Positions 1 to 64,000 of a stretch of DNA of 64,000 bases are shown here, piece by piece. This stretch comes from Chelativorans sp. YIM 93263. GTDB taxonomy: Bacteria; Pseudomonadota; Alphaproteobacteria; Rhizobiales; Rhizobiaceae. Within the stretch, counting starts at the first letter, position 1, and each line of letters starts with the position of its first letter. A program made the position numbers and the translations under genes. The DNA lies in the NCBI RefSeq assembly GCF_028767125.1, contig NZ_JAKCWP010000009.1, positions 1 through 64,000 of the forward strand. The letters are read 5' to 3'. A model generated the notes under the pieces. The model did not search any database, was not told where the DNA came from, and was given only the letters and a program-made list of their open reading frames with translations.

Positions 1-1
1 G

Positions 2-274
2 GACTGGACTTGCGTCCGCAAGGTAAAGGAGGGCGAAATCTCCACCGATCTGTTCGGCTTCCTGACCACAGAGCCGAACAGCGTTGTTGCACCCATTCAC
101 CCGAAGGCGATGCCTGTGGTCCTTTCCGAGCCGGATGAGATCGAGGGCTGGCTGACGGCACCATGGGAGGAGGCGAAGGCACTTCAACGCCCGCTTCCTG
201 ACGACAAGCTCATGATCGTTGATGCACCGGCCATGCCGGATGAGGAGAAGCCGGCGCAGGCCAGCTTGCTTTAG
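2..274 (+). CDS. SRAP / YedK-type SOS-response-associated peptidase, C-terminal part
   Basis: An open frame enters from the left edge and ends at TAG 272-274, giving the last 90 residues. It carries the conserved SRAP C-terminal features: a TTEPN segment, then [11 protein letters not shown], then a WL..PW..A stretch and LQRPLPDD. Family members (HMCES/YedK) crosslink to abasic sites in single-stranded DNA through an N-terminal cysteine, which would lie outside the window. Rhizobia carry chromosomal, plasmid and phage-borne copies, so the gene does not by itself say whether this side is host or element. The family call is firm; completeness of the gene cannot be judged. Confidence 0.85.
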
Positions 275-315
275 CGGGCGCCGACGCTTTTCGATGGCCG
301 GCCGTAGGGGCGATT

Positions 316-579
316 ATGCGGAAAGCAGATGCCAAGCAGGAGTTGCTTCGCCTTCTCTCGGTGGATGGTCCCGTCGACCAAGCCCAATGCCGGCGGCTCA
401 TTCTACGCGCTACCAACAGATTGATGGATCTCGACAAGGCGTCTGCACTTGCCGATGAACTGGGGCTGCTCGTCGCTGAGGTTGACATGGCCGAAATACT
501 CGGTGGGGAGCGCCAGTTCCCGATCGACCGGATCATGGAGCGTCTTGACGATCTCGAGGCGCTTGATCAATCGCATTAA
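316..579 (+). CDS. Small hypothetical protein (87 aa)
   Basis: An 87-residue frame starts with ATG 41 bp after the SRAP stop, on the same strand, so the two may be cotranscribed. The protein is predicted to be mostly helical (long Leu/Ala/Asp/Glu/Arg runs) with no signal peptide, membrane segment or cysteine pair. I do not recognise a family. The start is preceded by a weak GGGG-containing ribosome site. It is retained because codon use is GC3-rich like its neighbours and the competing minus-strand reading looks unnatural. Confidence 0.55.
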   Translation: MRKADAKQELLRLLSVDGPVDQAQCRRLILRATNRLMDLDKASALADELGLLVAEVDMAEILGGERQFPIDRIMERLDDLEALDQSH

Positions 580-682
580 CAAACCCGCGTAAGCAGTGCT
601 AAAGTTTACTATATTCTACAGACCACCCATAACAATGCCGCTCCGTGGACGGGGACTTTAGGCAATGTAGTGGGGTATAATC

Positions 683-979
683 ATGTTTTCAGTAGAAATC
701 CACTTTCGGCCAGGCTCAGAGATTCCTCCCGTGGAAGAAGGAGATCTGGATACATTTATCGTCGCCGTGCAGAAGGGCGATAGCGAAGTCTTCTGCTTTG
801 CCGCCGACTATCTGAACAACTTTCCGCTTTGGGAAACCGCCAGCACCACTGGCTGGTTTGATCATCTTCCTGGTGATGATGTCGCCATCGTGCGGCCGAT
901 GTATTTGGGCAATGACCAAAGATTGGTCGGTTGGTGCTCGATCGAGGATGTAGCTCGCGAAGTCCAGACCTTACGCTAG
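683..979 (+). CDS. Small acidic hypothetical protein (98 aa)
   Basis: A 98-residue soluble acidic protein with several aromatic residues (FPLWETASTTGWFDHL) in a globular-looking sequence. It starts at the first ATG, 103 bp after the previous gene, in a somewhat AT-richer stretch. No signal peptide, membrane segment or known motif is seen. The small size and accessory location would suit an immunity, anti-restriction or antitoxin-like protein, but nothing in the sequence supports one over another. Confidence 0.6.
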   Translation: MFSVEIHFRPGSEIPPVEEGDLDTFIVAVQKGDSEVFCFAADYLNNFPLWETASTTGWFDHLPGDDVAIVRPMYLGNDQRLVGWCSIEDVAREVQTLR

Positions 980-1107
980 TTCACCAGACCACTTGACCTC
1001 GGTCGCGACCAGCCGCAGGGGCGATTCTAGATCGTCCCCGCTCGCGCAGCGCCCTTGCCGGCAATCGTCGTAATCGAGGTCATTCAGGATGCTCGCGGGG
1101 GCAACAT

Positions 1108-1380
1108 TTACCCCTTGTGCTTTCTCGACATCCTGGGTGCGCCGGTTGGGGGCGACAGACGCAGCCCTACATTCTTCCTGCCGCACTTTGAGCATCTGAG
1201 GAGCGAAGCCAAGTCCCAATGCATGCTGCCATACTCGCGGCCCAGCCGCTCGGCCAGTGCCGAAAGGTCGAGCCTGGAACTATGTTGGCACTCCAGGCTG
1301 TAGCAGTAAGCAGTAAGGCTGTAGCCACCGTCGATCACCGCGCCGAGCGTGTTGATCACAAGAGGATCGACCGGGGGCAT
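1108..1380 (-). CDS. Small zinc-ribbon-like protein (90 aa), second of a pair
   Basis: A 90-residue protein with two cysteine-containing knuckles, an early CYSLEC and a later RCSKCG, separated by a helical stretch (LDLSALAERLGREYG). This spacing suggests a treble-clef or zinc-ribbon fold, and its role is unknown. It begins 3 bp after the stop of the upstream gene (1384-1695), so the two form a tight minus-strand operon. The neighbour repeats the same cysteine arrangement and central helix, so they look like diverged duplicates. Confidence 0.65.
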   Translation of the reverse strand: MPPVDPLVINTLGAVIDGGYSLTAYCYSLECQHSSRLDLSALAERLGREYGSMHWDLASLLRCSKCGRKNVGLRLSPPTGAPRMSRKHKG

Positions 1381-1383
1381 CGG

Positions 1384-1695
1384 TCAGGCCGATTCATCAC
1401 GCCAGATCGGGCGCCGGTATGTTTTCACTTCGACCAGCCGCCTTACGCGGATGTTGGCGCGCTCCGCGGCCGTAGGATAATCCAAGCTGACTTGAAGGAA
1501 CTTGCGGGATCCGCAATCTTCGCATTTCCGTATGCGCTTGTGCAGCAAGAGGACCGGGCAATCGCCAAACACCTTAATGAGATCGTCCGGAACATAATAA
1601 CGGGTACGACAGCATCTGACGCGCACCAGGAAGTCACGCCGATCGCTCAACATCACTCGCAACGCTTCTCGGCTCGGTCTGTATCCTTGCGGCAT
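1384..1695 (-). CDS. Small zinc-ribbon-like protein (103 aa), first of a pair
   Basis: A 103-residue basic protein with a cysteine pair in VRCCRTR, a central (DDLIKVFGDCPVLLL) segment and a RKCEDCGSRK knuckle, so metal binding is likely. After the second knuckle comes a basic tail rich in Arg and Tyr. It leads the two-gene minus-strand unit with 1108-1380. The 203 bp upstream is shared with the divergent HNH gene at 1899 and should hold both promoters. Proteins of this kind are usually annotated hypothetical in rhizobial genomes. Confidence 0.65.
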   Translation of the reverse strand: MPQGYRPSREALRVMLSDRRDFLVRVRCCRTRYYVPDDLIKVFGDCPVLLLHKRIRKCEDCGSRKFLQVSLDYPTAAERANIRVRRLVEVKTYRRPIWRDESA

Positions 1696-1898
1696 GAGAA
1701 CGAATTAGGAACAAATGCCTGCGATGGCAAGGGGAACGCTCGACTGAATGAACTGGAGGATGACTATATTGAAGAATCCCTTCAACGGAATGCGAAACGA
1801 ACTCGTTGCAGTTCGATGATTTTGCTATCAACAAACGAGTTGAACAAATGCTCGATTAGCGCGATCGCAACGTCGTAGCGAACTCGTCGGAGACTGAC

Positions 1899-2999
1899 AT
1901 GGTGGATGTCGCACGATTGCTGCGGTACGGGGTAAGCTCGTCTCTCGCTGACGAGGCCCAGTCGCGAGGCATTGGCGTGACCCAGATTCGGGCGCTTTCG
2001 AGAAAGGTGCTTGTCGACCGCTATGGGTTTGATGCGGCGACCGCCGCTGAGCTCAAAAAATGTGTCCAGCGCCAACCGATCCACGGCGAGGTTCTCAACC
2101 TCCTCCTTGACCGTAGCAATCACGTTTGCTGCGTTTGCAAGGGGACGAAAGGGGCCGGCGTCATCGCGCACCACATCAAGGAATATGAGCGGTCAAAGGA
2201 CAACAGCTACGACAATTTAGCGGTATTATGCCCGAGCGACCACGACCGCGCGCATAGCAAGGGACTAACTTTGGGACTGTCACCGCAGCAAATCTTTAAG
2301 GCGAAGGGCGACTGGGAGCGCACTGTCGAACAGGAGAATGCTCGTCGCGCCGCTCAGGCCGTGGACGTAGACGATGACGGTATCGACTACATCAATATCA
2401 AACGTATCGAAGACATGTGCCTGAACCGGTACGGCGCTATCCCGACGACGACCATGGGAACTCAGTTGGTGCGAAGCGGCATCTTGAGCTCGAATTTTAC
2501 CTTCGATGAGAGGTATGTGCGCGAGAACCTCTCTGACGGCTACTTGTTTGGCTATATCAACAGCTCTGAAACCGAGCACTACCGCCAGCTGCTAACTCGT
2601 CTTTCTGAAAGCGTGAGCTTCGAGGACTTGGATTCGGCCGCGCGCTCCGGCATTAGACGACTGCAGTCGCTTGAGGGGAAATACACCTTCTTCATCGGAG
2701 CCGTAACGAGCAGGCACCCTGGCGAACCAACCACGCACTCGGCTCCGCTAACTTGGCGGCACAAGACTTCGAAGGCTGAAATCTGCTGGGACGGCGACGC
2801 GAAGTATCTCATGTCGCTATCAGCGCTCGGGCGGCAGGGTCGGACCAATCGCTATCTTATCTATGGTCTCGTCAGAACGGTGCTCAAAACCGGTCCTGGC
2901 AAGGTTGAGGTGACATGCAGTCCGCTCCTGGTCGCGCAGCCAAAATCCTACATCGATCGAACTCCGGCTATAGCTTGGCAACGCCACTTGGATGGTTAG
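1899..2999 (+). CDS. HNH-endonuclease-motif protein with unknown C-terminal half
   Basis: A 366-residue protein. Residues 74-120 hold an HNH nuclease core: CxxC at 77-80, the His pair IAHHI at 91-92, Asn in YDNLAVLC at 107, then CPSDHDRAH. Such cores cut or nick DNA with a divalent metal. Residues 1-60 look like a DNA-binding helical region. Residues 150-366 match no family I know and may recognise a substrate or regulate cutting. GGAG seven bases before the ATG supports the start. The gene is convergent with the SIR2-STAND gene, with 44 bp between their ends. No methyltransferase is adjacent, so a classical restriction role is not indicated. Confidence 0.8.
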   Translation: MVDVARLLRYGVSSSLADEAQSRGIGVTQIRALSRKVLVDRYGFDAATAAELKKCVQRQPIHGEVLNLLLDRSNHVCCVCKGTKGAGVIAHHIKEYERSKDNSYDNLAVLCPSDHDRAHSKGLTLGLSPQQIFKAKGDWERTVEQENARRAAQAVDVDDDGIDYINIKRIEDMCLNRYGAIPTTTMGTQLVRSGILSSNFTFDERYVRENLSDGYLFGYINSSETEHYRQLLTRLSESVSFEDLDSAARSGIRRLQSLEGKYTFFIGAVTSRHPGEPTTHSAPLTWRHKTSKAEICWDGDAKYLMSLSALGRQGRTNRYLIYGLVRTVLKTGPGKVEVTCSPLLVAQPKSYIDRTPAIAWQRHLDG

Positions 3000-3043
3000 G
3001 GCGCCGCGTACGCGTCAGTGAGCCAGGGGAGTAGCGCCTTTGG

Positions 3044-6000
3044 TCAGACAATTGTCACCGACACGGCCACAGGTCCTTTGCGGTTGAATCGGACCTGAAA
3101 GCGGACGTTTGTCCCGATTGAAAGATCCTCGAACTCTCCAAGAGAGATTGACGATTTGTGGGAGAAAATCTCCTTCGGATACGCGCCGATCCGGATGAAG
3201 AACATGTGCCCGGAAATGGATTGGACATACCCGGTCTGCTCTGCAATGCGCCTCGTAAAGTGATTTTCGCGATTGGCAACTTGCCGAAACGTTGGTGGGG
3301 CCTTGGCGTCGATCTCTTCGAATAAGGCCGCAGCTTTGGGCATTTCGCCGCGGACAAAGAGAAACTGGGCGAGGTCGAAGCGCGCCTCATAATTTGCGTC
3401 GCCGGTTGAATAGGCGCGCCGCAGATGGTCTTCAATGAGGTTATCGTCGCCAGTATGTTCCGCCAGGTGATGACGGGCGATCTCAGAATGGACAGCTTTG
3501 TCATCTGGGCTACGGGCTAGGGCCTCGCTCAGCACTTTGAGCGCATCGCCGGATCGATCTCGCGAGCGGTAGATGCGCGCAACCCGTATAGCCGCGCCTG
3601 AGCCTTTCGGGTTGAGACGGAGCGCCTTCTCAAGCGCGCGCAACGCTCGTTCCTCTTGGTCGATCTCTTTGCGAAAACGGGCCTCGATCTGGATGATGTC
3701 GGGATCATCGGGAAATTGCTGGAGCGCCAGCCTGATGCGGTTCTCTGTCTCCCGAGTTTTCTCCGCAAAGAACATTACCTCGTGCTCTGGAGCGTCGTCG
3801 CTCAGTTCGCGGTTAAGTTCGACGATCTCATCAACGAGCATCTTGCATCGACTAGAGACCGCGAAACGACTGCTGTTCGACAGCAAATTAAGGCGTTCAC
3901 GTGCTCTTCGTCGCAATTGGTCTTTTAGAAGCGGCGCGTCGACCTTGGTCGCACGGATTCGGTCGATTTCGGCCTGCGTATGGATGACGGCAGTATTTTT
4001 CTCGTCGATGGCATGAGCTTCGTTAGCCCGCCGTTCTGCCTCATCAAGCGAACCACGAGGATGGTGGAGCTCAAAGAGTGCCCACTGCTGGTAGAGGAAC
4101 GCTTGGTTTGGAGCGACGGCGATCGCTGCTTCATAAATGCGCCGTCCCGGCGGGGGCTCAGCAAAGGTGTCGGCAAGCGCGCGTCCCTTGGTGATCTGTT
4201 CGAGCGCCCTTGAATCCGAGGAGTAACCGAAGTCCAGTCCCGCAATCAGACGGGCGAACTGGTCGGCTTTCTCATCGTCACTGGGGCACGCCTGTCTAAA
4301 GACCAGTTGTGCCACACGTGCATGACGAGTGCGATAACTGTAGTCGCGCGAGTACTTGTCTACCTCTGCGCGAACGATGTTCTGCAGCGGGGCAAAGAAC
4401 TTCTCCTGATAATCCGAGAAGGTAATCCCGGAGATGCGTGAGATGGTGCCCGCGCGCGCGCTGACCGAGTACTGGTGCATAGTCGCGATATCGAGGTAAA
4501 GCTGCCTTGCTTGCTCGGGGCTAATGCGTTGGTGCTCAAGACGGAGGACGTCTTCAAAGGGCCTGCCTTGAGTTAGCTGATGCATGGCGACTAGCAACTG
4601 GCGTTCCGCGACGCTCTCAAATTGCCGGATGCGTTCGTCCCGTGTTTCATTGGCAAGGAGGCCTAGGCAGTTGTGCTTCTCGAGAAGGTCGAGTAGGCCG
4701 CTGATCTCCTTTCGGGACAGGTAGCGCACCTTGAGCTCAGGACCTGGAAATTCGCTCTCAAGTGGACCGCAATAGGTGTTCCAGTCCGAGTCTCTCTCGG
4801 CCCCTACCACCACAAGCGGCAGTTTCGCGGCGCGTGCGTGTCGAAGCAGGGCGAGCAAGCCGTCCAGGTGAAGGGCGACGTCGTCGACGAACAAGTAGAT
4901 CGTCTTGCCAGTTAGCTCATGCAATTCGGAGAGCACATCTGGCCGAAACGCGCCATCCGGGTTGAACCAGACGACCAACATATTCGATGCTGTGGCCGCC
5001 TCCCAGGCAGATCGTTTGAGGGCAATGGTCTTGCCGGCGCCGGCAGGGCCTTTGACCGCTATCAGCACGGGGCCGTCAGGAGCGTCGTTTTCGAGGACGG
5101 CCTTGAAAAGGATATCCTCTTCCACCTGTCGGCGCACGTCGAGCCGATTGGTGATGGCGCCCCACCCGGTGTCGTATCCTGAATAGAACTGCTCCGGCGT
5201 TTGGGGCTCGAACGGCATCTCTGCATGGATAAATGTCAGATCGTCGCGCAGCGACCGGTTCGTAGTATCGGATTCGAGGCCGTGCGTTCTGAATAGTCGC
5301 CGGATCGGGAATTCTGCCACATCCGTGGAGTGCGAGAGGCGCCGGAAAAGCGGAGGTATGGCCTCATCGAGAGCCGCCATGAAGTCCCCGAAATAGGCTT
5401 TGATCAGCTCGACGTTCTTCGTCGCCCAGAATGCTATATCCTCCACCTCCGCGTTCGGCGTCACCATGTACCATCGGGGTCTTCGACCGGCACCCAGATT
5501 GTAAATGAGATCCCGGATGTGGGCGTCATCCAGTCGATAACCAACAAAGATAAAGGTGTGTTCGAACGCCATATCCTGGAGGCGCAGAAACAGCCGTGAG
5601 CGATTTTTTGAGTAGGTCGAGTAGACCTCTCTGGAGAGTACGGGCGGTATATCGGCGTCGTGGATGTGATTCAGGCAGCCGTGCAGCTTGAGGTAAGGGA
5701 CCGGGTTTGAAAACTCTCGAAGTCTTTCGTCGATGGGCTCGTCATCTTTTACCAGAGGCACGATCTGCTGAATTCTTGTCGTGACCTCTTTGTAGGTGTC
5801 TTCGACGATCGTGTCGTAGTTCGTGGTCGCGATAGCTCTCCAGCTGAAGGTTGGAATGAGGCGATGGGTCGCTTGGGGGGCGAAACCCGTGAAGGCCTTG
5901 CGCACTTCCTCGTAGACCTGAGGAGCAGAGCCGCTGGTGGCGATGGCCATTTCGGCCACCGCCATCACGTCGCGATTTGGTATGGGCTTCTTAAAGAAGC

Positions 6001-6202
6001 GGTCCGCAAGAATATCGCGGAGCTGATCGGCATCAGGGGGTTTGCTGCCGTCGGCGTTTCGAGCTTCCTTTGAGGCACCGGCCCCGAGAAAAAGAACGCA
6101 TCTCTGCGCCTTCACAGCTTCGATCAACGGACTCGTTAAGGTAATCTTCAGTTCCTTGGCTGCCACATAGCCCCCCTTCGCCAGCCAAGATGCGACCGGC
6201 AT
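3044..6202 (-). CDS. SIR2-like / STAND NTPase / TPR protein with C-terminal cold-shock-like domain (putative anti-phage effector)
   Basis: A 1052-residue multidomain protein. Residues 30-270 form a SIR2_2-type NAD-consuming domain: LFLGAGAS (38-44), TTNYD (126-130), LKLHG with His174, and FIFVGYRLDD (218-226). Residues 345-520 form a P-loop NTPase with Walker A GPAGAGKT (385-392) and a Walker B-like YLFVDD (436-441), followed by helical repeats. TPR-like repeats fill roughly 680-980. The last 60 residues align with CspA-type cold-shock proteins (TGYV, FFIR, IFSHKSSI, FEDL..G..V, RKGPVA). SIR2-STAND proteins of this type (Avs/DSR-like) deplete NAD+ when they sense phage, and I infer the same here. 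The ATG at 6202 has no ribosome site; a GTG at 6166 preceded by GGGGGG is the likelier start. Confidence 0.85.
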   Translation of the reverse strand: MPVASWLAKGGYVAAKELKITLTSPLIEAVKAQRCVLFLGAGASKEARNADGSKPPDADQLRDILADRFFKKPIPNRDVMAVAEMAIATSGSAPQVYEEVRKAFTGFAPQATHRLIPTFSWRAIATTNYDTIVEDTYKEVTTRIQQIVPLVKDDEPIDERLREFSNPVPYLKLHGCLNHIHDADIPPVLSREVYSTYSKNRSRLFLRLQDMAFEHTFIFVGYRLDDAHIRDLIYNLGAGRRPRWYMVTPNAEVEDIAFWATKNVELIKAYFGDFMAALDEAIPPLFRRLSHSTDVAEFPIRRLFRTHGLESDTTNRSLRDDLTFIHAEMPFEPQTPEQFYSGYDTGWGAITNRLDVRRQVEEDILFKAVLENDAPDGPVLIAVKGPAGAGKTIALKRSAWEAATASNMLVVWFNPDGAFRPDVLSELHELTGKTIYLFVDDVALHLDGLLALLRHARAAKLPLVVVGAERDSDWNTYCGPLESEFPGPELKVRYLSRKEISGLLDLLEKHNCLGLLANETRDERIRQFESVAERQLLVAMHQLTQGRPFEDVLRLEHQRISPEQARQLYLDIATMHQYSVSARAGTISRISGITFSDYQEKFFAPLQNIVRAEVDKYSRDYSYRTRHARVAQLVFRQACPSDDEKADQFARLIAGLDFGYSSDSRALEQITKGRALADTFAEPPPGRRIYEAAIAVAPNQAFLYQQWALFELHHPRGSLDEAERRANEAHAIDEKNTAVIHTQAEIDRIRATKVDAPLLKDQLRRRARERLNLLSNSSRFAVSSRCKMLVDEIVELNRELSDDAPEHEVMFFAEKTRETENRIRLALQQFPDDPDIIQIEARFRKEIDQEERALRALEKALRLNPKGSGAAIRVARIYRSRDRSGDALKVLSEALARSPDDKAVHSEIARHHLAEHTGDDNLIEDHLRRAYSTGDANYEARFDLAQFLFVRGEMPKAAALFEEIDAKAPPTFRQVANRENHFTRRIAEQTGYVQSISGHMFFIRIGAYPKEIFSHKSSISLGEFEDLSIGTNVRFQVRFNRKGPVAVSVTIV

Positions 6203-6469
6203 TGTGGTTCGCGGCGGTGCCGTGCGAACGACAAGTTGCCGTTATCGTATAGACTTCGACTGTGTTGCTCAACTCGGAACTATGGTCTTGGCACGCCGCC
6301 GATTTGATTGGTTGACCAGCTGCTGGATGCTGCCATCCGCTGGGCGCATGCTGGCGAGCCGGCGGACCTGTCACTCAATACAGAAGCGTCATTTGATCTG
6401 GAAAGGGGCACCGTCTTGGGGAGGAGAAATCGGCAAACCATAGCCGAGTGTATTTGTTCCCGGCCTTAT

Positions 6470-6820
6470 TCAGGGTGGCCTGCTTGATCGATCGATGAAG
6501 TTGTCGAGGCGGTCACGGATACCGCGCATGTCCTGGCCGATGTCGCCTATGGCCTTCATGATCTGGTCCGTTGATTCCCGGTGGCCGGCTTTGGAAACAT
6601 AGTTTTCTGCCACGTGGCGCTGATATTGCGCCAGTTCCTCGCGCGCCGTGCTGGCAAGTGCTGCGGCTGCATCAGCCTTCATTTTGGCGTCATCGGTCTT
6701 TCGATAGGCTGATACTTTCGCCTCGTTCACCTTGCTCTCGATACGCCACCAGATAGCGAATGCGGCGATAACAACAGCCATGATCGCACCGACAATGAAA
6801 GAGATTTCCTGCCAAGTCAC
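6470..6820 (-). CDS. Phage membrane/coiled-coil protein, lysis-cassette member (spanin- or holin-like)
   Basis: From a GTG at 6820 with GGAAGG five bases upstream, the 116-residue protein begins with a single hydrophobic helix (EISFIVGAIMAVVIAAFAI) and continues as a charged, helical, coiled-coil-like segment. That layout resembles an inner-membrane spanin (Rz type) or a phage membrane accessory protein. It is the last gene of the leftward late operon, after endolysin and holin-like genes, which supports a lysis role. A longer frame to 6952 would include an unnatural Arg/Thr/Pro-rich leader overlapping the holin gene, so the GTG is preferred. Confidence 0.65.
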   Translation of the reverse strand: MTWQEISFIVGAIMAVVIAAFAIWWRIESKVNEAKVSAYRKTDDAKMKADAAAALASTAREELAQYQRHVAENYVSKAGHRESTDQIMKAIGDIGQDMRGIRDRLDNFIDRSSRPP

Positions 6821-6869
6821 ATTGCCTTCCAATATTCCCGCTCCTGCTCCAGTGCGTGGGACGATAGCC

Positions 6870-7097
6870 CTAGTAAAGCCCGGCTTCCTTGTTGGCCTTG
6901 AAGTAGACAGCAGCCCAGTTGATGAGGCCCTGTAGAGCTCCGACAACGACATACCCGAGGATGGTCATCTGAAGATCGGCGCCGGCAACGCTCTCCGCGC
7001 CGGCAACAGCGCCAGGAGCACCCAGCGCACCGACAATGGCGGCAATGCCCGCCTTGGCGGCGCGGCCCGTGAAATAGCTTGCGATTGTTGAAAGCAT
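6870..7097 (-). CDS. Holin-like small membrane protein (75 aa)
   Basis: A 75-residue protein rich in Gly/Ala with two hydrophobic stretches (about 14-35 and 45-66) and a charged tail (KANKEAGLY). Small hydrophobic proteins between an endolysin and a spanin-like gene are typically holins, which permeabilise the inner membrane to trigger lysis. It starts 14 bp after the endolysin stop and is cotranscribed with it. No family signature is clear, so the role rests on size, topology and position. Confidence 0.65.
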   Translation of the reverse strand: MLSTIASYFTGRAAKAGIAAIVGALGAPGAVAGAESVAGADLQMTILGYVVVGALQGLINWAAVYFKANKEAGLY

Positions 7098-7111
7098 GGT
7101 CGGTTCCTTTC

Positions 7112-7807
7112 CTATAGTCCGAGGTATGAGGCTGCACCCACGATGGCCGCGATGGTGAGGAAGATGACGAGAGGCGCGATGCTTCGGCCCTGCTTGGCCG
7201 TGTGCTCGCGTTCTGGCTCTGCGGGAGGCTGCGGGATGGAAGGTGCTGGTGGCTCCGGATGGTCCGATATGGCCGAAACACGATCAAGCAGGCTCTCTAT
7301 GGCGCGAGGCTCAACCAGTGCTTTGTTCAATCCGTCGCCGGCGTAATAGCTCTGACCGCGCGCGACATAGCGCTTCTGCCCTTGCGTGCCCTGGAGGACG
7401 GGAAAGCTCGCCCATTCGCACGCCAGCTGCTTGGCAAACTCCGTCTTGGTCATCCGGCCGGACATGAACTTGTCGTATCCACGACGCTTGAGCAGGTGCC
7501 AGGCAAGCCGGTCCTGCAGGTCGGGATCGAACCTCTGCGATCCGCGCAAACCGAGCTCGGCAACCAGGCCGCGAAGCGTCTTGCGGATGAACTGATACCC
7601 GCCGGCTGCACTGGAGCCGTGATGATGCGACCAGGTGCTTTGCGCCGCGACCACCTCGTCGAGCGTCATCGACGTGATCGGCTTGGCGAGCTTCCCCTGC
7701 TTGTGGCCATAGATTACGTCATAGGATGCGCGGTCGCTCCGGCCCGTCTCCGTTTTGCGCACGAAGTCGAGCAGGATCGCCGCGCCTTTCGGCACGGTCC
7801 TGTCCAT
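7112..7807 (-). CDS. Endolysin, lambda R-like lytic transglycosylase (GH104 type) with C-terminal membrane anchor
   Basis: The 231-residue protein shares the lambda R pattern: the catalytic Glu region RKTETG (Glu20), YDVIYG (29-34), the SAAGGYQFI segment (66-74), the helix LQDRLAWHLLKRRGYD, and a WASFPV motif. It would cleave peptidoglycan glycan strands in the periplasm. Unlike lambda R, it continues through a Pro/Glu-rich linker to a hydrophobic C-terminal helix (about 210-229), so it may be membrane-tethered until holin action. No N-terminal signal peptide is seen. It heads the lysis cassette, before the holin-like gene. Confidence 0.85.
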   Translation of the reverse strand: MDRTVPKGAAILLDFVRKTETGRSDRASYDVIYGHKQGKLAKPITSMTLDEVVAAQSTWSHHHGSSAAGGYQFIRKTLRGLVAELGLRGSQRFDPDLQDRLAWHLLKRRGYDKFMSGRMTKTEFAKQLACEWASFPVLQGTQGQKRYVARGQSYYAGDGLNKALVEPRAIESLLDRVSAISDHPEPPAPSIPQPPAEPEREHTAKQGRSIAPLVIFLTIAAIVGAASYLGL

Positions 7808-7969
7808 TGCGATGTCCTTTGATTTCAGATTAGGTTAGGGGACTGCTTCGCTGGTAGCTAAGCAGTAGAACCGGTAGGCACCCCATTGCAAAGCCATTGC
7901 AGCCTGCCGGTTCTCATGCGCCGAAATCGACGCACATAGCGCTTCCTTTCTCTCGAAGGAGGATGTGGC

Positions 7970-8152
7970 GTGAAGGACGAGAAGATCGAACGCGTAGCAA
8001 GGGCGCTGTATGAAGCCAAACCGGGGCACGTCTGGACGGAAGCAGATGAAGCGACCAGGCAATACTGGCGCACAGTCGTTCGGATGGCCGGGCTAGACGA
8101 AGCACCTGAGGCGCTGTTAGCTCCGAAACATCCGGGTGCGACGTTCCACTGA
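7970..8152 (+). CDS. Small plus-strand phage protein (60 aa)
   Basis: GTG at 7970 is preceded by a strong AAGGAGG (7956-7962) with seven-base spacing. The 60-residue product begins MKDEKIERVARALYEA and contains a WTEADEATRQYWRTVVRMAGL helix, a pattern seen in small phage proteins of unknown function. It lies on the opposite strand to the lysis and tail genes, with about 160 bp free before it and 175 bp after, and so is probably expressed independently as cargo (a moron). I see no known domain. Confidence 0.7.
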   Translation: MKDEKIERVARALYEAKPGHVWTEADEATRQYWRTVVRMAGLDEAPEALLAPKHPGATFH

Positions 8153-8328
8153 GGCAAAGTAATCGCCATCTCGGTGCTGCTGCTGGTGCCATCATAGCTG
8201 TCGCAATGCGTTCTACGGCGCTGGCGAGCAGAATCTTCATCTGGGGCATGGATTTGCGGATCCAGTGTGACAGCCCGGCTACCACTGCGGCAGCGTTGCA
8301 ATCCACCGTCTTCCCGCAATGATGGAGT

Positions 8329-8613
8329 TTATTCGAAGCTTGGCTCCTCCGGCCACGCCGGGCTTGCCGGATCTTCTGTCGCCTCCGGCAGGTCGCGCAG
8401 CGCCTGTCGGTAGACCATTAGCTCCTGGTATTGCGCATCCGTGATCGTGGTCGCGACGCCCATCTCTTTCTGGTCGCGGTGCCGAATGATGGGCTCGTCG
8501 GTTTCGCGAAGCCGGCGATCACGCTCGACCCGGAGGCTCGAGAGTGCCTGCTCCTGAGCCTCGGCATCCTTCTGCTCGGCCGTGATTATGTCGGCGGGTT
8601 CAGGCTTCCACAT
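8329..8613 (-). CDS. Tail-fibre assembly chaperone-like protein (94 aa)
   Basis: Starting at the internal ATG (8613, MWKPEP), the 94-residue protein has the hallmark of small tail-assembly proteins: a long charged helix (LRVERDRRLRETDE) followed by QYQELMVYRQALRDLP and a Pro/Trp-rich end. Such proteins help fold or attach tail fibres. It overlaps the preceding gene by 14 bp and follows the tail-fibre gene, consistent with that role. Upstream extension to 8832 gives only an Arg/Ser-rich shadow sequence. Confidence 0.65.
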   Translation of the reverse strand: MWKPEPADIITAEQKDAEAQEQALSSLRVERDRRLRETDEPIIRHRDQKEMGVATTITDAQYQELMVYRQALRDLPEATEDPASPAWPEEPSFE

Positions 8614-9040
8614 TGTTGTCTCCAGAGTCCTGCTTCGGAGGATCAGGTTCGAAGGTCTCCTGGACCTCCGGCTCCTGGTGCCAGCGGTGTGTGGTAGTGG
8701 TGATGCGTGTGCCGCCCTCGACCTTCTCCGTCTCAACGGTCTGGTAGGTGTTTGTCGGGAGATCAATGTCACCATCGGGAGGATCAATGATCGGTTCAGG
8801 ATCAGTCTGCCATGGTTCCGGGCGCGGTCCACGAGGCAAGATCAGCGTCAGGTGCAGATTGCCGTCGACCCGATGCACCGGTCCGAGGATACACTCACAA
8901 GGGATCGCATCTTCCGGGACTGTTGCACCATCCGGAACGGACGAAAAGTCGAATTCCTCACCGTTGATAGTGAGGACATCCCCTTGTCGCGACACGACCA
9001 AGGGGTTGTCGTTCCGCTGCGGAACTAGCGTGATGTTCAT
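8600..9040 (-). CDS. Phage tail-associated hypothetical protein (146 aa)
   Basis: The start at 9040 (MNITLV) shares a TGATG overlap with the tail-fibre stop and has GGGAGATGG upstream. The protein has a beta-rich N-terminal part (VSRQGDVLTINGEEFDFS) and a proline-rich, acidic C-terminal part. Its position between fibre and fibre chaperone suggests a tail-end accessory or a fibre-associated protein. I recognise it only as a type frequent in rhizobial prophages, without known function. Confidence 0.7.
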   Translation of the reverse strand: MNITLVPQRNDNPLVVSRQGDVLTINGEEFDFSSVPDGATVPEDAIPCECILGPVHRVDGNLHLTLILPRGPRPEPWQTDPEPIIDPPDGDIDLPTNTYQTVETEKVEGGTRITTTTHRWHQEPEVQETFEPDPPKQDSGDNNVEA

Positions 9041-10221
9041 CAGTACCATCTCCCGATCGCAGTGTAAGCATATCGAACGCTGTCACCGACGCTGATAGAG
9101 TAGGTGCCTCCGTTCCCATCCGTGGAGGTGTCCGCCCTGACCTGGTGCGAACTTGGACCTGCGGACGCTATTTTCGGGTTCACTCTCAGCGCAACATCCG
9201 TACCCGACGCAACAATCGTGGCGGTCATGTACGGGCCAGTTGCAAAGTTCGCGGGCCACGCCTGTGAGGGAAGGGTGGAGCTTGAGCCACTTGTAGGAGC
9301 GTTTGTGCTGATCTGACCACCACATATCTGCGTGCCATCAGCGTATCGGACATACCACCCGCTATTGCCGCTACCACTCTCAAAGAGTGCCCCTGTCGGA
9401 ATCCCATTCGATCGCGACACTGACCCGACAGCATTCCCGGTGTGATAGAGATCGAACCAGTTGGTCAGGTTCCCGCTGGTGTCACTGTTGGCCCGCAGGG
9501 CAAGGCGCGGAGGATCCTGATTAACTGTCGAGAAGACGAGTTGAGCGTTACGACCTGCCACGCGAGCCAGATTGAGTAGGATCGCCCAACTGAAAGGGGT
9601 ATTGACGGTAGAACCATCGCCGCCCCTTATCTGTGTCATATTGAGGGCATCGTTGAAATCGGGGTCACGTGTGTCATTGTCATCGCTACCCCAACCAAAT
9701 GCTCCTGTGATGAGACCACGTCCAGCAGTCGCATCGTATGGATCGTCCTGCTGCTGCGCGACGTCTAGATCACCGCGCATATCGGCCGCGGCACTGCGCC
9801 CTAGTATGGTCCGCGAGAGGGGAGAGAGTCCGGTGCGCCCCATCGTCCCCGGACCCGTGAAGTACGGGAACGTGTTCTCTTCACCCGCCAGACCTGCCAG
9901 CGCCGAGACATTCCCGCTTTGCAGGATCCCGAGGATTGTCCGCACCGCCTGCCGGTATGTGATGATGTACGGGCTAAAGGCGATCTCATAAGGCGCCGCG
10001 GTCTGCGATGGTCCGGACCACGGATAGGCCAGGGTGGCTTGCGAGTTTGCCATATCGAGCGACGCAATGCGCGTCGGCTGGCCAACATGCGCTCCGAAAT
10101 TGTCGCCGGCTTTCACTACATCGAACAGGTTGCCCGCATCCTGGAAGGTCACGAGGGTGTCGCCTTGGGCGATGGTAGCCGTTCCAGTGTGATAGCCGGT
10201 GGGCCCCGGTTCATTCGCCAT
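9040..10221 (-). CDS. Tail fibre / receptor-binding protein
   Basis: The 393-residue protein is rich in Gly, Thr, Ser and Asn with few charged clusters, as in fibres. Residues 1-90 are beta-rich (TGTATIAQGDTLVTFQDAG), residues 90-200 are more helical, and the C-terminal 130 residues (YADGTQICGG to VRYAYTAIGRWY) look like a receptor-binding beta domain. It lies downstream of the tail-tip genes, where lambdoid phages place host-recognition genes. The C-terminal part should vary most between related phages. Confidence 0.75.
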   Translation of the reverse strand: MANEPGPTGYHTGTATIAQGDTLVTFQDAGNLFDVVKAGDNFGAHVGQPTRIASLDMANSQATLAYPWSGPSQTAAPYEIAFSPYIITYRQAVRTILGILQSGNVSALAGLAGEENTFPYFTGPGTMGRTGLSPLSRTILGRSAAADMRGDLDVAQQQDDPYDATAGRGLITGAFGWGSDDNDTRDPDFNDALNMTQIRGGDGSTVNTPFSWAILLNLARVAGRNAQLVFSTVNQDPPRLALRANSDTSGNLTNWFDLYHTGNAVGSVSRSNGIPTGALFESGSGNSGWYVRYADGTQICGGQISTNAPTSGSSSTLPSQAWPANFATGPYMTATIVASGTDVALRVNPKIASAGPSSHQVRADTSTDGNGGTYSISVGDSVRYAYTAIGRWY

Positions 10222-10477
10222 CGTTGCTATCCTTCGTTCTCTCGCTGGCGCGCACGATCCGCTTGCCTTTTGGCTGGGGCGGCTCTTCGCCTTTCAGCCT
10301 GGCGATCTCCTTGCGTGCCTCGCTGAGCTCCGTCTGGAGTTTCAGATTATCCTCGATCTGGAGGACGAGCTGGTTGGTCAGTTCGCGATAGCTCTGCTCC
10401 ATCATGGAGCGGACGATCGACAGCCCCGAGGCAATAGACGCCGGGCTGACCGACACCTTCTTCGGTGTGTCAGACAT
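10211..10477 (-). CDS. Coiled-coil phage protein (88 aa)
   Basis: An 88-residue protein whose centre (SYRELTNQLVLQIEDNLKLQ) and following LSEARKEIARLKGEE form a clear coiled coil, ending in a basic tail. It overlaps the fibre gene by 11 bp. It may trimerise or connect the fibre to the tail tip, but the sequence gives only the coiled coil. It is cotranscribed in the tail-end block. Confidence 0.65.
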   Translation of the reverse strand: MSDTPKKVSVSPASIASGLSIVRSMMEQSYRELTNQLVLQIEDNLKLQTELSEARKEIARLKGEEPPQPKGKRIVRASERTKDSNDGE

Positions 10478-10499
10478 GAGATTTCCTGTGTGGTTGGGC

Positions 10500-10814
10500 T
10501 TAGTTCAGGCTTGCCAGAACGGCTTTGATTTCGGCCACGCTGCCGGCGGCACGAACCTTCTGTTTTGCGGCCCGGCGCTCCCGATCGAGCCGGGCCAGCT
10601 CCTTGTCCTGCTCGGCGGCTCGGCTGAGGATCGCCTGGCGATCGTCATCGCTCTCGACCAAGCCGCCGTTGCCGCTCAGAGCGGAGGATCTCTTCAAGGC
10701 ATGGAGTGCTCCCAAGGGACCGATGACATGATCGATCTTCCCGCCGAAGTGTCGATCGATCTCCTGCTCAGCTTTGCCGCGCAGCGTCTGCACCCGATCA
10801 AGCTTCAATCTCAC
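10500..10814 (-). CDS. Coiled-coil phage protein (104 aa), GTG start
   Basis: The GTG at 10814 has GGAGG six bases upstream and overlaps the end of the preceding gene by 17 bp. The 104-residue protein (VRLKLDRVQTLRGKAEQEID...) is helical and highly charged with a coiled coil (LSRAAEQDKELARLDRERRA). It resembles small tail-region proteins of unknown role that occur next to fibres. Earlier starts would read out-of-frame sequence of the upstream gene and are rejected. Confidence 0.65.
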   Translation of the reverse strand: MRLKLDRVQTLRGKAEQEIDRHFGGKIDHVIGPLGALHALKRSSALSGNGGLVESDDDRQAILSRAAEQDKELARLDRERRAAKQKVRAAGSVAEIKAVLASLN

Positions 10815-11328
10815 GGCGCACCTCCTGCAGCGGCCAAGGCGGACGAATGACGATCCGAAGTTTACCAGGCTCATCGATCTCGATCGTGATGAGCTCCCCG
10901 TCTGCCTCGAATGTCTGGGTATCTTGCAGCTCGCTATCTGCCTCGAGCACGATGGCGACAGCAGAACCGGCCGGGACGCCGCTGATCCTGATTTCGCTCT
11001 CATCTTGTTCGAAGTCGACAGACGGTGAAGGGCGCTCCGCCAGTTCCCCATCCACAACGTAGTGCGTGCTCAGCTCGCACTCGGTATACGTCATTCCTGG
11101 CGACTCCATGAGCGGCTCGTAATGCTTTTCGCCGGTCTCCTCGTCGACGATCTCCTCGAACAGCTCCTCCCCTGTGTCGGGGTCGATGGCGTGCTCCTCC
11201 GGTAGAGGGATCGGAGGCAGGTTGAGGAAGGTGGCGCCGTTCTCTTCCATGGCTTGGACAACGCCAGGGGGGACCGGATCTCTCATGATGTGGAAGATGC
11301 GGCCCTTCTTGTCGTACTCGATAATCAT
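10798..11328 (-). CDS. Acidic phage tail-region protein (176 aa)
   Basis: A 176-residue acidic protein starting MIIEYDKKGRIFHIM. The first half contains an EE/DE-rich region, and the second half (DESEIRISGVPAGSAVAIVLEADSELQ...) reads as an Ig-like or beta-sandwich domain. Such domains occur on phage tail proteins and bind surfaces weakly. It is translationally coupled to both neighbours (overlap of 4 bp upstream, 17 bp downstream). Confidence 0.65.
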   Translation of the reverse strand: MIIEYDKKGRIFHIMRDPVPPGVVQAMEENGATFLNLPPIPLPEEHAIDPDTGEELFEEIVDEETGEKHYEPLMESPGMTYTECELSTHYVVDGELAERPSPSVDFEQDESEIRISGVPAGSAVAIVLEADSELQDTQTFEADGELITIEIDEPGKLRIVIRPPWPLQEVRREIEA

Positions 11329-11756
11329 AGGTCAAAGTTCCATATGAAGTAGCGAACTCTCAGTTCCCAGGATTCGGGACCGACGATGTTGTTTGTGAAC
11401 ACAAGGCGGTCGTTTAAGACGCGCCCGTAGTAGGACCAGAGCGTACCATTGATGTTGAAGGAGCGCCGATGTGAGCCGATGTGCTGGTTGCCTCTGACTT
11501 CGGTGTTCTTTTCCAGATCGACATAGAAGCAGCACAACGGTACTTTTGAGAATGTCCTCCCGAAGTTAACTGTGATGGGCTCCGGAGGCTGTCCCGTGCC
11601 GGGCCGCGGTTCTGAGAGGAAGTTCCCCTTCAGGACTGGAACGATCATCGAGTAGGCGGAGTCGAACGTGACCTGAGCGTCGGTCGCCGTCCTCACGTTT
11701 ACGCCGGGCATCGAGACCCGCAGTCCCTGTGCGTCGAGTAGAACTCGGTCAACCAT
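11325..11756 (-). CDS. Tail-tip protein, third of a tandem paralogue set (143 aa)
   Basis: A 143-residue beta-rich protein. Its N-terminus (MVDRVLLDAQGLRVSMPGVNV) and the following segments (FDS, then VLKGNFLS, then ITVNFGRTFSKVPL) match the two upstream genes in order and spacing. The three appear to be diverged copies of one tail-decoration or fibre-like protein. It overlaps the previous gene by 8 bp and the next by 4 bp. C-terminal sequences differ between the copies, as expected for domains that contact the host surface. Confidence 0.65.
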   Translation of the reverse strand: MVDRVLLDAQGLRVSMPGVNVRTATDAQVTFDSAYSMIVPVLKGNFLSEPRPGTGQPPEPITVNFGRTFSKVPLCCFYVDLEKNTEVRGNQHIGSHRRSFNINGTLWSYYGRVLNDRLVFTNNIVGPESWELRVRYFIWNFDL

Positions 11757-12144
11757 CTGCGCGCTTCCTGACTACAACATAGACGACCTCGGCACTTGGA
11801 TCATCAAAGGTACTGGGATTGTTGACGTCTATGGTGACACTGGTGTTGGAGTTGTAGGTGATCTTCGGACTCCAGTCGGTCGCGTTGCCGCCTGGGAAGT
11901 TTCCATACGTTGTGTTGGGAGCGAGGAAGATCATCGGTCGATAGCCGAGGTTGGGTATGGATATCGTGACCGGGTTCCCGTTCGTGATGTTGACAGACCC
12001 GGTCACAACAAACTGCAAGGAATCCTGGTCGGGGTGGAACAGCAGATTGTTGATCCCCGCCGTCAGCACATTGAAGCCAGGTTTGGAGATGTAGACCCCG
12101 TACTGGCTGCCCCCGCGGGCACCGAACACCACGCGATTAGCCAT
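11749..12144 (-). CDS. Tail-tip protein, second of a tandem paralogue set (131 aa)
   Basis: A 131-residue protein starting MANRVVFGARGG with SKPGFNVLTAG, then a VVTGSVNI strand and an IPNLGYRPMIFLA segment, matching its neighbours by position. The start and Pro-Gly-x-Asn-Val motif are shared across the set. It overlaps both neighbours (8 bp each), so expression is coupled. No signal peptide or metal-binding motif is seen. Function is inferred only from location next to the J-like tail-tip gene. Confidence 0.65.
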   Translation of the reverse strand: MANRVVFGARGGSQYGVYISKPGFNVLTAGINNLLFHPDQDSLQFVVTGSVNITNGNPVTISIPNLGYRPMIFLAPNTTYGNFPGGNATDWSPKITYNSNTSVTIDVNNPSTFDDPSAEVVYVVVRKRADG

Positions 12145-12538
12145 AGGGGTTCCTGCACACTGCGTAGACGAACGTCCTCGTGAGAGTGTCCTCGTGATAG
12201 AGTAGAAAGTGGTCGGGTCTCAGGTACACAGGCGACGTCACACCGGGTCGGACAAAGCCCGCCTGGACAGGCTGCCACCTGTTTGGCGTATCCGTAGACC
12301 TGAACACGAACACGACAGGAGCCTGCGACAGCGTCTCACCGAAGTTGACCCGCGTCGGACTGGCCCCTGATGCGCGCGTGATGGACCCTGTGAGCATGAT
12401 GTTTCCGACCTCATCCCATCGACTGTCGAAGGAGAGGCGCTCGACGGGGAGGCCCGTGCTCAGGACATTGTAACCCGGGCGGGAGCAGCGCAGGACATAG
12501 GTGCCGTCGAATGCCCCCAAAACAACGCGATTGGCCAT
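12137..12538 (-). CDS. Tail-tip protein, first of a tandem paralogue set (133 aa)
   Basis: A 133-residue protein starting MANRVVLGAFDG, then SRPGYNVLSTG, then IMLTGSITRASG and VNFGETLSQAPVVFVF. These landmarks recur in the next two genes. Its start is directly coupled to the stop of the 900-residue tail-tip gene. The most plausible role is a small tail-tip or receptor-contact protein, multiplied by tandem duplication. Confidence 0.65.
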   Translation of the reverse strand: MANRVVLGAFDGTYVLRCSRPGYNVLSTGLPVERLSFDSRWDEVGNIMLTGSITRASGASPTRVNFGETLSQAPVVFVFRSTDTPNRWQPVQAGFVRPGVTSPVYLRPDHFLLYHEDTLTRTFVYAVCRNPYG

Positions 12539-15240
12539 CAGTCGGAGACCAGTATTCTGTCATTGTCGAGTTCGATGCGCATCTTGTTGCTCGAGCCGCG
12601 CACCAGGCCGGCGGTGACCGTACCGACATTAACGACGTTCAAGGTGGCGACGCCGTTTTGAAACACGAATGCTTGCCTGATATTGGTCCCATCGGTGATT
12701 ACGAACTGATCGGAGATGAAGACGGTGCGACTCTGGTTGCCGTTCACATCGATGTAGAAAGCGCCTTGAGACCAGTCATTGCCGCTCCCTACGCGAACAT
12801 CGACGCCATACCGCGCCCACCCTCCACCAGGTGATGACTCGACCTGTCCGCGCACAGTGATGCTCGACTCGACGTTATCTACTTGCGTCCTGAGCTGCTG
12901 GATGGATTGTGCATTCGCGGTCACCACATCGCCAACTTGGCTGATCTCGGTCTGGAGCAGCTCGACAGCGCTGGCGACATCCTTTTCCAGCGTCACTTTG
13001 ACTTGCGTAAGCTGCTGCGCGAGCGCCTTTTGCTCGCCGGTCAGCACTGTTATGTCTTCAGTTACTTCAGCCCTCAGCCGGCCAGTGGTCGAAGCCACCT
13101 CACGGCGAAGTTCCTGCTTGTCCTCAAAACCGGTTTCTTCATCCTCGATGTCGAGCGCGGCGTTGGCAAGCGCCTCTTCCAGCTCCTCACGCGTGTTCCA
13201 GTTTGCCCATCGTGTGAGATCTTCGACCGCCTCTTCAATATCACCGTAATCGACGTCGTCGGGACCGAGCTTGACGTTGTCCGTGAGGACGGAGAGCCAT
13301 GCGGACCACTTCTCGCGGCGCCCGCTGTAAGGCACATAGATCCCGCGCGCCTCATATTGAGTATCAGGAAGGAACGTGCCGTTGAGAAGGACGGACCTGA
13401 TCGGATTGTCGGGATCCGGGTCGCCATAAGGCTGCTCGCCGTCAAAAACGTCTACCTGGGAAGCCTTCAGACGCACCTGCACGCGCACGGCGCGCACGTC
13501 GTCCAGATCCCCGTCGAAGAAGACCTCGATCGTAGGGCGGCGCGCTTTGCCTTCCGCATCATAGATTGTCGCCGGTCCGACCTGCCACCCGCTCATCAAC
13601 TGAGCCGGCGGCCGCACCGGTCCGATCACACCGCTTACCCCGGTCGGCTGCTCGTCTGTCGCAGGGTTCCAGTCGTAGTCCGAGGGGTCCCATTCCTTCA
13701 GGAGGACGAGCTGGTTCATGCCTGGCTCGCCTACGATCCGGTCGACGCGGAATTTCTTGTTGACGTATCCATTGCGCGGCGAGGTCCAGGAGACGACGTC
13801 GTTCGGCTCAAGCAGCCACGCTTCCGGGGGCAAATAGAACGAGTGGATACGGAAGCGCCGTTCCTCCTCGATCATCGGCTTCAAGAGCCGCTGTACCTGG
13901 ACTGCATAGGGAGCCGCTGCGAAGTTCACGCCCGTGGCCAGGCGCCGGTCCCCGTCTTCCGCCTCCAGCTCGGACGAATAGCGCGCCGGCGCGTCCTTCG
14001 TGCCCCAGGCCTCGGCAGGCTCGGGATAGGTCGCCTCTACCGCGTTGTACGTCTCCTCGAGCGAGGGCCACGGCCTCAGGCTCTGACCCTGGGTGACGAC
14101 GATATCGTCATCGGTGAAGGAATAGACCGCCGTGCCCGGGGCACCGACCTGCATCTTGAAAATGCCGCCCATCTCGACCACACGGCCGGAGCAGGCCTTT
14201 TCCATCTCCTCAATCACTGACAGCGGCTCTAGTGTGCCGCGAATCTCATAACCCACCCGGAACTGCGGCTCTTGGGTGCCGTCCTCGCGGTTGACCAGAA
14301 CGTCGCATTCATTGGCTGCCGCCATCCAGTTTGCCGCCGGCAGGCGAAAGGCAGGCAGGTTCTGCCCTCCGAACATCCATTCGCCCGCGCCCGGGATGCC
14401 ATAATAGATGCCGCGGATGATGTTGTAGATGATGATGGCGGGGTTGCGCGTCGGCTCCCATGTCGACGGATCGTGCCAGCGGTGCGGGCCATCCCCGCCA
14501 GCGGACGAATCTTTGCGCACGTCGTAGAACGCGACAGGCGGTGGCATGCCGATCCACTGCACCTGGCCAGGGAAGAGATCGCGATTGAACTGCGCGGTGA
14601 TGATGAGGATCGGGCAGCCGCGCCCGATCATGTCACTCTTCCACGGCCGGTCGGGATCGTTGCCGAATTTCTCCAGAAGGAAAGCGTCCGCCGCGTCCTG
14701 AGTGCCGTCGAGGTACTGCACCCACAGATGGTTTTTGCCGGACTCCGTGCGATACTCGAGCACGGGATGTCCTTGCTGGTAGCTGTCGTCATCCCAGTCG
14801 ATCGTGCAGAGTTCACCGTTTACCCACAACTCCGGGCGTCCCGGTGCCGGCATGTCGCCGATCTGGATGACGTCGGTCAGAAAGGCGTTAGGTGTCTTCC
14901 CCGCGCGACCCCACACGCCGATATATCTGCGCGTGCCCGCCGTGGCGTAATCGCCCACGATGAAGCCGATCGGGGCATCGTCTCCGACCTCGACATCCAG
15001 CTGCACGCCCGACGGAACGGGCTCGTCCTTCTTCAGTAAGGCTCTTTCGAGGAGGCTGACGCCAACGTTGAACGCCACCGTGAGAGCGGTCTTGAGAAGC
15101 AGCGCGCCGAGCCCGGCCGCGCCGATCGCGCCGGAGATCGCGGACGCAATGGCGCCGACGGCGGCAGCGACGAAGCCCGCATGGGCGTGCGCTGTCGTCG
15201 CCAGCAAAAGCGCCAGCGCTAGAAGGACAATGCGGAGCAT
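12538..15240 (-). CDS. Tail-tip host-specificity protein, lambda J-like, with N-terminal hydrophobic leader
   Basis: The 900-residue protein has the layout of lambda J / TipJ central tail proteins: hydrophobic N-terminus, a large hub region with VFDGEQPYGDPDPD and fibronectin-like parts near 540-650, coiled-coil stretches (about 670-780) and a beta-rich C-terminus. The first 23 residues (MLRIVLLALALLLATTAHAH) look like a cleavable signal peptide, followed by a further Gly/Ala-rich hydrophobic stretch. It lies next to the tail-hub genes and before the receptor-contact genes. Confidence 0.8.
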   Translation of the reverse strand: MLRIVLLALALLLATTAHAHAGFVAAAVGAIASAISGAIGAAGLGALLLKTALTVAFNVGVSLLERALLKKDEPVPSGVQLDVEVGDDAPIGFIVGDYATAGTRRYIGVWGRAGKTPNAFLTDVIQIGDMPAPGRPELWVNGELCTIDWDDDSYQQGHPVLEYRTESGKNHLWVQYLDGTQDAADAFLLEKFGNDPDRPWKSDMIGRGCPILIITAQFNRDLFPGQVQWIGMPPPVAFYDVRKDSSAGGDGPHRWHDPSTWEPTRNPAIIIYNIIRGIYYGIPGAGEWMFGGQNLPAFRLPAANWMAAANECDVLVNREDGTQEPQFRVGYEIRGTLEPLSVIEEMEKACSGRVVEMGGIFKMQVGAPGTAVYSFTDDDIVVTQGQSLRPWPSLEETYNAVEATYPEPAEAWGTKDAPARYSSELEAEDGDRRLATGVNFAAAPYAVQVQRLLKPMIEEERRFRIHSFYLPPEAWLLEPNDVVSWTSPRNGYVNKKFRVDRIVGEPGMNQLVLLKEWDPSDYDWNPATDEQPTGVSGVIGPVRPPAQLMSGWQVGPATIYDAEGKARRPTIEVFFDGDLDDVRAVRVQVRLKASQVDVFDGEQPYGDPDPDNPIRSVLLNGTFLPDTQYEARGIYVPYSGRREKWSAWLSVLTDNVKLGPDDVDYGDIEEAVEDLTRWANWNTREELEEALANAALDIEDEETGFEDKQELRREVASTTGRLRAEVTEDITVLTGEQKALAQQLTQVKVTLEKDVASAVELLQTEISQVGDVVTANAQSIQQLRTQVDNVESSITVRGQVESSPGGGWARYGVDVRVGSGNDWSQGAFYIDVNGNQSRTVFISDQFVITDGTNIRQAFVFQNGVATLNVVNVGTVTAGLVRGSSNKMRIELDNDRILVSD

Positions 15241-15244
15241 ATGA

Positions 15245-15670
15245 CTATCCGACCTTGAAAGCCCGTTTCGCCTTGAGCAGGCCCATGGTTCCGAGGTGAT
15301 CTTTCTGCATCACGAACACTCGATCACCGTTGACCGGACCGAGCGAAAAGCCAAGCTCGGTGTCATCGGCAAACGCGGCGATGTCGGCGATCTTCGCCTG
15401 GGAAGGATGAATCTCGGGGAGCATTGAGGCGACCAGATCGCCCAGATTGTGATAACCTTGTTCGCGCATTACACGCACTGCTCCGCGATATGTGCGATAT
15501 CGGCCGCGGTAGGGCGCTGCGAGATCCTCGCCTGTGACGGCCTCGACCACGCGGCCAACCAGCCAGGGCCCGCAATCGCGCTCTCCCCATGCGAAGGAGC
15601 TGTATTTGATCTCATCGATAACGGCATCGAACCGTAATCGCCAACCGGGAACCCGCTGCATCGCGATCAT
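15245..15670 (-). CDS. DUF6950-type tail protein, putative cysteine peptidase-like
   Basis: The 141-residue protein contains the FAWGERDCGPW motif (about residues 27-37) typical of this family, whose Cys resembles the catalytic Cys of NlpC/P60 tail peptidases. In gene-transfer agents and related phages, a peptidase of this position lies between the DUF2163-like hub gene and the J-like gene, as here. It may open peptidoglycan during DNA delivery. A GWRLRF start segment and a final lysine-rich strand complete it. It overlaps the upstream hub gene by 4 bp. Confidence 0.75.
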   Translation of the reverse strand: MIAMQRVPGWRLRFDAVIDEIKYSSFAWGERDCGPWLVGRVVEAVTGEDLAAPYRGRYRTYRGAVRVMREQGYHNLGDLVASMLPEIHPSQAKIADIAAFADDTELGFSLGPVNGDRVFVMQKDHLGTMGLLKAKRAFKVG

Positions 15671-16362
15671 TTTCCAATCCTGAACATGTCCCTGAAGCGC
15701 GCTGCCAGTTCGGAGGAGGACGTTGGAGGTTTGTCATTCTGTATCTCCATCCCCCACGGAATCTGCCAGGTGCGCACCACGTTTGAGTAGCGGCCTAGCT
15801 GATCATTCTGACGCCGCTTCTGCCCCTCGTAGCTGCGCTTGCGCGGGTTCTTGCGCGTCAGCATCAGGATGCCGTCGGATCGGACGGAAAACCGCACCCG
15901 GCTTTCCCCGCCGGTTGCAGCGGTCTCGATCGGGGCTTCATCGATCTGGCCGAGAAACTCGATCTCCGGCGGCGACACAGCCATGCGCGTGTCCGGATGG
16001 AGCAGACCGGTGTGAATCTCGACCGGCGCAAGCCGCGCATTGTAGCCGCGCACCATCTCCTGCACTTCCGGAAGAATCGCGCTGAGCGAGACATCGATCG
16101 TCTGGATCGTCAGGTTGGAAACACGCGGGATGGAACCCACCTGCAGGTCGGCGCCGCCGACATATGTGCGCATCTCGGGCATCCCCGTCTGCCCGCTGAT
16201 CACCTCAAGCATCACCGTATCGTCGCCGGACCAGAATCCTCGCTCCACGACAGCGCCGGTGACGCGGTCCTTTACGCGCGCCCAGAGGAATTTCGGCGGC
16301 AGGATGCCTTCCTCGCGCGCTCTCTGAAGCGCCGCGACAAAGGCCGGATCGGAGTCGCGCAT
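15667..16362 (-). CDS. Tail hub/baseplate protein, DUF2163-like
   Basis: The 231-residue protein follows the GTA gp13 / DUF2163 pattern: a start with alternating strands and helices (FLWARVKDRVTGAVVERGFW), a middle with VSNLTIQTIDVSLSAI, and a basic C-terminal stretch (RKNPRKRSYEGQKRRQND) with a Trp-Pro-rich end. It would form part of the tail hub. The stop of the upstream gene and its ATG overlap by one base. Family assignment rests on order and shape, not on invariant residues. Confidence 0.7.
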   Translation of the reverse strand: MRDSDPAFVAALQRAREEGILPPKFLWARVKDRVTGAVVERGFWSGDDTVMLEVISGQTGMPEMRTYVGGADLQVGSIPRVSNLTIQTIDVSLSAILPEVQEMVRGYNARLAPVEIHTGLLHPDTRMAVSPPEIEFLGQIDEAPIETAATGGESRVRFSVRSDGILMLTRKNPRKRSYEGQKRRQNDQLGRYSNVVRTWQIPWGMEIQNDKPPTSSSELAARFRDMFRIGK

Positions 16363-17021
16363 CAGTTCGCCCTGATCGATTGCAATGCAGTGAAGCTAAT
16401 CGCCGTCGTGCCGAAATCGTCGGTCACGCCGATCTGAAGGGTGCCCGGCACGATCAGCATCTTCGCGGCCGGCTTGATGAGCATCACATCGAGGCCTGCC
16501 TCGACGCCCGGGCGGAAATGCGGCCGCACATCGAAAAGCGGCGTCACACCCGAGCTGCTCGCCGTTACGGTCTCGTTCAGCTGATGCAGCGCCCGGCGCG
16601 CCGGATCCGCGTAGTTGAATGCCAACATGTCACCGCGCGTGAGTGTGTAGCCAACCGGCAGGCCCGAAAGGCGCATGGCATGATTGCTGGGATGAACGCT
16701 GGAAATGATGGGTGTCGCCGCCCCGAGTATGGACCCGTCCGGGTCCGCCTTCGGATGCGACGTCCGCGGATCGTAGAAGTAGAAGGTCTTTAGCACCCCG
16801 TTGAGGCTCTCGATCAGCGCCTGGATCTCTACCGCGTCGTCCGCAAAGGCGGAAAAGAGCCGGACATCCGTCGTCCATAATGGCGCGGATAGTTCCGCAC
16901 CGTACACCTGGCCGGAGCCGAGGCCGGAATACTCCTGGTTCTCGCGCAGCCTGAACGGCGCTGCGGCAACATTGATGACGTCCTGGAAGACGTCCGTCGC
17001 GAGCGGAAACGTCAGTGCCAT
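16362..17021 (-). CDS. Distal tail protein, DUF2460-like
   Basis: The 219-residue protein begins with MALTFPLATDVFQDVINVAAAPFRL and has a repeated hydrophobic/Gly pattern of a beta-rich tail component. In GTA-like modules this slot, right after the tape measure, holds the DUF2460 distal tail protein that joins tube and hub. The ATG overlaps the tape-measure stop by a single base (ATGA-like coupling). No enzymatic motif is present. Confidence 0.7.
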   Translation of the reverse strand: MALTFPLATDVFQDVINVAAAPFRLRENQEYSGLGSGQVYGAELSAPLWTTDVRLFSAFADDAVEIQALIESLNGVLKTFYFYDPRTSHPKADPDGSILGAATPIISSVHPSNHAMRLSGLPVGYTLTRGDMLAFNYADPARRALHQLNETVTASSSGVTPLFDVRPHFRPGVEAGLDVMLIKPAAKMLIVPGTLQIGVTDDFGTTAISFTALQSIRAN

Positions 17022-18919
17022 CAGCGCATCCTCGGCCGCCGGTTGATCTGCTGCACGCGATCGGGCAGCGCCCCGTCGTATTCACTTAGCGCCTGTCCGC
17101 TCACGCGCACGGCAACGTCCTCGCTTTCGGCCCGGATCGTCGGGCGGAACATGGGACCTTCCTGGCCGATGACGCGAAGTGTGATTTCGCCGCCACCTCC
17201 GGCGCTCCCGGCCTCCATCATCGGCCTCATGTTGAACATGCCGATGTTCCGGCCGGCGTTCATGGCGTCGAGGATGGGCCGGTATTTCGCCGTCGCGTCG
17301 GCGTCGACGACATATTCCTTGCGGTGCACCAGGCCGGCGACATCGCTCCTGCTGCCGTCGCCGGTATAGCCGCCGCGGTCGAACAATCCGATAGCGCCGG
17401 AGGGGAGTGAAGAAAGGCCCGACGACGAGAACCCTCCGCCGCTGAAGAGACCGCCGCCTCCGAGAAGGCCGGCGAGGGGTCCGGAACCTAGCAGTGCAGC
17501 CTGTGCCGCAGCCACGGCAAGTTGCACGCCCAAACGCTTGAGCGCCTCTTCACCGTCCTCCGACTTGTCGATGAGGTCCTGGATCGCATCGCCGCCAAGC
17601 TCGAACAGATTGGAATAGGCCTCCTGCCGCCCCTCGAGCAATTCCTTCTCGCGCTCGATGGCCGCGTTCTGTGTTTCGATTTGCTCTACGAGTTCCGCAA
17701 TCCTGCGACCTTCTTCCGTTGTCGCGTCCGCGCCGGCCTTGCGCAGCTCGTTCATGATACGCTTTTGCGTCTCGGACTTGCCGATCAGCGAGAACTCGTG
17801 CTCCAGGGCCTTGATGACATTGTCGATCGCCCTTTGCTGCTTCTCCAGTTCCGAGATCGCGCGGCTCCGGCTGCCGCCCCCGCGGCCCGTTTCCTTGTCA
17901 GGGATGATTGTGCCGATATCGGTTGCCTCACGAGTGGAGTCACCATATCGCTTTCGAAGCGCCTCGGCGAGCCGCTCATCCGCTTGTTGCTCTTCGCCAG
18001 AAAAGGCATCGCGAATGCGGGCATCTGCATCCTTGCCAAACAACATGTTCGTGGCTTGCTCACCGAACCAGTATCGAGACAGGTTGCGAAACGAAGGATC
18101 GTTCCAGAGATCGGCCGCCGCATCTGCTAGCCCGTCCATCTCGCTCTTGAACTCTCGCGCCCCTTCCGAGAGCGCTACGAGGGCAGCAACGCCCCGCACC
18201 CTGAACTGCTGCCACGTCTCCGACCATTTCCGGTCCAGCTCGTCGGCACGATCGATAATGTCTTTCTCGATGACGATACCCAAGTCTCGCGCTTCCTGGC
18301 GGCTGCGCTCCAGACCATCGGCGCCTTCCTTCAGTGCATTGACCATCGCCGCACCTTCGGAATCGAAGGCGATGAATGCGAGGCGCAGGCGATCCTGTTC
18401 GTTCCGCGCGTTTTTGATCAGGTCGGCGTAGTCGGCAAGCAGATCTTCCTGCCGCCGCAAGTTCCCCTCCTGGTCGCGAAGTTGAACGTTGTTCGCCTTG
18501 AGCACCTGGGCAAGATCGTTATTGGCGCCGGCGGCTACTTCCGCAATCCGCCTGGCAAAGCGCTGCATCGCGGTGTCCATCGTGCCCGCGGACACGCCGA
18601 CCTCCTCGGACGCGAAACGGAGTTCCTGCAAGGCGTGGGTGGTCAGACTCACCTTGTCTGCCACGTTCCCGATCTGCCCGACTTCCGTGACCATCTGCCG
18701 GATCCGGGACAGCCCAATGCCGACCCCGATCGTGCCCAACGCCCCCTGGACAGTCCTAAGCGGCGCGATCAGAGAATTGACATCGGTGCGTACGCTACCC
18801 AGCGCTGCACTCATTGACGCGCCCGCAGAGCGCGCGCCACGCTTTATCTGGCCCCATGCGGCTTCGATGCCGCTTACATCGGCACCAAACCTGTATCGAA
18901 GATCGTCTCTGGGCATCAT
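17021..18919 (-). CDS. Tail tape measure protein
   Basis: The 632-residue protein is long, mostly helical and coiled-coil-prone, with Ala/Gln-rich heptads, an LGSGPLAGLLGGGGLFSGGG hydrophobic Gly-rich segment near 480-510, and a C-terminal region with DRGGYTGDGSRSD, a pattern common at the ends of tape measures. It sets tail length and is ejected during infection. The size implies a fairly short siphovirus tail. It is flanked by tail assembly chaperone-like genes upstream and distal-tail genes downstream, as expected. Confidence 0.85.
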   Translation of the reverse strand: MMPRDDLRYRFGADVSGIEAAWGQIKRGARSAGASMSAALGSVRTDVNSLIAPLRTVQGALGTIGVGIGLSRIRQMVTEVGQIGNVADKVSLTTHALQELRFASEEVGVSAGTMDTAMQRFARRIAEVAAGANNDLAQVLKANNVQLRDQEGNLRRQEDLLADYADLIKNARNEQDRLRLAFIAFDSEGAAMVNALKEGADGLERSRQEARDLGIVIEKDIIDRADELDRKWSETWQQFRVRGVAALVALSEGAREFKSEMDGLADAAADLWNDPSFRNLSRYWFGEQATNMLFGKDADARIRDAFSGEEQQADERLAEALRKRYGDSTREATDIGTIIPDKETGRGGGSRSRAISELEKQQRAIDNVIKALEHEFSLIGKSETQKRIMNELRKAGADATTEEGRRIAELVEQIETQNAAIEREKELLEGRQEAYSNLFELGGDAIQDLIDKSEDGEEALKRLGVQLAVAAAQAALLGSGPLAGLLGGGGLFSGGGFSSSGLSSLPSGAIGLFDRGGYTGDGSRSDVAGLVHRKEYVVDADATAKYRPILDAMNAGRNIGMFNMRPMMEAGSAGGGGEITLRVIGQEGPMFRPTIRAESEDVAVRVSGQALSEYDGALPDRVQQINRRPRMR

Positions 18920-19002
18920 AGCTCCAGTCGCCCAGCCGGTCAGCTAGACTCTATAGTTCAAACCTGATTTCCTCTCGGCAACCATGGCGAGGGGAGTGCG
19001 AA

Positions 19003-19305
19003 ATGATGGAACTGATCTTGGCGACCATGATCGCCACAAGTGACGTGAAGGTCGAGATTGATAGCATCTCTGTCGAGCATCAGACCCCAGAGGTCATGCT
19101 AAAGGTCACAAATGCGGGCACGAGATTCGCGCGAAGCGTATTTATCGACTGCGTTTTCTTTGATGAGGAAAGAAAGGCAGTGGACATCGGCAAGGCACTG
19201 ATCCGCGACCTCGGACCCAATCAGACGAAGTACGGATCGGCGGCAACGACTAAATCTACCGCTCACAGCGTCAAATGTAATGCCGCGAGTGTTTGGCCGA
19301 ACTGA
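19003..19305 (+). CDS. FxLYD-like secreted small protein, probable cargo gene
   Basis: On the plus strand, opposite all tail genes around it. The 100-residue product starts with a hydrophobic leader (MMELILATMIATS) and has an FxLYD-type beta domain (LKVTNAGTRFARSVFIDCVF, then FDEERKAVDIGKALIRDLGPNQT). The ribosome site GAGGGGAG lies about 8 bases before the first ATG. It sits between the tape measure and the chaperone genes, a common place for independently transcribed cargo (morons), and may be expressed in the lysogen. Confidence 0.7.
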   Translation: MMELILATMIATSDVKVEIDSISVEHQTPEVMLKVTNAGTRFARSVFIDCVFFDEERKAVDIGKALIRDLGPNQTKYGSAATTKSTAHSVKCNAASVWPN

Positions 19306-19378
19306 CATGAATTTTACTCGGTACCGCAGAGGGTCTGCCCCGGGCGCTCGGCGCGCCGGCCGGTAGGGGTCTACAGTT

Positions 19379-19594
19379 TTAAGCATAGCGCTTCTCACGG
19401 CCTGCTCTCTTTCGGTCGCGCTCGGCGAGCGCAGCCTTGGCGGCCTCATATTGGTCTCGTGTCGGGGCTTTGCCGTGGAGCTTCCGCGTGCCATTTGCGA
19501 TGGCGTGCCCTTCAATCGCTGCACGGAAATAGGGGAAACTTGCCGACCAGAATTGCTCTTCGCTCCAACGGAGGATCCCCCCGGCAAAGCTCAT
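19379..19594 (-). CDS. Tail assembly chaperone second subunit (71 aa)
   Basis: The 71-residue protein has the FWSASFPYFRAAIEGHA core seen in gene-transfer-agent and lambdoid tail assembly chaperones (T-like partners). It overlaps the preceding gene by 4 bp (ATGA). In lambda the equivalent is made by programmed frameshifting from G, but here it appears to have its own start. I see no obvious slippery sequence. Chaperones of this kind coat the tape measure before tail assembly. Confidence 0.65.
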   Translation of the reverse strand: MSFAGGILRWSEEQFWSASFPYFRAAIEGHAIANGTRKLHGKAPTRDQYEAAKAALAERDRKRAGREKRYA

Positions 19595-20010
19595 CCACTC
19601 TCCGAAGGGGAGGCGCTCGAACGGCCGCTCGCGTTCACCAGCAGGTTGAGCGCCAGCGCCTGCATGCTTCTTTCGCGGGCGGCCTCGGCTTTTTTTGCTT
19701 CTTCTTCCTCCGCCGGCGTAAGACCGGATACGACGCCCGAAACGGCGATATAGACGGCCGTGAGGCCGGACGCGCCGTTCACCCGTGGCCAGACCGCGCC
19801 CGTCTTTTCTTCGCCGATCAGGATATCCAGCGCGCCCTTTAGTGTCTCCGGATTGCGAGCAAAGAGCACGTCCTGGAGCCCCTCCAGCGTTTCGGTCTTC
19901 GTCGCCGCCATGAGCCGAGCGATGTCGTCGAGCGAGGCGGAAAGCTTGATGTCCTTTCCACGCGGCAGTTTCAGAAGGCGCTCCCCGCGCCAGGGGTTCG
20001 GTGCGGCCAT
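19591..20010 (-). CDS. Tail assembly chaperone (139 aa)
   Basis: The 139-residue protein is helical and acidic in the second half (TPAEEEEAKKAEAARERSM) with an N-terminal region (WRGERLLKLPRGKDIKLSA) resembling GTA and lambdoid tail assembly chaperones. It lies just before the T-like gene and the tape measure, and directly after the tail tube gene, the usual order. The stop and the following start overlap, indicating coupled translation. Confidence 0.7.
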   Translation of the reverse strand: MAAPNPWRGERLLKLPRGKDIKLSASLDDIARLMAATKTETLEGLQDVLFARNPETLKGALDILIGEEKTGAVWPRVNGASGLTAVYIAVSGVVSGLTPAEEEEAKKAEAARERSMQALALNLLVNASGRSSASPSESG

Positions 20011-20014
20011 GGCT

Positions 20015-20443
20015 CTACAGGGCCGTGTAGGTGATTTCGCCGGCGGCCTGGACCTCGCTCGAGAAGTTCATGTCGTTATCGAGATCGCCGGAAAAATCGA
20101 AGTTGGCGAGAACCCAATCCCCCACGAAGTCGCCGTAGCCAGGAACATGAACGCACCATCCGCTGAGAACGGTCTGGCTCTTGGCGGCGTCGGCGAGGAG
20201 CTTTCCTGCAGGTTCGTCTTCGAAGACACCCGACCCGGAGAACGAGAAGTCCTGGCCACCATACTTTCGAACGCGAATAGGAGGCTGCGCCCGATCGGTG
20301 CAGTTGGCCTTCTTGGTCTCGACGATGTCATTGAGAATGCGGAAATTGGTTGTGTTGATCCCGCAGACATTCTCCCAATCGTCCGGTGCAGGCTGCTCAG
20401 TCGGACGCCGGAGGATGAGAAGGCGGCCAAGTACGGTGCTCAT
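20015..20443 (-). CDS. Major tail tube protein
   Basis: The 142-residue protein contains ILRRPTEQPAP, a Cys-bearing NVCGINTTNF segment, FSGSGVFEDEPAG and FDFSGDLDNDMNFSSE, matching the tail-tube family of GTA-like and rhizobial siphophages. It would form the tube lumen. Position between the tail terminator-like gene and the tail chaperones supports the assignment. Small size relative to lambda V (246 aa) fits the shorter tube proteins of alphaproteobacterial phages. Confidence 0.75.
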   Translation of the reverse strand: MSTVLGRLLILRRPTEQPAPDDWENVCGINTTNFRILNDIVETKKANCTDRAQPPIRVRKYGGQDFSFSGSGVFEDEPAGKLLADAAKSQTVLSGWCVHVPGYGDFVGDWVLANFDFSGDLDNDMNFSSEVQAAGEITYTAL

Positions 20444-20467
20444 GGCTATACTCCTGGATTATGCGGG

Positions 20468-20866
20468 TCAGGAGACCCGCAGGTTATAGGTGAGGGTCAT
20501 CTCCCAGACGGGCGTTTCACCGCCGGCATAGGGGGCGATTTCAGTGTTGGCGTGGGTTGCGTCCTGGCAGACCCCGCCAAGCGTCGGGTCTGCATCCAGT
20601 GCCGCCTCGATCCATACGGCGGCATCGTCTGATGCCGTATCGCCGTCCTCGCCTTCGGCGATGTAGGTGGTCACCGTGAGCACCGGCTCGCGGCGTTTGC
20701 GTTGCGCGCCGCGCTGGGTGGGCTCGTTCGGTATGGCGAGTTCCAGAACCGGACATTCCTCGATCGAAACGGCACGGCCGCGCCCCTTCCGCAGGGTCCA
20801 TCCAGGCGGGGCGGCATCGTCAAGGATACTGAGTGCCGAATTGCGAATGGCCGTGCGCTCATGCAT
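20468..20866 (-). CDS. Tail terminator-like protein (lambda U position)
   Basis: The 132-residue protein starts MHERTAIRNSALSIL, a pattern recalling tail-terminator and minor-tail U proteins, with mixed strands and one acidic stretch. It sits between the head-tail joining gene and the tail tube gene, as in lambda (U then V). It is translated directly after its neighbour (one-base overlap of stop and start). The role is inferred mainly from order. Confidence 0.6.
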   Translation of the reverse strand: MHERTAIRNSALSILDDAAPPGWTLRKGRGRAVSIEECPVLELAIPNEPTQRGAQRKRREPVLTVTTYIAEGEDGDTASDDAAVWIEAALDADPTLGGVCQDATHANTEIAPYAGGETPVWEMTLTYNLRVS

Positions 20867-21198
20867 CAGGCCTTCTCCAACTCACAACGCACCATGCCCC
20901 GGCCGTCCGGCAGCGGTTCGCGGATCTTCCAGGTCTCGCCCTTGAACGTCATGGTGTCGCCGTCCTTGAGGCCCGGCACGTCACCCTCGAAGAAGGATGC
21001 TTTGGGCGTCATGCCGTTGACGCCGCCCTCGCCATAGCCGGCGTTCGGGACGACCTCGCCGAACGGCCCGCGCGCAATCACCCGGACCGAATCCGGCAGC
21101 TCCACGCCGCCGATCGTGACGCGCGCGCCGTCCTCGCCGAGCGCATCGAGAAACGCGCCCGGCATGTGGCCAAAGACGGGATGCGGCGGAACGGTCAT
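20866..21198 (-). CDS. Head-tail joining protein (lambda FII position)
   Basis: The 110-residue protein ends with MTFKGETWKIREPLPDGRGMVRCELEKA, a small beta-barrel-like end typical of the head-tail joining family. It lies between the capsid-side genes and the tail-terminator gene. Stop-start overlaps on both sides couple it to its neighbours. No enzymatic residues are seen. The family link is moderately strong because of the conserved last 30 residues. Confidence 0.65.
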   Translation of the reverse strand: MTVPPHPVFGHMPGAFLDALGEDGARVTIGGVELPDSVRVIARGPFGEVVPNAGYGEGGVNGMTPKASFFEGDVPGLKDGDTMTFKGETWKIREPLPDGRGMVRCELEKA

Positions 21199-21395
21199 CA
21201 GCTCTGCCCTTGGGCTTTCGCTGCCTGGGTCTGCTTTTCTTCCTCTGGCAACCGGCCGAAACGCCGGTCGAACTCGGCGGCCTTGGAGATGGTGACCGTG
21301 GCTGCGTTGCCGGGCTCGACACGCTTGCCATCCTTATCATAGACGGAAACGGGCCACCGACCCGTCACGGTCTCTTCAGACTTCCTGGCGGCCAT
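21198..21395 (-). CDS. Small phage protein in head-tail joining region (65 aa)
   Basis: A 65-residue protein with a short beta-rich segment (GRWPVSVYDKDGKRVEPGNAA) and a charged helical end. It overlaps the previous and next genes by one base each. I do not recognise a family; it may be a completion or accessory factor, since it lies between the coiled-coil protein and the joining protein. Confidence 0.6.
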   Translation of the reverse strand: MAARKSEETVTGRWPVSVYDKDGKRVEPGNAATVTISKAAEFDRRFGRLPEEEKQTQAAKAQGQS

Positions 21396-21805
21396 CAGTT
21401 CGACCCTTCGCCTTCATTCCCGGCCGCCTTGCCGGCGCCCTTGCTTGCCTTGTCGAGTTCCTCGACGCGGGCGGCGAGGACGGCGTTGTCCTCCTCTGCC
21501 TGCCCCAGCTTCTGCTGGAGCGCCCCTTTGTCCTTCTCTGCCTGCTCCAGCTTCTGCTGGAGCGACTCCATACCTTCCCCGGCCCGCTCGAGCTGTTCCT
21601 CCAGGTCCTGCTTGGCCTTAGTCAGAGTAGCGATCTTCTCGGCGTCCGAAAGCGTGCGTCCCTTCCATTCGCCAAACTGAGCCTCGATCCGCTCGACCTC
21701 GCCTTTCGCCAATCCGCTCTTCCCGCCGATCGGCACATCTTCGCCAGGCGCATAGCTTTTGCCGCCAACCTTGACGGACACATTGAATCGCTGGGTATTC
21801 GCCAT
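21395..21805 (-). CDS. Coiled-coil head accessory protein
   Basis: Translation from the ATG at 21805 (MANTQRFNVSVKVGGKSYAPG) gives 136 residues: a small beta N-terminus that resembles capsid-associated domains, then a long Glu/Lys/Gln-rich coiled coil (about 45-125) and a Gly/Ala-rich tail. The earlier ATG at 21835 adds ten unlikely residues; the later start has AAGGAGAA upstream. The gene follows the capsid gene, as lambda FI follows E, so a packaging-completion role is possible. Confidence 0.65.
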   Translation of the reverse strand: MANTQRFNVSVKVGGKSYAPGEDVPIGGKSGLAKGEVERIEAQFGEWKGRTLSDAEKIATLTKAKQDLEEQLERAGEGMESLQQKLEQAEKDKGALQQKLGQAEEDNAVLAARVEELDKASKGAGKAAGNEGEGSN

Positions 21806-21896
21806 GATCTTCTCCTTGGGTTGCGTCTCCCGCAACCCTCCGCCGTCCTGATCCTGTCGAAGGGACGGCGGAGGGTTGAAGGCGGCGCAACGAGGG

Positions 21897-22928
21897 TCAG
21901 CGAACGGAAATAAACGCCGTTGCGTTCGGATCGACAGGCACCGGCAGCGGTGCCGATTGCGTCAACAGAAGCTCACGGGAAGGATTTCTCTCCTCCCACT
22001 GTGTGGCGAAGCGCTGTTCAGAACGAAGTGCCTTGACATCGAGGATCGCGCCATAAGCCATCGTACCCAGCATCTGAGGCGCGACGGCGCCGACACCATA
22101 CTGCGGCCAGAAATGCTGCGTATTGCCGGCGTCGTCATCGAAGGTCTGGGCGTATTCCCAAAAGCGCAGGCTGCCGTCGATCGTGCCGACATAGCGGGCA
22201 ACATCATCCACGCCGCCAGACGTAACGCCGCCAAGCTCCATTTCGCCGCCGCGTTGGCGCCGGTTGTCGAGGATCTCGCGTACGTCGATATCCTTGGTGA
22301 AGATGTCGGCCGCACCGTAGCCCATCACAAAATCGCGCACGACCCCGCCGGACTTGGCCGCCACGAGCCGCGCCCATTCGCGGATGTTGTCCAAAGGCGC
22401 GACACCGACCTCGCCCCAACGGTCTGCACCGGCGAGCGCTATCGTGAGGTCGGGATCACGGTGATAGTCGACAACGTCATCAATTCCGTCGCCCTGTACG
22501 GTTATCGTGCCGGTCTGGAGACCCGACGAGCACATCAGTTCTTCGCGGCCGGTGATCTCTTCATCGTGATCGGCAAGCGCCTGCATGACCATCATGTCGT
22601 AGCGGTCGAGCATGGAGAGCTCACCACCAAAAGCCTCGCCCACCTGTCGCGCTTGTGCGTCTGATGGGTTCAGCGTCGACAACGGTTTTACGTATGGCGG
22701 CTTGTAGACGCGCACCTCGCGCCCGCGCTGTTTGCGCTCCCGCGCCGGAACGTTAGGGGAGACGAAGGGCGCGATTTTGCGCCGGCGACCAAGCTTGTCG
22801 AATAAAATCTCTTCTGTCTCGAATTGGATAACGCGTGGGAAGAAAGTGTTGCGGAGCCAGGGCGTGAAGCGGTCGAGCGCCTCGGCCGCGGCCACCACCT
22901 GGGCGGTTGTATAATAGGTCGGTGCCAT
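21897..22928 (-). CDS. Major capsid protein, lambda E family
   Basis: The 343-residue length matches lambda E (341). It has the family pattern: a start with YYTTAQVVAAAEALDRF, an EILFDKLGRRRKIAPFVSPN segment, YKPPYVKPLSTLNPSDA, a GAADIFTKDIDVREIL helix and RNPSRELLLTQSAPLPVPV near the end. It assembles into HK97-fold procapsids with the decoration and scaffold proteins encoded just upstream. Confidence 0.9.
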   Translation of the reverse strand: MAPTYYTTAQVVAAAEALDRFTPWLRNTFFPRVIQFETEEILFDKLGRRRKIAPFVSPNVPARERKQRGREVRVYKPPYVKPLSTLNPSDAQARQVGEAFGGELSMLDRYDMMVMQALADHDEEITGREELMCSSGLQTGTITVQGDGIDDVVDYHRDPDLTIALAGADRWGEVGVAPLDNIREWARLVAAKSGGVVRDFVMGYGAADIFTKDIDVREILDNRRQRGGEMELGGVTSGGVDDVARYVGTIDGSLRFWEYAQTFDDDAGNTQHFWPQYGVGAVAPQMLGTMAYGAILDVKALRSEQRFATQWEERNPSRELLLTQSAPLPVPVDPNATAFISVR

Positions 22929-23021
22929 GGGGATGCCTTTCCTGTCAGGCGGGTTTCAGAGTTCCGGCCGAATGGCCGAGGCTGAGCGCAACGCGCCGGT
23001 ATGCCCGGCGCATTGCGGATG

Positions 23022-23381
23022 TCAGACGAGTTCCTTGAGGAAGATCGAGCGGCCGGCTTTGGCGAAGGCGGTCTCGGCGATCGCAACCGTGATACCAGCG
23101 CCGAAGGTCAGCTTCGACGCATCATAGCCGCCGGTATAATAGGCCAGGGTGTCGACGTCCGCGGCGGTCGCGTCGATGTCGGCCGCCAGGATGCACTCGG
23201 GTGTTTCCGAGCCGTCGCCGGCCCCATCGATTGCGGTGAGGAACTTGTCGTTGGCGGTGACACGTCCGAGCACGGTGCCGCGTTTCAGTTCGCCGGCACC
23301 GGAAGCAACGGTGATCTTTCGCGTCATGACGGGGAAGGTGCCGAGGTTCATGTCCCCCGGCTGGAAGGTTTCCAGTGGCAT
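23022..23381 (-). CDS. Head decoration protein, lambda D-like
   Basis: The 119-residue protein matches the D family in size (110 in lambda), with VTANDKFLTAIDGAGDG, CILAADIDATAADVD and a final FAKAGRSIFLKELV segment. It binds capsid threefold sites after expansion and stabilises the head. It sits between the scaffold-like and capsid genes, as in lambda. Confidence 0.85.
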   Translation of the reverse strand: MPLETFQPGDMNLGTFPVMTRKITVASGAGELKRGTVLGRVTANDKFLTAIDGAGDGSETPECILAADIDATAADVDTLAYYTGGYDASKLTFGAGITVAIAETAFAKAGRSIFLKELV

Positions 23382-23447
23382 GGGAGTTCTCCGGTTTTCA
23401 GGAATCAGGTTTGAAGCGGCGCGCGGACGCGCCGGTATGGAAGAGCG

Positions 23448-23999
23448 TCAGCGCTTCTTTTTTGCCGCGATCATCTGCTGGGCGGCGGCCTGGATACGGG
23501 AGGGCCGATCCTTCGGGCTTGCCGCCGGCGCAGGTCCGGATCCGATCTTCGGACTCTTGTCCTTCATGCGATTGGCAAGCCGACCACCGCCACCGCCTGC
23601 GTGAACAAGCAACGCGCCGGCCTCTTTCGCCGAATAGAAGCGTTTGCCGAAGGCCAGTTCGGCGGCGAGACCGGGATTGGCGTCAGCCTTGGGATGCATC
23701 AGGATAGACCGGATGCGGGTCTGCTCGGCACGGCGCACCTGGGCGCTGCCCGCCTGCTTTTGATTCTCCTCATCGTCAGCGTCGGGATCCACGCCGTCAT
23801 CCTCCGCCGTAGGCTCATCGTCATCGGCTTCGGCATCCGGATCGCGATCCTCCTCTTCGGCGGTGGTTTCGTCTTTCTCGCCCTCGGCGTCCTTTTCCTC
23901 CTCCTCGATTTCCTCCGGCAAGTCCCGGTCATCCTCGAGGCGCGAGGCCTTTTTGCGCCCGCGCACGGCGGCGAGCACACTTGCAGTGAGCGTCGACAT
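23448..23999 (-). CDS. Putative scaffold protein (Nu3-like) as a separate gene
   Basis: The ATG at 23999 begins a 183-residue protein: a basic start, a very acidic middle (Glu/Asp-rich from about 22 to 85), then a C-terminal helix and a basic end. Length and charge pattern fit scaffolds such as Nu3. In lambda, Nu3 is translated from the same frame as the C protease; here it is a stand-alone gene after the protease. The longer frame to 24173 overlaps the protease and its extra residues look unnatural. Confidence 0.7.
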   Translation of the reverse strand: MSTLTASVLAAVRGRKKASRLEDDRDLPEEIEEEEKDAEGEKDETTAEEEDRDPDAEADDDEPTAEDDGVDPDADDEENQKQAGSAQVRRAEQTRIRSILMHPKADANPGLAAELAFGKRFYSAKEAGALLVHAGGGGGRLANRMKDKSPKIGSGPAPAASPKDRPSRIQAAAQQMIAAKKKR

Positions 24000-24042
24000 C
24001 AGTCTCTCCTTTTGCTGGGTTGTCCTGAGCCTGTCAGAAGGA

Positions 24043-24933
24043 TCAGTCTTTTCGGCCAAGCTCTTCCTGGAAGGCGGCAAGCACCTGGCTCGGCCGCGCA
24101 ACAACGTCGGCAACGCCGGCGTCAACGGCGGCCTGTCCTCGGAAGACATCTGCTTCCGTCGCCAGCGCCGCATCTTTGGTCAACCGCGCGCCGCGATATC
24201 GAGCGACGGTCTCGGCGAACTCGACCCGGATCGCCTCCAGGTCGGCGAGTTCGCGCTCCAACACATCCTCGGGAAGCGGCTCGTAAGGGTTCAGATCAGC
24301 CTTGTGCGCACCGGCCTTAAGGATGGTGACGGCAAGCCCTTCTTTCGCCAGCCATTTGCTCATGTCGACGTGAAGCGAGATCACGCCGATCGAGCCGGCA
24401 TAGCCATTGACCGGAATAACGATCTGGCGTGCCGCGGAAGCAAGAAGGTAACCCGCGGAGCATGCGTGGTCCGTGAGGACGGCAATGGTGGGCTTGGCCT
24501 GGGAAAGCTCGAAGAGCCGCTCAGCGCAATCGAATGCCCCTGTTACTTCGCCGCCGAAGGAATCGATTTCGAGAATGACGCCGCTTACGGAACTGTCGTC
24601 AATGACAGCGTTCACTTGGGTGATAATGCCCTCATAGGTGGTTTGGCCCGAGGACTTCCCGATCCACTTGCCCTTGTTGATGAGGGAGCCTTCGATTTCG
24701 ATGATGGCAATATTGCCATACCGGGTGGGCTGGTAGTAGCGGTCGCCTGCCTCGCGCCACTGCCCCATGTCATCGCCAACAAGCCCCATCCGTTCGCCGC
24801 CGCGGACGTCAATCTGCGCCTCCGGAAACCCGAGTACGCGCGGACCGAAGGCGCGGGCGATGATGTCGCCCTTCGCCTCGTGCAGCATGAGTGGCGTGTT
24901 GAACATGCGCGCGGCGATTTCGGGGTAACTCAT
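24043..24933 (-). CDS. Prohead protease, S49/ClpP-like (lambda C-like)
   Basis: The 296-residue protein has the S49 serine peptidase core: the EIDSFGGEV strand (122-130), the nucleophile Ser159 in HACSAGY and a general-base Lys211 in AHKADLNP. It would cleave capsid precursors and scaffold during head maturation. It lacks the fused Nu3 tail of lambda C. The stop overlaps the next gene's neighbour only at a distance, while its start overlaps the portal stop by 4 bp. Confidence 0.9.
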   Translation of the reverse strand: MSYPEIAARMFNTPLMLHEAKGDIIARAFGPRVLGFPEAQIDVRGGERMGLVGDDMGQWREAGDRYYQPTRYGNIAIIEIEGSLINKGKWIGKSSGQTTYEGIITQVNAVIDDSSVSGVILEIDSFGGEVTGAFDCAERLFELSQAKPTIAVLTDHACSAGYLLASAARQIVIPVNGYAGSIGVISLHVDMSKWLAKEGLAVTILKAGAHKADLNPYEPLPEDVLERELADLEAIRVEFAETVARYRGARLTKDAALATEADVFRGQAAVDAGVADVVARPSQVLAAFQEELGRKD

Positions 24934-26672
24934 GCCGCTCTCCTGCGAATGGACGGGATGCCGAGCGGGTGACGGCGGGCGGATTTGTCCTCGCCGCCGT
25001 TAACCTCTTCCTCGATCTCATCGTCTGGATCTTTGGTTTGCGTGACCGTGGTGCTTTGTGTGCGCGCTTCCGGCCGTCCAGCATCCGGATCAAGTCCCAG
25101 CTTTTGGTAGAAATCGCGCTCGCGCTTGCGCTGCATGGCGTCGAGCTTCCAATCGCGACCCTGCTCCGACGCTTCCTGCTGAAGTGTCGTAAGGTTCGAC
25201 GCCAACCGCTCACCCGCCGCTTGTGCTTCGCGCATCGGATCGATCCATCCACGCCCCGGACCGATCCATTCCGCATGACACCAGGCGGCGGGATTTTCCT
25301 CGAACGGAACCGCGCCGGCGGGAAGATCGATCAGACCCCTGTCGAAAACCTCTTCAAGCCACGCACGGTAGATCGGTCCCATGAACTGGCTGGCGATGTT
25401 CGTTTTCTTGCTTGTGAGGCCGCGCCATATCTCTAGAAGCGCTGCCCGGGCGGAGGAATAGTTTACCTTCGACCAGTCCATGGAAAGCTGCTCGTAGGTG
25501 AGCCCGACAGCGCTGGCGATCTTGCGCAGGGCGGCATTCACGAAGACATCGAAGTTCGCGTTCGGATGCTCCGGCCGCGTGAACTTGGCCTGCTCGCCGG
25601 GCTGAAGCGTGTTGACGCGCGCACCCGGCAGATCGATCGGGGCGGCGCCGTAATAGGCTTTCTGCGCTTCGGCGATCGCGCCATACATACCGGCCACACC
25701 CGACTGCCCATCTACGCCAAGCGAGTCCATCAGCTCGTCTGGATCGAACGGCGTCTCGATGAAGGCGGCCATGGAGGCATTGAGGAGGGCCGCCTGGACC
25801 TCGAAATCCTCATAATCCGTGTACTGCTTGATGGAGCGGATGACGGGAGCCCAATCGGAGACGCCGCGCGTCATGCCCGCGCGCTTCTGCTCGAAGGCAT
25901 GGACCACGATAGGGCGCCCCCATTCGGTCTCGCGCTCCACGAAATCCCATTGCCACGTTTTCCCCTGTCCGAGAAACACATCGCCGGGGTGGTACTTCCG
26001 GAAATAATACCCCGTTGCCGCGCCGTATTCGTTGATCTCGACGCCGTCGCGCAGGGTCACATCATCGGCGCGGCCGAGCGGATTAGAACATCGCGCGGGA
26101 TCGACGATCTGCACGGCGGTCTGAAAGCTTGGGGCATCTTCCTGCCAGACGAGCAGCCCGAACGCCTCGCCGTCAGGACCGAAGCGGTGGCGGGCCGCCA
26201 GGCCGAGAACGCCGGCCATAGTCTTGGAGCGCTCGGCATCGCACCACTTGTCGACGTCCTGGGTGTAATCTCGCCAGAGCGCCTCGATCTGGTCGGCAAC
26301 CTCTTCCGCCTCATCATAGGTCATGTTGAGGGAGCGGAAGTTCGGCCGGGCCGAGAGCGTCCAGCCCGAGCCGACGATGTTGTCGACCAGGCGCGACACG
26401 CCGGCGGACGACCAGCCGTCATTCCGAGCCGCATCGTTCAGCCGATCGACAAGCTCACTACGGTCCCCGCGGAGCGCGGACTGCCCGGAGTAGGATCCCG
26501 GCCGCCACTTCGCCAGTGAAGGATTGTCGAAGCCTGCCCCCTGATAGGCGGTCGAAGCCATCATACGGTTGCGCGCGGCCTGGAGCCTGGCGGCATTGCG
26601 AACATTGGCCGGCAGTGGCCGACTGTCAGGTCCGTAGAGCGTCGGCCCGTTGCTGGTGACAGTGGGGTTCAT
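24930..26672 (-). CDS. Portal protein, lambda B-like
   Basis: The 580-residue protein has the features of lambda-family portals (533 in lambda B): NVRNAARLQAARNRM, RPNFRSLNMTYDEAEEV, an aromatic WQWDFVERETEWGRPIVVHA, and EQLSMDWSKVNYSSARAALL. It forms the dodecameric DNA gateway at one head vertex. The C-terminal charged tail (DPDDEIEEEVNGGEDKSARR) is typical. It overlaps the W-like gene by 4 bp and the protease gene by 4 bp. Confidence 0.9.
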   Translation of the reverse strand: MNPTVTSNGPTLYGPDSRPLPANVRNAARLQAARNRMMASTAYQGAGFDNPSLAKWRPGSYSGQSALRGDRSELVDRLNDAARNDGWSSAGVSRLVDNIVGSGWTLSARPNFRSLNMTYDEAEEVADQIEALWRDYTQDVDKWCDAERSKTMAGVLGLAARHRFGPDGEAFGLLVWQEDAPSFQTAVQIVDPARCSNPLGRADDVTLRDGVEINEYGAATGYYFRKYHPGDVFLGQGKTWQWDFVERETEWGRPIVVHAFEQKRAGMTRGVSDWAPVIRSIKQYTDYEDFEVQAALLNASMAAFIETPFDPDELMDSLGVDGQSGVAGMYGAIAEAQKAYYGAAPIDLPGARVNTLQPGEQAKFTRPEHPNANFDVFVNAALRKIASAVGLTYEQLSMDWSKVNYSSARAALLEIWRGLTSKKTNIASQFMGPIYRAWLEEVFDRGLIDLPAGAVPFEENPAAWCHAEWIGPGRGWIDPMREAQAAGERLASNLTTLQQEASEQGRDWKLDAMQRKRERDFYQKLGLDPDAGRPEARTQSTTVTQTKDPDDEIEEEVNGGEDKSARRHPLGIPSIRRRAA

Positions 26673-26905
26673 CCGAAGATCACTCCACGGCTGCGGGCAC
26701 GGGCGCTCTTGCGCTGGCCAAGTTTGGCCTCGAGGTCGCGGATGAACTGGCGCAGTGAGCCGATGCTCGACGCACGAAACGAAACGCTCTCGCCCTCATA
26801 GGTGACGCTCGCGGTCATGGCGCCGGTTTCCAGTTTGAAGAGGGCGTCCCGCGCCTTCTCCAGCTGCGCCTCCAATTTGGCGCGCTGCTCGGGTGTAAGA
26901 GCCAT
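26669..26905 (-). CDS. Head-tail joining protein, gpW-like (78 aa)
   Basis: From ATG 26905 the 78-residue protein (MALTPEQRAKLEAQLEKARD...) matches gpW in size and structure: two helices flanking a small beta hairpin (VTYEGESVSFRA) and a basic end. W stabilises packaged DNA and is needed for tail attachment. It lies between terminase and portal, exactly as in lambda. The longer frame to 26965 overlaps the terminase end and is not needed. Confidence 0.85.
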   Translation of the reverse strand: MALTPEQRAKLEAQLEKARDALFKLETGAMTASVTYEGESVSFRASSIGSLRQFIRDLEAKLGQRKSARARSRGVIFG

Positions 26906-26912
26906 AATCATC

Positions 26913-28946
26913 CTATCGGTTGCGTTGGCGTGCGCGTTCGGCCCGCGCGAGAGCAGCGGCCACAAGCGCGTTCTCCGCGCTCTTCTCCGCAGGTTTTGCG
27001 GCCGGTGCGTCCGGTACCGGCGTGATCAAGTCCTCGAGATCGGCCTGGGCGGGCTTCTCCATCTTCGCCAGGCGCTCGGCGATCATGTCCCATTCCTCGT
27101 CCGTCCAGTACGTGACACCGAGGCGGATGGCGCCGGCATGCGCCTGGTTCATCATGTCGAGCGCTTCATTGCGCTGGCCGCCGGGGAGCTTCCACACATA
27201 GCGTGAATGGCCGGTGCGCGTGCGCTCGGCCACGCGGATCTCGGACGTCACCTGCTGGTAGAAGTCATCGCCGAGGCCGATCGCGAAACGGATGTAGCCG
27301 GTCTGCTCGGGATCGGTTTTCTTCATGTCGCGGTAGAGCCCGATCTTCATGATCGAAGCGTTGAAGTTGAAGAAGCGCGAGGCCCACTTCTGTTTCTTCG
27401 GCTTGCCCTTGCGGTCGAACTCGCGCACCTGGCTGAGCATGCGCGCGGTATCTTTGTTGTCGCCGCGCACCATGATGACGCGCGATTTCGGGTGCTTGCG
27501 GACCCAGCCCCAAACGTCTTCGGTGTATGCATTACCGTCGACCGCCACGATGTCGGCCGAGCGGCGGTTGCCCCATTCGTCGGGCCATGTGCGCATCACA
27601 AGGCGGTCGAGTCCGGCGCGGACTTCCGGCTCGGAGATGTGGCCGGAATGGACCTTGTAGCCGGGCATGTGGCTGCCGGCGCGGTTATCGATCACGCCGC
27701 AGTCTATGACTGCGCGGTAGCGCCTGCGACCATAGCCGACCAGCTGCCACTCGACGCGGTCGCCCTGCACGTCGATGCCCATCGACAAGGCCAGCGCTTC
27801 GGCCGGAATGATGCCCCGCTGAAACCCGGTCTCCTCGGCGCGGTCGCGCAGGTCCTCCCAGCCGATTGCCTTGTTGTCGGCCTCATAGGGCAGGCCCAGC
27901 CAGTCGTTGTAGAAGACCTGCTCGGCGCCGGCGCCCTTTTCCTTATCGTCGGGTCCGCCGGTCTGGACCTTCAGCCACGCGCGCGCCAGCGCCTCCCACG
28001 ACTCAAGCGGAGAATAGGCGACCCAGATGTGGAACGAACGGTTGTAGCGGGCCCGCTCAGGATATTTCGCGACCCACTTCGCGCCATTCTCCGGGGCCAC
28101 CATCCAGGCGCGGTGATGCTCGTCGATCTCGCAGCCGCAATGGATGCAGACGAAGTGTGCCTTCTCCGGGTGCTCGGGATCGATGTGATCCCGCATGTTC
28201 TCCCAGCGCAGTTCCTGAAGCTCATGGCAGTGCGGGCAGGGGACATGATAGGTCTCCTGCGTACCGGCATGATAATTCGTCGTGATGCGGCAGCCCGGCG
28301 AAATCAGAGCCGTCGAGATCTTGAACGCCTTGCGGTTGAAGAAGGCTTTCGAGCGGCTGTCGGACTGTGTCTCGGGGTCACCCGCCTCGTTCATAGACCA
28401 CTTGGCCAAGTCGTCCTGGACCTGCTTGCGCGGCGAGATCATGGACAGCCCTGCCGGCGAGTTCGCCCCGGCCGCCTGGATCGCGCCGCGCCCGTCGACC
28501 CGTTCCTTGTAGAGAATTGAGTTTCCGCCGTCGCGGCTCGATTCGGAGAAGAGCGCGCGGATCGCGTCCGTTTCGCGCACGAGCGGCATCAGCTTGGTTT
28601 TCGACCAGCGGGCCGCGTTCTCCTCGGTCGGGTGGACGTAGAGGAAATCGCACGGGTCCATATCCAGGGTCCCGAGCGTGAAGATGTTCGCCAGAATCGT
28701 GCCGCCAACCTGCGCCGATTTGCGCAAGGTGACGATGCTGCACGGATCATCGGGCGAAAGGGCTTTCAGGATCTCCGAGAAGAACGGAAACAACGCCTCA
28801 TTGTAGGGGCCTGGAAACGCGGAGATGCGCTCCGAGAACACGATGTTGCGCCTGGCCCAGTCGAGATAATCGACGGGCGGCGGTGGCTCCGCGGCATCGG
28901 CCAGGGCCTCGAAGGCGAGCCGCCGCGGATTGAAGAGCATCGTCAT
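26913..28946 (-). CDS. Terminase large subunit, lambda A (GpA) family
   Basis: The 677-residue protein matches GpA terminases (641 in lambda). Residues 75-83 (RKSAQVGGT) are the Walker A-like ATPase motif, followed by LDMDPCDFLYVHPTEENA. A zinc-finger pair (CPHC, then CIHCGC) lies near 233-277. ALSMGIDVQGDRVEWQLVGY marks the nuclease domain start. It packages DNA and cuts cos sites. It overlaps the terminase small subunit by 4 bp. Confidence 0.92.
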   Translation of the reverse strand: MTMLFNPRRLAFEALADAAEPPPPVDYLDWARRNIVFSERISAFPGPYNEALFPFFSEILKALSPDDPCSIVTLRKSAQVGGTILANIFTLGTLDMDPCDFLYVHPTEENAARWSKTKLMPLVRETDAIRALFSESSRDGGNSILYKERVDGRGAIQAAGANSPAGLSMISPRKQVQDDLAKWSMNEAGDPETQSDSRSKAFFNRKAFKISTALISPGCRITTNYHAGTQETYHVPCPHCHELQELRWENMRDHIDPEHPEKAHFVCIHCGCEIDEHHRAWMVAPENGAKWVAKYPERARYNRSFHIWVAYSPLESWEALARAWLKVQTGGPDDKEKGAGAEQVFYNDWLGLPYEADNKAIGWEDLRDRAEETGFQRGIIPAEALALSMGIDVQGDRVEWQLVGYGRRRYRAVIDCGVIDNRAGSHMPGYKVHSGHISEPEVRAGLDRLVMRTWPDEWGNRRSADIVAVDGNAYTEDVWGWVRKHPKSRVIMVRGDNKDTARMLSQVREFDRKGKPKKQKWASRFFNFNASIMKIGLYRDMKKTDPEQTGYIRFAIGLGDDFYQQVTSEIRVAERTRTGHSRYVWKLPGGQRNEALDMMNQAHAGAIRLGVTYWTDEEWDMIAERLAKMEKPAQADLEDLITPVPDAPAAKPAEKSAENALVAAALARAERARQRNR

Positions 28947-29581
28947 GACGCGTCCCTCATCTCCGTGCCGCCATCGTCGGCCACCATGGGCTGTACGGCC
29001 TCGGCCTGGACGCGGAAGCTCTGCGCCGCCTTGGTCCGGATATCGCGGAAGGCTTTCTGCAGCACCTGGTGCGCGTCCCTTTCCGAGATGCCGAATTCGG
29101 CAGCGAGCGCGTTCGCCAGATCGCGCAGGCCCTGATCCATGACCTTGAAGGCTTCCCCGACCGCGCGGCCCATCTCGCGCCGCGCATCTTCGGCCAGCAT
29201 GTAGCGACCGGCCTCCAGCGCTTCCGCGCGCTCGGCCTGCGCCGTCTTGAGGCGCATCTGCTTCAACCGCTCGGCCGCGAGGTCATCGTGGACAGGCTCG
29301 GCCGCCGCCGGCGCAAGCGGCAGCGCCTCGCTTTCCCTGCGCGTCTTCACGCTGCGCAGGACCGCACCGTTGGCGCCAAGGCGCTGCGAAGGCTCCAGCG
29401 TCTTGTTGAGCTGGGCGCGCGCGACATCCGGCACGATCTTCGCCGAGCGCCCGTTACCCACGAGCGCCTCACCGTAGATCTTTCCCTCGCCGATATACTG
29501 CGACACACGTCCAGGCGACACGCCGATCAGCTCCGCGAAGTCGCCCTTCGTCATCGTCTCGACTTTAGCCGTTCCGCTCAT
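28943..29581 (-). CDS. Terminase small subunit (Nu1-like)
   Basis: The 212-residue protein starts with a DNA-binding winged-helix motif (KGDFAELIGVSPGRVSQYIGEG) like Nu1, then a linker and a coiled-coil C-terminal half (DDLAAERLKQMRLKTAQAERA) for oligomerisation and contact with the large subunit. Nu1 binds cosB repeats. Candidate repeats lie immediately upstream at 29582-29604. Confidence 0.85.
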   Translation of the reverse strand: MSGTAKVETMTKGDFAELIGVSPGRVSQYIGEGKIYGEALVGNGRSAKIVPDVARAQLNKTLEPSQRLGANGAVLRSVKTRRESEALPLAPAAAEPVHDDLAAERLKQMRLKTAQAERAEALEAGRYMLAEDARREMGRAVGEAFKVMDQGLRDLANALAAEFGISERDAHQVLQKAFRDIRTKAAQSFRVQAEAVQPMVADDGGTEMRDAS

Positions 29582-29729
29582 CTTTAGGCTTTGACTTTAG
29601 GCTTCAATAAATCGCTCAGACTGCCGACAACCCGCGGTCCGAATTACTCGCTGGGCGAGGTGGTGCAGGAAGGACCCGCGAAGCGGAGGGGGCGCACCCC
29701 CGCTCTTGGGCCAGCACGGGCTAGCCGAG
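29582..29729. other. Candidate cos region (packaging site)
   Basis: This 148-bp gap lies directly upstream of the terminase small subunit gene, where lambda cos lies. It holds two identical 10-bp direct repeats CTTTAGGCTT at 29582-29591 and 29595-29604 (13 bp apart), with a partial third copy (GACTTTAGCC) at 29561 inside the gene. They are candidate cosB/R-type sites. It also has an inverted repeat GGGGG-CGCA-CCCCC at 29688-29701, which might be a cosN-like nick site. No cos function can be shown from sequence alone. Confidence 0.35.
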
Positions 29730-30515
29730 TCAGCGGTTCGGCTTGCGCAAGATCATCGCGGCCGATCGTCTGAAGTTGATTGGCAGCCGCGCTCGTGTGG
29801 TCTGCTGCGCCCATCGCTTCCAGTCGAACACGTCGGCATAGTTCGGAACACGAGGCACGAACACGAAGACGGGTGATATCTTCCCTTTCCGGTCGCGCTG
29901 CCAGATACCCCGGGGCAGGCTTGTTGGACGAACATTTCCAAGGCGGGGGGCGTTCTTCCCATAAGAAACGAAGTAGCGAGCCGCCCCGCGCCGCCTTTTC
30001 GTCGAACGCGATCGCTTGCTCTCGTTTCCCGTCCCGTTGGTCCCCAGCTGCAGTTGGGCGATGATCTTGGCATATGTGCCGCGCGGTACGTTGCCATAGC
30101 GGTCGAGCTTCAGGGCCTTCCCGGGCATGGCATATTCGTTCGCGCCCATGATGCTTTGATGGATCAACCGCTTCTCCCAACGAGTGTGCGGCCTCGGTCC
30201 GCCTCGGATGTTGGTTAGAAGATACTTGCCCGCCGGCGTGCCCTTCGGTGCGAAATCCTTGAAGTAGACCTCGGCAACCAGCTCTCGCTTCTTCGCCGGC
30301 TTCACGAAGGCGGCATTGACCGTCCAGCGTTTCGGGCGATCGAAGACGCGCTTGATCCACTTCTCTGAATTCTTCTCGACGTCCTTCGCCGTCCACGTCA
30401 GAGCACGCGCCGCGGCGAAAGGCAGGTCGCGCCCGAGGTCTCGTGCCAGCCGCGACTCGAACTCCCGCCGGTTATAATCAACCGATATCTTCAACGCTCT
30501 CAATCCACGCGACAA
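29730..30515 (-). CDS. Phage minor tail / gpZ-like protein
   Basis: A 261-residue basic protein (LPFAAARALTWTAKDVEKN near the start, several Arg/Lys-rich stretches, and a final FDWKRWAQQTTRARLPINFRR). The N-terminal pattern of Ala-rich helix plus TAKDV recalls lambda Z, a minor tail protein attached to the tail's head-side end. Its place here, between the replication/NusG genes and the terminase, is unusual, because Z normally lies among tail genes. I rate the family as tentative. It overlaps the next upstream gene by 38 bp. Confidence 0.55.
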   Translation of the reverse strand: MSRGLRALKISVDYNRREFESRLARDLGRDLPFAAARALTWTAKDVEKNSEKWIKRVFDRPKRWTVNAAFVKPAKKRELVAEVYFKDFAPKGTPAGKYLLTNIRGGPRPHTRWEKRLIHQSIMGANEYAMPGKALKLDRYGNVPRGTYAKIIAQLQLGTNGTGNESKRSRSTKRRRGAARYFVSYGKNAPRLGNVRPTSLPRGIWQRDRKGKISPVFVFVPRVPNYADVFDWKRWAQQTTRARLPINFRRSAAMILRKPNR

Positions 30516-30792
30516 GCAGGTGAGAATGGCCCAACATCAGCGTGGCGACATACTCGTGCCGGCCATCCCTGATAACGAACCGATCGCCTTCCCAGTATCC
30601 GTTGGGGCAGGGCCAGGGCTGTTTGCTTCCGAGCTGCAGGCGCTTTTGATAGGCCCGATCCACATCGCCGATGGCCATACGTGCACGGCAGGCGAGAATA
30701 ACGTTCTCCACCTTCACATATCCGGTGCGGACGATCGAGCCGGCGGGGACCGCGATGCCGCGGTCCATCGCCAGCGTAAGCGGCTGGTTCAC
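30478..30792 (-). CDS. ParB-like small protein (104 aa)
   Basis: A 104-residue protein whose C-terminal part (GDRFVIRDGRHEYVATLMLGH) has the shape of the ParB/sulfiredoxin-like domain (GRHRxxA box). The N-terminal half begins PLTLAMDRGIAVP. It would be a DNA- or nucleotide-related protein in the late-gene entry region, but without a HTH the role is unknown. It overlaps the following gene by 38 bp and starts 183 bp after the NusG paralogue. Confidence 0.6.
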   Translation of the reverse strand: MNQPLTLAMDRGIAVPAGSIVRTGYVKVENVILACRARMAIGDVDRAYQKRLQLGSKQPWPCPNGYWEGDRFVIRDGRHEYVATLMLGHSHLLVAWIESVEDIG

Positions 30793-30975
30793 GAAGAAGC
30801 TCTCAGTGTCTCGACAATAATCGCCAATCGCGGCGAAGCGGATCGGCTCTTGCCTGAATGCTTCGCCTGGGTCTGGCCTACGCTCGCCGTGGGGCTTCTG
30901 CCCTCTCGTGCATCATCCTGTGATGCGCCTCAAACGGTGCGATAAGGATCACCAGGTCGTCCTAGGTGAAAATGG

Positions 30976-31632
30976 CTAGTCGAATTTCTCGATTTGCGCA
31001 AGCGTGAGTTCCACCGGAACCTCGCGCCCGAACAGCGATGCAAGCACGCGCACTCCGCGAGAAGCGGCATAGCCCTCCAACACGCCGGTGAAATCGGCGA
31101 AAGGTCCGTCCTTGACCCGGACGGTCTCACCGATTCTGTAAGGCCGCGCGTTCTTCTTCTGATCGAACACACCGGCCTTCACCAACCCCATGAGTTTGTT
31201 CATCGTTTCATCGCTGATTGGGAAGGGGCCGCTCCCGCCGCCGAGGACGGCGCGAACCCCTTTGATCCCGAGTAACCCATGCCACGCTTCCGCGCTCGGC
31301 ACCGCTCTCACGAACACATAGCTGCGAAACACAGGTCGATGGGCGGCCCGCTTCTTCTTGCTGTGGAAAACAGTGCGCCATACGGTCTTAACAGGCGCCC
31401 AGGCCTCTAATCCCGAATCGTCCAGCTCCGCGACCACCTCGCGTTCAGGGCGATGAGCAACGCGGAGAACGAACCACCGGCGATCGTACTCCGCGCCCGC
31501 CGCAGCCTTCAGAAACCGTTCGTGCATCTTGCGCTTCTCGTCCGCCTTCCGTCCAGCTTCCAGCGCCCGATCGATGCTGATCGGTTCGGCCTCATTCAGC
31601 TGCTTTGCGCGCGTCGCCATCATTCGCCTCAT
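30976..31632 (-). CDS. Phage-encoded NusG paralogue (putative antiterminator)
   Basis: From ATG 31632 the protein has 218 residues. A charged helical N-terminal extension (1-50) precedes the NGN domain: WFVLRVAHRPEREVV (53-67), LEAWAPVKTVWRTVF and FRSYVFVRA. The KOW domain follows at 167-218: GETVRVKDGPFADFTGVLEG, then VLASLFGREVPVEL, close to bacterial NusG. It would bind RNA polymerase and change elongation. Being phage-borne and just upstream of the late genes, it likely acts like RfaH or lambda Q. The start overlaps the stop of the replication gene (ATGA). ATGs at 31623 and 31620 are alternatives. Confidence 0.85.
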   Translation of the reverse strand: MRRMMATRAKQLNEAEPISIDRALEAGRKADEKRKMHERFLKAAAGAEYDRRWFVLRVAHRPEREVVAELDDSGLEAWAPVKTVWRTVFHSKKKRAAHRPVFRSYVFVRAVPSAEAWHGLLGIKGVRAVLGGGSGPFPISDETMNKLMGLVKAGVFDQKKNARPYRIGETVRVKDGPFADFTGVLEGYAASRGVRVLASLFGREVPVELTLAQIEKFD

Positions 31633-32843
31633 CCTCGCTTGTCGGCCTTTCCGGCCTGTTTCACCGCTTCCTCGAATTCCGCCAGTCCCGCCGGTCCGCC
31701 GCGCGGGAAATAGACCACGCGCATGGCGCCGGGATCCGGCACCCATGGCCAGCCCCGCCGCTCGTGCTCCATCCGCCATGCCTCGTAGGTGTCCGAGCCG
31801 ACAGGCACGGCCTCCATCGTCTGGCAAAGCCGCTCCAGCTCCGGCGCCACATGCACGCCCTTCCTGTCGAGCGCCCACTGATGCATGGTGTTGATCTCCG
31901 GCCAGCCGGATTTCGCCTGCTGTTCGCGCCGGATATCGGCCTCGCTTGCCTGCCCGGTCTCGACCATGCGGCTTTGGAAGGCCGTCATCGGCCCCGGTGT
32001 CCGTGACGGTCCGTGCAAGAGCCGCTTCATCCGCGCGACTTGCCAGAGCGGCCCGAAGGGCTTGGCCTCCAGCGCTGCCGGTTTTTCCTCTTCCGGCTCC
32101 GGAACGTCAGCCCAGAGCCGCTCCCGGAAGTAGGTCGAAGGCGCCGGCGTGTGGCTCTTGCGCTGGGCCTTCAGCAGCTTCAGCCACTCGGGCAGCTTGC
32201 GCTCGGCCTCCGCCCGATCTTCCGCCGAAAGCGCAAACCACGCAGCCTTGGCCGGTTCTTTCGGCATCCCGGCAAAGCCCGGCCAATCCTTCACCAGCCG
32301 CCAAAAGGATTTCTCCACGGCTTTCGGGTCTTCCGGTTGGCTGTCTTCCCGCTCGCTCTCGCGCGCATCTCTCTCAATGGAGGGATCAAGGGAGGGGTCT
32401 GGAGGGGTTGTATGACATGCATTGTCACCCTTAGGTGTCTCAGCTGTCACCCTATCGGTGTCGCCCCTGTCACCCTTAGGCGCCTCATCTAAGGGTGACA
32501 CCGTGTCACCCTTAGCGCCAGCGGCCACGCGCTCCGCATAGGCATCCCACCCGTCTTTCGAAATCGCGGCCAGGACGTCCAGAACGAGGGCATATTCGTT
32601 CGTCGAGCGGCGTCCCTTGCCGCCCTCGCGAACGATCTTCAAGAGCCCGATATCGACGAACGCGCGTATCTCCCGCTGCACCTGGCGGCTGCTGCACTGC
32701 GCCGCGCGCGCCACGGTGGCGACGGCAGGGAAAATACGGCTGCCGTCATCTTCACAAGCGTCGATCAGCTTCAGAAGCACGAGCTTACGAATGCAGGTTC
32801 CCATGTCGGCGCGGAAGCCGGTCCCGAGCAGAAATGCGCTCAT
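31629..32843 (-). CDS. Phage replication initiation protein, O-like winged-helix
   Basis: The ATG at 32843 is preceded by GGGAGG and gives 404 residues. Residues 15-90 form a winged-helix DNA-binding domain (CIRKLVLLKLIDACEDDG, QCSSRQVQREIRAFVDIG, GKGRRSTNEYALVLDV), as in lambda O and rhizobial phage replication proteins. A low-complexity linker at about 110-140 is encoded by repeated DNA (see the iteron entry). The C-terminal half is charged, with Pro-rich joints, and is likely a helicase- or loader-binding part. No helicase loader gene is recognisable nearby, so host DnaC-like or other factors may be used. Confidence 0.75.
   Translation of the reverse strand: MSAFLLGTGFRADMGTCIRKLVLLKLIDACEDDGSRIFPAVATVARAAQCSSRQVQREIRAFVDIGLLKIVREGGKGRRSTNEYALVLDVLAAISKDGWDAYAERVAAGAKGDTVSPLDEAPKGDRGDTDRVTAETPKGDNACHTTPPDPSLDPSIERDARESEREDSQPEDPKAVEKSFWRLVKDWPGFAGMPKEPAKAAWFALSAEDRAEAERKLPEWLKLLKAQRKSHTPAPSTYFRERLWADVPEPEEEKPAALEAKPFGPLWQVARMKRLLHGPSRTPGPMTAFQSRMVETGQASEADIRREQQAKSGWPEINTMHQWALDRKGVHVAPELERLCQTMEAVPVGSDTYEAWRMEHERRGWPWVPDPGAMRVVYFPRGGPAGLAEFEEAVKQAGKADKRG
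32423..32515. repeat. Iteron cluster inside the replication gene, candidate phage origin
   Basis: Within 93 bp lie four direct copies of TGTCACCCTTAGG-like sequence at 32423, 32445 (variant), 32468 and 32504, spaced 22-36 bp, and one inverted copy CTAAGGGTGACA at 32489-32500. The inverted copy and the last direct copy form a perfect 12-bp-arm palindrome with a 3-nt spacer (32489-32515). They sit in the linker part of the O-like gene, as the lambda origin sits inside O. The initiator's winged helix would bind them. No AT-rich unwinding element is obvious next to them. Confidence 0.7.
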
Positions 32844-33007
32844 ACCACCACCTCCCGCTGGAGGAGGGTTCGCCGGGCGAATGGCACATGGGCAGCCGAC
32901 GAATGCTTCGCTCTCGTGGGAACTGTTTGCGCCCGAGCGCATTGAAGGCCCGCCGGTGCACTCGCGCCGTAAAAACGAATAACAATATCCAAGCGGGTAG
33001 AACCCCT

Positions 33008-33466
33008 ATGAATGACAAGCCATTTCCGCGGAGCGTCCGCGTCACGCTCCCAGGATCCACATGGACTGTTTCTTCGGCGTACCAGGCCCTTGAGTGCTTG
33101 CTCGGGCCGTGGCCCATCACCACGATTCCGGAGTACCGCTCCGCCGTCCGCGCCTGCCGCGATTGTTTGGACGGGCTGCGCACGCCAAAGACGGCTTTCA
33201 ACGCTTTCAAGAAGGCCTGTCGCGCCACCGAAGGGCTGAATGCCGACACGCGCGTGTCGCCTCAGCCCACGGTAAGCGAACGAGAACAGGAAGCCGAAGA
33301 GCTCAATATTTCCGCTCACGCTCATACCGCCGCAACCTCCGTGTCACAGGCGCGTTTACGCGCATGGCAAAAAGGGGATGGAAAAAGCCGCTCGCGGTCC
33401 ACGCCGGCAGATACGGCCATATCCGCTTCACGGTCGGCTCCGCTGTCCGCGCCGCCGAAATCCTGA
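33008..33466 (+). CDS. DUF982 protein, first of a plus-strand pair
   Basis: From ATG 33008 the 152-residue protein has the DUF982 pattern in its first 80 residues: SVRVTLPGSTWTVSSAYQAL, WP followed by YRSAVRACRDCLDGL, and a helix (TAFNAFKKACRATEG). DUF982 proteins are small, rhizobial and of unknown function. The last 50 residues overlap the next gene by 103 bp in another frame and may be non-conserved read-through. The gene is oriented against the replication genes on both sides, so it looks like inserted cargo. Confidence 0.7.
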   Translation: MNDKPFPRSVRVTLPGSTWTVSSAYQALECLLGPWPITTIPEYRSAVRACRDCLDGLRTPKTAFNAFKKACRATEGLNADTRVSPQPTVSEREQEAEELNISAHAHTAATSVSQARLRAWQKGDGKSRSRSTPADTAISASRSAPLSAPPKS

Positions 33467-33618
33467 TCGATCATTGGCCCGAGCGCGCGAAGCAAGGGCC
33501 GGAATACACCGAAGCGTGCCGCGTCTGCCTCGCCTGCCTGAGCGGCGAGTGCGATGCCGAGGCAGCGCGCAAGGCGTTCGTCGCCGCGGCGATGGAGGCC
33601 GATATCTTGGCTGACTGA
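33364..33618 (+). CDS. DUF982 protein, second of a plus-strand pair
   Basis: ATG 33364 starts an 84-residue DUF982 protein: HIRFTVGSAVRAAEILIDHWP, EYTEACRVCLACLSGE and AEAARKAFVAAAMEADILAD. It is nearer the family standard in length than its upstream partner, with which it overlaps out of frame. Two DUF982 copies in tandem suggest a duplication or a fused-then-frameshifted gene. It converges with the minus-strand gene 33621-34169, with a 2-bp gap. Confidence 0.75.
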   Translation: MAKRGWKKPLAVHAGRYGHIRFTVGSAVRAAEILIDHWPERAKQGPEYTEACRVCLACLSGECDAEAARKAFVAAAMEADILAD

Positions 33619-33620
33619 CA

Positions 33621-34169
33621 TCATCCCGCCCTCCGCCATGCTTCAAAATCGGCCCGCAGCTGTTTCCAGCGCTGCGCCGCAGCGCTGCTTTCATTGAGTT
33701 CCTTGCGCGAGGTCACACCGAGCACGCTGCGCAGCCTCGAGGCCGCGCGTTCGTCGGTGAGCGGGCGCTCCAGCCCGTGCCGCGCTTCCAGATAGGCCTT
33801 GAAGGCCGGGGCATGGCATTTCATGGCCGCCTCGGCGGCATAGTCCTTTGCCTTGCCGCGGTCCTGGGCAGGGGCGCCCCCGTCGCGCAGTGCTGCGATC
33901 GCCCGGTCCACAAGGCCGAGCAGGAAATCCACGTGCCGGGGCGCATCGGCCACGAACTCCATTTCTTCGCTGGTCGCGCCCTCAGAGAAGCGCACGATGC
34001 AGTTCAGCTCGCCGGCGTCGCCACGCGCCTCGAGCAACATCCCGTCGCTGTCGGCGGCGAGAGACCAGTCGCCAGGCGCTATGGCCGCATACTGGACGCG
34101 GATCTTCTGGAGGCGTTGGGCTTCGGTGGCGCGCGCGGTCGCCTGAGGGGAGACCTGTCCAGACGTCAC
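33621..34169 (-). CDS. Phage early hypothetical protein (182 aa)
   Basis: The 182-residue protein has a mixed N-terminal half (LQKIRVQYAAIAPGDWSLAADSDG, with beta strands to about 90) and a helical C-terminal half with an Arg/Lys-rich end (LRSVLGVTSRKELNESSAAAQRWK). It is coupled by 4-bp overlap to the next gene upstream. I do not recognise a family; its place before the replication gene suggests an early DNA-metabolism role. Confidence 0.65.
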   Translation of the reverse strand: MTSGQVSPQATARATEAQRLQKIRVQYAAIAPGDWSLAADSDGMLLEARGDAGELNCIVRFSEGATSEEMEFVADAPRHVDFLLGLVDRAIAALRDGGAPAQDRGKAKDYAAEAAMKCHAPAFKAYLEARHGLERPLTDERAASRLRSVLGVTSRKELNESSAAAQRWKQLRADFEAWRRAG

Positions 34170-34444
34170 GGCATCCTCCCGTGCTTGGCCATAACCGTGC
34201 CAAGCGCCTTCGCTGCGCGTTCCACTTCACGCCGCGCGCGGATTTCCTCCGGCGTGTACTTTGCCTGCTCCAGACGGTCTGCCGCTTCCCCCACACGGCG
34301 GCAGGCGCGCATGATCTCGGCCTCGCCCTTGGGTACGCTCAGCTCGGCCATTTCGTGGAGAACCATCTGCTGGATCTGCGGAAGCATGCGCACCGCGATC
34401 TCCCGCGCGCGCTCTTCCAACCGAGGGGAAGGCCGCACCGTCAC
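34166..34444 (-). CDS. Small early phage protein (92 aa)
   Basis: A 92-residue helical charged protein (LEERAREIAVRMLPQIQQMVL, KYTPEEIRARREVERAAKAL), apparently an oligomeric or DNA-associated accessory. It overlaps the gene before it by 4 bp and the gene after it by 4 bp, so it belongs to a translationally coupled early operon. No family is recognised. Confidence 0.65.
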   Translation of the reverse strand: MTVRPSPRLEERAREIAVRMLPQIQQMVLHEMAELSVPKGEAEIMRACRRVGEAADRLEQAKYTPEEIRARREVERAAKALGTVMAKHGRMP

Positions 34445-34746
34445 GCCTTGCCCCCTTCAGTTCCTGCGAAGGCCGCGAAGCGCGTGCGGGTTTCCTCAAA
34501 AAGGGGGTTCTTGTGCAGCCCATCCGGGCCGCGCGTGGCTTGCCAGGCGGCGCGCCGCACAGCGATGTATTCCAACCCGCGCTCAAATCCGGTGCGCTCG
34601 CAGGCCTGCTCAAACACCGGGCGATATTTCATCAGCACCGCGTCCGAGACCGCGAGCAGGAGGCGCGCGCGCTCTTCATCGCTACGCGCCTCGTGTATCT
34701 GCCGAATGATGGGGAGCGTCGTGTCGAGAGATTGTTGTACCGTCAT
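34441..34746 (-). CDS. Small early phage protein (101 aa)
   Basis: A 101-residue protein that is helical at the start (TVQQSLDTTLPIIRQIHEAR) with an R/E-rich middle (DEERARLLLAVSDAVL) and a basic C-terminal region. It overlaps neighbours by 4 bp on each side. No function can be assigned. A role in replication regulation is possible but not supported by motifs. Confidence 0.6.
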   Translation of the reverse strand: MTVQQSLDTTLPIIRQIHEARSDEERARLLLAVSDAVLMKYRPVFEQACERTGFERGLEYIAVRRAAWQATRGPDGLHKNPLFEETRTRFAAFAGTEGGKA

Positions 34747-35075
34747 GCGCGCCTCACTTTCCGAGCCTGCCGAGTGGATCGGGTTTCACGTTTGTCGCCT
34801 TGTGTAACAGCCTGTTCCGAAAGGCTTTTCGCGATATCGCGCAGGTGTACGCGACGGCCTTTGTCGCGCTTCAGAAAGCGATAGGGATCGAGTTCAAAGA
34901 CGGCGCAGACGAGCAGCAGATTCGCCGCCGAAAGCCGTTTCTCCGTGCACGCACGGGAAAGCATGGCCTTGTCCAGCTCCGGCCAACCCGCGACGGCATC
35001 ACCGAAGGAAAGCCCCCGGGCGGAAAGCTGCTCACGCACGGCACTGGCGAACGCGGTACGGTCGATCTCAGCCAT
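34743..35075 (-). CDS. HTH-domain early phage regulator-like protein
   Basis: From ATG 35075 (MAEIDRTAFASAVREQL) the 110-residue protein has a helix-turn-helix-like core: a FGDAVAGWPELDKAMLSRAC helix pair followed by KRLSAANLLLVCAVFELDPYRFL. This resembles XRE-type DNA-binding domains, with a basic C-terminal tail. The earlier start (35087) adds only four residues and overlaps the preceding gene more. It may be an early regulator. Confidence 0.65.
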   Translation of the reverse strand: MAEIDRTAFASAVREQLSARGLSFGDAVAGWPELDKAMLSRACTEKRLSAANLLLVCAVFELDPYRFLKRDKGRRVHLRDIAKSLSEQAVTQGDKRETRSTRQARKVRRA

Positions 35076-35355
35076 CCTGCCCCCCATGCGTAAGCGTCAC
35101 GCCATAATCGGTGGGACAGTGCCCGAGCACGGCCCAAAGCCGCCCCCGCGTCACGGGGCAGTTGAGCCAGCCCATCCAGGCCATATGAAATTCCATATGG
35201 GTGACGTCGGCACGTCTGCGCGTTTCGGCCTTGAAAGCCTTCACCGTTTCTGTCCGCCGCCACGGCTCGCCGGAATCGATCACGCGGAACTCAGCGCGGG
35301 CGCGCAGGAGGACGCTAAGCATGGCGGGGGAGAAGTCGGGCTTGTTTGCGGTCAC
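35068..35355 (-). CDS. Small early phage protein (95 aa), GTG start
   Basis: GTG 35355 is preceded by AAGGGGG and gives 95 residues (VTANKPDFSPAMLSVLL...). The protein is compact and aromatic in its second half (HMEFHMAWMGWLNCPVT). The longer frame to 35577 reads through the plus-strand cargo region and lacks natural composition. It overlaps the HTH gene by 8 bp. No family is recognised. Confidence 0.6.
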   Translation of the reverse strand: MTANKPDFSPAMLSVLLRARAEFRVIDSGEPWRRTETVKAFKAETRRRADVTHMEFHMAWMGWLNCPVTRGRLWAVLGHCPTDYGVTLTHGGQDG

Positions 35356-35426
35356 AACGCGCCCCCTTGCCACCGGTAATGGACTAGGTAGCTGCAGGCG
35401 TGTATTTTCGGGGTAAGGGGATCGGG

Positions 35427-36458
35427 ATGGAAAATGATCGCGAAGAGAAGCCTGTTCGACACTTTTACGAACAGGAGGGATTTTGGTTTGCCGTTGTGGT
35501 AGTGGCGGCCGTGGTCGCGCTGCTTGTTGCGTTTGGCGGTCTCGTCCACGTTTTTGGCGGGAAGCCCGGAACCACAATCATCGAACGCGTCGATACGTAT
35601 TACAAGCTTATGCTGGTCTTGGCCGGCTTTGTTACATTCTCCACGATTGTATGGCGTGGCCTCATCGCTGCACGACAGGCGGAAACTCAGCTTGAATCCA
35701 CTCGGCTGCAGCGGGAGCAGATTGATCGACTGTCGGAGCAAATCACGGCAACGAAGGAAAACAATCTCGCCCAGCTTCTGCAAAAGGGATCTGAACTGAT
35801 CGCAGAGAAGTACAACCCAGCGCATGTCACAGCTGGGATTGCAACACTGCGGTTTGTGGCAACAGCGGAAAATGGAAATTTTGCAGTCGAAGCGATGAAC
35901 TTGCTTGCCGAATACCTGGAGCGCGAATTCGGCTCTGGGCATGGAGGAAAGCTGTTTGCGAGTGCCAATGCAGCCCTCAAAGCTGGTGAGGAAAAGGGGC
36001 GTATTGCCGAACGCGATATTGTCTTTAGCTGTGAAGACGAGGAGATAACTGGGTATCCGGATGACCAATCGAATTGGCATCATGTGTACGGTGTGAGGTC
36101 GCTTCGGTATTTCTACGGGGATGCCAGCTCCGCGCACCTTTTGCCGGATGGTCGCGGTGCAGCAAACGCTGAATATTGTTACGTAACGATAGGTGGAGGT
36201 GAGGTTTCGATAGACGATCGATTTCGGCGGTGCGACTTCTCCCGCGTAAAGGTGGTTCGAGTGGCAGGAGATTCGATCTCCGAAAATAGTTTCAGGCGCT
36301 GCGACTTCTCGAACGCTCTGATATATGCAACGAAAATCCCCGACCTCCGGCCGGGAGAAAACTTTTTCAGTCCCTCTGAGCCCCCTCGATGCGGCCAACA
36401 GTTGAATTGGCCCGAGTTCCTCTTGGACGCAACACCAACAGAACTCTTCCCATTTTGA
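35427..36458 (+). CDS. Plus-strand cargo gene: two-helix membrane protein with coiled coil and pentapeptide-like C-terminus
   Basis: The ATG at 35427 gives 343 residues. It has two N-terminal transmembrane helices (about 20-46 and 60-82), an Arg/Gln/Glu-rich coiled coil (about 85-115), a helical middle, and a C-terminal region with repeated RFRRCDFSRVKVV and SFRRCDFSNALI motifs, like the right-handed beta helix of pentapeptide proteins. Base composition is lower in GC than in the flanking phage genes, a sign of later acquisition. It would face the cytoplasm, and a superinfection-exclusion or immunity role is possible but unproven. Confidence 0.7.
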   Translation: MENDREEKPVRHFYEQEGFWFAVVVVAAVVALLVAFGGLVHVFGGKPGTTIIERVDTYYKLMLVLAGFVTFSTIVWRGLIAARQAETQLESTRLQREQIDRLSEQITATKENNLAQLLQKGSELIAEKYNPAHVTAGIATLRFVATAENGNFAVEAMNLLAEYLEREFGSGHGGKLFASANAALKAGEEKGRIAERDIVFSCEDEEITGYPDDQSNWHHVYGVRSLRYFYGDASSAHLLPDGRGAANAEYCYVTIGGGEVSIDDRFRRCDFSRVKVVRVAGDSISENSFRRCDFSNALIYATKIPDLRPGENFFSPSEPPRCGQQLNWPEFLLDATPTELFPF

Positions 36459-36560
36459 AACGGAAGTAATTTGCCCCCCATCGGTGACCCACGCTGCCCT
36501 GTGCGGGCACGCGCAAACGGCGCTCGCCAAAGTTGAATAACCCGTGCTATGTAGCCGCTC

Positions 36561-37226
36561 ATGGGTAGGGGCAATGTCATCGTGGCCGTGGCGGCAGGAC
36601 TGTTTGGTAGTCTGTTCTTCACCGTGCTCGCCAACTTCTATGGTTTTGGAGGTCCATGGTGTAGTGGCGATGAAGTGCTCGCCACATGTCGGAGAGAATG
36701 GGTTGGCGCGTTGAGCGGGTGGGTAGCTGCAGTTGCCGCCGGAGGCACAATAGCCGTTCTCATGATGCAACTGCATCAGCAACGAATTCAGACGAAGATC
36801 GCCGCCGGGGATGCCGATCCCACGGCCCGCTTTTCGATAATTCCCGGCGACAAAACCGTGACAGAAATGTTTTCGAACCGATTGCGCATTGAGAATTGGA
36901 ATAAATGCCCGGTTCGCATTAGTAAGATTGCGCTCAAGGACGCTCCGGATTTGGAGCTGCGGAACATAAAGCGCACTGAACATCCGTTTGATGATCGGCA
37001 GACTCTGGCTGCGGAAATGGCTTGGGGGGAGGTGGTGATTGACGGTTGGACAGATCGTGGCGGTCCTCCTCCCCATCTGGATTTCGACCTGTTCATCATC
37101 AATATTGGTGATGGGAAGTGGACCGGACATCGCGAGCTTTCGCTTGATGTCCGAGCGCAGATTATGGGCGCACGGTACCGCGAGGTGCCACTGACGGTGA
37201 CCTGTCCTAATGCGCGGTACCTTTGA
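36561..37226 (+). CDS. Plus-strand cargo gene: membrane-anchored hypothetical protein (221 aa)
   Basis: The 221-residue product begins with a transmembrane helix (VIVAVAAGLFGSLFFTVLANFY), has a second hydrophobic stretch near 45-70, and a beta-rich C-terminal domain (ARFSIIPGDKTVTE, VRISKIALKDAPDLELRNIK). It lies 102 bp after the preceding cargo gene on the same strand and has similar lower GC. Together they form a probable two-gene lysogenic-conversion unit. No known family is recognised. Confidence 0.65.
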   Translation: MGRGNVIVAVAAGLFGSLFFTVLANFYGFGGPWCSGDEVLATCRREWVGALSGWVAAVAAGGTIAVLMMQLHQQRIQTKIAAGDADPTARFSIIPGDKTVTEMFSNRLRIENWNKCPVRISKIALKDAPDLELRNIKRTEHPFDDRQTLAAEMAWGEVVIDGWTDRGGPPPHLDFDLFIINIGDGKWTGHRELSLDVRAQIMGARYREVPLTVTCPNARYL

Positions 37227-37240
37227 GCGAATTGAATAAT

Positions 37241-38368
37241 TCATTCCGCCACCTCAAAGCCCCAGGCGTCCCACCCCGGCCGAGGCGTGCGGCAGAAGAG
37301 CTCCAGCCGCGGTATGTCGGGATAGAGCCGCTCGATCGTCTCGGCAAAAAAGTCCGGCTTGGCCGAGTGCTTGCCCTTGCGCTCGCGATGGACCGTTTCC
37401 GGCTGTGAGCCGGGTAGGGGCGCTGCGATGTCGCCGCGCCGGCCGATCAGCAGCAGCTCGTGCCGGTCACGGCCCCAATAGCCGGAGCCGGCGACTTCCT
37501 TGTCCCAGATCCAGTGATGCACATAGGTGAAGCCGCAGGCCTCCATCACGCGAAGCGCATCCGGCAGCATCGGGTTCGTCGCCCAGCAGAAGAAGACAGC
37601 AGGAATGTCGCCGCCGATCAGATCGGTCAGCAGCGCGACGATGTCATCGGTCGTCATAGTCGGATAGTGGTTCTCCGCGCTTTTCTCGCGGCCCGTCACT
37701 TCCGAGCGAACGCCAAACTTCCAAGGCGGGTCCGCATAATAGACAGGATAGGCGCGATCGAGCTTGCCGGGCGCTGTCGCGGCGCCTTTCTCCGCGATCA
37801 TGGCCATATGCGCCAGGCGCACCGAGTGTTTGGCCTGCTGATCCTGGGCGCGAAGGTCCTTCGCGACCTTCATAAGTTCGCGCCGATTGCCGGCATCCGG
37901 CAGGAAGGCCGTCTTGATCGGCTTGCGGGCAGGGCGACTCTTTCCGTCTCGCCCTTCTACCTCTTCCAACTGCGGAATTTCCGCAGTTGATTCGAGGCGG
38001 CGGCGCACAGTTGCCACCGTCTTGTCATCTACCCCAAGCATAGCCGCGATTGCGCGCGAGGAAATTGAAGGCGTGTCTCGCAATTGGCCTTCAATGAGGT
38101 CGCGCTTCTGCGCACTCGTGAGGTGCCGGCGGGACACGTTGAGCTCGCGCGCAATCGTCCGCTTCTCCGGATCGCTCAGACCCTTGCGGACGAGGCGTGG
38201 CCAGTCGACGAGGCCGAGGCTCTCGCAGATCTGTACGCGGTGATGTCCGTCCAAGATATTGCCAGCGTCATCGTACTCGATCGGTACGAGCACGCCGTGT
38301 TCGACAATAGACGCTTCAAGAGCTGCATAGTCTTCCGTGGAGAGCGGCGGCAGGAGCTGATACTTCAT
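37241..38368 (-). CDS. ParB-domain / MT-A70 adenine methyltransferase fusion
   Basis: From ATG 38368 the 375-residue protein has a ParB nuclease-like N-terminal domain (LPPLSTEDYAALEASI, ILDGHHRVQICES 38-50), a HTH (about 98-125), and a C-terminal MT-A70 methyltransferase with DPPW (213-216), FFCWATNP and WDAWGF near the end. The likely reaction is N6-methylation of adenine in DNA using SAM. ParB plus MT-A70 fusions are found in phages and plasmids. The substrate site may be recognised through the HTH. The product might protect phage DNA from host restriction. Confidence 0.85.
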   Translation of the reverse strand: MKYQLLPPLSTEDYAALEASIVEHGVLVPIEYDDAGNILDGHHRVQICESLGLVDWPRLVRKGLSDPEKRTIARELNVSRRHLTSAQKRDLIEGQLRDTPSISSRAIAAMLGVDDKTVATVRRRLESTAEIPQLEEVEGRDGKSRPARKPIKTAFLPDAGNRRELMKVAKDLRAQDQQAKHSVRLAHMAMIAEKGAATAPGKLDRAYPVYYADPPWKFGVRSEVTGREKSAENHYPTMTTDDIVALLTDLIGGDIPAVFFCWATNPMLPDALRVMEACGFTYVHHWIWDKEVAGSGYWGRDRHELLLIGRRGDIAAPLPGSQPETVHRERKGKHSAKPDFFAETIERLYPDIPRLELFCRTPRPGWDAWGFEVAE

Positions 38369-38370
38369 CG

Positions 38371-38724
38371 CTAACTCATCCCCAACGCGGCTTTGTAAAG
38401 GTCGAGGATTGCTTCGGCTTCCTGCCGCTCTGCCACGTCCATCTTCCGCAGTTTGACGAGGGTGCGAACGGCCTTGGTATCGAAACCCATGGCCTTGCAT
38501 TCGGCATAGATTTCCTTGCGGTCGTCCGAGAGGGCGTCGATGTCTTCCTGCACCCGTTCGATACGCTCGATGAAGGCCCGCAGCTGCCCTGCTGCTACCG
38601 CCTGCGGACCACTCGCCTCTTCGCTCTCGGAGGCCAGCTTGGCACCGGCACGTTCCCGTGCAGGGCCGCGCGGCGCGTAGGGATCGTACTCGATGTTCGG
38701 CTCTCTCTCTTTCCCCTTGGACAT
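38371..38724 (-). CDS. GapR-like DUF2312 nucleoid protein, phage copy
   Basis: From ATG 38724 the 117-residue protein matches DUF2312/Gap[41 protein letters not shown] and [15 protein letters not shown]. GapR of Caulobacter is a tetrameric nucleoid protein that binds overtwisted DNA and stimulates gyrase/topoisomerase IV near replication forks. A prophage copy may do so for phage replication. The N-terminal 40 residues are unrelated to GapR and highly charged. Its start overlaps the stop of a mini-gene (TGATG), and it is followed by the methyltransferase 2 bp on. Confidence 0.85.
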
Positions 38725-38780
38725 CACGTCCCTCCAAGCCATTCGAGCGCATGACGATGGGATACCGTCAGCGCCGCCAT
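38724..38780 (-). CDS. 18-residue coupled mini-gene (tentative)
   Basis: The frame ATG 38780 to TGA 38724-38726 encodes an 18-residue peptide ([18 protein letters not shown]). Its start overlaps the stop of the upstream small membrane gene and its stop overlaps the DUF2312 start (both TGATG). It may be a leader that couples translation, not a functional peptide. It is supported only by its position in an unbroken chain of overlapping stop-start junctions. Confidence 0.35.
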
Positions 38781-38887
38781 CAGCTTCCGCCCGCGCCAGC
38801 GATGATCGCCATGATCAGGGCACAGGCGGCGATCAGTGTGCCTACGGCTATCGCCCCTGCCATTGAGTGCGTCGGCTCCCGCTTCAT
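38780..38887 (-). CDS. Small single-span membrane protein (35 aa)
   Basis: The frame ATG 38885-38887 to TGA 38780 encodes 35 residues ([20 protein letters not shown]...), a basic start followed by one hydrophobic helix ([20 protein letters not shown]) and a Gly-rich end. It overlaps the preceding gene by 4 bp (ATGA). It may be a small phage membrane protein; it is too short for standard gene callers. No homology claim is made. Confidence 0.6.
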
Positions 38888-39222
38888 TTCCGCGCCCTCC
38901 GTGAGGCTGTCGAAAGGCGGCGGTGTTCGCGCAGGCCGTCGAGGATCTTTGCCACGCGCGCTTCGGCCACGCCGGTCGCCTTGGCGATCGCGGCCGTGTC
39001 GGCCTGGCCGGCGCAGGCGAAGACGAGCCGCACCTGTTCGTCCAGTTCGGCGTCACTGGCGGGAGTGCCGCGCTCCTGGCCGACGCGCGCGGCAAAGGCA
39101 GCGTCAAAGAGAAGCTGCGCATAGGCGGTGGGCTTGTAGCCTCGCGCCTTCGCACTCTCGTGCAGGCGCTGATAAGTCTTCGGCGGCACCTGGAGCATGA
39201 CGGGGACGGGGTTTGCCGCCAT
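38884..39222 (-). CDS. Small early phage regulator-like protein (112 aa)
   Basis: The 112-residue protein has a short N-terminal segment of ribbon-helix-helix type (VPVMLQVPPKTYQRLHESAKARGYKPTAYAQLL) and a C-terminal HTH-like part (ATGVAEARVAKILDGLREHRRLS). Such combinations suit DNA-binding early proteins. It is coupled at both ends: its start overlaps the stop of a 23-residue frame (TGATG) and its end overlaps the 35-residue membrane protein (ATGA). Confidence 0.65.
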   Translation of the reverse strand: MAANPVPVMLQVPPKTYQRLHESAKARGYKPTAYAQLLFDAAFAARVGQERGTPASDAELDEQVRLVFACAGQADTAAIAKATGVAEARVAKILDGLREHRRLSTASRRARK

Positions 39223-39293
39223 CAGACCAGCCCTCCCACTACTGCCGCCACACGGTCGCCATCCGGGCAGGCATAGGCCCGTCCGGCATTCAT
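39222..39293 (-). CDS. 23-residue coupled mini-gene (tentative)
   Basis: The frame starting ATG 39293 and ending TGA 39222 encodes MNAGRAYACPDGDRVAAVVGG plus two more residues. Its start overlaps the stop of gene 39290-39784 (ATGA) and its stop overlaps the next start (TGATG), so the chain of coupled genes is continuous. It has no known family. It is either a small peptide or a coupling leader. Confidence 0.35.
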   Translation of the reverse strand: MNAGRAYACPDGDRVAAVVGGLV

Positions 39294-39784
39294 TCCGCGC
39301 CCCCGTTCACCACCGCGAATCCGCCTTCGCCGCGCACGCTGGCGGCCTGCTTGCGGCAGGCGGCGATCAGGTCGGAAAGTTCGGCAAGACGTCGATCGTA
39401 GGCGGTGGCCTCGGCGGGCGTTACACGGCCGTCCGCCAGCGCATTCGCCATGGTGGCCATCAGCTCGCCAGCCTTGGTGCACAGATCCGCATAGCCGCGC
39501 ATGATGTCGGCCGCGGTCTCGTTCTCCCGCTGCAGATCGGTGAGCCGCCGTCCGGAAAGCTCCGCCAGGGCGGACGTGACCAGCGGCGAGGAGGTCTCCG
39601 CCTCCAGCATCCACACCGCATCGAGCGGCATCAGGTCGGGGCTGTCCCCATGGTTCCAGCGGCCCACCGTTGATTTGCCGTAGCCGACGATTTCGGCAAC
39701 GCGCTCTATGCCGCCGGCGGCCGCGATCAGGTCGCGTTGCGCGGCCTTGATGCGGTATAGGCGGGCATTGGCATTGGGGATCAT
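39290..39784 (-). CDS. Phage regulator-like protein with HTH (CII-like)
   Basis: From ATG 39784 (MIPNANARLYRIKAAQRDLI) the 164-residue protein has a helix-turn-helix with GGIERVAEIVGYGKSTVGRW, and a C-terminal helical part (LQRENETAADIMRGYADLC). This resembles phage CII-type or YdaS-like regulators that act on early promoters. Two palindromic operators lie 37-79 bp upstream of its start. It likely regulates its own operon. The frame to 39814 is longer but lacks a good start. Confidence 0.65.
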   Translation of the reverse strand: MIPNANARLYRIKAAQRDLIAAAGGIERVAEIVGYGKSTVGRWNHGDSPDLMPLDAVWMLEAETSSPLVTSALAELSGRRLTDLQRENETAADIMRGYADLCTKAGELMATMANALADGRVTPAEATAYDRRLAELSDLIAACRKQAASVRGEGGFAVVNGGAE

Positions 39785-39820
39785 GGCTTTCCTCGCATCC
39801 GCCCTTCCGGGCAAAAATCA

Positions 39821-39863
39821 TTCCCGCGCCGGGAAAACCCGGCGTCGTTTCCCGTAGCGGGAA
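39821..39863. promoter_or_regulatory. Two-copy palindromic operator upstream of the HTH regulator
   Basis: Two perfect palindromes of the form TTCCCG-N3-CGGGAA lie at 39821-39835 (spacer CGC) and 39849-39863 (spacer TAG), with centres 28 bp apart. They sit upstream of the HTH gene starting at 39784 and just after the end of the previous early gene (39926). They could bind that regulator or another phage dimer. No clear -35/-10 pair was identified between them. Confidence 0.5.
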
Positions 39864-39925
39864 GGGATTGGCTGGTTCAGTGTGTGGGCATGAACACACG
39901 AGACACGGCCCACGAAATCATCACG

Positions 39926-40300
39926 TCATGGCGGCGCCCGCACCGCATCCCCGCCGGCCGGACCGCCGCCTGCGGGAGCGGCCGGATTGCCGCCCCCGCC
40001 GTGGTCTTCGCTCTCGGGAGTTATGTCGGGAGCAGGGGCATCGCCCTGCCGCGTAAGGAACGCGATACCGATCTCCTCCGCGCGCCGGCAGACGGCGCGG
40101 GCAATGAACTCGGCAGGCGAAATGCGATCATGCGCGGCCACGACGGCGAGAAGCGTCGCCACCTGGTCGGAGAGCCGCAGCGATTGAGAGGAAAAAGCCG
40201 CACCCACCGCCCGGGAGGCATGGGCGGAAGGCGCGGCAGGTGCCACAGCGAAAGCGCGTTCGGATCTGCGGTCTTGGGGGGAGTGTTTGGCGGCGCTCAT
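39926..40300 (-). CDS. Early phage hypothetical protein (124 aa)
   Basis: ATG 40300 starts a 124-residue protein overlapping the Cro-like stop (ATGA). The central part (SLRLSDQVATLLAVVAAHDRISPAEFIARAV) looks like a ribbon-helix-helix or similar regulator helix pair, with a Pro/Gly/Asp-rich low-complexity tail. It is the second gene of the leftward early operon. The longer reading to 40438 overlaps the Cro gene out of frame and is rejected. Confidence 0.6.
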   Translation of the reverse strand: MSAAKHSPQDRRSERAFAVAPAAPSAHASRAVGAAFSSQSLRLSDQVATLLAVVAAHDRISPAEFIARAVCRRAEEIGIAFLTRQGDAPAPDITPESEDHGGGGNPAAPAGGGPAGGDAVRAPP

Positions 40301-40485
40301 TCGGCAGGCTCCTTCAAGGTATCGGCGAGCCGCCGAAGGAGAATGTAGGCCGGTCCTCTGGTGGGGGGCTTCGCCTCCCAGTTGGAGATCGTCGAGCGAT
40401 CGACGTCGCAATGGTCCGCCAGTTGCTGCTGGGTCCATCCAAGGTCGGCTCGTAATGCTGTCACGTCGATAGGCGTATCAAGCAT
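40297..40485 (-). CDS. Cro-like repressor, XRE family (62 aa)
   Basis: The 62-residue protein is one XRE domain: LGWTQQQLADHCDVDRSTIS is the helix-turn-helix, followed by NWEAKPPTRGPAYILLRRLA. It begins within a few bases of the predicted -10, and its operator overlaps the promoter. As the first gene of the leftward early operon and divergent from the CI-like gene, it fits Cro. Confidence 0.75.
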   Translation of the reverse strand: MLDTPIDVTALRADLGWTQQQLADHCDVDRSTISNWEAKPPTRGPAYILLRRLADTLKEPAE

Positions 40486-40492
40486 GTTCAGA

Positions 40493-40556
40493 AGTGTGAG
40501 AAAGTCACATCATTCTGTCAAGTAGAAACTCACACCAAAAATGTGAATAAGTCACG
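40493..40556. promoter_or_regulatory. Divergent cro/cI control region with repressor operators and leftward promoter
   Basis: On the minus strand, -35 TTGACA (40516-40521), a 17-bp spacer and -10 CACACT (40493-40498) form the leftward promoter. The spacer and -10 hold the palindrome TGTGA-gaaag-TCACA (40495-40509). Related sites are TGTGA-ataag-TCACG (40542-40556), ending two bases before the CI-like start codon, and a half-site TCACA at 40530-40534. Three sites in about 60 bp resemble lambda OR. Confidence 0.65.
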
Positions 40557-40558
40557 CC

Positions 40559-40942
40559 ATGACGGATGTAACCCGAGTTGACAAGCAGGCGGCTCGCCTG
40601 AGAGAGGCGCGCAAGATGCGAAACTTCGCCACTGCGAAAGACGCGGCGCTCCGTTTTGGCTGGAACTACAACACCTATTCCCAGCATGAGAGAGGGCATT
40701 CCGGCATCACGCGTGCCGCCAAGGACTACGCGCGCGCCTTCAAAGTAAGTGAGGCTTGGCTCCTCACTGGAGAAGGTTCTCCCGAGGATGCCTTTGCGGG
40801 TCAAAGCGAAGAACTGCGGGAGGTCTTTACCCGTTTGGCCGATGCACCTCCGGCCGTCCAGGCGCGAGTGTTAAGTGTCGCTAAGGCGCTTCTCGAAGAC
40901 TACGAGCAGTCGCGAAATACCGCCACGACTCCCACCTCGTGA
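40559..40942 (+). CDS. CI-like repressor, XRE family, no cleavage domain
   Basis: The 127-residue protein has an N-terminal XRE-type DNA-binding domain (AARLREARKMRNFATAKDAALRFGWNYNTYSQHERG) and a short C-terminal tail. Lambda-type repressors need an S24 peptidase domain for RecA-dependent self-cleavage; none is present here. The ATG lies two bases after an operator, with no ribosome site, so the mRNA could be leaderless like lambda cI from PRM. It is divergent from cro. Confidence 0.7.
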   Translation: MTDVTRVDKQAARLREARKMRNFATAKDAALRFGWNYNTYSQHERGHSGITRAAKDYARAFKVSEAWLLTGEGSPEDAFAGQSEELREVFTRLADAPPAVQARVLSVAKALLEDYEQSRNTATTPTS

Positions 40943-41148
40943 TCCACATGCACCACCCATGTTCCGCCATGGGCGACTTGCATTGATGAGGCTAGTGCCT
41001 CAGCAGCAACATTCACATCGCGATAGGGATTAGACGACGCCGTCCCCGAACCGAATGCGGCAGCTGCGATCAGGCCACCAAACACCGCTCGTCTATCCAC
41101 TTTTCCGTCTTCAGTTGTTTCCCCTTGCAGCTCCGTCGTTTCGGCCCT
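40900..41148 (-). CDS. Tat-signal-like small protein convergent with cI, LexA-type box upstream
   Basis: From ATG 41148 the 82-residue protein starts with a twin-arginine-like signal (KVDRRAVFGGLIAAAAFG) and has a C-terminal domain (ALASSMQVAHGGTWVVHVDHEVGVVAVFR) that recurs in prophages of Rhizobiales. Its last 43 bp overlap the 3' end of the CI-like gene, convergent. A GAAC-N7-GAAC box lies 53-67 bp upstream, so it could be SOS-induced. ATG 41166 is an alternative start. Confidence 0.65.
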   Translation of the reverse strand, partial: RAETTELQGETTEDGKVDRRAVFGGLIAAAAFGSGTASSNPYRDVNVAAEALASSMQVAHGGTWVVHVDHEVGVVAVFRDCS

Positions 41149-41166
41149 CATTTGCCTCGCCCGCAT

Positions 41167-41417
41167 TTAACCTTTTCCTCAACCCCATTTCACTCCGCCA
41201 GAACAGAATAGGAACAATTTCCTGAATTCTATGTCAATCTCGAATTCCACCGGAGATTGTTCCGTTCTCAGGCATTCAAGCCGCCAAGTCATCGTTTACA
41301 AGCGTTTCAATTCGTTCCGATTTGCAACAACCTGTGAAGATCCTCGTCAAGAGTACCCATAAGGCACGCACAAAGCCCAGAGATTCGAAATCCCGGTAAG
41401 GCTCACGCGCAGGCAGA
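41167..41417. other. Non-coding regulatory region between the Tat-like gene and the rightward promoter
   Basis: No convincing gene is seen here. The segment is AT-richer than its surroundings and holds the LexA-type box (41201-41215), with further GTTC and AATTC motifs near 41226-41275. It probably contains the promoter of the minus-strand gene at 41148. The rightward promoter with its own operators begins at 41418. No terminator hairpin was seen. Confidence 0.5.
41201..41215 (-). promoter_or_regulatory. LexA-type SOS box (GAAC-N7-GAAC)
   Basis: GAAC at 41201-41204, seven bases, then GAAC at 41212-41215 is the alphaproteobacterial LexA box (GTTC-N7-GTTC on the minus strand). It lies upstream of the minus-strand gene starting at 41148. 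By analogy with LexA-controlled phage antirepressors it may link host DNA damage to prophage induction. Confidence 0.55.
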
Positions 41418-41467
41418 CGTGAGTTATTCACATTTCATTTGACATTGTGATGTGAGTAAATCACATT
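41418..41467 (+). promoter_or_regulatory. Rightward promoter with repressor operators (PL-like counterpart)
   Basis: -35 TTGACA (41439-41444), a 17-bp spacer and -10-like CACATT (41462-41467) with the operator TGTGA-gtaaa-TCACA (41451-41465). A second palindrome CGTGA-gttat-TCACA lies at 41418-41432. The layout matches the leftward cro promoter base for base in spacing. It would drive the plus-strand genes from 41556, possibly as far as integrase. Confidence 0.65.
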
Positions 41468-41555
41468 AACGTTGCATCCTTAAAGGGGCCGCGCCGTCAC
41501 AGGTTTCGCATCCGGCGCGGCCTACTCGGGAGGATCAAGCAAACGGAGCGCTGCT

Positions 41556-41780
41556 ATGCCCGACCACCACGGAACAAGTCTGACACTCCGCCTCTGCGGA
41601 AACACGGGGATTATGACAGATGACTTGCTCGCAGGGCTCAAGGAACTCCTTGCCCGGCATGGCCTGCGTCTTTGTTACGTGACGCCGGTGCAAGAGACGC
41701 GTGACGGTACAAGGTCCCTGCTGTCTCGCCGTGGACGATACGAGCTCCAGTCGGTCAACGACGAAGGAGAGGACTCGTGA
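41556..41780 (+). CDS. Small early plus-strand protein (74 aa)
   Basis: The first gene after the PL-like promoter. The 74-residue protein has a hydrophobic start (SLTLRLCGNTGIMTDDLLAGL), a helix and a basic loop (LLSRRGRYELQSVND). Its stop overlaps the start of the next gene (GTGA). Possibly an anti-host or regulatory early protein, but no family is recognised. Confidence 0.6.
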   Translation: MPDHHGTSLTLRLCGNTGIMTDDLLAGLKELLARHGLRLCYVTPVQETRDGTRSLLSRRGRYELQSVNDEGEDS

Positions 41781-42085
41781 GCGCGAGCGAACATTCAAGA
41801 CGGCTCGGCCGCCGGGCTGCTTGGCGCGGTGTTTCGATCTCGGCGGATGACCCCGACATGCGTTCTCTATCCTTCTTGTTAGAGGACGACACTGTCCTGC
41901 GCCTGCGCCTTCCGGACGCCGATGCCCGCCAACTCGCCGGGGCGATCCTGGACATGTCTCAGAAGCGCCGCCTGTCCGATGCCAGTCGGAAGCTGCCTCA
42001 GCCGCAGAGCCGTTTCCATTCCGAAAGATCCTCTGGCAGATCGAGCTTGGACGTATCGACGCCGGATGATGGGGAAGCGGTATGA
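41777..42085 (+). CDS. Small early plus-strand protein (102 aa)
   Basis: GTG 41777 overlaps the stop of the preceding gene. The first 60 residues (SISADDPDMRSLSFLLEDDTV, RLRLPDADARQLAGAILD) look like a compact alpha/beta domain; the last 35 are basic and overlap the minus-strand gene 41998-42225 by 88 bp. The tail may be non-conserved. Function unknown. Confidence 0.5.
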   Translation: MSASEHSRRLGRRAAWRGVSISADDPDMRSLSFLLEDDTVLRLRLPDADARQLAGAILDMSQKRRLSDASRKLPQPQSRFHSERSSGRSSLDVSTPDDGEAV

Positions 42086-42225
42086 CCGCCCAGGAGATCG
42101 AGCAGCGCGGCCTCCGGCGCATGGTAGAAGCCGACGGCATCCCCGTCGACCGACGCAACGAAGCGGGGGCCTTGGCGCATGATCGCTACCACCGCACCGC
42201 GCCTTTCGATCATCCAACCGTTCAT
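41998..42225 (-). CDS. Small minus-strand phage protein (75 aa)
   Basis: The 75-residue protein (start MNGWMIERRGAVVAI) contains FVASVDGDAVGFYHAPEAALL and the end LDLPEDLSEWKRLCG, a type that recurs in rhizobial phages. Its end overlaps the plus-strand gene at 41777-42085 tail to tail. GAGGAG lies about 11 bases before the start. Function unknown. Confidence 0.6.
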   Translation of the reverse strand: MNGWMIERRGAVVAIMRQGPRFVASVDGDAVGFYHAPEAALLDLLGGHTASPSSGVDTSKLDLPEDLSEWKRLCG

Positions 42226-42371
42226 ACGGCATCAGCTCCTCGTGTTCGTTTGCGTTCGAGGGGTTGCGCGAGCCGCGATGTTTGCGGCAGCCGGCCCGCA
42301 TCTTCTTTAGCTTTATCGTTCAGCGGCAGCGCGTGTCACGCGCCAAATCCGGAACAAGCGAGGCTGCGCCC

Positions 42372-42506
42372 ATGAAACCCCTCATGCAGACACCCGGGGC
42401 CGACGAGCCCTTTTCCATCACCGGCCTGCTCACCGATCTCGCTGCCCTTGCTGCGGTCGGCGCGTTCGTCGCGGTCGCATGCGCTTTCATCATGGGGGCG
42501 TTCTGA
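42372..42506 (+). CDS. Small membrane protein (44 aa), first of two coupled
   Basis: ATG 42372 starts a 44-residue protein with a polar start (MKPLMQTPGADEPFSI) and one hydrophobic helix (LLTDLAALAAVGAFVAVACAF). Its stop overlaps the start of the next gene (TGATG), so the two are translated together. No family is recognised; a role in membrane remodelling or lysogen protection is possible. Confidence 0.55.
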   Translation: MKPLMQTPGADEPFSITGLLTDLAALAAVGAFVAVACAFIMGAF

Positions 42507-42646
42507 TGCTGGAGCTTCTCACTGCCGCCGCTTCCGGCCTCGCTCTCGGCCTCATCTGCATGGTCATCGCCGTTGCGATCATCAAGCGCCGCGAGGGCCA
42601 GGCGCGAGACGACTTCATGGCCAACAAAGATCACTGGGGAATGTAA
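42506..42646 (+). CDS. Small membrane protein (46 aa), second of two coupled
   Basis: From ATG 42506 the frame runs to TAA 42644-42646, giving 46 residues: a hydrophobic helix (LLTAAASGLALGLICMVIAV), a basic stop-transfer (IIKRREGQARDD) and a Trp-Gly-Met end. Below usual gene-caller size. It forms a TGATG junction with the preceding gene, which is good support for both. Confidence 0.55.
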   Translation: MLELLTAAASGLALGLICMVIAVAIIKRREGQARDDFMANKDHWGM

Positions 42647-42678
42647 TCGTGGAGAAACGTCAGACGGGACGACGGATG

Positions 42679-43332
42679 CTAGGAAAGAGAGTTCTTGTCT
42701 CGCACATGCTCGTCCAGCAGGCTAGCAAACTTGCCCCACTCTTTGTGAAACGATTCGAGAAATTTTGCGGTAGTTTCGGCTTTGGCTGGGAGATCAGCTG
42801 CACTTTTTGCCACCTCTGGATGCGTCCGCAGCAATTTCGCCATGTACCGAACACCGTCTTGGGCCTTCAGTGTACTAATAGGAATTATCTCTCTCACATC
42901 CTGCAGGTGCTCACTTTCAAGTACGAACTTGGCGCAGCTCAAACTAAGAGACAAATTAATGGCGAGCTCGTCATCCACGGGTGCGCCGAATTTAAGCTGT
43001 CGCAGGTCGTAGACGGTATCCGGAACAGCTTTTTGCAAATTGCCGGTAGTGATCTCGGCATCACGCAGTGCACGCTCCAATTTGCGAAACTCACTTCTTT
43101 GGCTGAAACCGATCAACTGAGAATGTCGCCGCTCCTGCAACTCATCAGAGCGTCTCATGGCCAACACGCTCAGTGTTCCTGCGAGGAGAGCGAGGGCGCC
43201 GGCAATCAAAGTCTGCCATTTCTCAAGCCAGCCAGAGACGTCACTGAAGGTCGAGAGCGCCAGCCCAAGAGCCACGCCAAGTATGATGCAAACTGCGTTG
43301 CTCGCAGCGCTAAGCGCTCGATCAATGTCCAT
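42679..43332 (-). CDS. Minus-strand membrane protein with coiled coil, near integrase
   Basis: The 217-residue protein has two transmembrane helices (about 10-28 and 40-60), then a long Arg/Glu/Ser-rich cytoplasmic helical region (LQERRHSQLIGFSQRSEFRK, and to the end). It resembles the cargo gene at 35427 in topology. Its strand is opposite to the surrounding plus-strand genes, so it probably has its own promoter. A lysogen-expressed immunity or exclusion role is possible but not shown. Confidence 0.65.
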   Translation of the reverse strand: MDIDRALSAASNAVCIILGVALGLALSTFSDVSGWLEKWQTLIAGALALLAGTLSVLAMRRSDELQERRHSQLIGFSQRSEFRKLERALRDAEITTGNLQKAVPDTVYDLRQLKFGAPVDDELAINLSLSLSCAKFVLESEHLQDVREIIPISTLKAQDGVRYMAKLLRTHPEVAKSAADLPAKAETTAKFLESFHKEWGKFASLLDEHVRDKNSLS

Positions 43333-43405
43333 ACTGCTTGCCCGCGTCTCCCCTCAATTTCCAATCATGCGGCTGAAACGCACCGATGACAAGGAGCGGA
43401 GTTTC

Positions 43406-43690
43406 ATGATCCAGCACCACGAAGGCAAGAGCCAGGTCAGCTGCGACCACTGCCCAGCGAGCTATCCCAATACATACGCCCACGAGGATTTCCGGGTGAT
43501 GATCGCCGACGCGAAGACGGCCGGCTGGATCATCCGCAAAGCCAAGCCGCCGAAGGACGGAAGCGATACGTCCGACCTGTTCGGGTCCGCACCCCGACTT
43601 GCGCGGCGCGAGAGCGGCGAGGAGCAGCCCTACACGCACACCTGCCCGGAATGCGCAGCCCGGGAGAGCATCGAGGGGAGGCTTTTTTGA
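43406..43690 (+). CDS. Small zinc-binding-like phage protein (94 aa)
   Basis: ATG 43406 follows a GGAG motif at short spacing. The 94-residue protein has an N-terminal CDHCPASYPN and a C-terminal CPECAARES, so a zinc-ribbon is likely. The central helix (HEDFRVMIADAKTAGWIIR) is conserved in shape. Possible transcription or nucleic-acid binding role in the excision/integration region. Confidence 0.65.
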   Translation: MIQHHEGKSQVSCDHCPASYPNTYAHEDFRVMIADAKTAGWIIRKAKPPKDGSDTSDLFGSAPRLARRESGEEQPYTHTCPECAARESIEGRLF

Positions 43691-43718
43691 GCGATCTTCC
43701 TCTGGCGAACGGGCCGAC

Positions 43719-43997
43719 ATGCAAGCGGGTAAAGGAATGACGGCTCGCGGCTTCATTGATCGGCCGGTGCCGCGAATCGGCATGCGGATTAATGACGTCG
43801 CGCTTTCGCTTGGTGTCAGCCCGAACACGATCCTGAAGCTCGTCGAGGAAGGACGGCTGCCCCGGCCTCGCGTCTGGAATCGGACGAAGATATGGCGCGT
43901 GGCGGAGATTGACGCCGCGCTTGCCGAATGGCCTACTGACCGCCCGGTTGACGAGCCGGAACCCGAGGACCTCGAAGAATGGAGGGCCGAGGCGTGA
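43719..43997 (+). CDS. Excisionase / MerR-type HTH protein
   Basis: The 92-residue protein contains MRINDVALSLGVSPNTILKL, then EEGRLPRPRVWNRTKIWRVAEID, the winged-helix excisionase pattern (AlpA/Xis type). It precedes the integrase with an overlap of 4 bp (GTGA). It would direct excision and block reintegration. The start is uncertain: ATG 43719 or 43737. Confidence 0.75.
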   Translation: MQAGKGMTARGFIDRPVPRIGMRINDVALSLGVSPNTILKLVEEGRLPRPRVWNRTKIWRVAEIDAALAEWPTDRPVDEPEPEDLEEWRAEA

Positions 43998-45202
43998 CTG
44001 CTCCCGAGCTTCTGGACGAGGATTTGGCCGCGATCGACCTGCCATACATAGAGAAGAACGTTTCCCGCCACGGTGGCGTTCGCCGCTATTTCCGCTACGA
44101 GGGAAAGCGCTACGGTCGTCTCCCGGACGATCCGGACAGCGAGGAGTTTTCCAGGGAATACTGGAGACTGCGCCGTATTGCTGAAGGCGAGGGGCAAGCT
44201 GACGACGGCGCGAAGGACGATCTTTCCGGCCGTCCGCAGCCTGGCACCTTTCGCTGGCTTTGCTCTCTCTATCTCGCCTCGGATGCTTATCGCCGGCTGG
44301 ACAAAACAACCCAGGCCAAGCGGCGGGCGATTATCGATGCCATGCTGCTGGAGCCGCTGAAGCCAGGAGGCAAGCGGCTCTACGCGAACATGCCCCTGGC
44401 GGCGCTCGACGTGAAGAACATCGAGGTCCTTCGCGATCGCAAGGCGTCAACGCCGTTCGCGGCGGATGAGCGGCTGAAGGTATTGCGGCAGGTATTTGAG
44501 ACCACACGGCCGGGCAGGGACGGCAAACGCGAGAAGATCGTCAAGGAGAATCGCGCCAGGTTGGTGCAGCCCTTCCGCAAGAAGTCCGAGGGCCATCATA
44601 CGATTACGGCGGAAGAGATTGGAAGATATATCCAGCACCACGGCACCGCCTCAAAGGCGACACTCGCGATCGTCATTTTGATGTACACCGGCCTGCGTGT
44701 TTCGGACCTTGCAACGATCGGGCCGCAGCATCGTCGCGGCGACATCTTCCAGCTACGGCTTTTCAAGAACCGAAACCGGGGACCGGTAACGCTTCAGATC
44801 GCCATTCATCCGATCCTGGATACGGTCCTTGCGATGCATCCGGCAAAGGGCATGAACTATCTGCTCACCGAATACGGCAAGCCTTTCTCGATCAAGGGCC
44901 TGGGCAACAGGGTGTCCGACTGGTTCGACCAGGCGGGCCTTCCTCACTGCACCGCCCACACCGTGCGCAAGGGACTGGCGACCAGCCTGGCCGAGAGCGA
45001 GGCAACCGACTCGATGCTCGACGGGCTGTTCGGTTGGAAGGACGGCAAAACGTCCAAGATCTACACCGCCAAAAAGCAACAGGCGAAGCTCGCCAGGCAA
45101 GCCGTTTTGCGAATCGATTGGGGTGAAATGGGGAACATACTGCCACACCCAAATGGAGGGGTGGCGTCCCAGCCCGAAAACGCCGAGAAAAAAGCTAACT
45201 AG
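43994..45202 (+). CDS. Tyrosine-recombinase integrase
   Basis: GTG 43994, seven bases after GGAGGG and overlapping the excisionase stop, gives 402 residues; an in-frame ATG at 43979 is the alternative. Catalytic residues: Arg235 in MYTGLRVSDL, the His322-x2-Arg325 box (HTVR) and nucleophile Tyr357 in SKIYTAKK. The N-terminal half is a DNA arm-binding and core-binding region. It ends 33 bp from the 3' end of tRNA-Cys, the probable attachment site. Confidence 0.9.
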   Translation: MTAPELLDEDLAAIDLPYIEKNVSRHGGVRRYFRYEGKRYGRLPDDPDSEEFSREYWRLRRIAEGEGQADDGAKDDLSGRPQPGTFRWLCSLYLASDAYRRLDKTTQAKRRAIIDAMLLEPLKPGGKRLYANMPLAALDVKNIEVLRDRKASTPFAADERLKVLRQVFETTRPGRDGKREKIVKENRARLVQPFRKKSEGHHTITAEEIGRYIQHHGTASKATLAIVILMYTGLRVSDLATIGPQHRRGDIFQLRLFKNRNRGPVTLQIAIHPILDTVLAMHPAKGMNYLLTEYGKPFSIKGLGNRVSDWFDQAGLPHCTAHTVRKGLATSLAESEATDSMLDGLFGWKDGKTSKIYTAKKQQAKLARQAVLRIDWGEMGNILPHPNGGVASQPENAEKKAN

Positions 45203-45234
45203 ATCAGTTGGTTATTGCCACAAGGTGTGGCAAG

Positions 45235-45308
45235 TGGAGGCCTCGCCCGGAATCGAACCGGGGTGCAAGGATTTGCAGTCCTCTGCGTAACCACTCCGCC
45301 ACGAGGCC
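45235..45308 (-). tRNA. tRNA-Cys (GCA anticodon), prophage attachment site
   Basis: Read on the minus strand, acceptor stem GGCCTCG...CGAGGCC, anticodon GCA within a CTGCAAATC loop, T arm GGTTCGATTCC, discriminator U and encoded CCA at 45235-45237. It is intact. Its 3' end faces the integrase, so the attachment core probably lies in the 3' half of the gene, with the prophage supplying or preserving the end. Confidence 0.95.
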
Positions 45309-45586
45309 GTGACAGCGTTCATTAGGTTGTGTCGAATTTTCCGTCAAGGCAACAGATGCCATTCGAGGCGGTTTCTTCAGCTCATTTTTTGAAGCGTCCC
45401 CGAACTCTTCCAGCACCAGGTGCGTGTAGGGCCTACGGACGAGGTAGGAAATCCGGCTTTCATATCAAGGACCGGAAGGGGTGAAGTGAAATCGGCTGGC
45501 CGCCGCTCTTGCTTTTCGCTCTCGTTTCCGGCTAATTCCCGCCGCATTCTCAGCAACAACAATCCGCCGGAGCGGAGAGTGCGATC

Positions 45587-46084
45587 ATGTCTCTTCCCGA
45601 AAAAGCCTTTCCCGTATCCTGGGACCAGTTTCACCGTGATGCGCGGGCGCTCGCCTGGCGCCTGGCCAGCAGCAACGGTCGATGGAAAGCGATCGTCTGC
45701 ATCACGCGGGGAGGGCTTGTTCCGGCAGCGGTCGTCGCGCGTGAGCTCGGGATCAGGCTGATTGAAACCGTCTGCGTCGCTTCCTATCACGAATACAGCG
45801 AGCAAGGGGATCTGGAGGTTCTCAAGGAGATCTCGGCGGACCTCCTGGTGGACGAAGGCCGCGAGGTTCTGATTGTCGACGATCTGACCGATACCGGCAG
45901 AACGGCGGCGATCGTGCGTGCCATGATCCCGAAGGCGCATTTCGCCGCAGTCTACGCAAAGCCGCAGGGACGGCCTCAAGTCGATACGTTTATCACCGAG
46001 GTCTCGCAGGATACCTGGATCTACTTTCCCTGGGACATGGGCTTTTCCTATCAAAAGCCCATCGCCGACAACGCAGACGGCTGA
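45587..46084 (+). CDS. gpt: Xanthine-guanine phosphoribosyltransferase
   Basis: The 165-residue protein has the PRPP-binding motif [14 protein letters not shown] and the [17 protein letters not shown] loop typical of bacterial Gpt. It salvages xanthine and guanine with PRPP to XMP and GMP in the cytoplasm. WDMGF near the end fits. First clear chromosomal gene to the right of tRNA-Cys, with a 278-bp upstream region free of genes. Confidence 0.9.
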
Positions 46085-46177
46085 GCAGCGGCTCGCCTCT
46101 TCCTTCCCAATTATTTGCCTATGCGCGTAAGCGCCATATGTTCCATCCAACGATTCGTTTTTGTTCGAAGGGAGATC

Positions 46178-46663
46178 ATGGGCCACATTGCGCGCATCAA
46201 TGTTCTGGAACGGCTCCGCCAGCTTTTTGGCGGCAACCCACCGCACGTGCAGGTTGCGGCGTTGCCGTGGCGGCGCGGACAGGACGGTGTTGAAATCATG
46301 CTGGTCACCAGCCGTGGCACCGGCCGGTGGGTGTTGCCCAAGGGATGGCCGGAGGGCCGCGAGGAACTCTCCGAGGCGGCTTCGCGTGAAGCTCTGGAGG
46401 AAGCGGGCGTGGAAGGAAGGACCGACCTATCCCCCATCGGGCACTACTTTTATGGAAAAGAGACTCGAACCGGGCTGCGCCGGCGCTGTGAAGTGGCGGT
46501 ATTTCCGCTGTACGTCGAGCGTGAAGCAAAGCGGTGGCGGGAAAAGAAGAAGCGCACCCGCCGGTGGCATCCTCCGGAAGAGGCCAGTCAACTCGTTGAG
46601 GAGCCGGATCTGGCCGAACTCATCAGCGAGTTTGCCAAAAACTCGACGGTACAAAGCGCTTAG
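46178..46663 (+). CDS. NUDIX hydrolase
   Basis: ATG 46178 is preceded by AAGGGAG. The 161-residue protein contains the NUDIX box GWPEGREELSEAASREALEE followed by AGV (G-x5-E-x7-REUxEExGU), so it hydrolyses a nucleoside diphosphate linked to another group. The basic C-terminal part (REKKKRTRRWHPPEEA) suits a polyphosphate or inositol-phosphate substrate, which is only inference. It follows gpt by 93 bp. Confidence 0.85.
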   Translation: MGHIARINVLERLRQLFGGNPPHVQVAALPWRRGQDGVEIMLVTSRGTGRWVLPKGWPEGREELSEAASREALEEAGVEGRTDLSPIGHYFYGKETRTGLRRRCEVAVFPLYVEREAKRWREKKKRTRRWHPPEEASQLVEEPDLAELISEFAKNSTVQSA

Positions 46664-46774
46664 TGGCGTCTTTTCACGACTTTCGGGCCACCGGTCCTTG
46701 TACCGCGTGAAGGAACGCCTTAGGCGATCATTGCATGACGACGCTCCATCCGGGGAGTGAACGACAGGCTTTCC

Positions 46775-48334
46775 ATGAGCAAGACTTCCACGAACCTAAA
46801 GAAACAGACGCTCGACAAGGATCTGGACAAGCTGGTCTATGTCGAGGAAGCGGCAAACACGCTCGCGCGCGGTCTTGTGGCCCCGGGCCTGGGACTTCTT
46901 TTTCTGGCGCTGGTCGCCTTTCTCGCCTCGATCTACGTTTCCGGAGAGCCGCGCGCGCTGGTGATCGTGGCCGCGGCGGCGCTGGGTGGCTACATGGCGC
47001 TGAATATCGGCGCAAACGATGTGGCCAACAATGTCAGTCCGGCTGTCGGCTCGAGGGCACTCAGCTTGGGCGGAGCCTTGGTTCTCGCCGCAATTTTCGA
47101 GAGTGCGGGCGCGCTGATCGCCGGTGGTGACGTGGTCGACACGGTCTCGAAGGGCATAATCGCACCGGAGGCGGTAGGAAGTCCGGGGATTTTCATACGG
47201 GTGATGATGGCGGCGCTCGTCTCTTCGGCCTTATGGATCAACCTTGCCACTTGGGTCGGTGCACCGGTTTCGACAACGCATTCGGTGGTAGGCGGCGTGA
47301 TGGGGGCTGGCATTGCGGCCGCCGGATTTGCCGCCGTAGACTGGTTCACCATGGCGCAAATCGCGGCGAGCTGGGTTGTCTCGCCGGTGATGGGCGGAGT
47401 CGTCGCCGCTCTTTTCCTGGGCTTCGTGAAAACGTTTGTCATTTACCAGGACGATAAAATCGCTGCCGCGCGGCGCTGGGTGCCGCTTCTGATCGCGATT
47501 ATGGCCGGTGCTTTCACGGCCTATCTGGCCACGAAAGGCCTGAAACAGATTGTCCCTATCGATACCTCGACGGCCATGATCCTCGGGGTGGTCGCCTTCT
47601 TCGTATTCTGGGGCGTTTCTCATCCATTCGTACGCCACCAGTCAAAAGGGATGGATAACCGCAATCAGTCGCTGCGCCGGCTGTTCAACCTGCCGCTCGT
47701 TATTTCGGCGGCACTTTTGTCGTTTGCTCACGGGGCCAACGATGTGGCGAATGCGGTGGGACCGCTGGCGGCGATCGTGTTCACCGCACAGGCCGATGCA
47801 ATCACGACCGAAGTTTCCATTCCACTTTGGGTCATGGTGATCGGTGCTTTCGGCATTTCCCTCGGGCTGGTGCTCTTCGGGCCGAAGCTCATCCGCATGG
47901 TGGGCGAGCAGATTACAAAGCTCAATCCCATGCGGGCGTTCTGCGTAGCGCTGGCTGCCGCCATTACAGTTATTATCGCTTCGGCACTGGGCCTGCCGGT
48001 CAGTTCCACACACACCGCGGTCGGTGCCATCTTCGGCGTCGGGTTCTTCCGCGAATGGTACACCGCGCGCTCAAAGCGCCGCCGCGCATATCTGGAGCGA
48101 AAGGGACTACGGGTTAAGCAGGAGCGTGCCGAAAGCGGAGAGACCAGTGCCTTTGGCGTTCTGTTCTCAGATGAGGAGGAGCCGTCGGGCAAAGTCTCAC
48201 GCGAGGAAATCCACCGCCGTCGGCTGGTGCGTCGCGCCCATGTGCGGACCATCGTCACCGCTTGGGTTACGACAGTCCCTGCCGCGGCCGCGCTTTCCGC
48301 GGCGATTTTCCTGTTATTCAACCTGATTGGATAG
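46775..48334 (+). CDS. Inorganic phosphate transporter, PiT family
   Basis: The 519-residue membrane protein has both PiT signatures: GANDVANNVSPAVGS and GANDVANAVGPLAA, with about eleven hydrophobic helices and a large cytoplasmic loop. It imports phosphate with a cation. A GTG at 46757 extends it six residues; ATG 46775 with AGG upstream is preferred. Confidence 0.9.
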   Translation: MSKTSTNLKKQTLDKDLDKLVYVEEAANTLARGLVAPGLGLLFLALVAFLASIYVSGEPRALVIVAAAALGGYMALNIGANDVANNVSPAVGSRALSLGGALVLAAIFESAGALIAGGDVVDTVSKGIIAPEAVGSPGIFIRVMMAALVSSALWINLATWVGAPVSTTHSVVGGVMGAGIAAAGFAAVDWFTMAQIAASWVVSPVMGGVVAALFLGFVKTFVIYQDDKIAAARRWVPLLIAIMAGAFTAYLATKGLKQIVPIDTSTAMILGVVAFFVFWGVSHPFVRHQSKGMDNRNQSLRRLFNLPLVISAALLSFAHGANDVANAVGPLAAIVFTAQADAITTEVSIPLWVMVIGAFGISLGLVLFGPKLIRMVGEQITKLNPMRAFCVALAAAITVIIASALGLPVSSTHTAVGAIFGVGFFREWYTARSKRRRAYLERKGLRVKQERAESGETSAFGVLFSDEEEPSGKVSREEIHRRRLVRRAHVRTIVTAWVTTVPAAAALSAAIFLLFNLIG

Positions 48335-48351
48335 GAATACCATCTGAAGAG

Positions 48352-48437
48352 TGGTGCGGACGGCGGGGATCGAACCCGCACGGGCGAAGCCCGAGGGATT
48401 TTAAGTCCCTTGCGTCTACCAATTCCGCCACGTCCGC
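48352..48437 (-). tRNA. tRNA-Leu (UAA anticodon)
   Basis: Read on the minus strand: acceptor GCGGACG, D arm GGCGGAATTGGTAGACGC, anticodon TAA in GGGACTTAAAATCCC, a long variable arm (CGGGCTTCGCCCG), T arm GGGTTCGATCCC, and CCA encoded at 48352-48354. Long variable arm and size confirm leucine class II. Confidence 0.95.
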
Positions 48438-48677
48438 GCAGGTCCGTTTGTCACGGCTTCGGCCTCAAAGGTCAATGCTCTTTGCAGCCAATTCAACTGA
48501 CCTGATCGTGTTTTTCAGAGCGAAAATGGCGATGCCGGGCCTGAATTCCAGCGAGTGGTGGACAGGAGTCGCGTCACAATTCGGCTATGTCGCAAACAGG
48601 CCGGGGGTGCGTTCGGGCCATGCATAATCTCAACCTGGGAAACGGCCGGCGGCCGCAGGAATGTGAGGAGCATTGGC

Positions 48678-51197
48678 ATGAAGAGCGAGGCGCGGGCAGT
48701 GGTCATTGGAGGAGGGGTGGTCGGCGTCTCGACCCTCTACCACCTCGCCAGAAAGGGCTGGTCGGATGTGGTGCTCGTGGAGCGCAGGGAGCTGACATCC
48801 GGCTCCACCTGGCATGCCGCGGGTCTGCTGCCGTTGTTCAACGTGAGCTATTCAGTCGGCCAGATCCATAAATACTCGGTGAGGTTTTACCAGGAGCTTG
48901 AACGCGAGACCGGTATGAATGTCGGTTTCACCCAGTGCTCCAACATTCGTCTGGCGCGGACCAAGGACCGTTGGGACGAGTACTTGTACTATGCCGGTAT
49001 CGCCGAGACCATCGGCGTTCCCTACAAGCTCCTGGCCCCAAAGCAGGTAAAGGAAGTCTGGCCATTGTGCGAGACGGACGGTCTGATCGGCGCCATTCAG
49101 CATCCGGACGACGGTTATATCCAGCCCGCCGACTTGACCCAGGCGATGGCAAAGGGCGCGCGCGACAAGGGCGCCACCATCTATCGCAACACGAGGGTCA
49201 CCGCGATCGAGCAGCAGGGCGACGGAAAGTGGCTGGTGAGAACCGACAAAGGCGATATCCTGACAGAGCATGTGGTCTCCGCGACGGGCAATTTCGCGCG
49301 TCAAACCGGCCGGATGGTCGGACTGGACGTTCCCGTGATTCCCGTCGAGCACCAATACATCGTTACCGAACCGCATCCGGCTATCGTCGAGCGCAAGAAG
49401 CAGGGCTTGCCGGAAATGGGCGTGCTGCGCGAAAGCGATTCCTCCTGGTACATGCGTGAGGAGAATGGCGGTCTGCTGCTCGGGCTATATGAGGCGGGCG
49501 CGCCGTGCTGCTATGTCGACGGGCCGTCGGAGAACAGCGAATACGAGCTGTTCCAGGAGGATCTGGACCGGCTGATGCCACATGTGGAGACCGCCATCGA
49601 GCGCGTTCCCGCTTTCGGTGAAGCCGGAATCAAGGAAATCTACAACGGCGCGATTGCCTATACGCCGGACGGCTCGCCCATCGTCGGCCCGGCGCCGGGG
49701 CTAAAGAACTTCTGGCTAAACGAGGGGCACTCGTTCGGTGTCACGGCGGCTGGGGGCGCGGGCTGGCAGATCGCCGAGTGGATCGTGGAGGGTGAGCCAT
49801 CCATCGACATGATGGGTGTCGACCCGCGCCGCTTCGGCCCGTACGCGACGGAAGGGTACCTGCGCGAGAAGAATGAAGAGGCCTACGCCAACGTCTTCAC
49901 CCTGCACTATCCGGACGAGGAAAGGATTGCAGGGCGGCCGCTGAAGACCACGCCCAGCTATGAGCGCCAGAAGAAGCTCGGCGCTGTTTTCGGCTCCGTC
50001 TATGGCTGGGAGCGAGCCAACTGGTTTGCGCCGGAAGGTTACGCGGTGCCGGAAGAGGAACTGGGCGTCGGCGCGGACGTGATCACCAAGCACAATCACG
50101 CAGCTCCCCTGGAAGACGGGCGGGTCGTAGAGAAATGGTCCTTCCGCCGTTCGAACTACTTCGAGCATGTCGGCGATGAGGTGAAGAACGTTCACGAGAA
50201 CGTCGGCCTGCTCGACATGTCTCCCTTCGCTAAGATCGAAATTTCGGGGCAGGGCGCGCGCGACTGGCTAAACAGCATCTTTGCCAACCGCGTCCCGAAG
50301 AAGCGGGGCAGGGTGGCGCTTTGCCACCTTCTGACGAAGAGCGGTGGCGTGCGCTCGGAGTTTACAGTCTACGAATGGGCGCCGGACCGCTTTTATCTCG
50401 TCTCGGCCGGCGGGTTCGAGGCGCACGATCACGATGTCCTGTTCAAGCTCCTGCCGGACGACGGCTCGGTCGTGCTGCGCCCGATTACGGAGCAGTACGG
50501 CGTTCTTATCGTTGCCGGGCCGCGGTCGCGCGATGTTCTGAAAAAGCTGACGCGAACCTCGCTGTCGAATGCCGACTTCCCATGGCTCTCCGGCAAGAAG
50601 ATCTCGCTGGGGCATGCAACGGCGCATGCGCTTCGCGTCAATTTCGTCGGCGAGTTGGGCTGGGAGCTGCATCATCCGATCTCGATGCAGAACACGATCT
50701 ACGACATGCTGATGGAGGCGGGCGCGCAGTTCGGCATCAAGCCCTTCGGCATCCGCGCGATGACGGCGATGGCGATCGAGAAGAGCTACCGGCTGATCCC
50801 ACGCGAGCTTTCCATCGAGTACACGGCCTGGGAGAGCGGGCTGGACCGTTTCATCCGCCTCGACAAGGAGGACTTCCTTGGCCGTGATGCGCTCGTGCGT
50901 CAGCGCGAGGAGGGACTTCGCTGGAATTACGTGACGCTGGAAGTCCACGACGTGACCGATGCCGATGCCCGCGGCTCGGAGGCGATTTACAAGGACGGGA
51001 GGCTGGTCGGCCGTGCGACGCACGGCGGATACGGATGGCGCGTCGGAAAAAGCCTGGCGCTCGCCATGCTGCGCCCGGAGCACGCGCAGGAAGGCAGCGA
51101 GGTCGAAATCAAAATACTCGGCACGTTGCACCGAGCCACGGTCATCGCGGAAAGCCCGTACGACCCGGCCAACGAGGCGCTGCGGACCGACGGCTGA
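48678..51197 (+). CDS. FAD-dependent dimethylglycine/sarcosine dehydrogenase-like enzyme
   Basis: ATG 48678 with GAGGAG upstream gives 839 residues. The N-terminal DAO fold has VVIGGGVVGVSTLYHLARKG (nucleotide-binding) and STWHAAGLL, the FAD-linkage region. A central FAO linker precedes a C-terminal GCV_T plus GCV_T_C module (RRSNYFEHVGDEVKNVHE, FVGELGWELHHP, FIRLDKEDFLGRDALVRQ). This layout is the dimethylglycine dehydrogenase/sarcosine dehydrogenase family, which transfers the one-carbon unit to tetrahydrofolate. The exact substrate is not certain. Confidence 0.8.
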   Translation: MKSEARAVVIGGGVVGVSTLYHLARKGWSDVVLVERRELTSGSTWHAAGLLPLFNVSYSVGQIHKYSVRFYQELERETGMNVGFTQCSNIRLARTKDRWDEYLYYAGIAETIGVPYKLLAPKQVKEVWPLCETDGLIGAIQHPDDGYIQPADLTQAMAKGARDKGATIYRNTRVTAIEQQGDGKWLVRTDKGDILTEHVVSATGNFARQTGRMVGLDVPVIPVEHQYIVTEPHPAIVERKKQGLPEMGVLRESDSSWYMREENGGLLLGLYEAGAPCCYVDGPSENSEYELFQEDLDRLMPHVETAIERVPAFGEAGIKEIYNGAIAYTPDGSPIVGPAPGLKNFWLNEGHSFGVTAAGGAGWQIAEWIVEGEPSIDMMGVDPRRFGPYATEGYLREKNEEAYANVFTLHYPDEERIAGRPLKTTPSYERQKKLGAVFGSVYGWERANWFAPEGYAVPEEELGVGADVITKHNHAAPLEDGRVVEKWSFRRSNYFEHVGDEVKNVHENVGLLDMSPFAKIEISGQGARDWLNSIFANRVPKKRGRVALCHLLTKSGGVRSEFTVYEWAPDRFYLVSAGGFEAHDHDVLFKLLPDDGSVVLRPITEQYGVLIVAGPRSRDVLKKLTRTSLSNADFPWLSGKKISLGHATAHALRVNFVGELGWELHHPISMQNTIYDMLMEAGAQFGIKPFGIRAMTAMAIEKSYRLIPRELSIEYTAWESGLDRFIRLDKEDFLGRDALVRQREEGLRWNYVTLEVHDVTDADARGSEAIYKDGRLVGRATHGGYGWRVGKSLALAMLRPEHAQEGSEVEIKILGTLHRATVIAESPYDPANEALRTDG

Positions 51198-51305
51198 GTG
51201 GATTCCGAGCGATTTTCGGCCTCTCGCGTAAAAGTGATGAGCTAGCGGTCCGATTTTTGCCTGTGGCGGATTGCCGCTGCGCGGGTTTGGCATAAACTTC
51301 TAAGT

Positions 51306-52163
51306 ATGTTCGCTTACCCTCGAGATTTGCGCTCGCTGGCTTTAGGTGCACTGACCGCGATACCGCTCCTGTTCCTGGCGGGTGCAGGTCAGGCGCAACA
51401 GAACGTCGATGTGGAGTTGGTTCTTGCTGTCGACGTCTCGCTCTCCATGTCGCCCGGCGAGATGGAGATCCAGCGCCGGGGCTATGCCTCAGCACTCACG
51501 GATGATTCGGTGATCGGAGCGATCGAGGCCGGGCGGCACGGCCGCATCGCCATCGCGTATTTCGAATGGGCAGGCGATTTCTCCCAACGCCTCGTGGTGC
51601 CCTGGACCGTCATAGCGTCGGCGGAGGACGCGGCGCATGTCGCCGATATGCTGGAGATAAATCCCCCACGCAGCGCCCGGCGCACCTCGATATCGGGGGC
51701 GATGAACTTCGCGGCGGATCTTTTCGCCGAGAGCAGCTATAGCGGAGAGCGGCGCATTGTCGACATTTCCGGGGACGGTCCGAACAACCAGGGCGCGCCC
51801 GTCGAAGAGGCGCAGGGCAGACTCATCGAAGCCGGTATCACGATCAACGGGCTGCCGCTGATGACCGATGCCGGGGCCACGTCCACATACGATGTCGAAA
51901 ATCTAGACCAGTACTATACCGAATGCGTAATCGGCGGAGTGGGAGCCTTCATGATTCCGGTGAACGACTGGTCGCAGTTTCCCGAGGCCGTCCGCCGCAA
52001 GCTCGTGATGGAAATCGCAGGGTACACGCCGTCACCCAGAGAGTTGCCGGTCATCAATGTGCAAGCGCAGGCATCGACCGATTGTCTCATAGGTGAGAAG
52101 ATGTGGCAGGATCGCATCTGGAGATGGCGCGACGACCCGACAGTCGGGCCTAGCATCCCGTAA
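51306..52163 (+). CDS. DUF1194 secreted von Willebrand A-like protein
   Basis: The 285-residue protein has a signal peptide (LALGALTAIPLLFLAGAGQAQQ) and a vWA-like domain with DVSLSMS (MIDAS-like), FEWAGDF and DISGDGPNNQG. It is likely periplasmic or extracytoplasmic and of unknown role. It follows the dehydrogenase gene by 108 bp and converges with the regulator gene. Confidence 0.85.
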   Translation: MFAYPRDLRSLALGALTAIPLLFLAGAGQAQQNVDVELVLAVDVSLSMSPGEMEIQRRGYASALTDDSVIGAIEAGRHGRIAIAYFEWAGDFSQRLVVPWTVIASAEDAAHVADMLEINPPRSARRTSISGAMNFAADLFAESSYSGERRIVDISGDGPNNQGAPVEEAQGRLIEAGITINGLPLMTDAGATSTYDVENLDQYYTECVIGGVGAFMIPVNDWSQFPEAVRRKLVMEIAGYTPSPRELPVINVQAQASTDCLIGEKMWQDRIWRWRDDPTVGPSIP

Positions 52164-52242
52164 CCATTTGCCCCGGTTTTACTCGCGTTACAGGTCGCGC
52201 GAAGAGCGCTGACTGTCTCGCAGCCAGTTTCTCACTGTCATG

Positions 52243-53241
52243 CTAGGCCGCTGCGAGCTGTTTGCGGTTGGCGCGTTCCTGCTGTGGCGAGCGGGCGTAA
52301 AGCTCGCGGTAGCATTTCGAAAAATGCGACGCGGAGACAAAACCGCAGGCGACGGCCACTTCAACCACGGGCATGGTGGACTGCACGAGCAGATGACGTG
52401 CGCGGTCCAGCCGCAGCTCGAGATAATAACGAGCCGGCGAGCGCCCCATCTCCTGGCGGAAGAGACGCTCGATCTGACGCCGGGAAAGCCCGACCGCCCC
52501 GGCGATTTCGACCAGAGACAGCGGCTCTGACAAGTTGGCTTCCATCAATTCGATGATCGTCAGCACTTTTGAATTCTGAACGCCGAGACGCGCCCTGAGC
52601 GGCAGCCGCTGCCGATCGGAAGGATTGCGGACGCGGTCGGTCAGCATCTGTTCGCAGACGCGGTTCACCAGGTTTTCATCGAAATCTTCGCCGATTAGCC
52701 GGAACATCATGTCCATGGCTGCGGTCCCGCCGGCGCAGGTGTAGATATTCGTATCAGTCTCGAACAGATCGGCGAAGACATTGGCCTTCGGAAATCGTTC
52801 CGCGAAACCCGGCAGGTTCTCCCAATGGATCGCACAGCGTTTGTTGGCGAGCAGACCGGCCGCCGCGAGGACGTATGCCCCCGTGCAAAGGCCCCCAAGG
52901 GCCACCCCGCGATTATACTCTTCGCGCAGCCAGGCGAATACCGACTTCTCGGCATAGTCTTCAATACCGAGGCCGCTGCAGACGATGACCATGGTAGGGC
53001 GTTCCTGACCCATCATCTTCTGCCGTTCCTCGGCAAGCGAGGTCTGGACGCTGATCTCGACGCCGCTCGAACTGCGCACAGATTGGCCGTCGACGCTCGC
53101 AAGACGCCATTCATAGGCGGTATAGCCGGCGAGACGATTGGCCGCCCGCAACGGTTCGAGCGCGGTCGCAAAAGCGACCATCGTGAAGTCGGGGACGAGA
53201 AAGAAGACCAGTGAACGCTTAAGCGGTTTGTTGTCCCGCAT
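52243..53241 (-). CDS. GlxA-family transcriptional regulator (DJ-1/PfpI plus AraC domains)
   Basis: The 332-residue protein has an N-terminal class I glutaminase-like domain (LVFFLVPDFTMVAFATALEPL, GLCTGAYVLAAAGLL) and a C-terminal AraC HTH (LSLVEIAGAVGLSRRQIERLF, VVEVAVACGFVSASHFSKCY). GbdR of this class activates glycine betaine and dimethylglycine catabolism genes. Here it lies near a dimethylglycine-dehydrogenase-like gene, so a similar role is plausible. Confidence 0.85.
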   Translation of the reverse strand: MRDNKPLKRSLVFFLVPDFTMVAFATALEPLRAANRLAGYTAYEWRLASVDGQSVRSSSGVEISVQTSLAEERQKMMGQERPTMVIVCSGLGIEDYAEKSVFAWLREEYNRGVALGGLCTGAYVLAAAGLLANKRCAIHWENLPGFAERFPKANVFADLFETDTNIYTCAGGTAAMDMMFRLIGEDFDENLVNRVCEQMLTDRVRNPSDRQRLPLRARLGVQNSKVLTIIELMEANLSEPLSLVEIAGAVGLSRRQIERLFRQEMGRSPARYYLELRLDRARHLLVQSTMPVVEVAVACGFVSASHFSKCYRELYARSPQQERANRKQLAAA

Positions 53242-53698
53242 GCCTGCCTCCTCCGCAGGTCAAACATAGCGTCGCAATTAGAGCAATGGTGCGCCGGTAA
53301 AGCCTTTCCTGTCAATGAAATAACAGGGCGCGCACAGAAAAATCATCACGGCCGATAAGGCGCTCTAAATCGCGCGGGAATGGTTCAGGGACAGAGCGCC
53401 CGTCAGTTTACAAGCATACCCAGGCGCAGCGCGGATAATGCGCCGGTCTCGCCCGGCATTGTGCTTGCCAGCCGCGCGCGATCGCCGAATGCCTGGCGAG
53501 AGCGGTGGTGTCTGGTACTGCAAAAACGGCGCAGAAATTTCATCATCGCCTCCATCGACTGGTGCGGATGCAGCCGTCACCCCTCACGAACAGAAGGGGC
53601 GACCTCAAATGTTGCCGCCCCTTCTAGCGATTTGCTGTCACTATCCGCCGCTGAAAATGCGAAGCGGCCGATAGGAATTGCGACATGCCGAATGCGTT
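53242..53698. other. 457-bp gene-free stretch upstream of the GlxA-type regulator
   Basis: Open frames here (for example 53380-53775 plus strand) look like shadows, with Arg/Ser-rich composition. The stretch should hold the promoter of the regulator and the end of the small gene at 53699. No tRNA, rRNA or clear hairpin terminator was recognised. Confidence 0.5.
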
Positions 53699-53824
53699 TC
53701 AGCGCGGCTGTGACAGGTCCGTGGGCTGTGCCTGACGCGAAGCCGGCCGGCGGCCGGTGCGCGCATGCTCACTGATCTCACGGAATTCACGCAGGAAGTT
53801 AGTGATTGTCTGCAGGTATCTCAT
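53699..53824 (-). CDS. Small DUF1127-like protein (41 aa)
   Basis: ATG 53824 is preceded by GGAGGT at good spacing. The 41-residue protein (MRYLQTITNFLREFREISEH...) is basic with a short helix and an Arg/Pro/Ser-rich end. Similar small proteins are encoded beside DUF1127 genes and LysR regulators in rhizobia. It follows the next gene (53881-54054) on the same strand and may be cotranscribed with it. Confidence 0.6.
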   Translation of the reverse strand: MRYLQTITNFLREFREISEHARTGRRPASRQAQPTDLSQPR

Positions 53825-53880
53825 GGCTCGACCTCCAATTTTCGCTTTCATTTAGGGTGCGTTGATAACACTCGCCATTC

Positions 53881-54054
53881 TCAAAACGACTCCGGTTGAT
53901 ACAACTTGCGACGTTGTTCTCTGTTGCTGTCAGGCCACCCGATATCCTTTTGAATTTCCAGCGGAAGATTACGGATGATGCGGTTGGTGCGCCGACGCCG
54001 CCAGCGTAAGAATCCACGGTGCAGATAGTCCGATACAGATGAATACATAGCCAT
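53881..54054 (-). CDS. DUF1127-type small protein (57 aa)
   Basis: ATG 54054 with AGGAG eight bases upstream gives 57 residues ending in the DUF1127 signature RNLPLEIQKDIGWPD preceded by a basic helix (FLRWRRRRTNRII). DUF1127/YjiS proteins in alphaproteobacteria affect RNA, growth and phosphate or carbon physiology. It is divergent from a LysR gene, an arrangement common in rhizobia. Confidence 0.8.
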   Translation of the reverse strand: MAMYSSVSDYLHRGFLRWRRRRTNRIIRNLPLEIQKDIGWPDSNREQRRKLYQPESF

Positions 54055-54173
54055 TGTCTCTCTCCTGGTTTCCGACCGGCTCTCCGATGTTGGACTTGAC
54101 TATGGTTCACCCTTGATGTTCAATCAAACGAAATGGAATGATGTTTTGTTTCAGATAAATTGAAAGCTGAGCC

Positions 54174-55079
54174 ATGAACGCGCCCGTCAATCACCCGCTG
54201 CCGCTCCTGGAACTCGATGTGCTGCGTACCTTTGTAGCGATCGCAGAGACCGGCAGCTTCACCTCGGCCGCCAATGCCGTTTTCCGCACACCGTCTGCAG
54301 TCTCCATGCAGATCAAGAAAATGGAGGAGATTCTCGGCCGACCAGTTTTCGTGCGCGATGCAAGGTCGGTTTCGCTGACGGCGGATGGCGATCTGCTGCT
54401 TGGCTATGCGCGGCGCATGCTGGCGCTCAATCGGGAGGCGGTTTCAAAGTTCGTCATGCCGGACATCAGCGGTGTCGTGCGCTTCGGTTCGCCGGACGAC
54501 TTTGGCGAGCGCGTCCTGCCGAGCGTGCTCAGGCGTTTTTCCGAATCCCATCCGGCGATCGCTGTCGACGTTGTGATCGATCAGAGCGTGAACTTGCGTA
54601 AGCGCATGGCCAACCGGCAGCTCGACATCACGTTGCTGACCTGCTCGGATGAGACCATGCGGCAAGAGCCGGGCGTCGAGGTGCTGCTGACGGAACCGAT
54701 CGTTTGGGCCGGCAAGAAGGGCGGCTGTGCGCATCTGCGCGAGCCCGTGCCGGTTTCTCTATGGGAGGAAGGCTGCATCTGGCGGAACGCCGCCGTGAAA
54801 GCACTTGGCGAGTTCGGGCGTGAGTATCGTGTCGCGTATATGAGTGCACATACCGCCGGCCAGCGGGCCGCCATCATGGGCGGGCTGGCTATTGCACCGC
54901 TGCCCAAATCCTTCATCGGTGAGGATCTGGTTGAGCTTGGGGCCGAAGACGGCTTACCGGCACTGGGCAACTACCATCTGGGCATGCTCGTCGCGCCGCA
55001 TGCATCGGCGCCGGTTCGTGCGGCGGCCGATCATATGAGGGCGACGTTTGCGTTCTTCGGCGAGACCGGGAAGTTTTAA
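54174..55079 (+). CDS. LysR-family transcriptional regulator
   Basis: The 301-residue protein has an N-terminal winged HTH (VLRTFVAIAETGSFTSAANA, TPSAVSMQIKKMEEILGR) and a periplasmic-binding-type effector domain with cofactor pocket features. It is divergent from the DUF1127-type genes with a 119-bp AT-rich gap containing inverted-repeat sequence. It likely controls that pair. The effector is unknown. Confidence 0.85.
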   Translation: MNAPVNHPLPLLELDVLRTFVAIAETGSFTSAANAVFRTPSAVSMQIKKMEEILGRPVFVRDARSVSLTADGDLLLGYARRMLALNREAVSKFVMPDISGVVRFGSPDDFGERVLPSVLRRFSESHPAIAVDVVIDQSVNLRKRMANRQLDITLLTCSDETMRQEPGVEVLLTEPIVWAGKKGGCAHLREPVPVSLWEEGCIWRNAAVKALGEFGREYRVAYMSAHTAGQRAAIMGGLAIAPLPKSFIGEDLVELGAEDGLPALGNYHLGMLVAPHASAPVRAAADHMRATFAFFGETGKF

Positions 55080-55101
55080 GACTGGAAGAGCGGCAAAGGC
55101 T

Positions 55102-55569
55102 CTACCGCCAACGGTCGAGAGCGTCTTCGTCAGCCGGTTTCGCTTCGACCCATTGGCTAGCCGCCCCGTCGGCGGGGTGTTCCTTCTTCCAGAAGGGCGC
55201 GCGAGATTTTAAGTAGTCCATGAGGAAATCGGCCGCGTCGAGCGCAGCGCGCCGGTGCGTCGAGGCCGCGACCACAAGGACGATGTTCTCACCCGGCAGA
55301 ATCTTGCCGAAACGATGAATGATCGAGAGGCCGGAGAGCGACCAGCGCTCCGCAGCCTCCCGCGCAATCCGGCATATCTCGGCTTCGGCCATAGCCGGAT
55401 AATGTTCCAGTTCGAGAGCGGCGAGTCGCCCGTTCTCGTCCCGGCAAAGGCCGGTAAAGGTCACGACAGCGCCGATATCCTTGCGCCCGCCGGTCAGTTG
55501 GTCGATTTCGGACGCGACATCAAAATCTTCCTGCTGGACACGCACGCGCGGTTCAACGGCCTCAGGCAA
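55102..55569 (-). CDS. moaE: Molybdopterin synthase catalytic subunit
   Basis: The 155-residue protein matches MoaE: GAVVTFTGLCRDE, LELEHYPAMAEAEI, HRFGKILPGENIVLVV, and the HRRAALDAADFLMDYLK segment. With MoaD it adds sulfur to precursor Z to form molybdopterin. It is 3 bp from the moaD stop. Confidence 0.93.
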   Translation of the reverse strand: MPEAVEPRVRVQQEDFDVASEIDQLTGGRKDIGAVVTFTGLCRDENGRLAALELEHYPAMAEAEICRIAREAAERWSLSGLSIIHRFGKILPGENIVLVVAASTHRRAALDAADFLMDYLKSRAPFWKKEHPADGAASQWVEAKPADEDALDRWR

Positions 55570-55572
55570 GGC

Positions 55573-55824
55573 TCAGCCTCCCGTCATGGGTGGGAAGAGG
55601 GCAATCTCGCCGTTCTCAGGCAATCGGCTGTCATGGGTCACATGCTGCTGGTCCACGGCCACGCGGATGATTTCAGGAACCTCGAGTGCAGCCGCATAGC
55701 CGTCGCCACGCGCTTTCAGCCACTCGAGCAGATCAGCCACGGTCTTCACCTCGTCGGGAGGGGTGAGTGTCTCAGCCTCTTTGCCAATTCGTTCGCGAAC
55801 CCAAGCGAAATAGACGAGCTTCAT
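55573..55824 (-). CDS. moaD: Molybdopterin synthase sulfur carrier subunit
   Basis: The 83-residue ubiquitin-like protein ends in the invariant Gly-Gly (PPMTGG), which carries the thiocarboxylate. It starts MKLVYFAWVRERIGKEAE. It is located between pgsA and moaE, all on the minus strand, in an operon-like order. Confidence 0.93.
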   Translation of the reverse strand: MKLVYFAWVRERIGKEAETLTPPDEVKTVADLLEWLKARGDGYAAALEVPEIIRVAVDQQHVTHDSRLPENGEIALFPPMTGG

Positions 55825-55831
55825 TGTGCCT

Positions 55832-56422
55832 CTAGTCCTCGACGATGTGTTTCAGCCCGGCGCGGAAGTAGTCGTACCCGGTGTAAAGGGTCACCAGCGC
55901 TGAAAACCACAAGAGCGCAATGCCGGCCTCGGTAATATACGGAACAATCTTGTCGCCGGCCGGGCCGGCGAGCAGGAACCCGATGGCGAGCATTTGGATG
56001 GCCGTCTTCCATTTGGCGAGTTGCGTTACCGGAACGCTCACCTTCAACGCTGCCAGATACTCGCGCAGGCCCGACACCAGGATTTCCCGGCACAGGATAA
56101 TGATGGCCGCCCATAGCGTCCAGCCGGCAATGGTGCGGTCCGTATCTGCCGCAAGCAGCAGCAGACATGTCGCGACCAGCAACTTGTCGGCAATGGGATC
56201 CAGCATTTTGCCGATATTCGAGGTCTGCTGCCAGGTGCGGGCAATGTATCCGTCGAAATAGTCCGTAATACTCGCCGCGAGAAAGATGGCGAGCGCGGAC
56301 CAGCGTGCGAAGTCGCTCGACTGAAGCCGTCCTTCCAGGAAGAAACAAAGCACGATGAGCGGTACCGCCACGATACGTGCGTAGGTCAGGAGGTTTGGAA
56401 GGTTGAAGGCGCGCTGCTGCAT
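55832..56422 (-). CDS. pgsA: CDP-diacylglycerol-glycerol-3-phosphate 3-phosphatidyltransferase
   Basis: From ATG 56422 the 196-residue membrane protein has the CDP-alcohol phosphotransferase motif DYFDGYIARTWQQTSNIGKM followed by LDPIADK, and several hydrophobic helices. It makes phosphatidylglycerophosphate, the first step to phosphatidylglycerol and cardiolipin. It is 7 bp from moaD and 98 bp after uvrC. Confidence 0.9.
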   Translation of the reverse strand: MQQRAFNLPNLLTYARIVAVPLIVLCFFLEGRLQSSDFARWSALAIFLAASITDYFDGYIARTWQQTSNIGKMLDPIADKLLVATCLLLLAADTDRTIAGWTLWAAIIILCREILVSGLREYLAALKVSVPVTQLAKWKTAIQMLAIGFLLAGPAGDKIVPYITEAGIALLWFSALVTLYTGYDYFRAGLKHIVED

Positions 56423-56520
56423 GTATCTGCTGCTTTCAAAACAATTTTTCAAACCAGAACCGGGTGCATGTGGCAAGCACGAGCATGTGTCACGGTGATG
56501 AAACCAAGTCCCTAACAGCT

Positions 56521-58482
56521 CTAACCGTTTTCATGAAAATGGCTGTAGACCTGCCGGGCGATCGATTCAGATATGCCCTCGACGCTCATCAGATCCTCCA
56601 CACCCGCGCGGCTCACTGCCTTTGCGGTTCCGAAGTGGTGCAGAAGCGCACGCTTTCGCCCCGGACCGATCCCCGGGACCTCATCGAGCGGATTCCGCGT
56701 CATTTCTTTCTTTCGCCGTGCCCTGTGAGAGCCGATGGCAAAGCGGTGCGCCTCATCGCGCAGCCTCTGGACGAAATAGAGCACCGGATCGCGCACCGGC
56801 AGGCTGAAGGACGGGCGCCCATTCATGAAGAAGCGCTCGCGCCCGGCCTCCCGGTCCGGCCCCTTGGCGATTCCGATGGCGGTAACCATCTCCGCAATGC
56901 CCAGATCGGCGAGAATTTGTCGCACGGCGGAAAGTTGCCCCTGGCCACCGTCGATAAGGATTACATCCGGCCATGCGGGAAAGGCCTCGGCATCGTCCTG
57001 CGGGTCGGCGCCATTAGCGGGAAGGCCGTGTTCCTTCACGAGACGCGAGAAGCGCCGCCGCATTACCTCGCGCATCATGCCGAAGTCGTCCCCCGGCGAG
57101 ATCTCGGTCGAACGGATGTTGAACTTGCGGTATTGGCCTTTCACAAACCCTTCCACGCCCGCCACGATCATCGCGCCAACGGCGTTCGTGCCCATGATGT
57201 GGGAGTTGTCGTAGACTTCGATGCGGCGCGGAGTGCTCTCCAGGCCGAAAGTCTCGGCCAAAGATTCCAGAAGTCTCCGTTGGGAGGAGGTCTCGGCCAG
57301 CCGGCGGCCGAGCGCCTCGCGCGCGTTCTGAAGCGCATGCTCGGCGAGATTCTTCTTCTCCCCGCGTCGAGGGGCGGAGACGAAGACCTTGCGGCCCGCC
57401 CGCGCCGACAAGGCTTCGCTCAGCAGTTCCTGGTCTTCGATCTCATGCGACAGGAGCAGCATCCTGGGGCAAGGCTTGTCATCATAAAACTGGGCAAGGA
57501 AGGAGCCCAGCACCTCGTCGGGACCAAGCGCGGGATCAGCCTTGGGAAAATAAGCCCGGTTGCCCCAGTTCTGCCCGGTACGGAAGAAGAAGACCTGAAT
57601 GCAGCTCTGCCCGCCTTCCTGGTGAATGGCAAAGACGTCGGCCTCCTCGATTCCTTGTGGATTGATGCCCTGATGGCTTTGCACATGACTGAGCGCAGAG
57701 AGACGGTCACGATAGACCGCCGCCCGTTCGAAATCGAGCGCGTCGGAGGCCTCCTGCATCGCGTCGGAGATATCCGCCTTCACCCGGCTCGAACGCCCCG
57801 AAAGAAACGCCTTCGCTTCAGAGACGAGTTTGGCATAGTTCTCGGCGCTAATCTCACCGGTGCATGGGCCGGAGCAGCGCTTGATCTGGTAGAGCAGGCA
57901 GGGCCTGGTGCGGCTCTCGAACACGGAGTCCGTGCAGGTACGGATGAGAAAGGCTCTTTGCAGAGAATTTATGGTTCGGCCAACGGCCCCGGCAGAGGCA
58001 AAGGGGCCGAAATAGTCGCCTTTCCGCGTGCGCGCACCACGGTGCTTGAAAATGCCCGGAGCGGGATGATCGCCCGTCAGGAGGATATACGGAAAGGATT
58101 TGTCGTCGCGCAGAAGCACATTGAAGCGCGGGCGCAAATGCTTGATCAGGTTCGCTTCGAGCAGCAGCGCCTCGGTTTCGGTGCGCGTGACGACGAACTC
58201 CATGGACGCCGTTTCGCGGATCATCCGCTCGATCCGGTTTGAGTGGCCGCGCCCCTGGGCGTAATTGGTGACGCGCTTCTTCAGGCTGCGGGCTTTGCCG
58301 ACATACAGCACGTCACCCTTGGCGTTCATCATACGATAGACGCCGGGCGCGTTCGGCAGGCGTTTGACCACAGCCTGGATGACCTCCGCGCCGGCCGCGG
58401 CTTTCTCGCTGCCCGCGCTGTCCCATGCTACCAATGTGCCGGACAGGGGGATGGTCTCGGGAGGGGAGGCCGATACACTCAT
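56521..58482 (-). CDS. uvrC: Excinuclease ABC subunit C
   Basis: From ATG 58482 the 653-residue protein has the GIY-YIG nuclease ([20 protein letters not shown]), the UVR motif ([19 protein letters not shown]), the RNase H-like nuclease ([34 protein letters not shown]) and C-terminal helix-hairpin-helix ([19 protein letters not shown]). Nucleotide-excision repair. Its start overlaps the SDR stop (ATGA). Confidence 0.95.
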
Positions 58483-59243
58483 TCGGCGACCCCAACCACG
58501 TCCGGGGTCTCCCACGCAAGATGCTGGCCGCCATCAAGCGCGATCATCTGGCCCGTAATTGAAGGCGTCTCCCAGAGATACCGGATCGTCGCACCGAATT
58601 CGAAGAGCTCCGGCCCGCGGCGCAAGGGAAGGTTTTCGGTCTGCCGCCGGAAATCCGTTTCATCTTGGCGCTTGTTGGGCAGGGTCGGGCCCGGACCGAT
58701 GGCGTTGACGCGGATTCTCGGCCCCAGCGCCTGCGCAGCCGTATGTGTCGCGGTCCACAAGGCCGACTTCGACAGCGTGTAGCTGAAGAAGCGGGGCGTC
58801 GGCCGCCAGACGCGCTGGTCGATCATATTAACGACCAGCCCTTCGCGCTCCGGCGCTAACAGATTGGCAAAGCGCCCGGTGATGATGGACGGCGCCTTCA
58901 CATGCATGGCGAAATGCCGGTCCCATATCTCCTCGGAAAACGCCTCTACGGAATCGTCCTCGAACACGGAAGCGTTGTTAATCACCAGTTGCACCCGGCC
59001 GAGGCGGCTGACCGCCTCGTCGATCAGGGCCTTGGCCTGCGACGTGTCCGTGAGATCCGCCTGCAGCACGCAGGCCGAACCGCCTCGAGCCGTGATCTCT
59101 CCGGCGAGTTCCTCGGCATCGCTGCGTGAGCGGCTGCAATGGATCGCCACGCCGAAGCCATTGGCAGCGAGATCGCGAACGATCGCCCGCCCGATTCGTT
59201 TTGCCCCTCCGGTAACGAGTGCGTTTACTCCGGTCGATTGCAT
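58479..59243 (-). CDS. SDR-family oxidoreductase (FolM/pteridine-reductase-like)
   Basis: The 254-residue protein has the Rossmann motif [12 protein letters not shown] with Lys-Arg typical of pteridine-reductase/FolM members, VINNAS, and the catalytic SYTLSKSAL (Tyr-x3-Lys). Likely an NADPH reductase of a pterin or related substrate. It overlaps uvrC by 4 bp, and the two form a minus-strand pair. Confidence 0.8.
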
Positions 59244-59603
59244 GATTCTCCCGCTTGCCTTTCCTCATATATAGGCTCGGACCATGTAAAATCACAGCAT
59301 TCCCGGCCGGCTTCGGGCCACGGATTCCGAGCAACGGTAATGACGACGCGCTTGCCGGTGCTGCTTCGTTCGATTAAAACTGTGTCCTTTCCGTCACAGT
59401 CATTCGCGACGCAATTGCGAATATGGAATACTTCGATCTTTGGTCATCATCCGGCCACGTTTCACCCGTTCTGCTTCGGCCTGTGGAACCGTGCGGCCAT
59501 GACATTCGTTTTGGACCGCCGGTGTGGGGGCATTTGAGGGAGATGTTGCCGGCCTCCCTGGCATCATCCCCTTCGTAGATTTACCGGGTTAAGGAGTGTA
59601 CGA
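59244..59603. other. Divergent promoter region between SDR and porin genes
   Basis: No gene is convincing here. The first half should hold the SDR/uvrC promoter and the second half the porin promoter. The porin start lies about eight bases after TTAAGGAG (59589-59596), a good ribosome site. Apparent frames at 59139-59537 are shadows. Confidence 0.5.
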
Positions 59604-60269
59604 ATGAAACTCAACAAGAACTGGATGCTCGGCGCAACAGCCGGAGCACTCGTCGCCACCGGAATGACCTCCGCTTATGCCGCGGACGTCGTGATGGAAC
59701 AGCCGCCCCAGCCGCCGGCTGCCCCGATGGCGGTTGCTCCCGTGGCAACCTGGGCGGGCCCTTATGCGGGTATCGCGCTTGGCTACGGCTTCGAGGGCAA
59801 GTTCGAAACTGACGACGTCGAGGTCGAAGAGAGGGCCGATGGCTTCGTCGGTAGTGCTTTCGCTGGTTGGAACGGCCAGTCCGAAGCGTTTGTCTACGGT
59901 GTCGAGGGCGATGTCGGCTATAACGGCATGGACGTCGAGGACGGCGACGACGAGTTCAAATATGGTGTCGATGGTTCGCTGCGTGCGCGCCTCGGCTATG
60001 CCATCACCAACGACGTGCTGGTCTACGGCACGGCCGGTGGTGCAGCGACCCGCATCAAAGCCGAGTCGCCAATCGACTCTGACACTGCCACCGCGATTGG
60101 CTGGACGGCCGGAGCTGGCACCGACGTCAAGCTCACCGAGCAGTCCTTCGCGCGGCTCGAGTACCGCTACACCGACTATGGCAGCGAGACTCTGACGTAC
60201 GCCGGCACCGACCAGGACGTCGACGCCAGCAACCATCGGGTCATGGTCGGCTTCGGTATGCAGTTCTAA
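59604..60269 (+). CDS. Outer-membrane beta-barrel porin, Omp25/31-like
   Basis: The 221-residue protein has a signal peptide (LGATAGALVATGMTSAYAAD), a Pro-rich spacer and an eight-stranded barrel pattern ending in aromatic FGMQF. Features include WAGPYAGIALGYGFEG, FVGSAFAGWNGQ, YGVEGDVGY and RLEYRYTDYGSE. This is the Omp25/31 and rhizobial RopB type. A rho-independent terminator follows. Confidence 0.88.
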   Translation: MKLNKNWMLGATAGALVATGMTSAYAADVVMEQPPQPPAAPMAVAPVATWAGPYAGIALGYGFEGKFETDDVEVEERADGFVGSAFAGWNGQSEAFVYGVEGDVGYNGMDVEDGDDEFKYGVDGSLRARLGYAITNDVLVYGTAGGAATRIKAESPIDSDTATAIGWTAGAGTDVKLTEQSFARLEYRYTDYGSETLTYAGTDQDVDASNHRVMVGFGMQF

Positions 60270-60290
60270 GAAACAGACTACCTCCAGTCT

Positions 60291-60318
60291 AAAGCCGGGC
60301 CTCGTGCCCGGCTTTTTT
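60291..60318 (+). terminator. Rho-independent terminator after the porin
   Basis: AAAGCCGGGC, a short loop, then GCCCGGC followed by TTTTTT (60291-60318). Strong GC stem and U tract directly after the porin gene. Its 3' end overlaps the convergent RNase T2 gene by two bases, so it may also act on that transcript. Confidence 0.8.
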
Positions 60319-60973
60319 ATTGGCTACGCACCGCCGGCATGAGTGCCGTCGATCGTCGGCAGGCGTTACGATCGACCTCCTCGCAAGAGCGGAACTCCAG
60401 GTCACGCGTCATGCAAATGCGCACCTCGCGAAGGAAGCGGCGGTCGCACGTCACCGTCACGCCGTCCTCCGGAAGGCCGGGATTGGCATCGATGAACTGT
60501 GTTTCCACATTCTCCGGCGCGACCCGTGTTGCATCGGTCAGTCGCATATACGGGGAGGGGATTTCGACCACTTCCCGTGCCTTGCGCAAAAGCGCGAGAT
60601 AATCAGCCTGCGTCAGCCCCGAGCAGGAGCCGTGCTTGCGCCATTGGTGGCCGATCAGTCCGGCGGAGGGCACGATGTCGAGATATTCATGCACCAGCCT
60701 GTCGGGTACACGGTCCGGCTGGTGGGTCGGGCAGAATTCGGGATAGCTGTTCTCATACTGTGGCCACAGGCCGTGAACGATAAATGCGTAAGGACGCGCT
60801 TGAGCACCGCATTGGCGCGGATTCGCATCAGAGCCTTCGGCCGCGCAATAGCTGGGCGACCACGACAACGAAAGAACATAGAAGTCAAAGTTGCCCGGCT
60901 CCGCACCACGTTCGCCTGCCATGGCAGAGGTGATGAACGGCAGTAGGGCAGCAAGGGCGACAAGGGCGCGCAT
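60317..60973 (-). CDS. Secreted ribonuclease T2
   Basis: From ATG 60973 the 218-residue protein has a signal peptide (LVALAALLPFITSAMAG), the CAS I motif FIVHGLWPQY and CAS II motif GHQWRKHGSCSG, with both catalytic histidines and Cys pairs for disulfides. It degrades RNA outside the cytoplasm. The terminator of the porin gene lies at its end. Confidence 0.88.
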   Translation of the reverse strand: MRALVALAALLPFITSAMAGERGAEPGNFDFYVLSLSWSPSYCAAEGSDANPRQCGAQARPYAFIVHGLWPQYENSYPEFCPTHQPDRVPDRLVHEYLDIVPSAGLIGHQWRKHGSCSGLTQADYLALLRKAREVVEIPSPYMRLTDATRVAPENVETQFIDANPGLPEDGVTVTCDRRFLREVRICMTRDLEFRSCEEVDRNACRRSTALMPAVRSQ

Positions 60974-60990
60974 CAGCGCCTCAGACCTGC

Positions 60991-61434
60991 CTAACGCAAG
61001 ACACGGCACGCGGCATCATAAACATTCCAACGGTCAAAGCCGGACACGCAGAACTCTACATTGTCTCCTATCCCGGCAAAGCCCTGGCCGTATTCGATCA
61101 GGTACCAGATCGGGCGGTTGTCTCCACTGGAAAGGAGGGCGGTGGCCGCGCAGTAACGCCGCTCGATCGGGCTGTTCGGCGTTGCCGGCTCGTAGCGTGT
61201 GAGGCGCGCCCCGTAAAAGTCGACAATATCGACGTTCGGCAAATGCGGCACGTGCGTGACCTGATGCCGGAAACGGCTCCTAATGGCGCCGCGCACGCTC
61301 TTGTGAGCGCAGATACCATCCTGGGGCACGACTTTCTTCGCAATGAAGTCCGCGGCCTGCGCCTGCTCCGAGTGCATGGGCACGGTTGAAAGCGCAATTG
61401 CCAAAGCTGCGGCGAAAGCCTGGATACGCGCCAT
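60991..61434 (-). CDS. Secreted hypothetical protein (147 aa)
   Basis: From ATG 61434 the 147-residue protein has a signal peptide (ARIQAFAAALAIALSTVPMH) and four or more cysteines spread along a compact sequence (ICAHKSVRGAI, RRYCAATALL, EFCVSGFDRW, DAACRVL), so disulfides are likely. It lies just before the RNase T2 gene on the same strand and may be cotranscribed. No family is recognised. Confidence 0.7.
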   Translation of the reverse strand: MARIQAFAAALAIALSTVPMHSEQAQAADFIAKKVVPQDGICAHKSVRGAIRSRFRHQVTHVPHLPNVDIVDFYGARLTRYEPATPNSPIERRYCAATALLSSGDNRPIWYLIEYGQGFAGIGDNVEFCVSGFDRWNVYDAACRVLR

Positions 61435-61515
61435 CCTATTTTCTCCTGGAAAATTATTGAATCCGAGAAGTGCAGTCTCGGGCAGGTGAGCGCGCCCGTC
61501 AAGACACAACAGATA

Positions 61516-62367
61516 TCAGGAACGCTCGGGCGTCAGCTGATCTATTGCAAAGCTGCCGGGAGCGTTGTCTCCAAGAATTTTAGCCAGAGTTGGCAGTAAT
61601 AGATCGAGCTCCTGCCGGAGGAGATAGGGCGGATTGACGACGATCATGCCGGAGCCGTCGAATCGTTCCTCTGTGGAGCGGCGAATCTCCAGCGAAACAT
61701 CGAGAATGTCGGGAATGCCGCTTTGTGCCAGGGCTTCACGGAATGCCGCCACCGCCGTGCGGTTCTTGATCGGATACCAAAAGGCGTAGATACCGCCCGG
61801 CCAGCGGCGGTGAGCTTTCTTCAGGCTTTCCAACATCCGGTCGAACTCACCAGGTTTCTCGAAAGGCGGATCGACCACCACCAATCCGCGCTTCTCCTTC
61901 GGTGGCACGTGCGCGCCGAGCGCGAGCCATCCGTCCAACTCAATCACGCGCACCTGATGATCTCCGGCGAAAACCTGCCGAAGCAGCGCAGCATCCTCCG
62001 GATGCAGTTCGATCGCGGTCAGCCGATCCTGCTTGCGCAGCAGGTGCCGCAGGATGGCTGGCGAGCCCGGATAACGGCTGCTCGCTCCGGATTCGTTCAC
62101 CGATGCAACACTATCCAGTAGAGGAATGAAAAGACTACGGGTTTTCTCGTCGAGCTTTGCTTCAATGAGCCGACCTATGCCGCTTCGCCACTCGCCGGTC
62201 CGCTGGGCCTGATCGGAGGACAGGTCGTAGATCCCGGCACCGGCATGGGTATCGATGACACGGAAGGCTTTGTCCTTGCGTTTGAGATATACCACGATGC
62301 GCGTAAGCACCGTATGCTTCACCACATCGGCGAAGTTTCCCGCATGGAAGGCATGACGATAGTTCAT
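61516..62367 (-). CDS. rlmJ: 23S rRNA (adenine-2030-N6)-methyltransferase
   Basis: The 283-residue protein starts MNYRHAFHAGNFADVVKHTV, the RlmJ signature, and has DTHAGAGIYDL for SAM binding and VVVDPPFEKPGEF, the DPPF motif. It methylates A2030 of 23S rRNA. The 106 bp upstream are shared with the divergent molybdopterin gene. Confidence 0.9.
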   Translation of the reverse strand: MNYRHAFHAGNFADVVKHTVLTRIVVYLKRKDKAFRVIDTHAGAGIYDLSSDQAQRTGEWRSGIGRLIEAKLDEKTRSLFIPLLDSVASVNESGASSRYPGSPAILRHLLRKQDRLTAIELHPEDAALLRQVFAGDHQVRVIELDGWLALGAHVPPKEKRGLVVVDPPFEKPGEFDRMLESLKKAHRRWPGGIYAFWYPIKNRTAVAAFREALAQSGIPDILDVSLEIRRSTEERFDGSGMIVVNPPYLLRQELDLLLPTLAKILGDNAPGSFAIDQLTPERS

Positions 62368-62473
62368 TCAGAGGTGGTCCTCCGACCAATCATCCAGGGC
62401 TATTGATGGTGTAAGCATTTTTGCTCGATCTGGCTCTACTCTTTAGTGGCGGAAGCGACTAGTTTCGCGTGTC

Positions 62474-64000
62474 ATGAATACACATCCCGGCATCCATATC
62501 GGCCATTCAGCCTGTCCGCATGATTGTCCTTCCACCTGTGCGCTCGACGTGGAGATCGTCGATGGCCGCATCGGTCGTGTCCATGGCGCCAAGGACAACA
62601 GCTACACCGCCGGCGTGATCTGCGCCAAGGTCGCTCGCTACGCCGAGCGGGTACATCATCCCGACCGCCTGCTGAAACCTCTCGTACGCGCCGGCGCCAA
62701 AGGAGAGGGTGCCTGGAAGGAGGCGAGTTGGGAGGCTGCGCTCGACCGCGTAGCCGAAGCTTTTCTGGAGGCGGAGCAAAAGCACGGCAGCGAGACCGTA
62801 TGTCCTTATCAATATGCCGGCACGATGGGTCTCGTTCAGCGCGATTCGATCCATCGCTTGCGCCATGCAAAACGCTACTCGAATCAGTTCGACACGATTT
62901 GCACAAATCCGGCCTGGTCGGGCTATTTGATGGGCGCCGGTGCCCTGCGCGGTCCCGATCCGCGGGAAATAGCCAAGTCCGACTGCATCGTAATTTGGGG
63001 CACCAACGTCGTCGCCACGCAGGTCAATGTAATGACCCACGCCGTGCGCGCTCGAAAGGAGCGCGGCGCGAAGATTGTGGTCATCGACGTCTATAATAAC
63101 GCGACCATGAAGCAGGCCGACATCGGTCTCGTGGTGCGACCCGGTACGGACGGCGCACTGGCCTGTGCCGTAATGCACGTGCTGTTTCGGGAGGAGCTCG
63201 CCGACTGGGACTATCTCACGAAATACACAGATGATCCAAAGGGTCTTGAAGCGCATCTGGAGAGCCGCACACCGGAATGGGCCGAGGCGATCACCGGCAT
63301 ACCGGCGCCGGAGATCGAGGCGTTCGCCCGGCTCGTCGGCGCGACAAAACGAACATTTTTCCGGCTTGGTTACGGTTTTACCCGCAATCGGAACGGCTCT
63401 GTCAATATGCATGCGGCGCTCTCGATTGCAGCGGTTACCGGCGCCTGGCAGTTCGAGGGTGGCGGTGCTTTCCACACGAATTCGGCGATCTTCGGCCTCG
63501 ACAAGTCATTGATCGAAGGGGATGCCTTTCGCGATCCTGGCATAAGGTCGCTCGATCAGTCGCAGATCGGCCGGGTCCTGACCGGCGATGAAGCCGCACT
63601 TTATGGCGGCCCACCTGTGACGGCTATGCTCATCCAGAATACGAATCCAGCCAATGTCGCGCCGGAGCAGCGGCTGGTGAGGCAGGGATTCATGCGCGAC
63701 GATCTGTTCGTCTGTGTGCACGAGCAGTTCATGACGGAGACGGCCGAACTGGCCGATGTCGTTCTGCCGGCCACGATGTTCCTGGAGCACGACGACATTT
63801 ATCGTGGTGGCGGGCATCAGCATATCCTCCTTGGCCCCAAACTTATCGATGCACCGGGCGAGGCGCGGCCCAACATCGAAGTCGTCGAGGAACTGGCCAA
63901 GCGCCTGGACGTGGCGCATCTGCCCGGATTTGGCATGTCGGCGCGCGAGCATGTGGATTGGATTCTAGACCGGCGCGGGCTTGGGACGTTCGAGAGCTTC
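62474..64000 (+). CDS. Molybdopterin-dependent oxidoreductase, N-terminal part (runs off window)
   Basis: From ATG 62474 the frame is open to the window end, giving 509 residues without a stop. It starts with an iron-sulfur motif (SACPHDCPSTC, later VICAKVARYA) for a 4Fe-4S cluster, followed by the molybdopterin-binding region (GTMGLVQRDSIHRLRHAKR, NPAWSGYLMGAGA, IVIWGTNVVATQVNVM, RLGYGFTRNRNG). It belongs to the bis-MGD oxidoreductase family; the exact reaction is unknown. Upstream moaD and moaE supply the cofactor. Confidence 0.85.
   Translation, partial: MNTHPGIHIGHSACPHDCPSTCALDVEIVDGRIGRVHGAKDNSYTAGVICAKVARYAERVHHPDRLLKPLVRAGAKGEGAWKEASWEAALDRVAEAFLEAEQKHGSETVCPYQYAGTMGLVQRDSIHRLRHAKRYSNQFDTICTNPAWSGYLMGAGALRGPDPREIAKSDCIVIWGTNVVATQVNVMTHAVRARKERGAKIVVIDVYNNATMKQADIGLVVRPGTDGALACAVMHVLFREELADWDYLTKYTDDPKGLEAHLESRTPEWAEAITGIPAPEIEAFARLVGATKRTFFRLGYGFTRNRNGSVNMHAALSIAAVTGAWQFEGGGAFHTNSAIFGLDKSLIEGDAFRDPGIRSLDQSQIGRVLTGDEAALYGGPPVTAMLIQNTNPANVAPEQRLVRQGFMRDDLFVCVHEQFMTETAELADVVLPATMFLEHDDIYRGGGHQHILLGPKLIDAPGEARPNIEVVEELAKRLDVAHLPGFGMSAREHVDWILDRRGLGTFESF

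Follow-up and report, generated by a model that had tools for sequence, protein, structure and literature searches.

The window analysed here, the whole stretch of 64,000 nucleotides, carries a prophage with integrase, terminase, portal and major head genes, which also harbors on the reverse strand, at 31629-32942, a gene for an O-like replication initiator. As the longest open reading frame (ORF) this gene encodes 437 amino acids, and the product matches phrog_270 'replication initiation protein' (E 4.8e-48, profile positions 43-363 of 383) as well as, more weakly, other O-like families. Translation probably starts at 32843, with the Met of MSAFLLG located 33 codons inside the longest ORF, since residues 1-33 have a pLDDT below 50 and the alignment of close relatives begins at MSAFLLG or VSAFLLG. 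Directly downstream on the same strand lies a gene for a NusG-like antiterminator (30976-31587), a neighbour and not a part of the origin discussed below. A NusG-type neighbour is similarly annotated in four of the six phage regions that were fetched, none of which has an annotated origin in the initiator gene. Pfam and/or PHROGs scans of 26 distinct window ORFs named no helicase or loader. Elsewhere in the window, a single ORF at 37241-38752 presents both ParB-like and MT-A70 methyltransferase matches.

An AlphaFold2 model of the initiator, built from an alignment of 26 sequences, divides the protein into three parts. Residues 35-119 (32586-32840, reverse strand, as are the other parts) form a winged helix-turn-helix (wHTH) DNA-binding domain, whose recognition helix, according to the secondary structure of the model, spans residues 85-98 (32649-32690) and includes R86, Q89 and R90. 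The linker at residues 145-189 (32376-32510) is disordered, with a pLDDT below 50, and residues 200-437 (31632-32345) fold into a C-terminal domain with a mean pLDDT of 90.9 when modelled alone. The N-terminal part matched generic winged helices only in the PDB fold search, and its Pfam HTH_36 match (E 0.0036) lies under the curated cut-off. Since the fold search of the C-terminal domain in the PDB gave no match at E ≤ 0.001, its role as a helicase recruiter is presumed. Foldseek among viral models returned one match annotated 'Putative replication protein O' (E 5.4e-6). The NCBIfam search of the initiator gave no family and the PDB sequence search nothing better than E 0.051, while Pfam at E ≤ 0.1 gave HTH_36 and HTH_29 alone and no match to Rep_3, the family of iteron plasmid initiators.

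The preliminary description had placed a cluster of four direct and one inverted repeats at 32423-32515, in the linker-coding part of this O-like gene, and had read it as an in-gene origin array; both the gene assignment and the cluster were confirmed, with three exact and one degenerate direct copies and one exact inverted copy. Sites 1 (32504-32515, that is 32515-32504 on the gene strand), 3 (32468-32479) and 5 (32423-32434) carry exactly CTAAGGGTGACA on the reverse strand, or TGTCACCCTTAG when read on the forward strand, and site 2 (32489-32500) is an exact copy of CTAAGGGTGACA inverted onto the forward strand. Site 4 (32445-32456, reverse strand) is degenerate and falls in another reading frame, with GATAGGGTGACA on the gene strand and TGTCACCCTATC on the forward strand, three mismatches to the 12-mer, and 23 and 22 bp to the neighbouring sites. 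The array is thus ordered as an inverted pair followed by three direct sites at 22-23 bp steps. A symmetric element is indeed present as had been described, but it is an interrupted palindrome of 27 bp and not one of 12 bp, formed perfectly by sites 1 and 2 (32489-32515; 13-nt arms around a 1-nt centre). A degenerate sixth site, inverted on the forward strand at 32410-32417, shows two mismatches in eight to the core and is better preserved in three viral relatives (L010, L011 and L013), and a further weak copy of the iteron lies at 32459-32466. At up to two mismatches the 12-mer has nine matches in the window, whereas 100 shuffles averaged 1.99 and reached 5 at most. Across the 4.25-Mb genome, sites 1, 2, 3 and 5 are the only exact occurrences of the 12-mer, and four places elsewhere differ from it by one mismatch. 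Array and disordered linker nearly coincide, since the array encodes residues 143-174.

For each gene, the best arrangement of five sites (plus, minus, plus, plus, plus) was scored with no motif supplied. The window gene reached a score of 4, whereas 300 synonymous-codon shuffles averaged 36 and never scored below 26, none of them approaching the observed value. Among the 41 long window ORFs, the initiator gene alone passed this five-site test, the other 40 failing in a control with three shuffles per ORF and the same margin of 8 as used for the relatives below. The copies are spread over two reading frames and both strands. Three of them translate as K-G-D, in line with the earlier suggestion that the repeats force a Lys-Gly-Asp linker; this holds for those three only, because site 4 stands in another frame and reads R-V-T, and site 2 is inverted and reads S-P-L. 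The array is under selection at the DNA level, as the computation demonstrates, and neither chance nor the coding of the linker accounts for it. The repetitive look of these linkers finds here its explanation: they are shaped by the DNA in which they are written.

Conservation of the spacing in related prophages had been proposed as a check, and it was found. Among 44 viral relatives collected by protein, the eight whose winged helix is of the same kind (L009-L015 and L019; best-segment identity 44-64%) all retain the five sites, with direct sites at 0, 36, 59 and 81 in L009-L014 and L019 and at 0, 30, 53 and 75 in L015, the inverted site standing each time beside the first. The 12-mer at up to one mismatch is absent from 36 of the 44. 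A changed winged helix with a changed iteron and an unchanged geometry was observed in L016 (CCTACCGGCA), L026 (AAGGTGGTGG), L048 (TGAACCGGAC) and L049 (CCGAGTCCAG). A first scan with the 12-mer at two mismatches gave mixed registers in distant relatives, and the motif-free five-site search was used instead; it gave no five-site array in L028 and L031, and what it returned for L064 stems from a run of N and is artefactual. Six isolated phages were tested, of which vB_MseS-P1, Labrenzia phage V1 and Rhizobium phage PPF1 are clear fits, Vibrio phage D77 is marginal, and phi3LM21 and Rivra do not fit. The isolated phage closest by its initiator protein infects Mesorhizobium.

The layout extends well beyond these relatives. 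Within a set of 83 non-redundant genes picked by protein alone, from which genes shorter than 600 nt, runs of N, helix gaps and identical wHTH domains were excluded, 52 exhibited a significant array and 31 did not. An array was called significant when its score lay at least 8 below the best of seven synonymous shuffles, a cut-off set after earlier results on relatives were available, and some of the 52 barely reach it (e.g., L226, L232, L234 and L276, the last with an odd register). Across the 52 arrays the direct sites stand 20-24 bp apart with many different iteron sequences, and the array starts at 0.23-0.75 of the ORF. Searched as a pattern, GGGTGACANNNTGTCACCC (the GGGTGACA form) was found in at least 120 viral stretches vs. 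one for a reversed-pattern control. Among these (at least 120), 120 loci were listed: the motif lay inside an ORF with this kind of wHTH in 95, whereas 23 had no wHTH match and two had a wHTH elsewhere. A stricter three-site pattern gave 20 stretches in named genomes, of which 19 lie inside such a wHTH ORF, the exception being an Atopobiaceae bin. By name, 13 of the 20 belong to Rhizobium or relatives, and the others include Methylotenera, Polaromonas, Brevundimonas and metagenome bins labelled Anaerolineae and Ignavibacteriales. The wHTH profile behind these counts was extended in four rounds on the very pool of loci to which it was then applied; in its first round, for which just nine sequences of the window family were used, it already matched 134 ORFs.

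The iteron sequence follows not the C-terminal domain but the recognition helix, most of all at the positions corresponding to Q89 and R90. Over the 52 arrays, the iteron distance correlated with the recognition-helix distance (Mantel r 0.507, 0 of 2000 permutations), also when the rest of the wHTH domain was held constant (partial r 0.327, 0/2000). The rest of the domain tracks the iteron sequence as well (partial r 0.276, 0/2000) and common descent therefore contributes. In pairs with divergent domains, the largest column effects were those of Q89 and R90 (0.111 and 0.087), the best column outside the helix reaching 0.081. A hold-out was fetched by protein families only, from which domains of the earlier set, fragments shorter than 50 residues and the window itself were removed. 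Here, the GGGTGACA array occurred in three of five genes with an R-x-x-Q-R helix vs. none of 48 others (Fisher p 4e-4), and L315 combined a T-L-N helix with a CCGTGTC-type iteron, like L049 and L223. Neither Q89 nor R86 is required, since some carriers of GGGTGACA have I, M, T, L, K or R in the Q89 column and two of the five R-x-x-Q-R genes lack a GGGTGACA array. The two halves of the protein can moreover be told apart: L015 and L019 present the iteron of the window despite C-terminal domains just 33% and 27% identical to that of the window protein, and L016 and L026 have C-terminal domains 55% and 48% identical to it, yet different iterons. Such comparisons of sequences point to iterons that move together with the N-terminal domain. 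With a winged helix and its target sites in one gene, these loci form a natural data set from which the specificity of helix for DNA could be worked out.

Directly after the array, just beyond the range covered by the preliminary description, lie three 12-bp units that read AACCCCTCCAGA, CCCCTCCCTTGA and TCCCTCCATTGA on the gene strand (32374-32409, reverse strand) and represent a candidate unwinding element; a period of 12 was also detected at 32374-32396. Together, array and units sit in the linker codons between the winged helix and the folded C-terminal domain. The units overlap the 36-bp segment with the highest pyrimidine content in the gene (0.75 vs. 0.44), and the element ends in a GAGAGAG purine tract (32367-32375, reverse strand) of a kind enriched after arrays, possibly through a constraint at the protein level. 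Neither a strong AT-rich tract in the window nor a large AT-rich region in the gene was found when sought: the AT content is 0.40 in the 40 bp after the array vs. 0.35 for the gene, and the most AT-rich 40 bp of the gene (0.55 vs. 0.35) cover site 5 and the junction. Over the 96 GGGTGACA loci with enough flanking sequence, the AT content of the 40 bp after the array was 0.53 vs. 0.40 overall and exceeded the locus mean in 91, and the most AT-rich 40 bp began after the array in 35 vs. 4.5 expected. GAACC-like words spaced by 11-13 bp follow the arrays in 29 of the 52 genes, with 61 occurrences, whereas 100 synonymous shuffles averaged 31.6 and never exceeded 44. Of the 61, 48 are in frame, and protein constraint therefore contributes to these units. 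As strand-opening region, the tract after the array is the strongest candidate. DnaA boxes were considered as a further part of the origin and rejected: 31001-33500 holds three matches at up to two mismatches, none in the array, the best, at 31362, having a single mismatch to the consensus box.

Taken together, we consider it very likely that the locus is a prophage replication origin of the lambda-O kind which lies within the very gene that encodes its initiator. The initiator would bind the five sites, the inverted pair as a dimer and the other three either as single domains or as dimers, and by analogy with lambda the resulting complex may strain and open the neighbouring 12-mer tract. The C-terminal domain could then bring in the host DnaB without a P-type loader of the phage. 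An operator, at which an autoregulator binds within its own gene and blocks transcription, with replication starting elsewhere, would equally show a winged helix with covarying sites; we nevertheless regard it as improbable, as the arrays lie inside the gene at the positions given above, a series of spaced sites with a compositionally altered tract after them is the layout of an origin, and the annotation of the family is replication initiation. Still less probable appears an array serving another phage function, i.e., partition or incompatibility, packaging or an mRNA hairpin. The gene for the large terminase subunit is located about 3.5 kb from the array and a transcript of the 27-bp palindrome could fold into a hairpin, but the iteron sequence and the recognition helix encoded by the very gene that contains the array covary, and a hairpin leaves the three spaced direct copies unexplained. 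The reading in which a repetitive Lys-Gly-Asp linker, or protein low complexity, gives rise to the repeats can practically be dismissed: the in-frame K-G-D copies and the in-frame GAACC units of relatives would fit, but the synonymous shuffles never came near the observed score, the frame differs at site 4 and the orientation at site 2, and relatives with other linker sequences keep the same DNA geometry.

Origins inside initiator genes are already known from lambda, gene 38 of SPP1 and RepC, and one is proposed in the phage KIRK. In lambda, each iteron is an inverted repeat bound by a dimer of O (PMC5043065), and the O dimers on the iterons within the O gene are described to bend the DNA and open an adjacent 40-bp region with purines nearly all on one strand (PMC5043065, PMC7466680). 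The origin proposed here resembles the lambda ori, and that of Stx phages with their six iterons, in its position in the middle of the initiator gene and in the succession of repeated initiator sites and an unwinding region, as these are outlined in the same sources (PMC7466680, PMC5043065); the unwinding region of lambda is also strand-asymmetric in the account given there (PMC5043065). In both cases the sites are located inside the initiator gene between the DNA-binding and the C-terminal domains. On the contrary, the claim of the preliminary description that lambda has the same arrangement was not borne out, and lambda's exact arrangement was rejected for this locus: the lambda sequence has four 18-bp direct iterons, and lambda O fails the five-site geometry with a score of 37 vs. 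36 for its best shuffle. Unlike in lambda, only sites 1 and 2 form a dyad, the three other direct sites being single, and a NusG-like gene, not a gene for a P-type helicase loader, lies directly downstream.

Similarly, gene 38 of SPP1, with oriL, is described to contain direct repeats bound by the product of that gene, a binding that is here predicted, beside an AT-rich unwinding element; unlike the present locus, SPP1 is presented there with a second origin and a separate loader, gp39 (PMC6316719). The repABC plasmids offer in RepC another origin within an initiator gene in Alphaproteobacteria, for which a large A+T-rich region and no iterons are reported (PMC3155836), whereas the present locus has iterons and a slight AT enrichment only. 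Iteron plasmids and the E. coli oriC with its 13-mers likewise combine initiator sites with short tandem strand-opening units (PMC5043065), but the initiator here is different and the candidate units are of 12 bp and pyrimidine-rich in the window and of the GAACC type in many relatives. For the Francisella phage KIRK, a lambda-like origin was proposed inside the replication gene fhv_0043 and described as AT-rich with four binding sites (PMC7924643); the text consulted does not compare geometry or specificity between phages. What appears to be new here is the five-site geometry, its spread with changing iterons and the relation between helix and iteron, none of which we found described in the accessible text of the openly licensed literature.

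With clearly less assurance than for the locus itself, we lean towards the existence of a widespread class of phage origins with a fixed architecture (an inverted pair, three direct sites 20-24 bp apart and tandem unwinding units of 11-13 bp) placed in linker codons. The iteron word would be free to change with a few residues of the recognition helix, and the N-terminal cassette would move independently of the C-terminal domain. If so, one gene carries a DNA-binding protein together with its cognate sites, replication specificity becomes readable from sequence, and origins could be located in this way in many temperate phages and prophages.

Other repeat layouts were encountered among the collected loci. 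The relatives L028-L030, L033-L047 and L050-L052 share the same C-terminal domain with an N-terminal domain unrecognised by the wHTH profile (one is a fragment without that end); many of them present CCGGCGCCGGTA-like linker units at 15-bp steps, and they are possibly another type of origin. L017, L020-L024 and L027 have seven GGTGACACC-like sites in an order unlike the five-site geometry. The 25 of the 120 listed loci (L080-L199) in which GGGTGACANNNTGTCACCC lies outside a recognised wHTH ORF are either shortened contigs or other users of the motif. In L248, TGAGCAGGGC units about 22 bp apart run on beyond the fifth copy.
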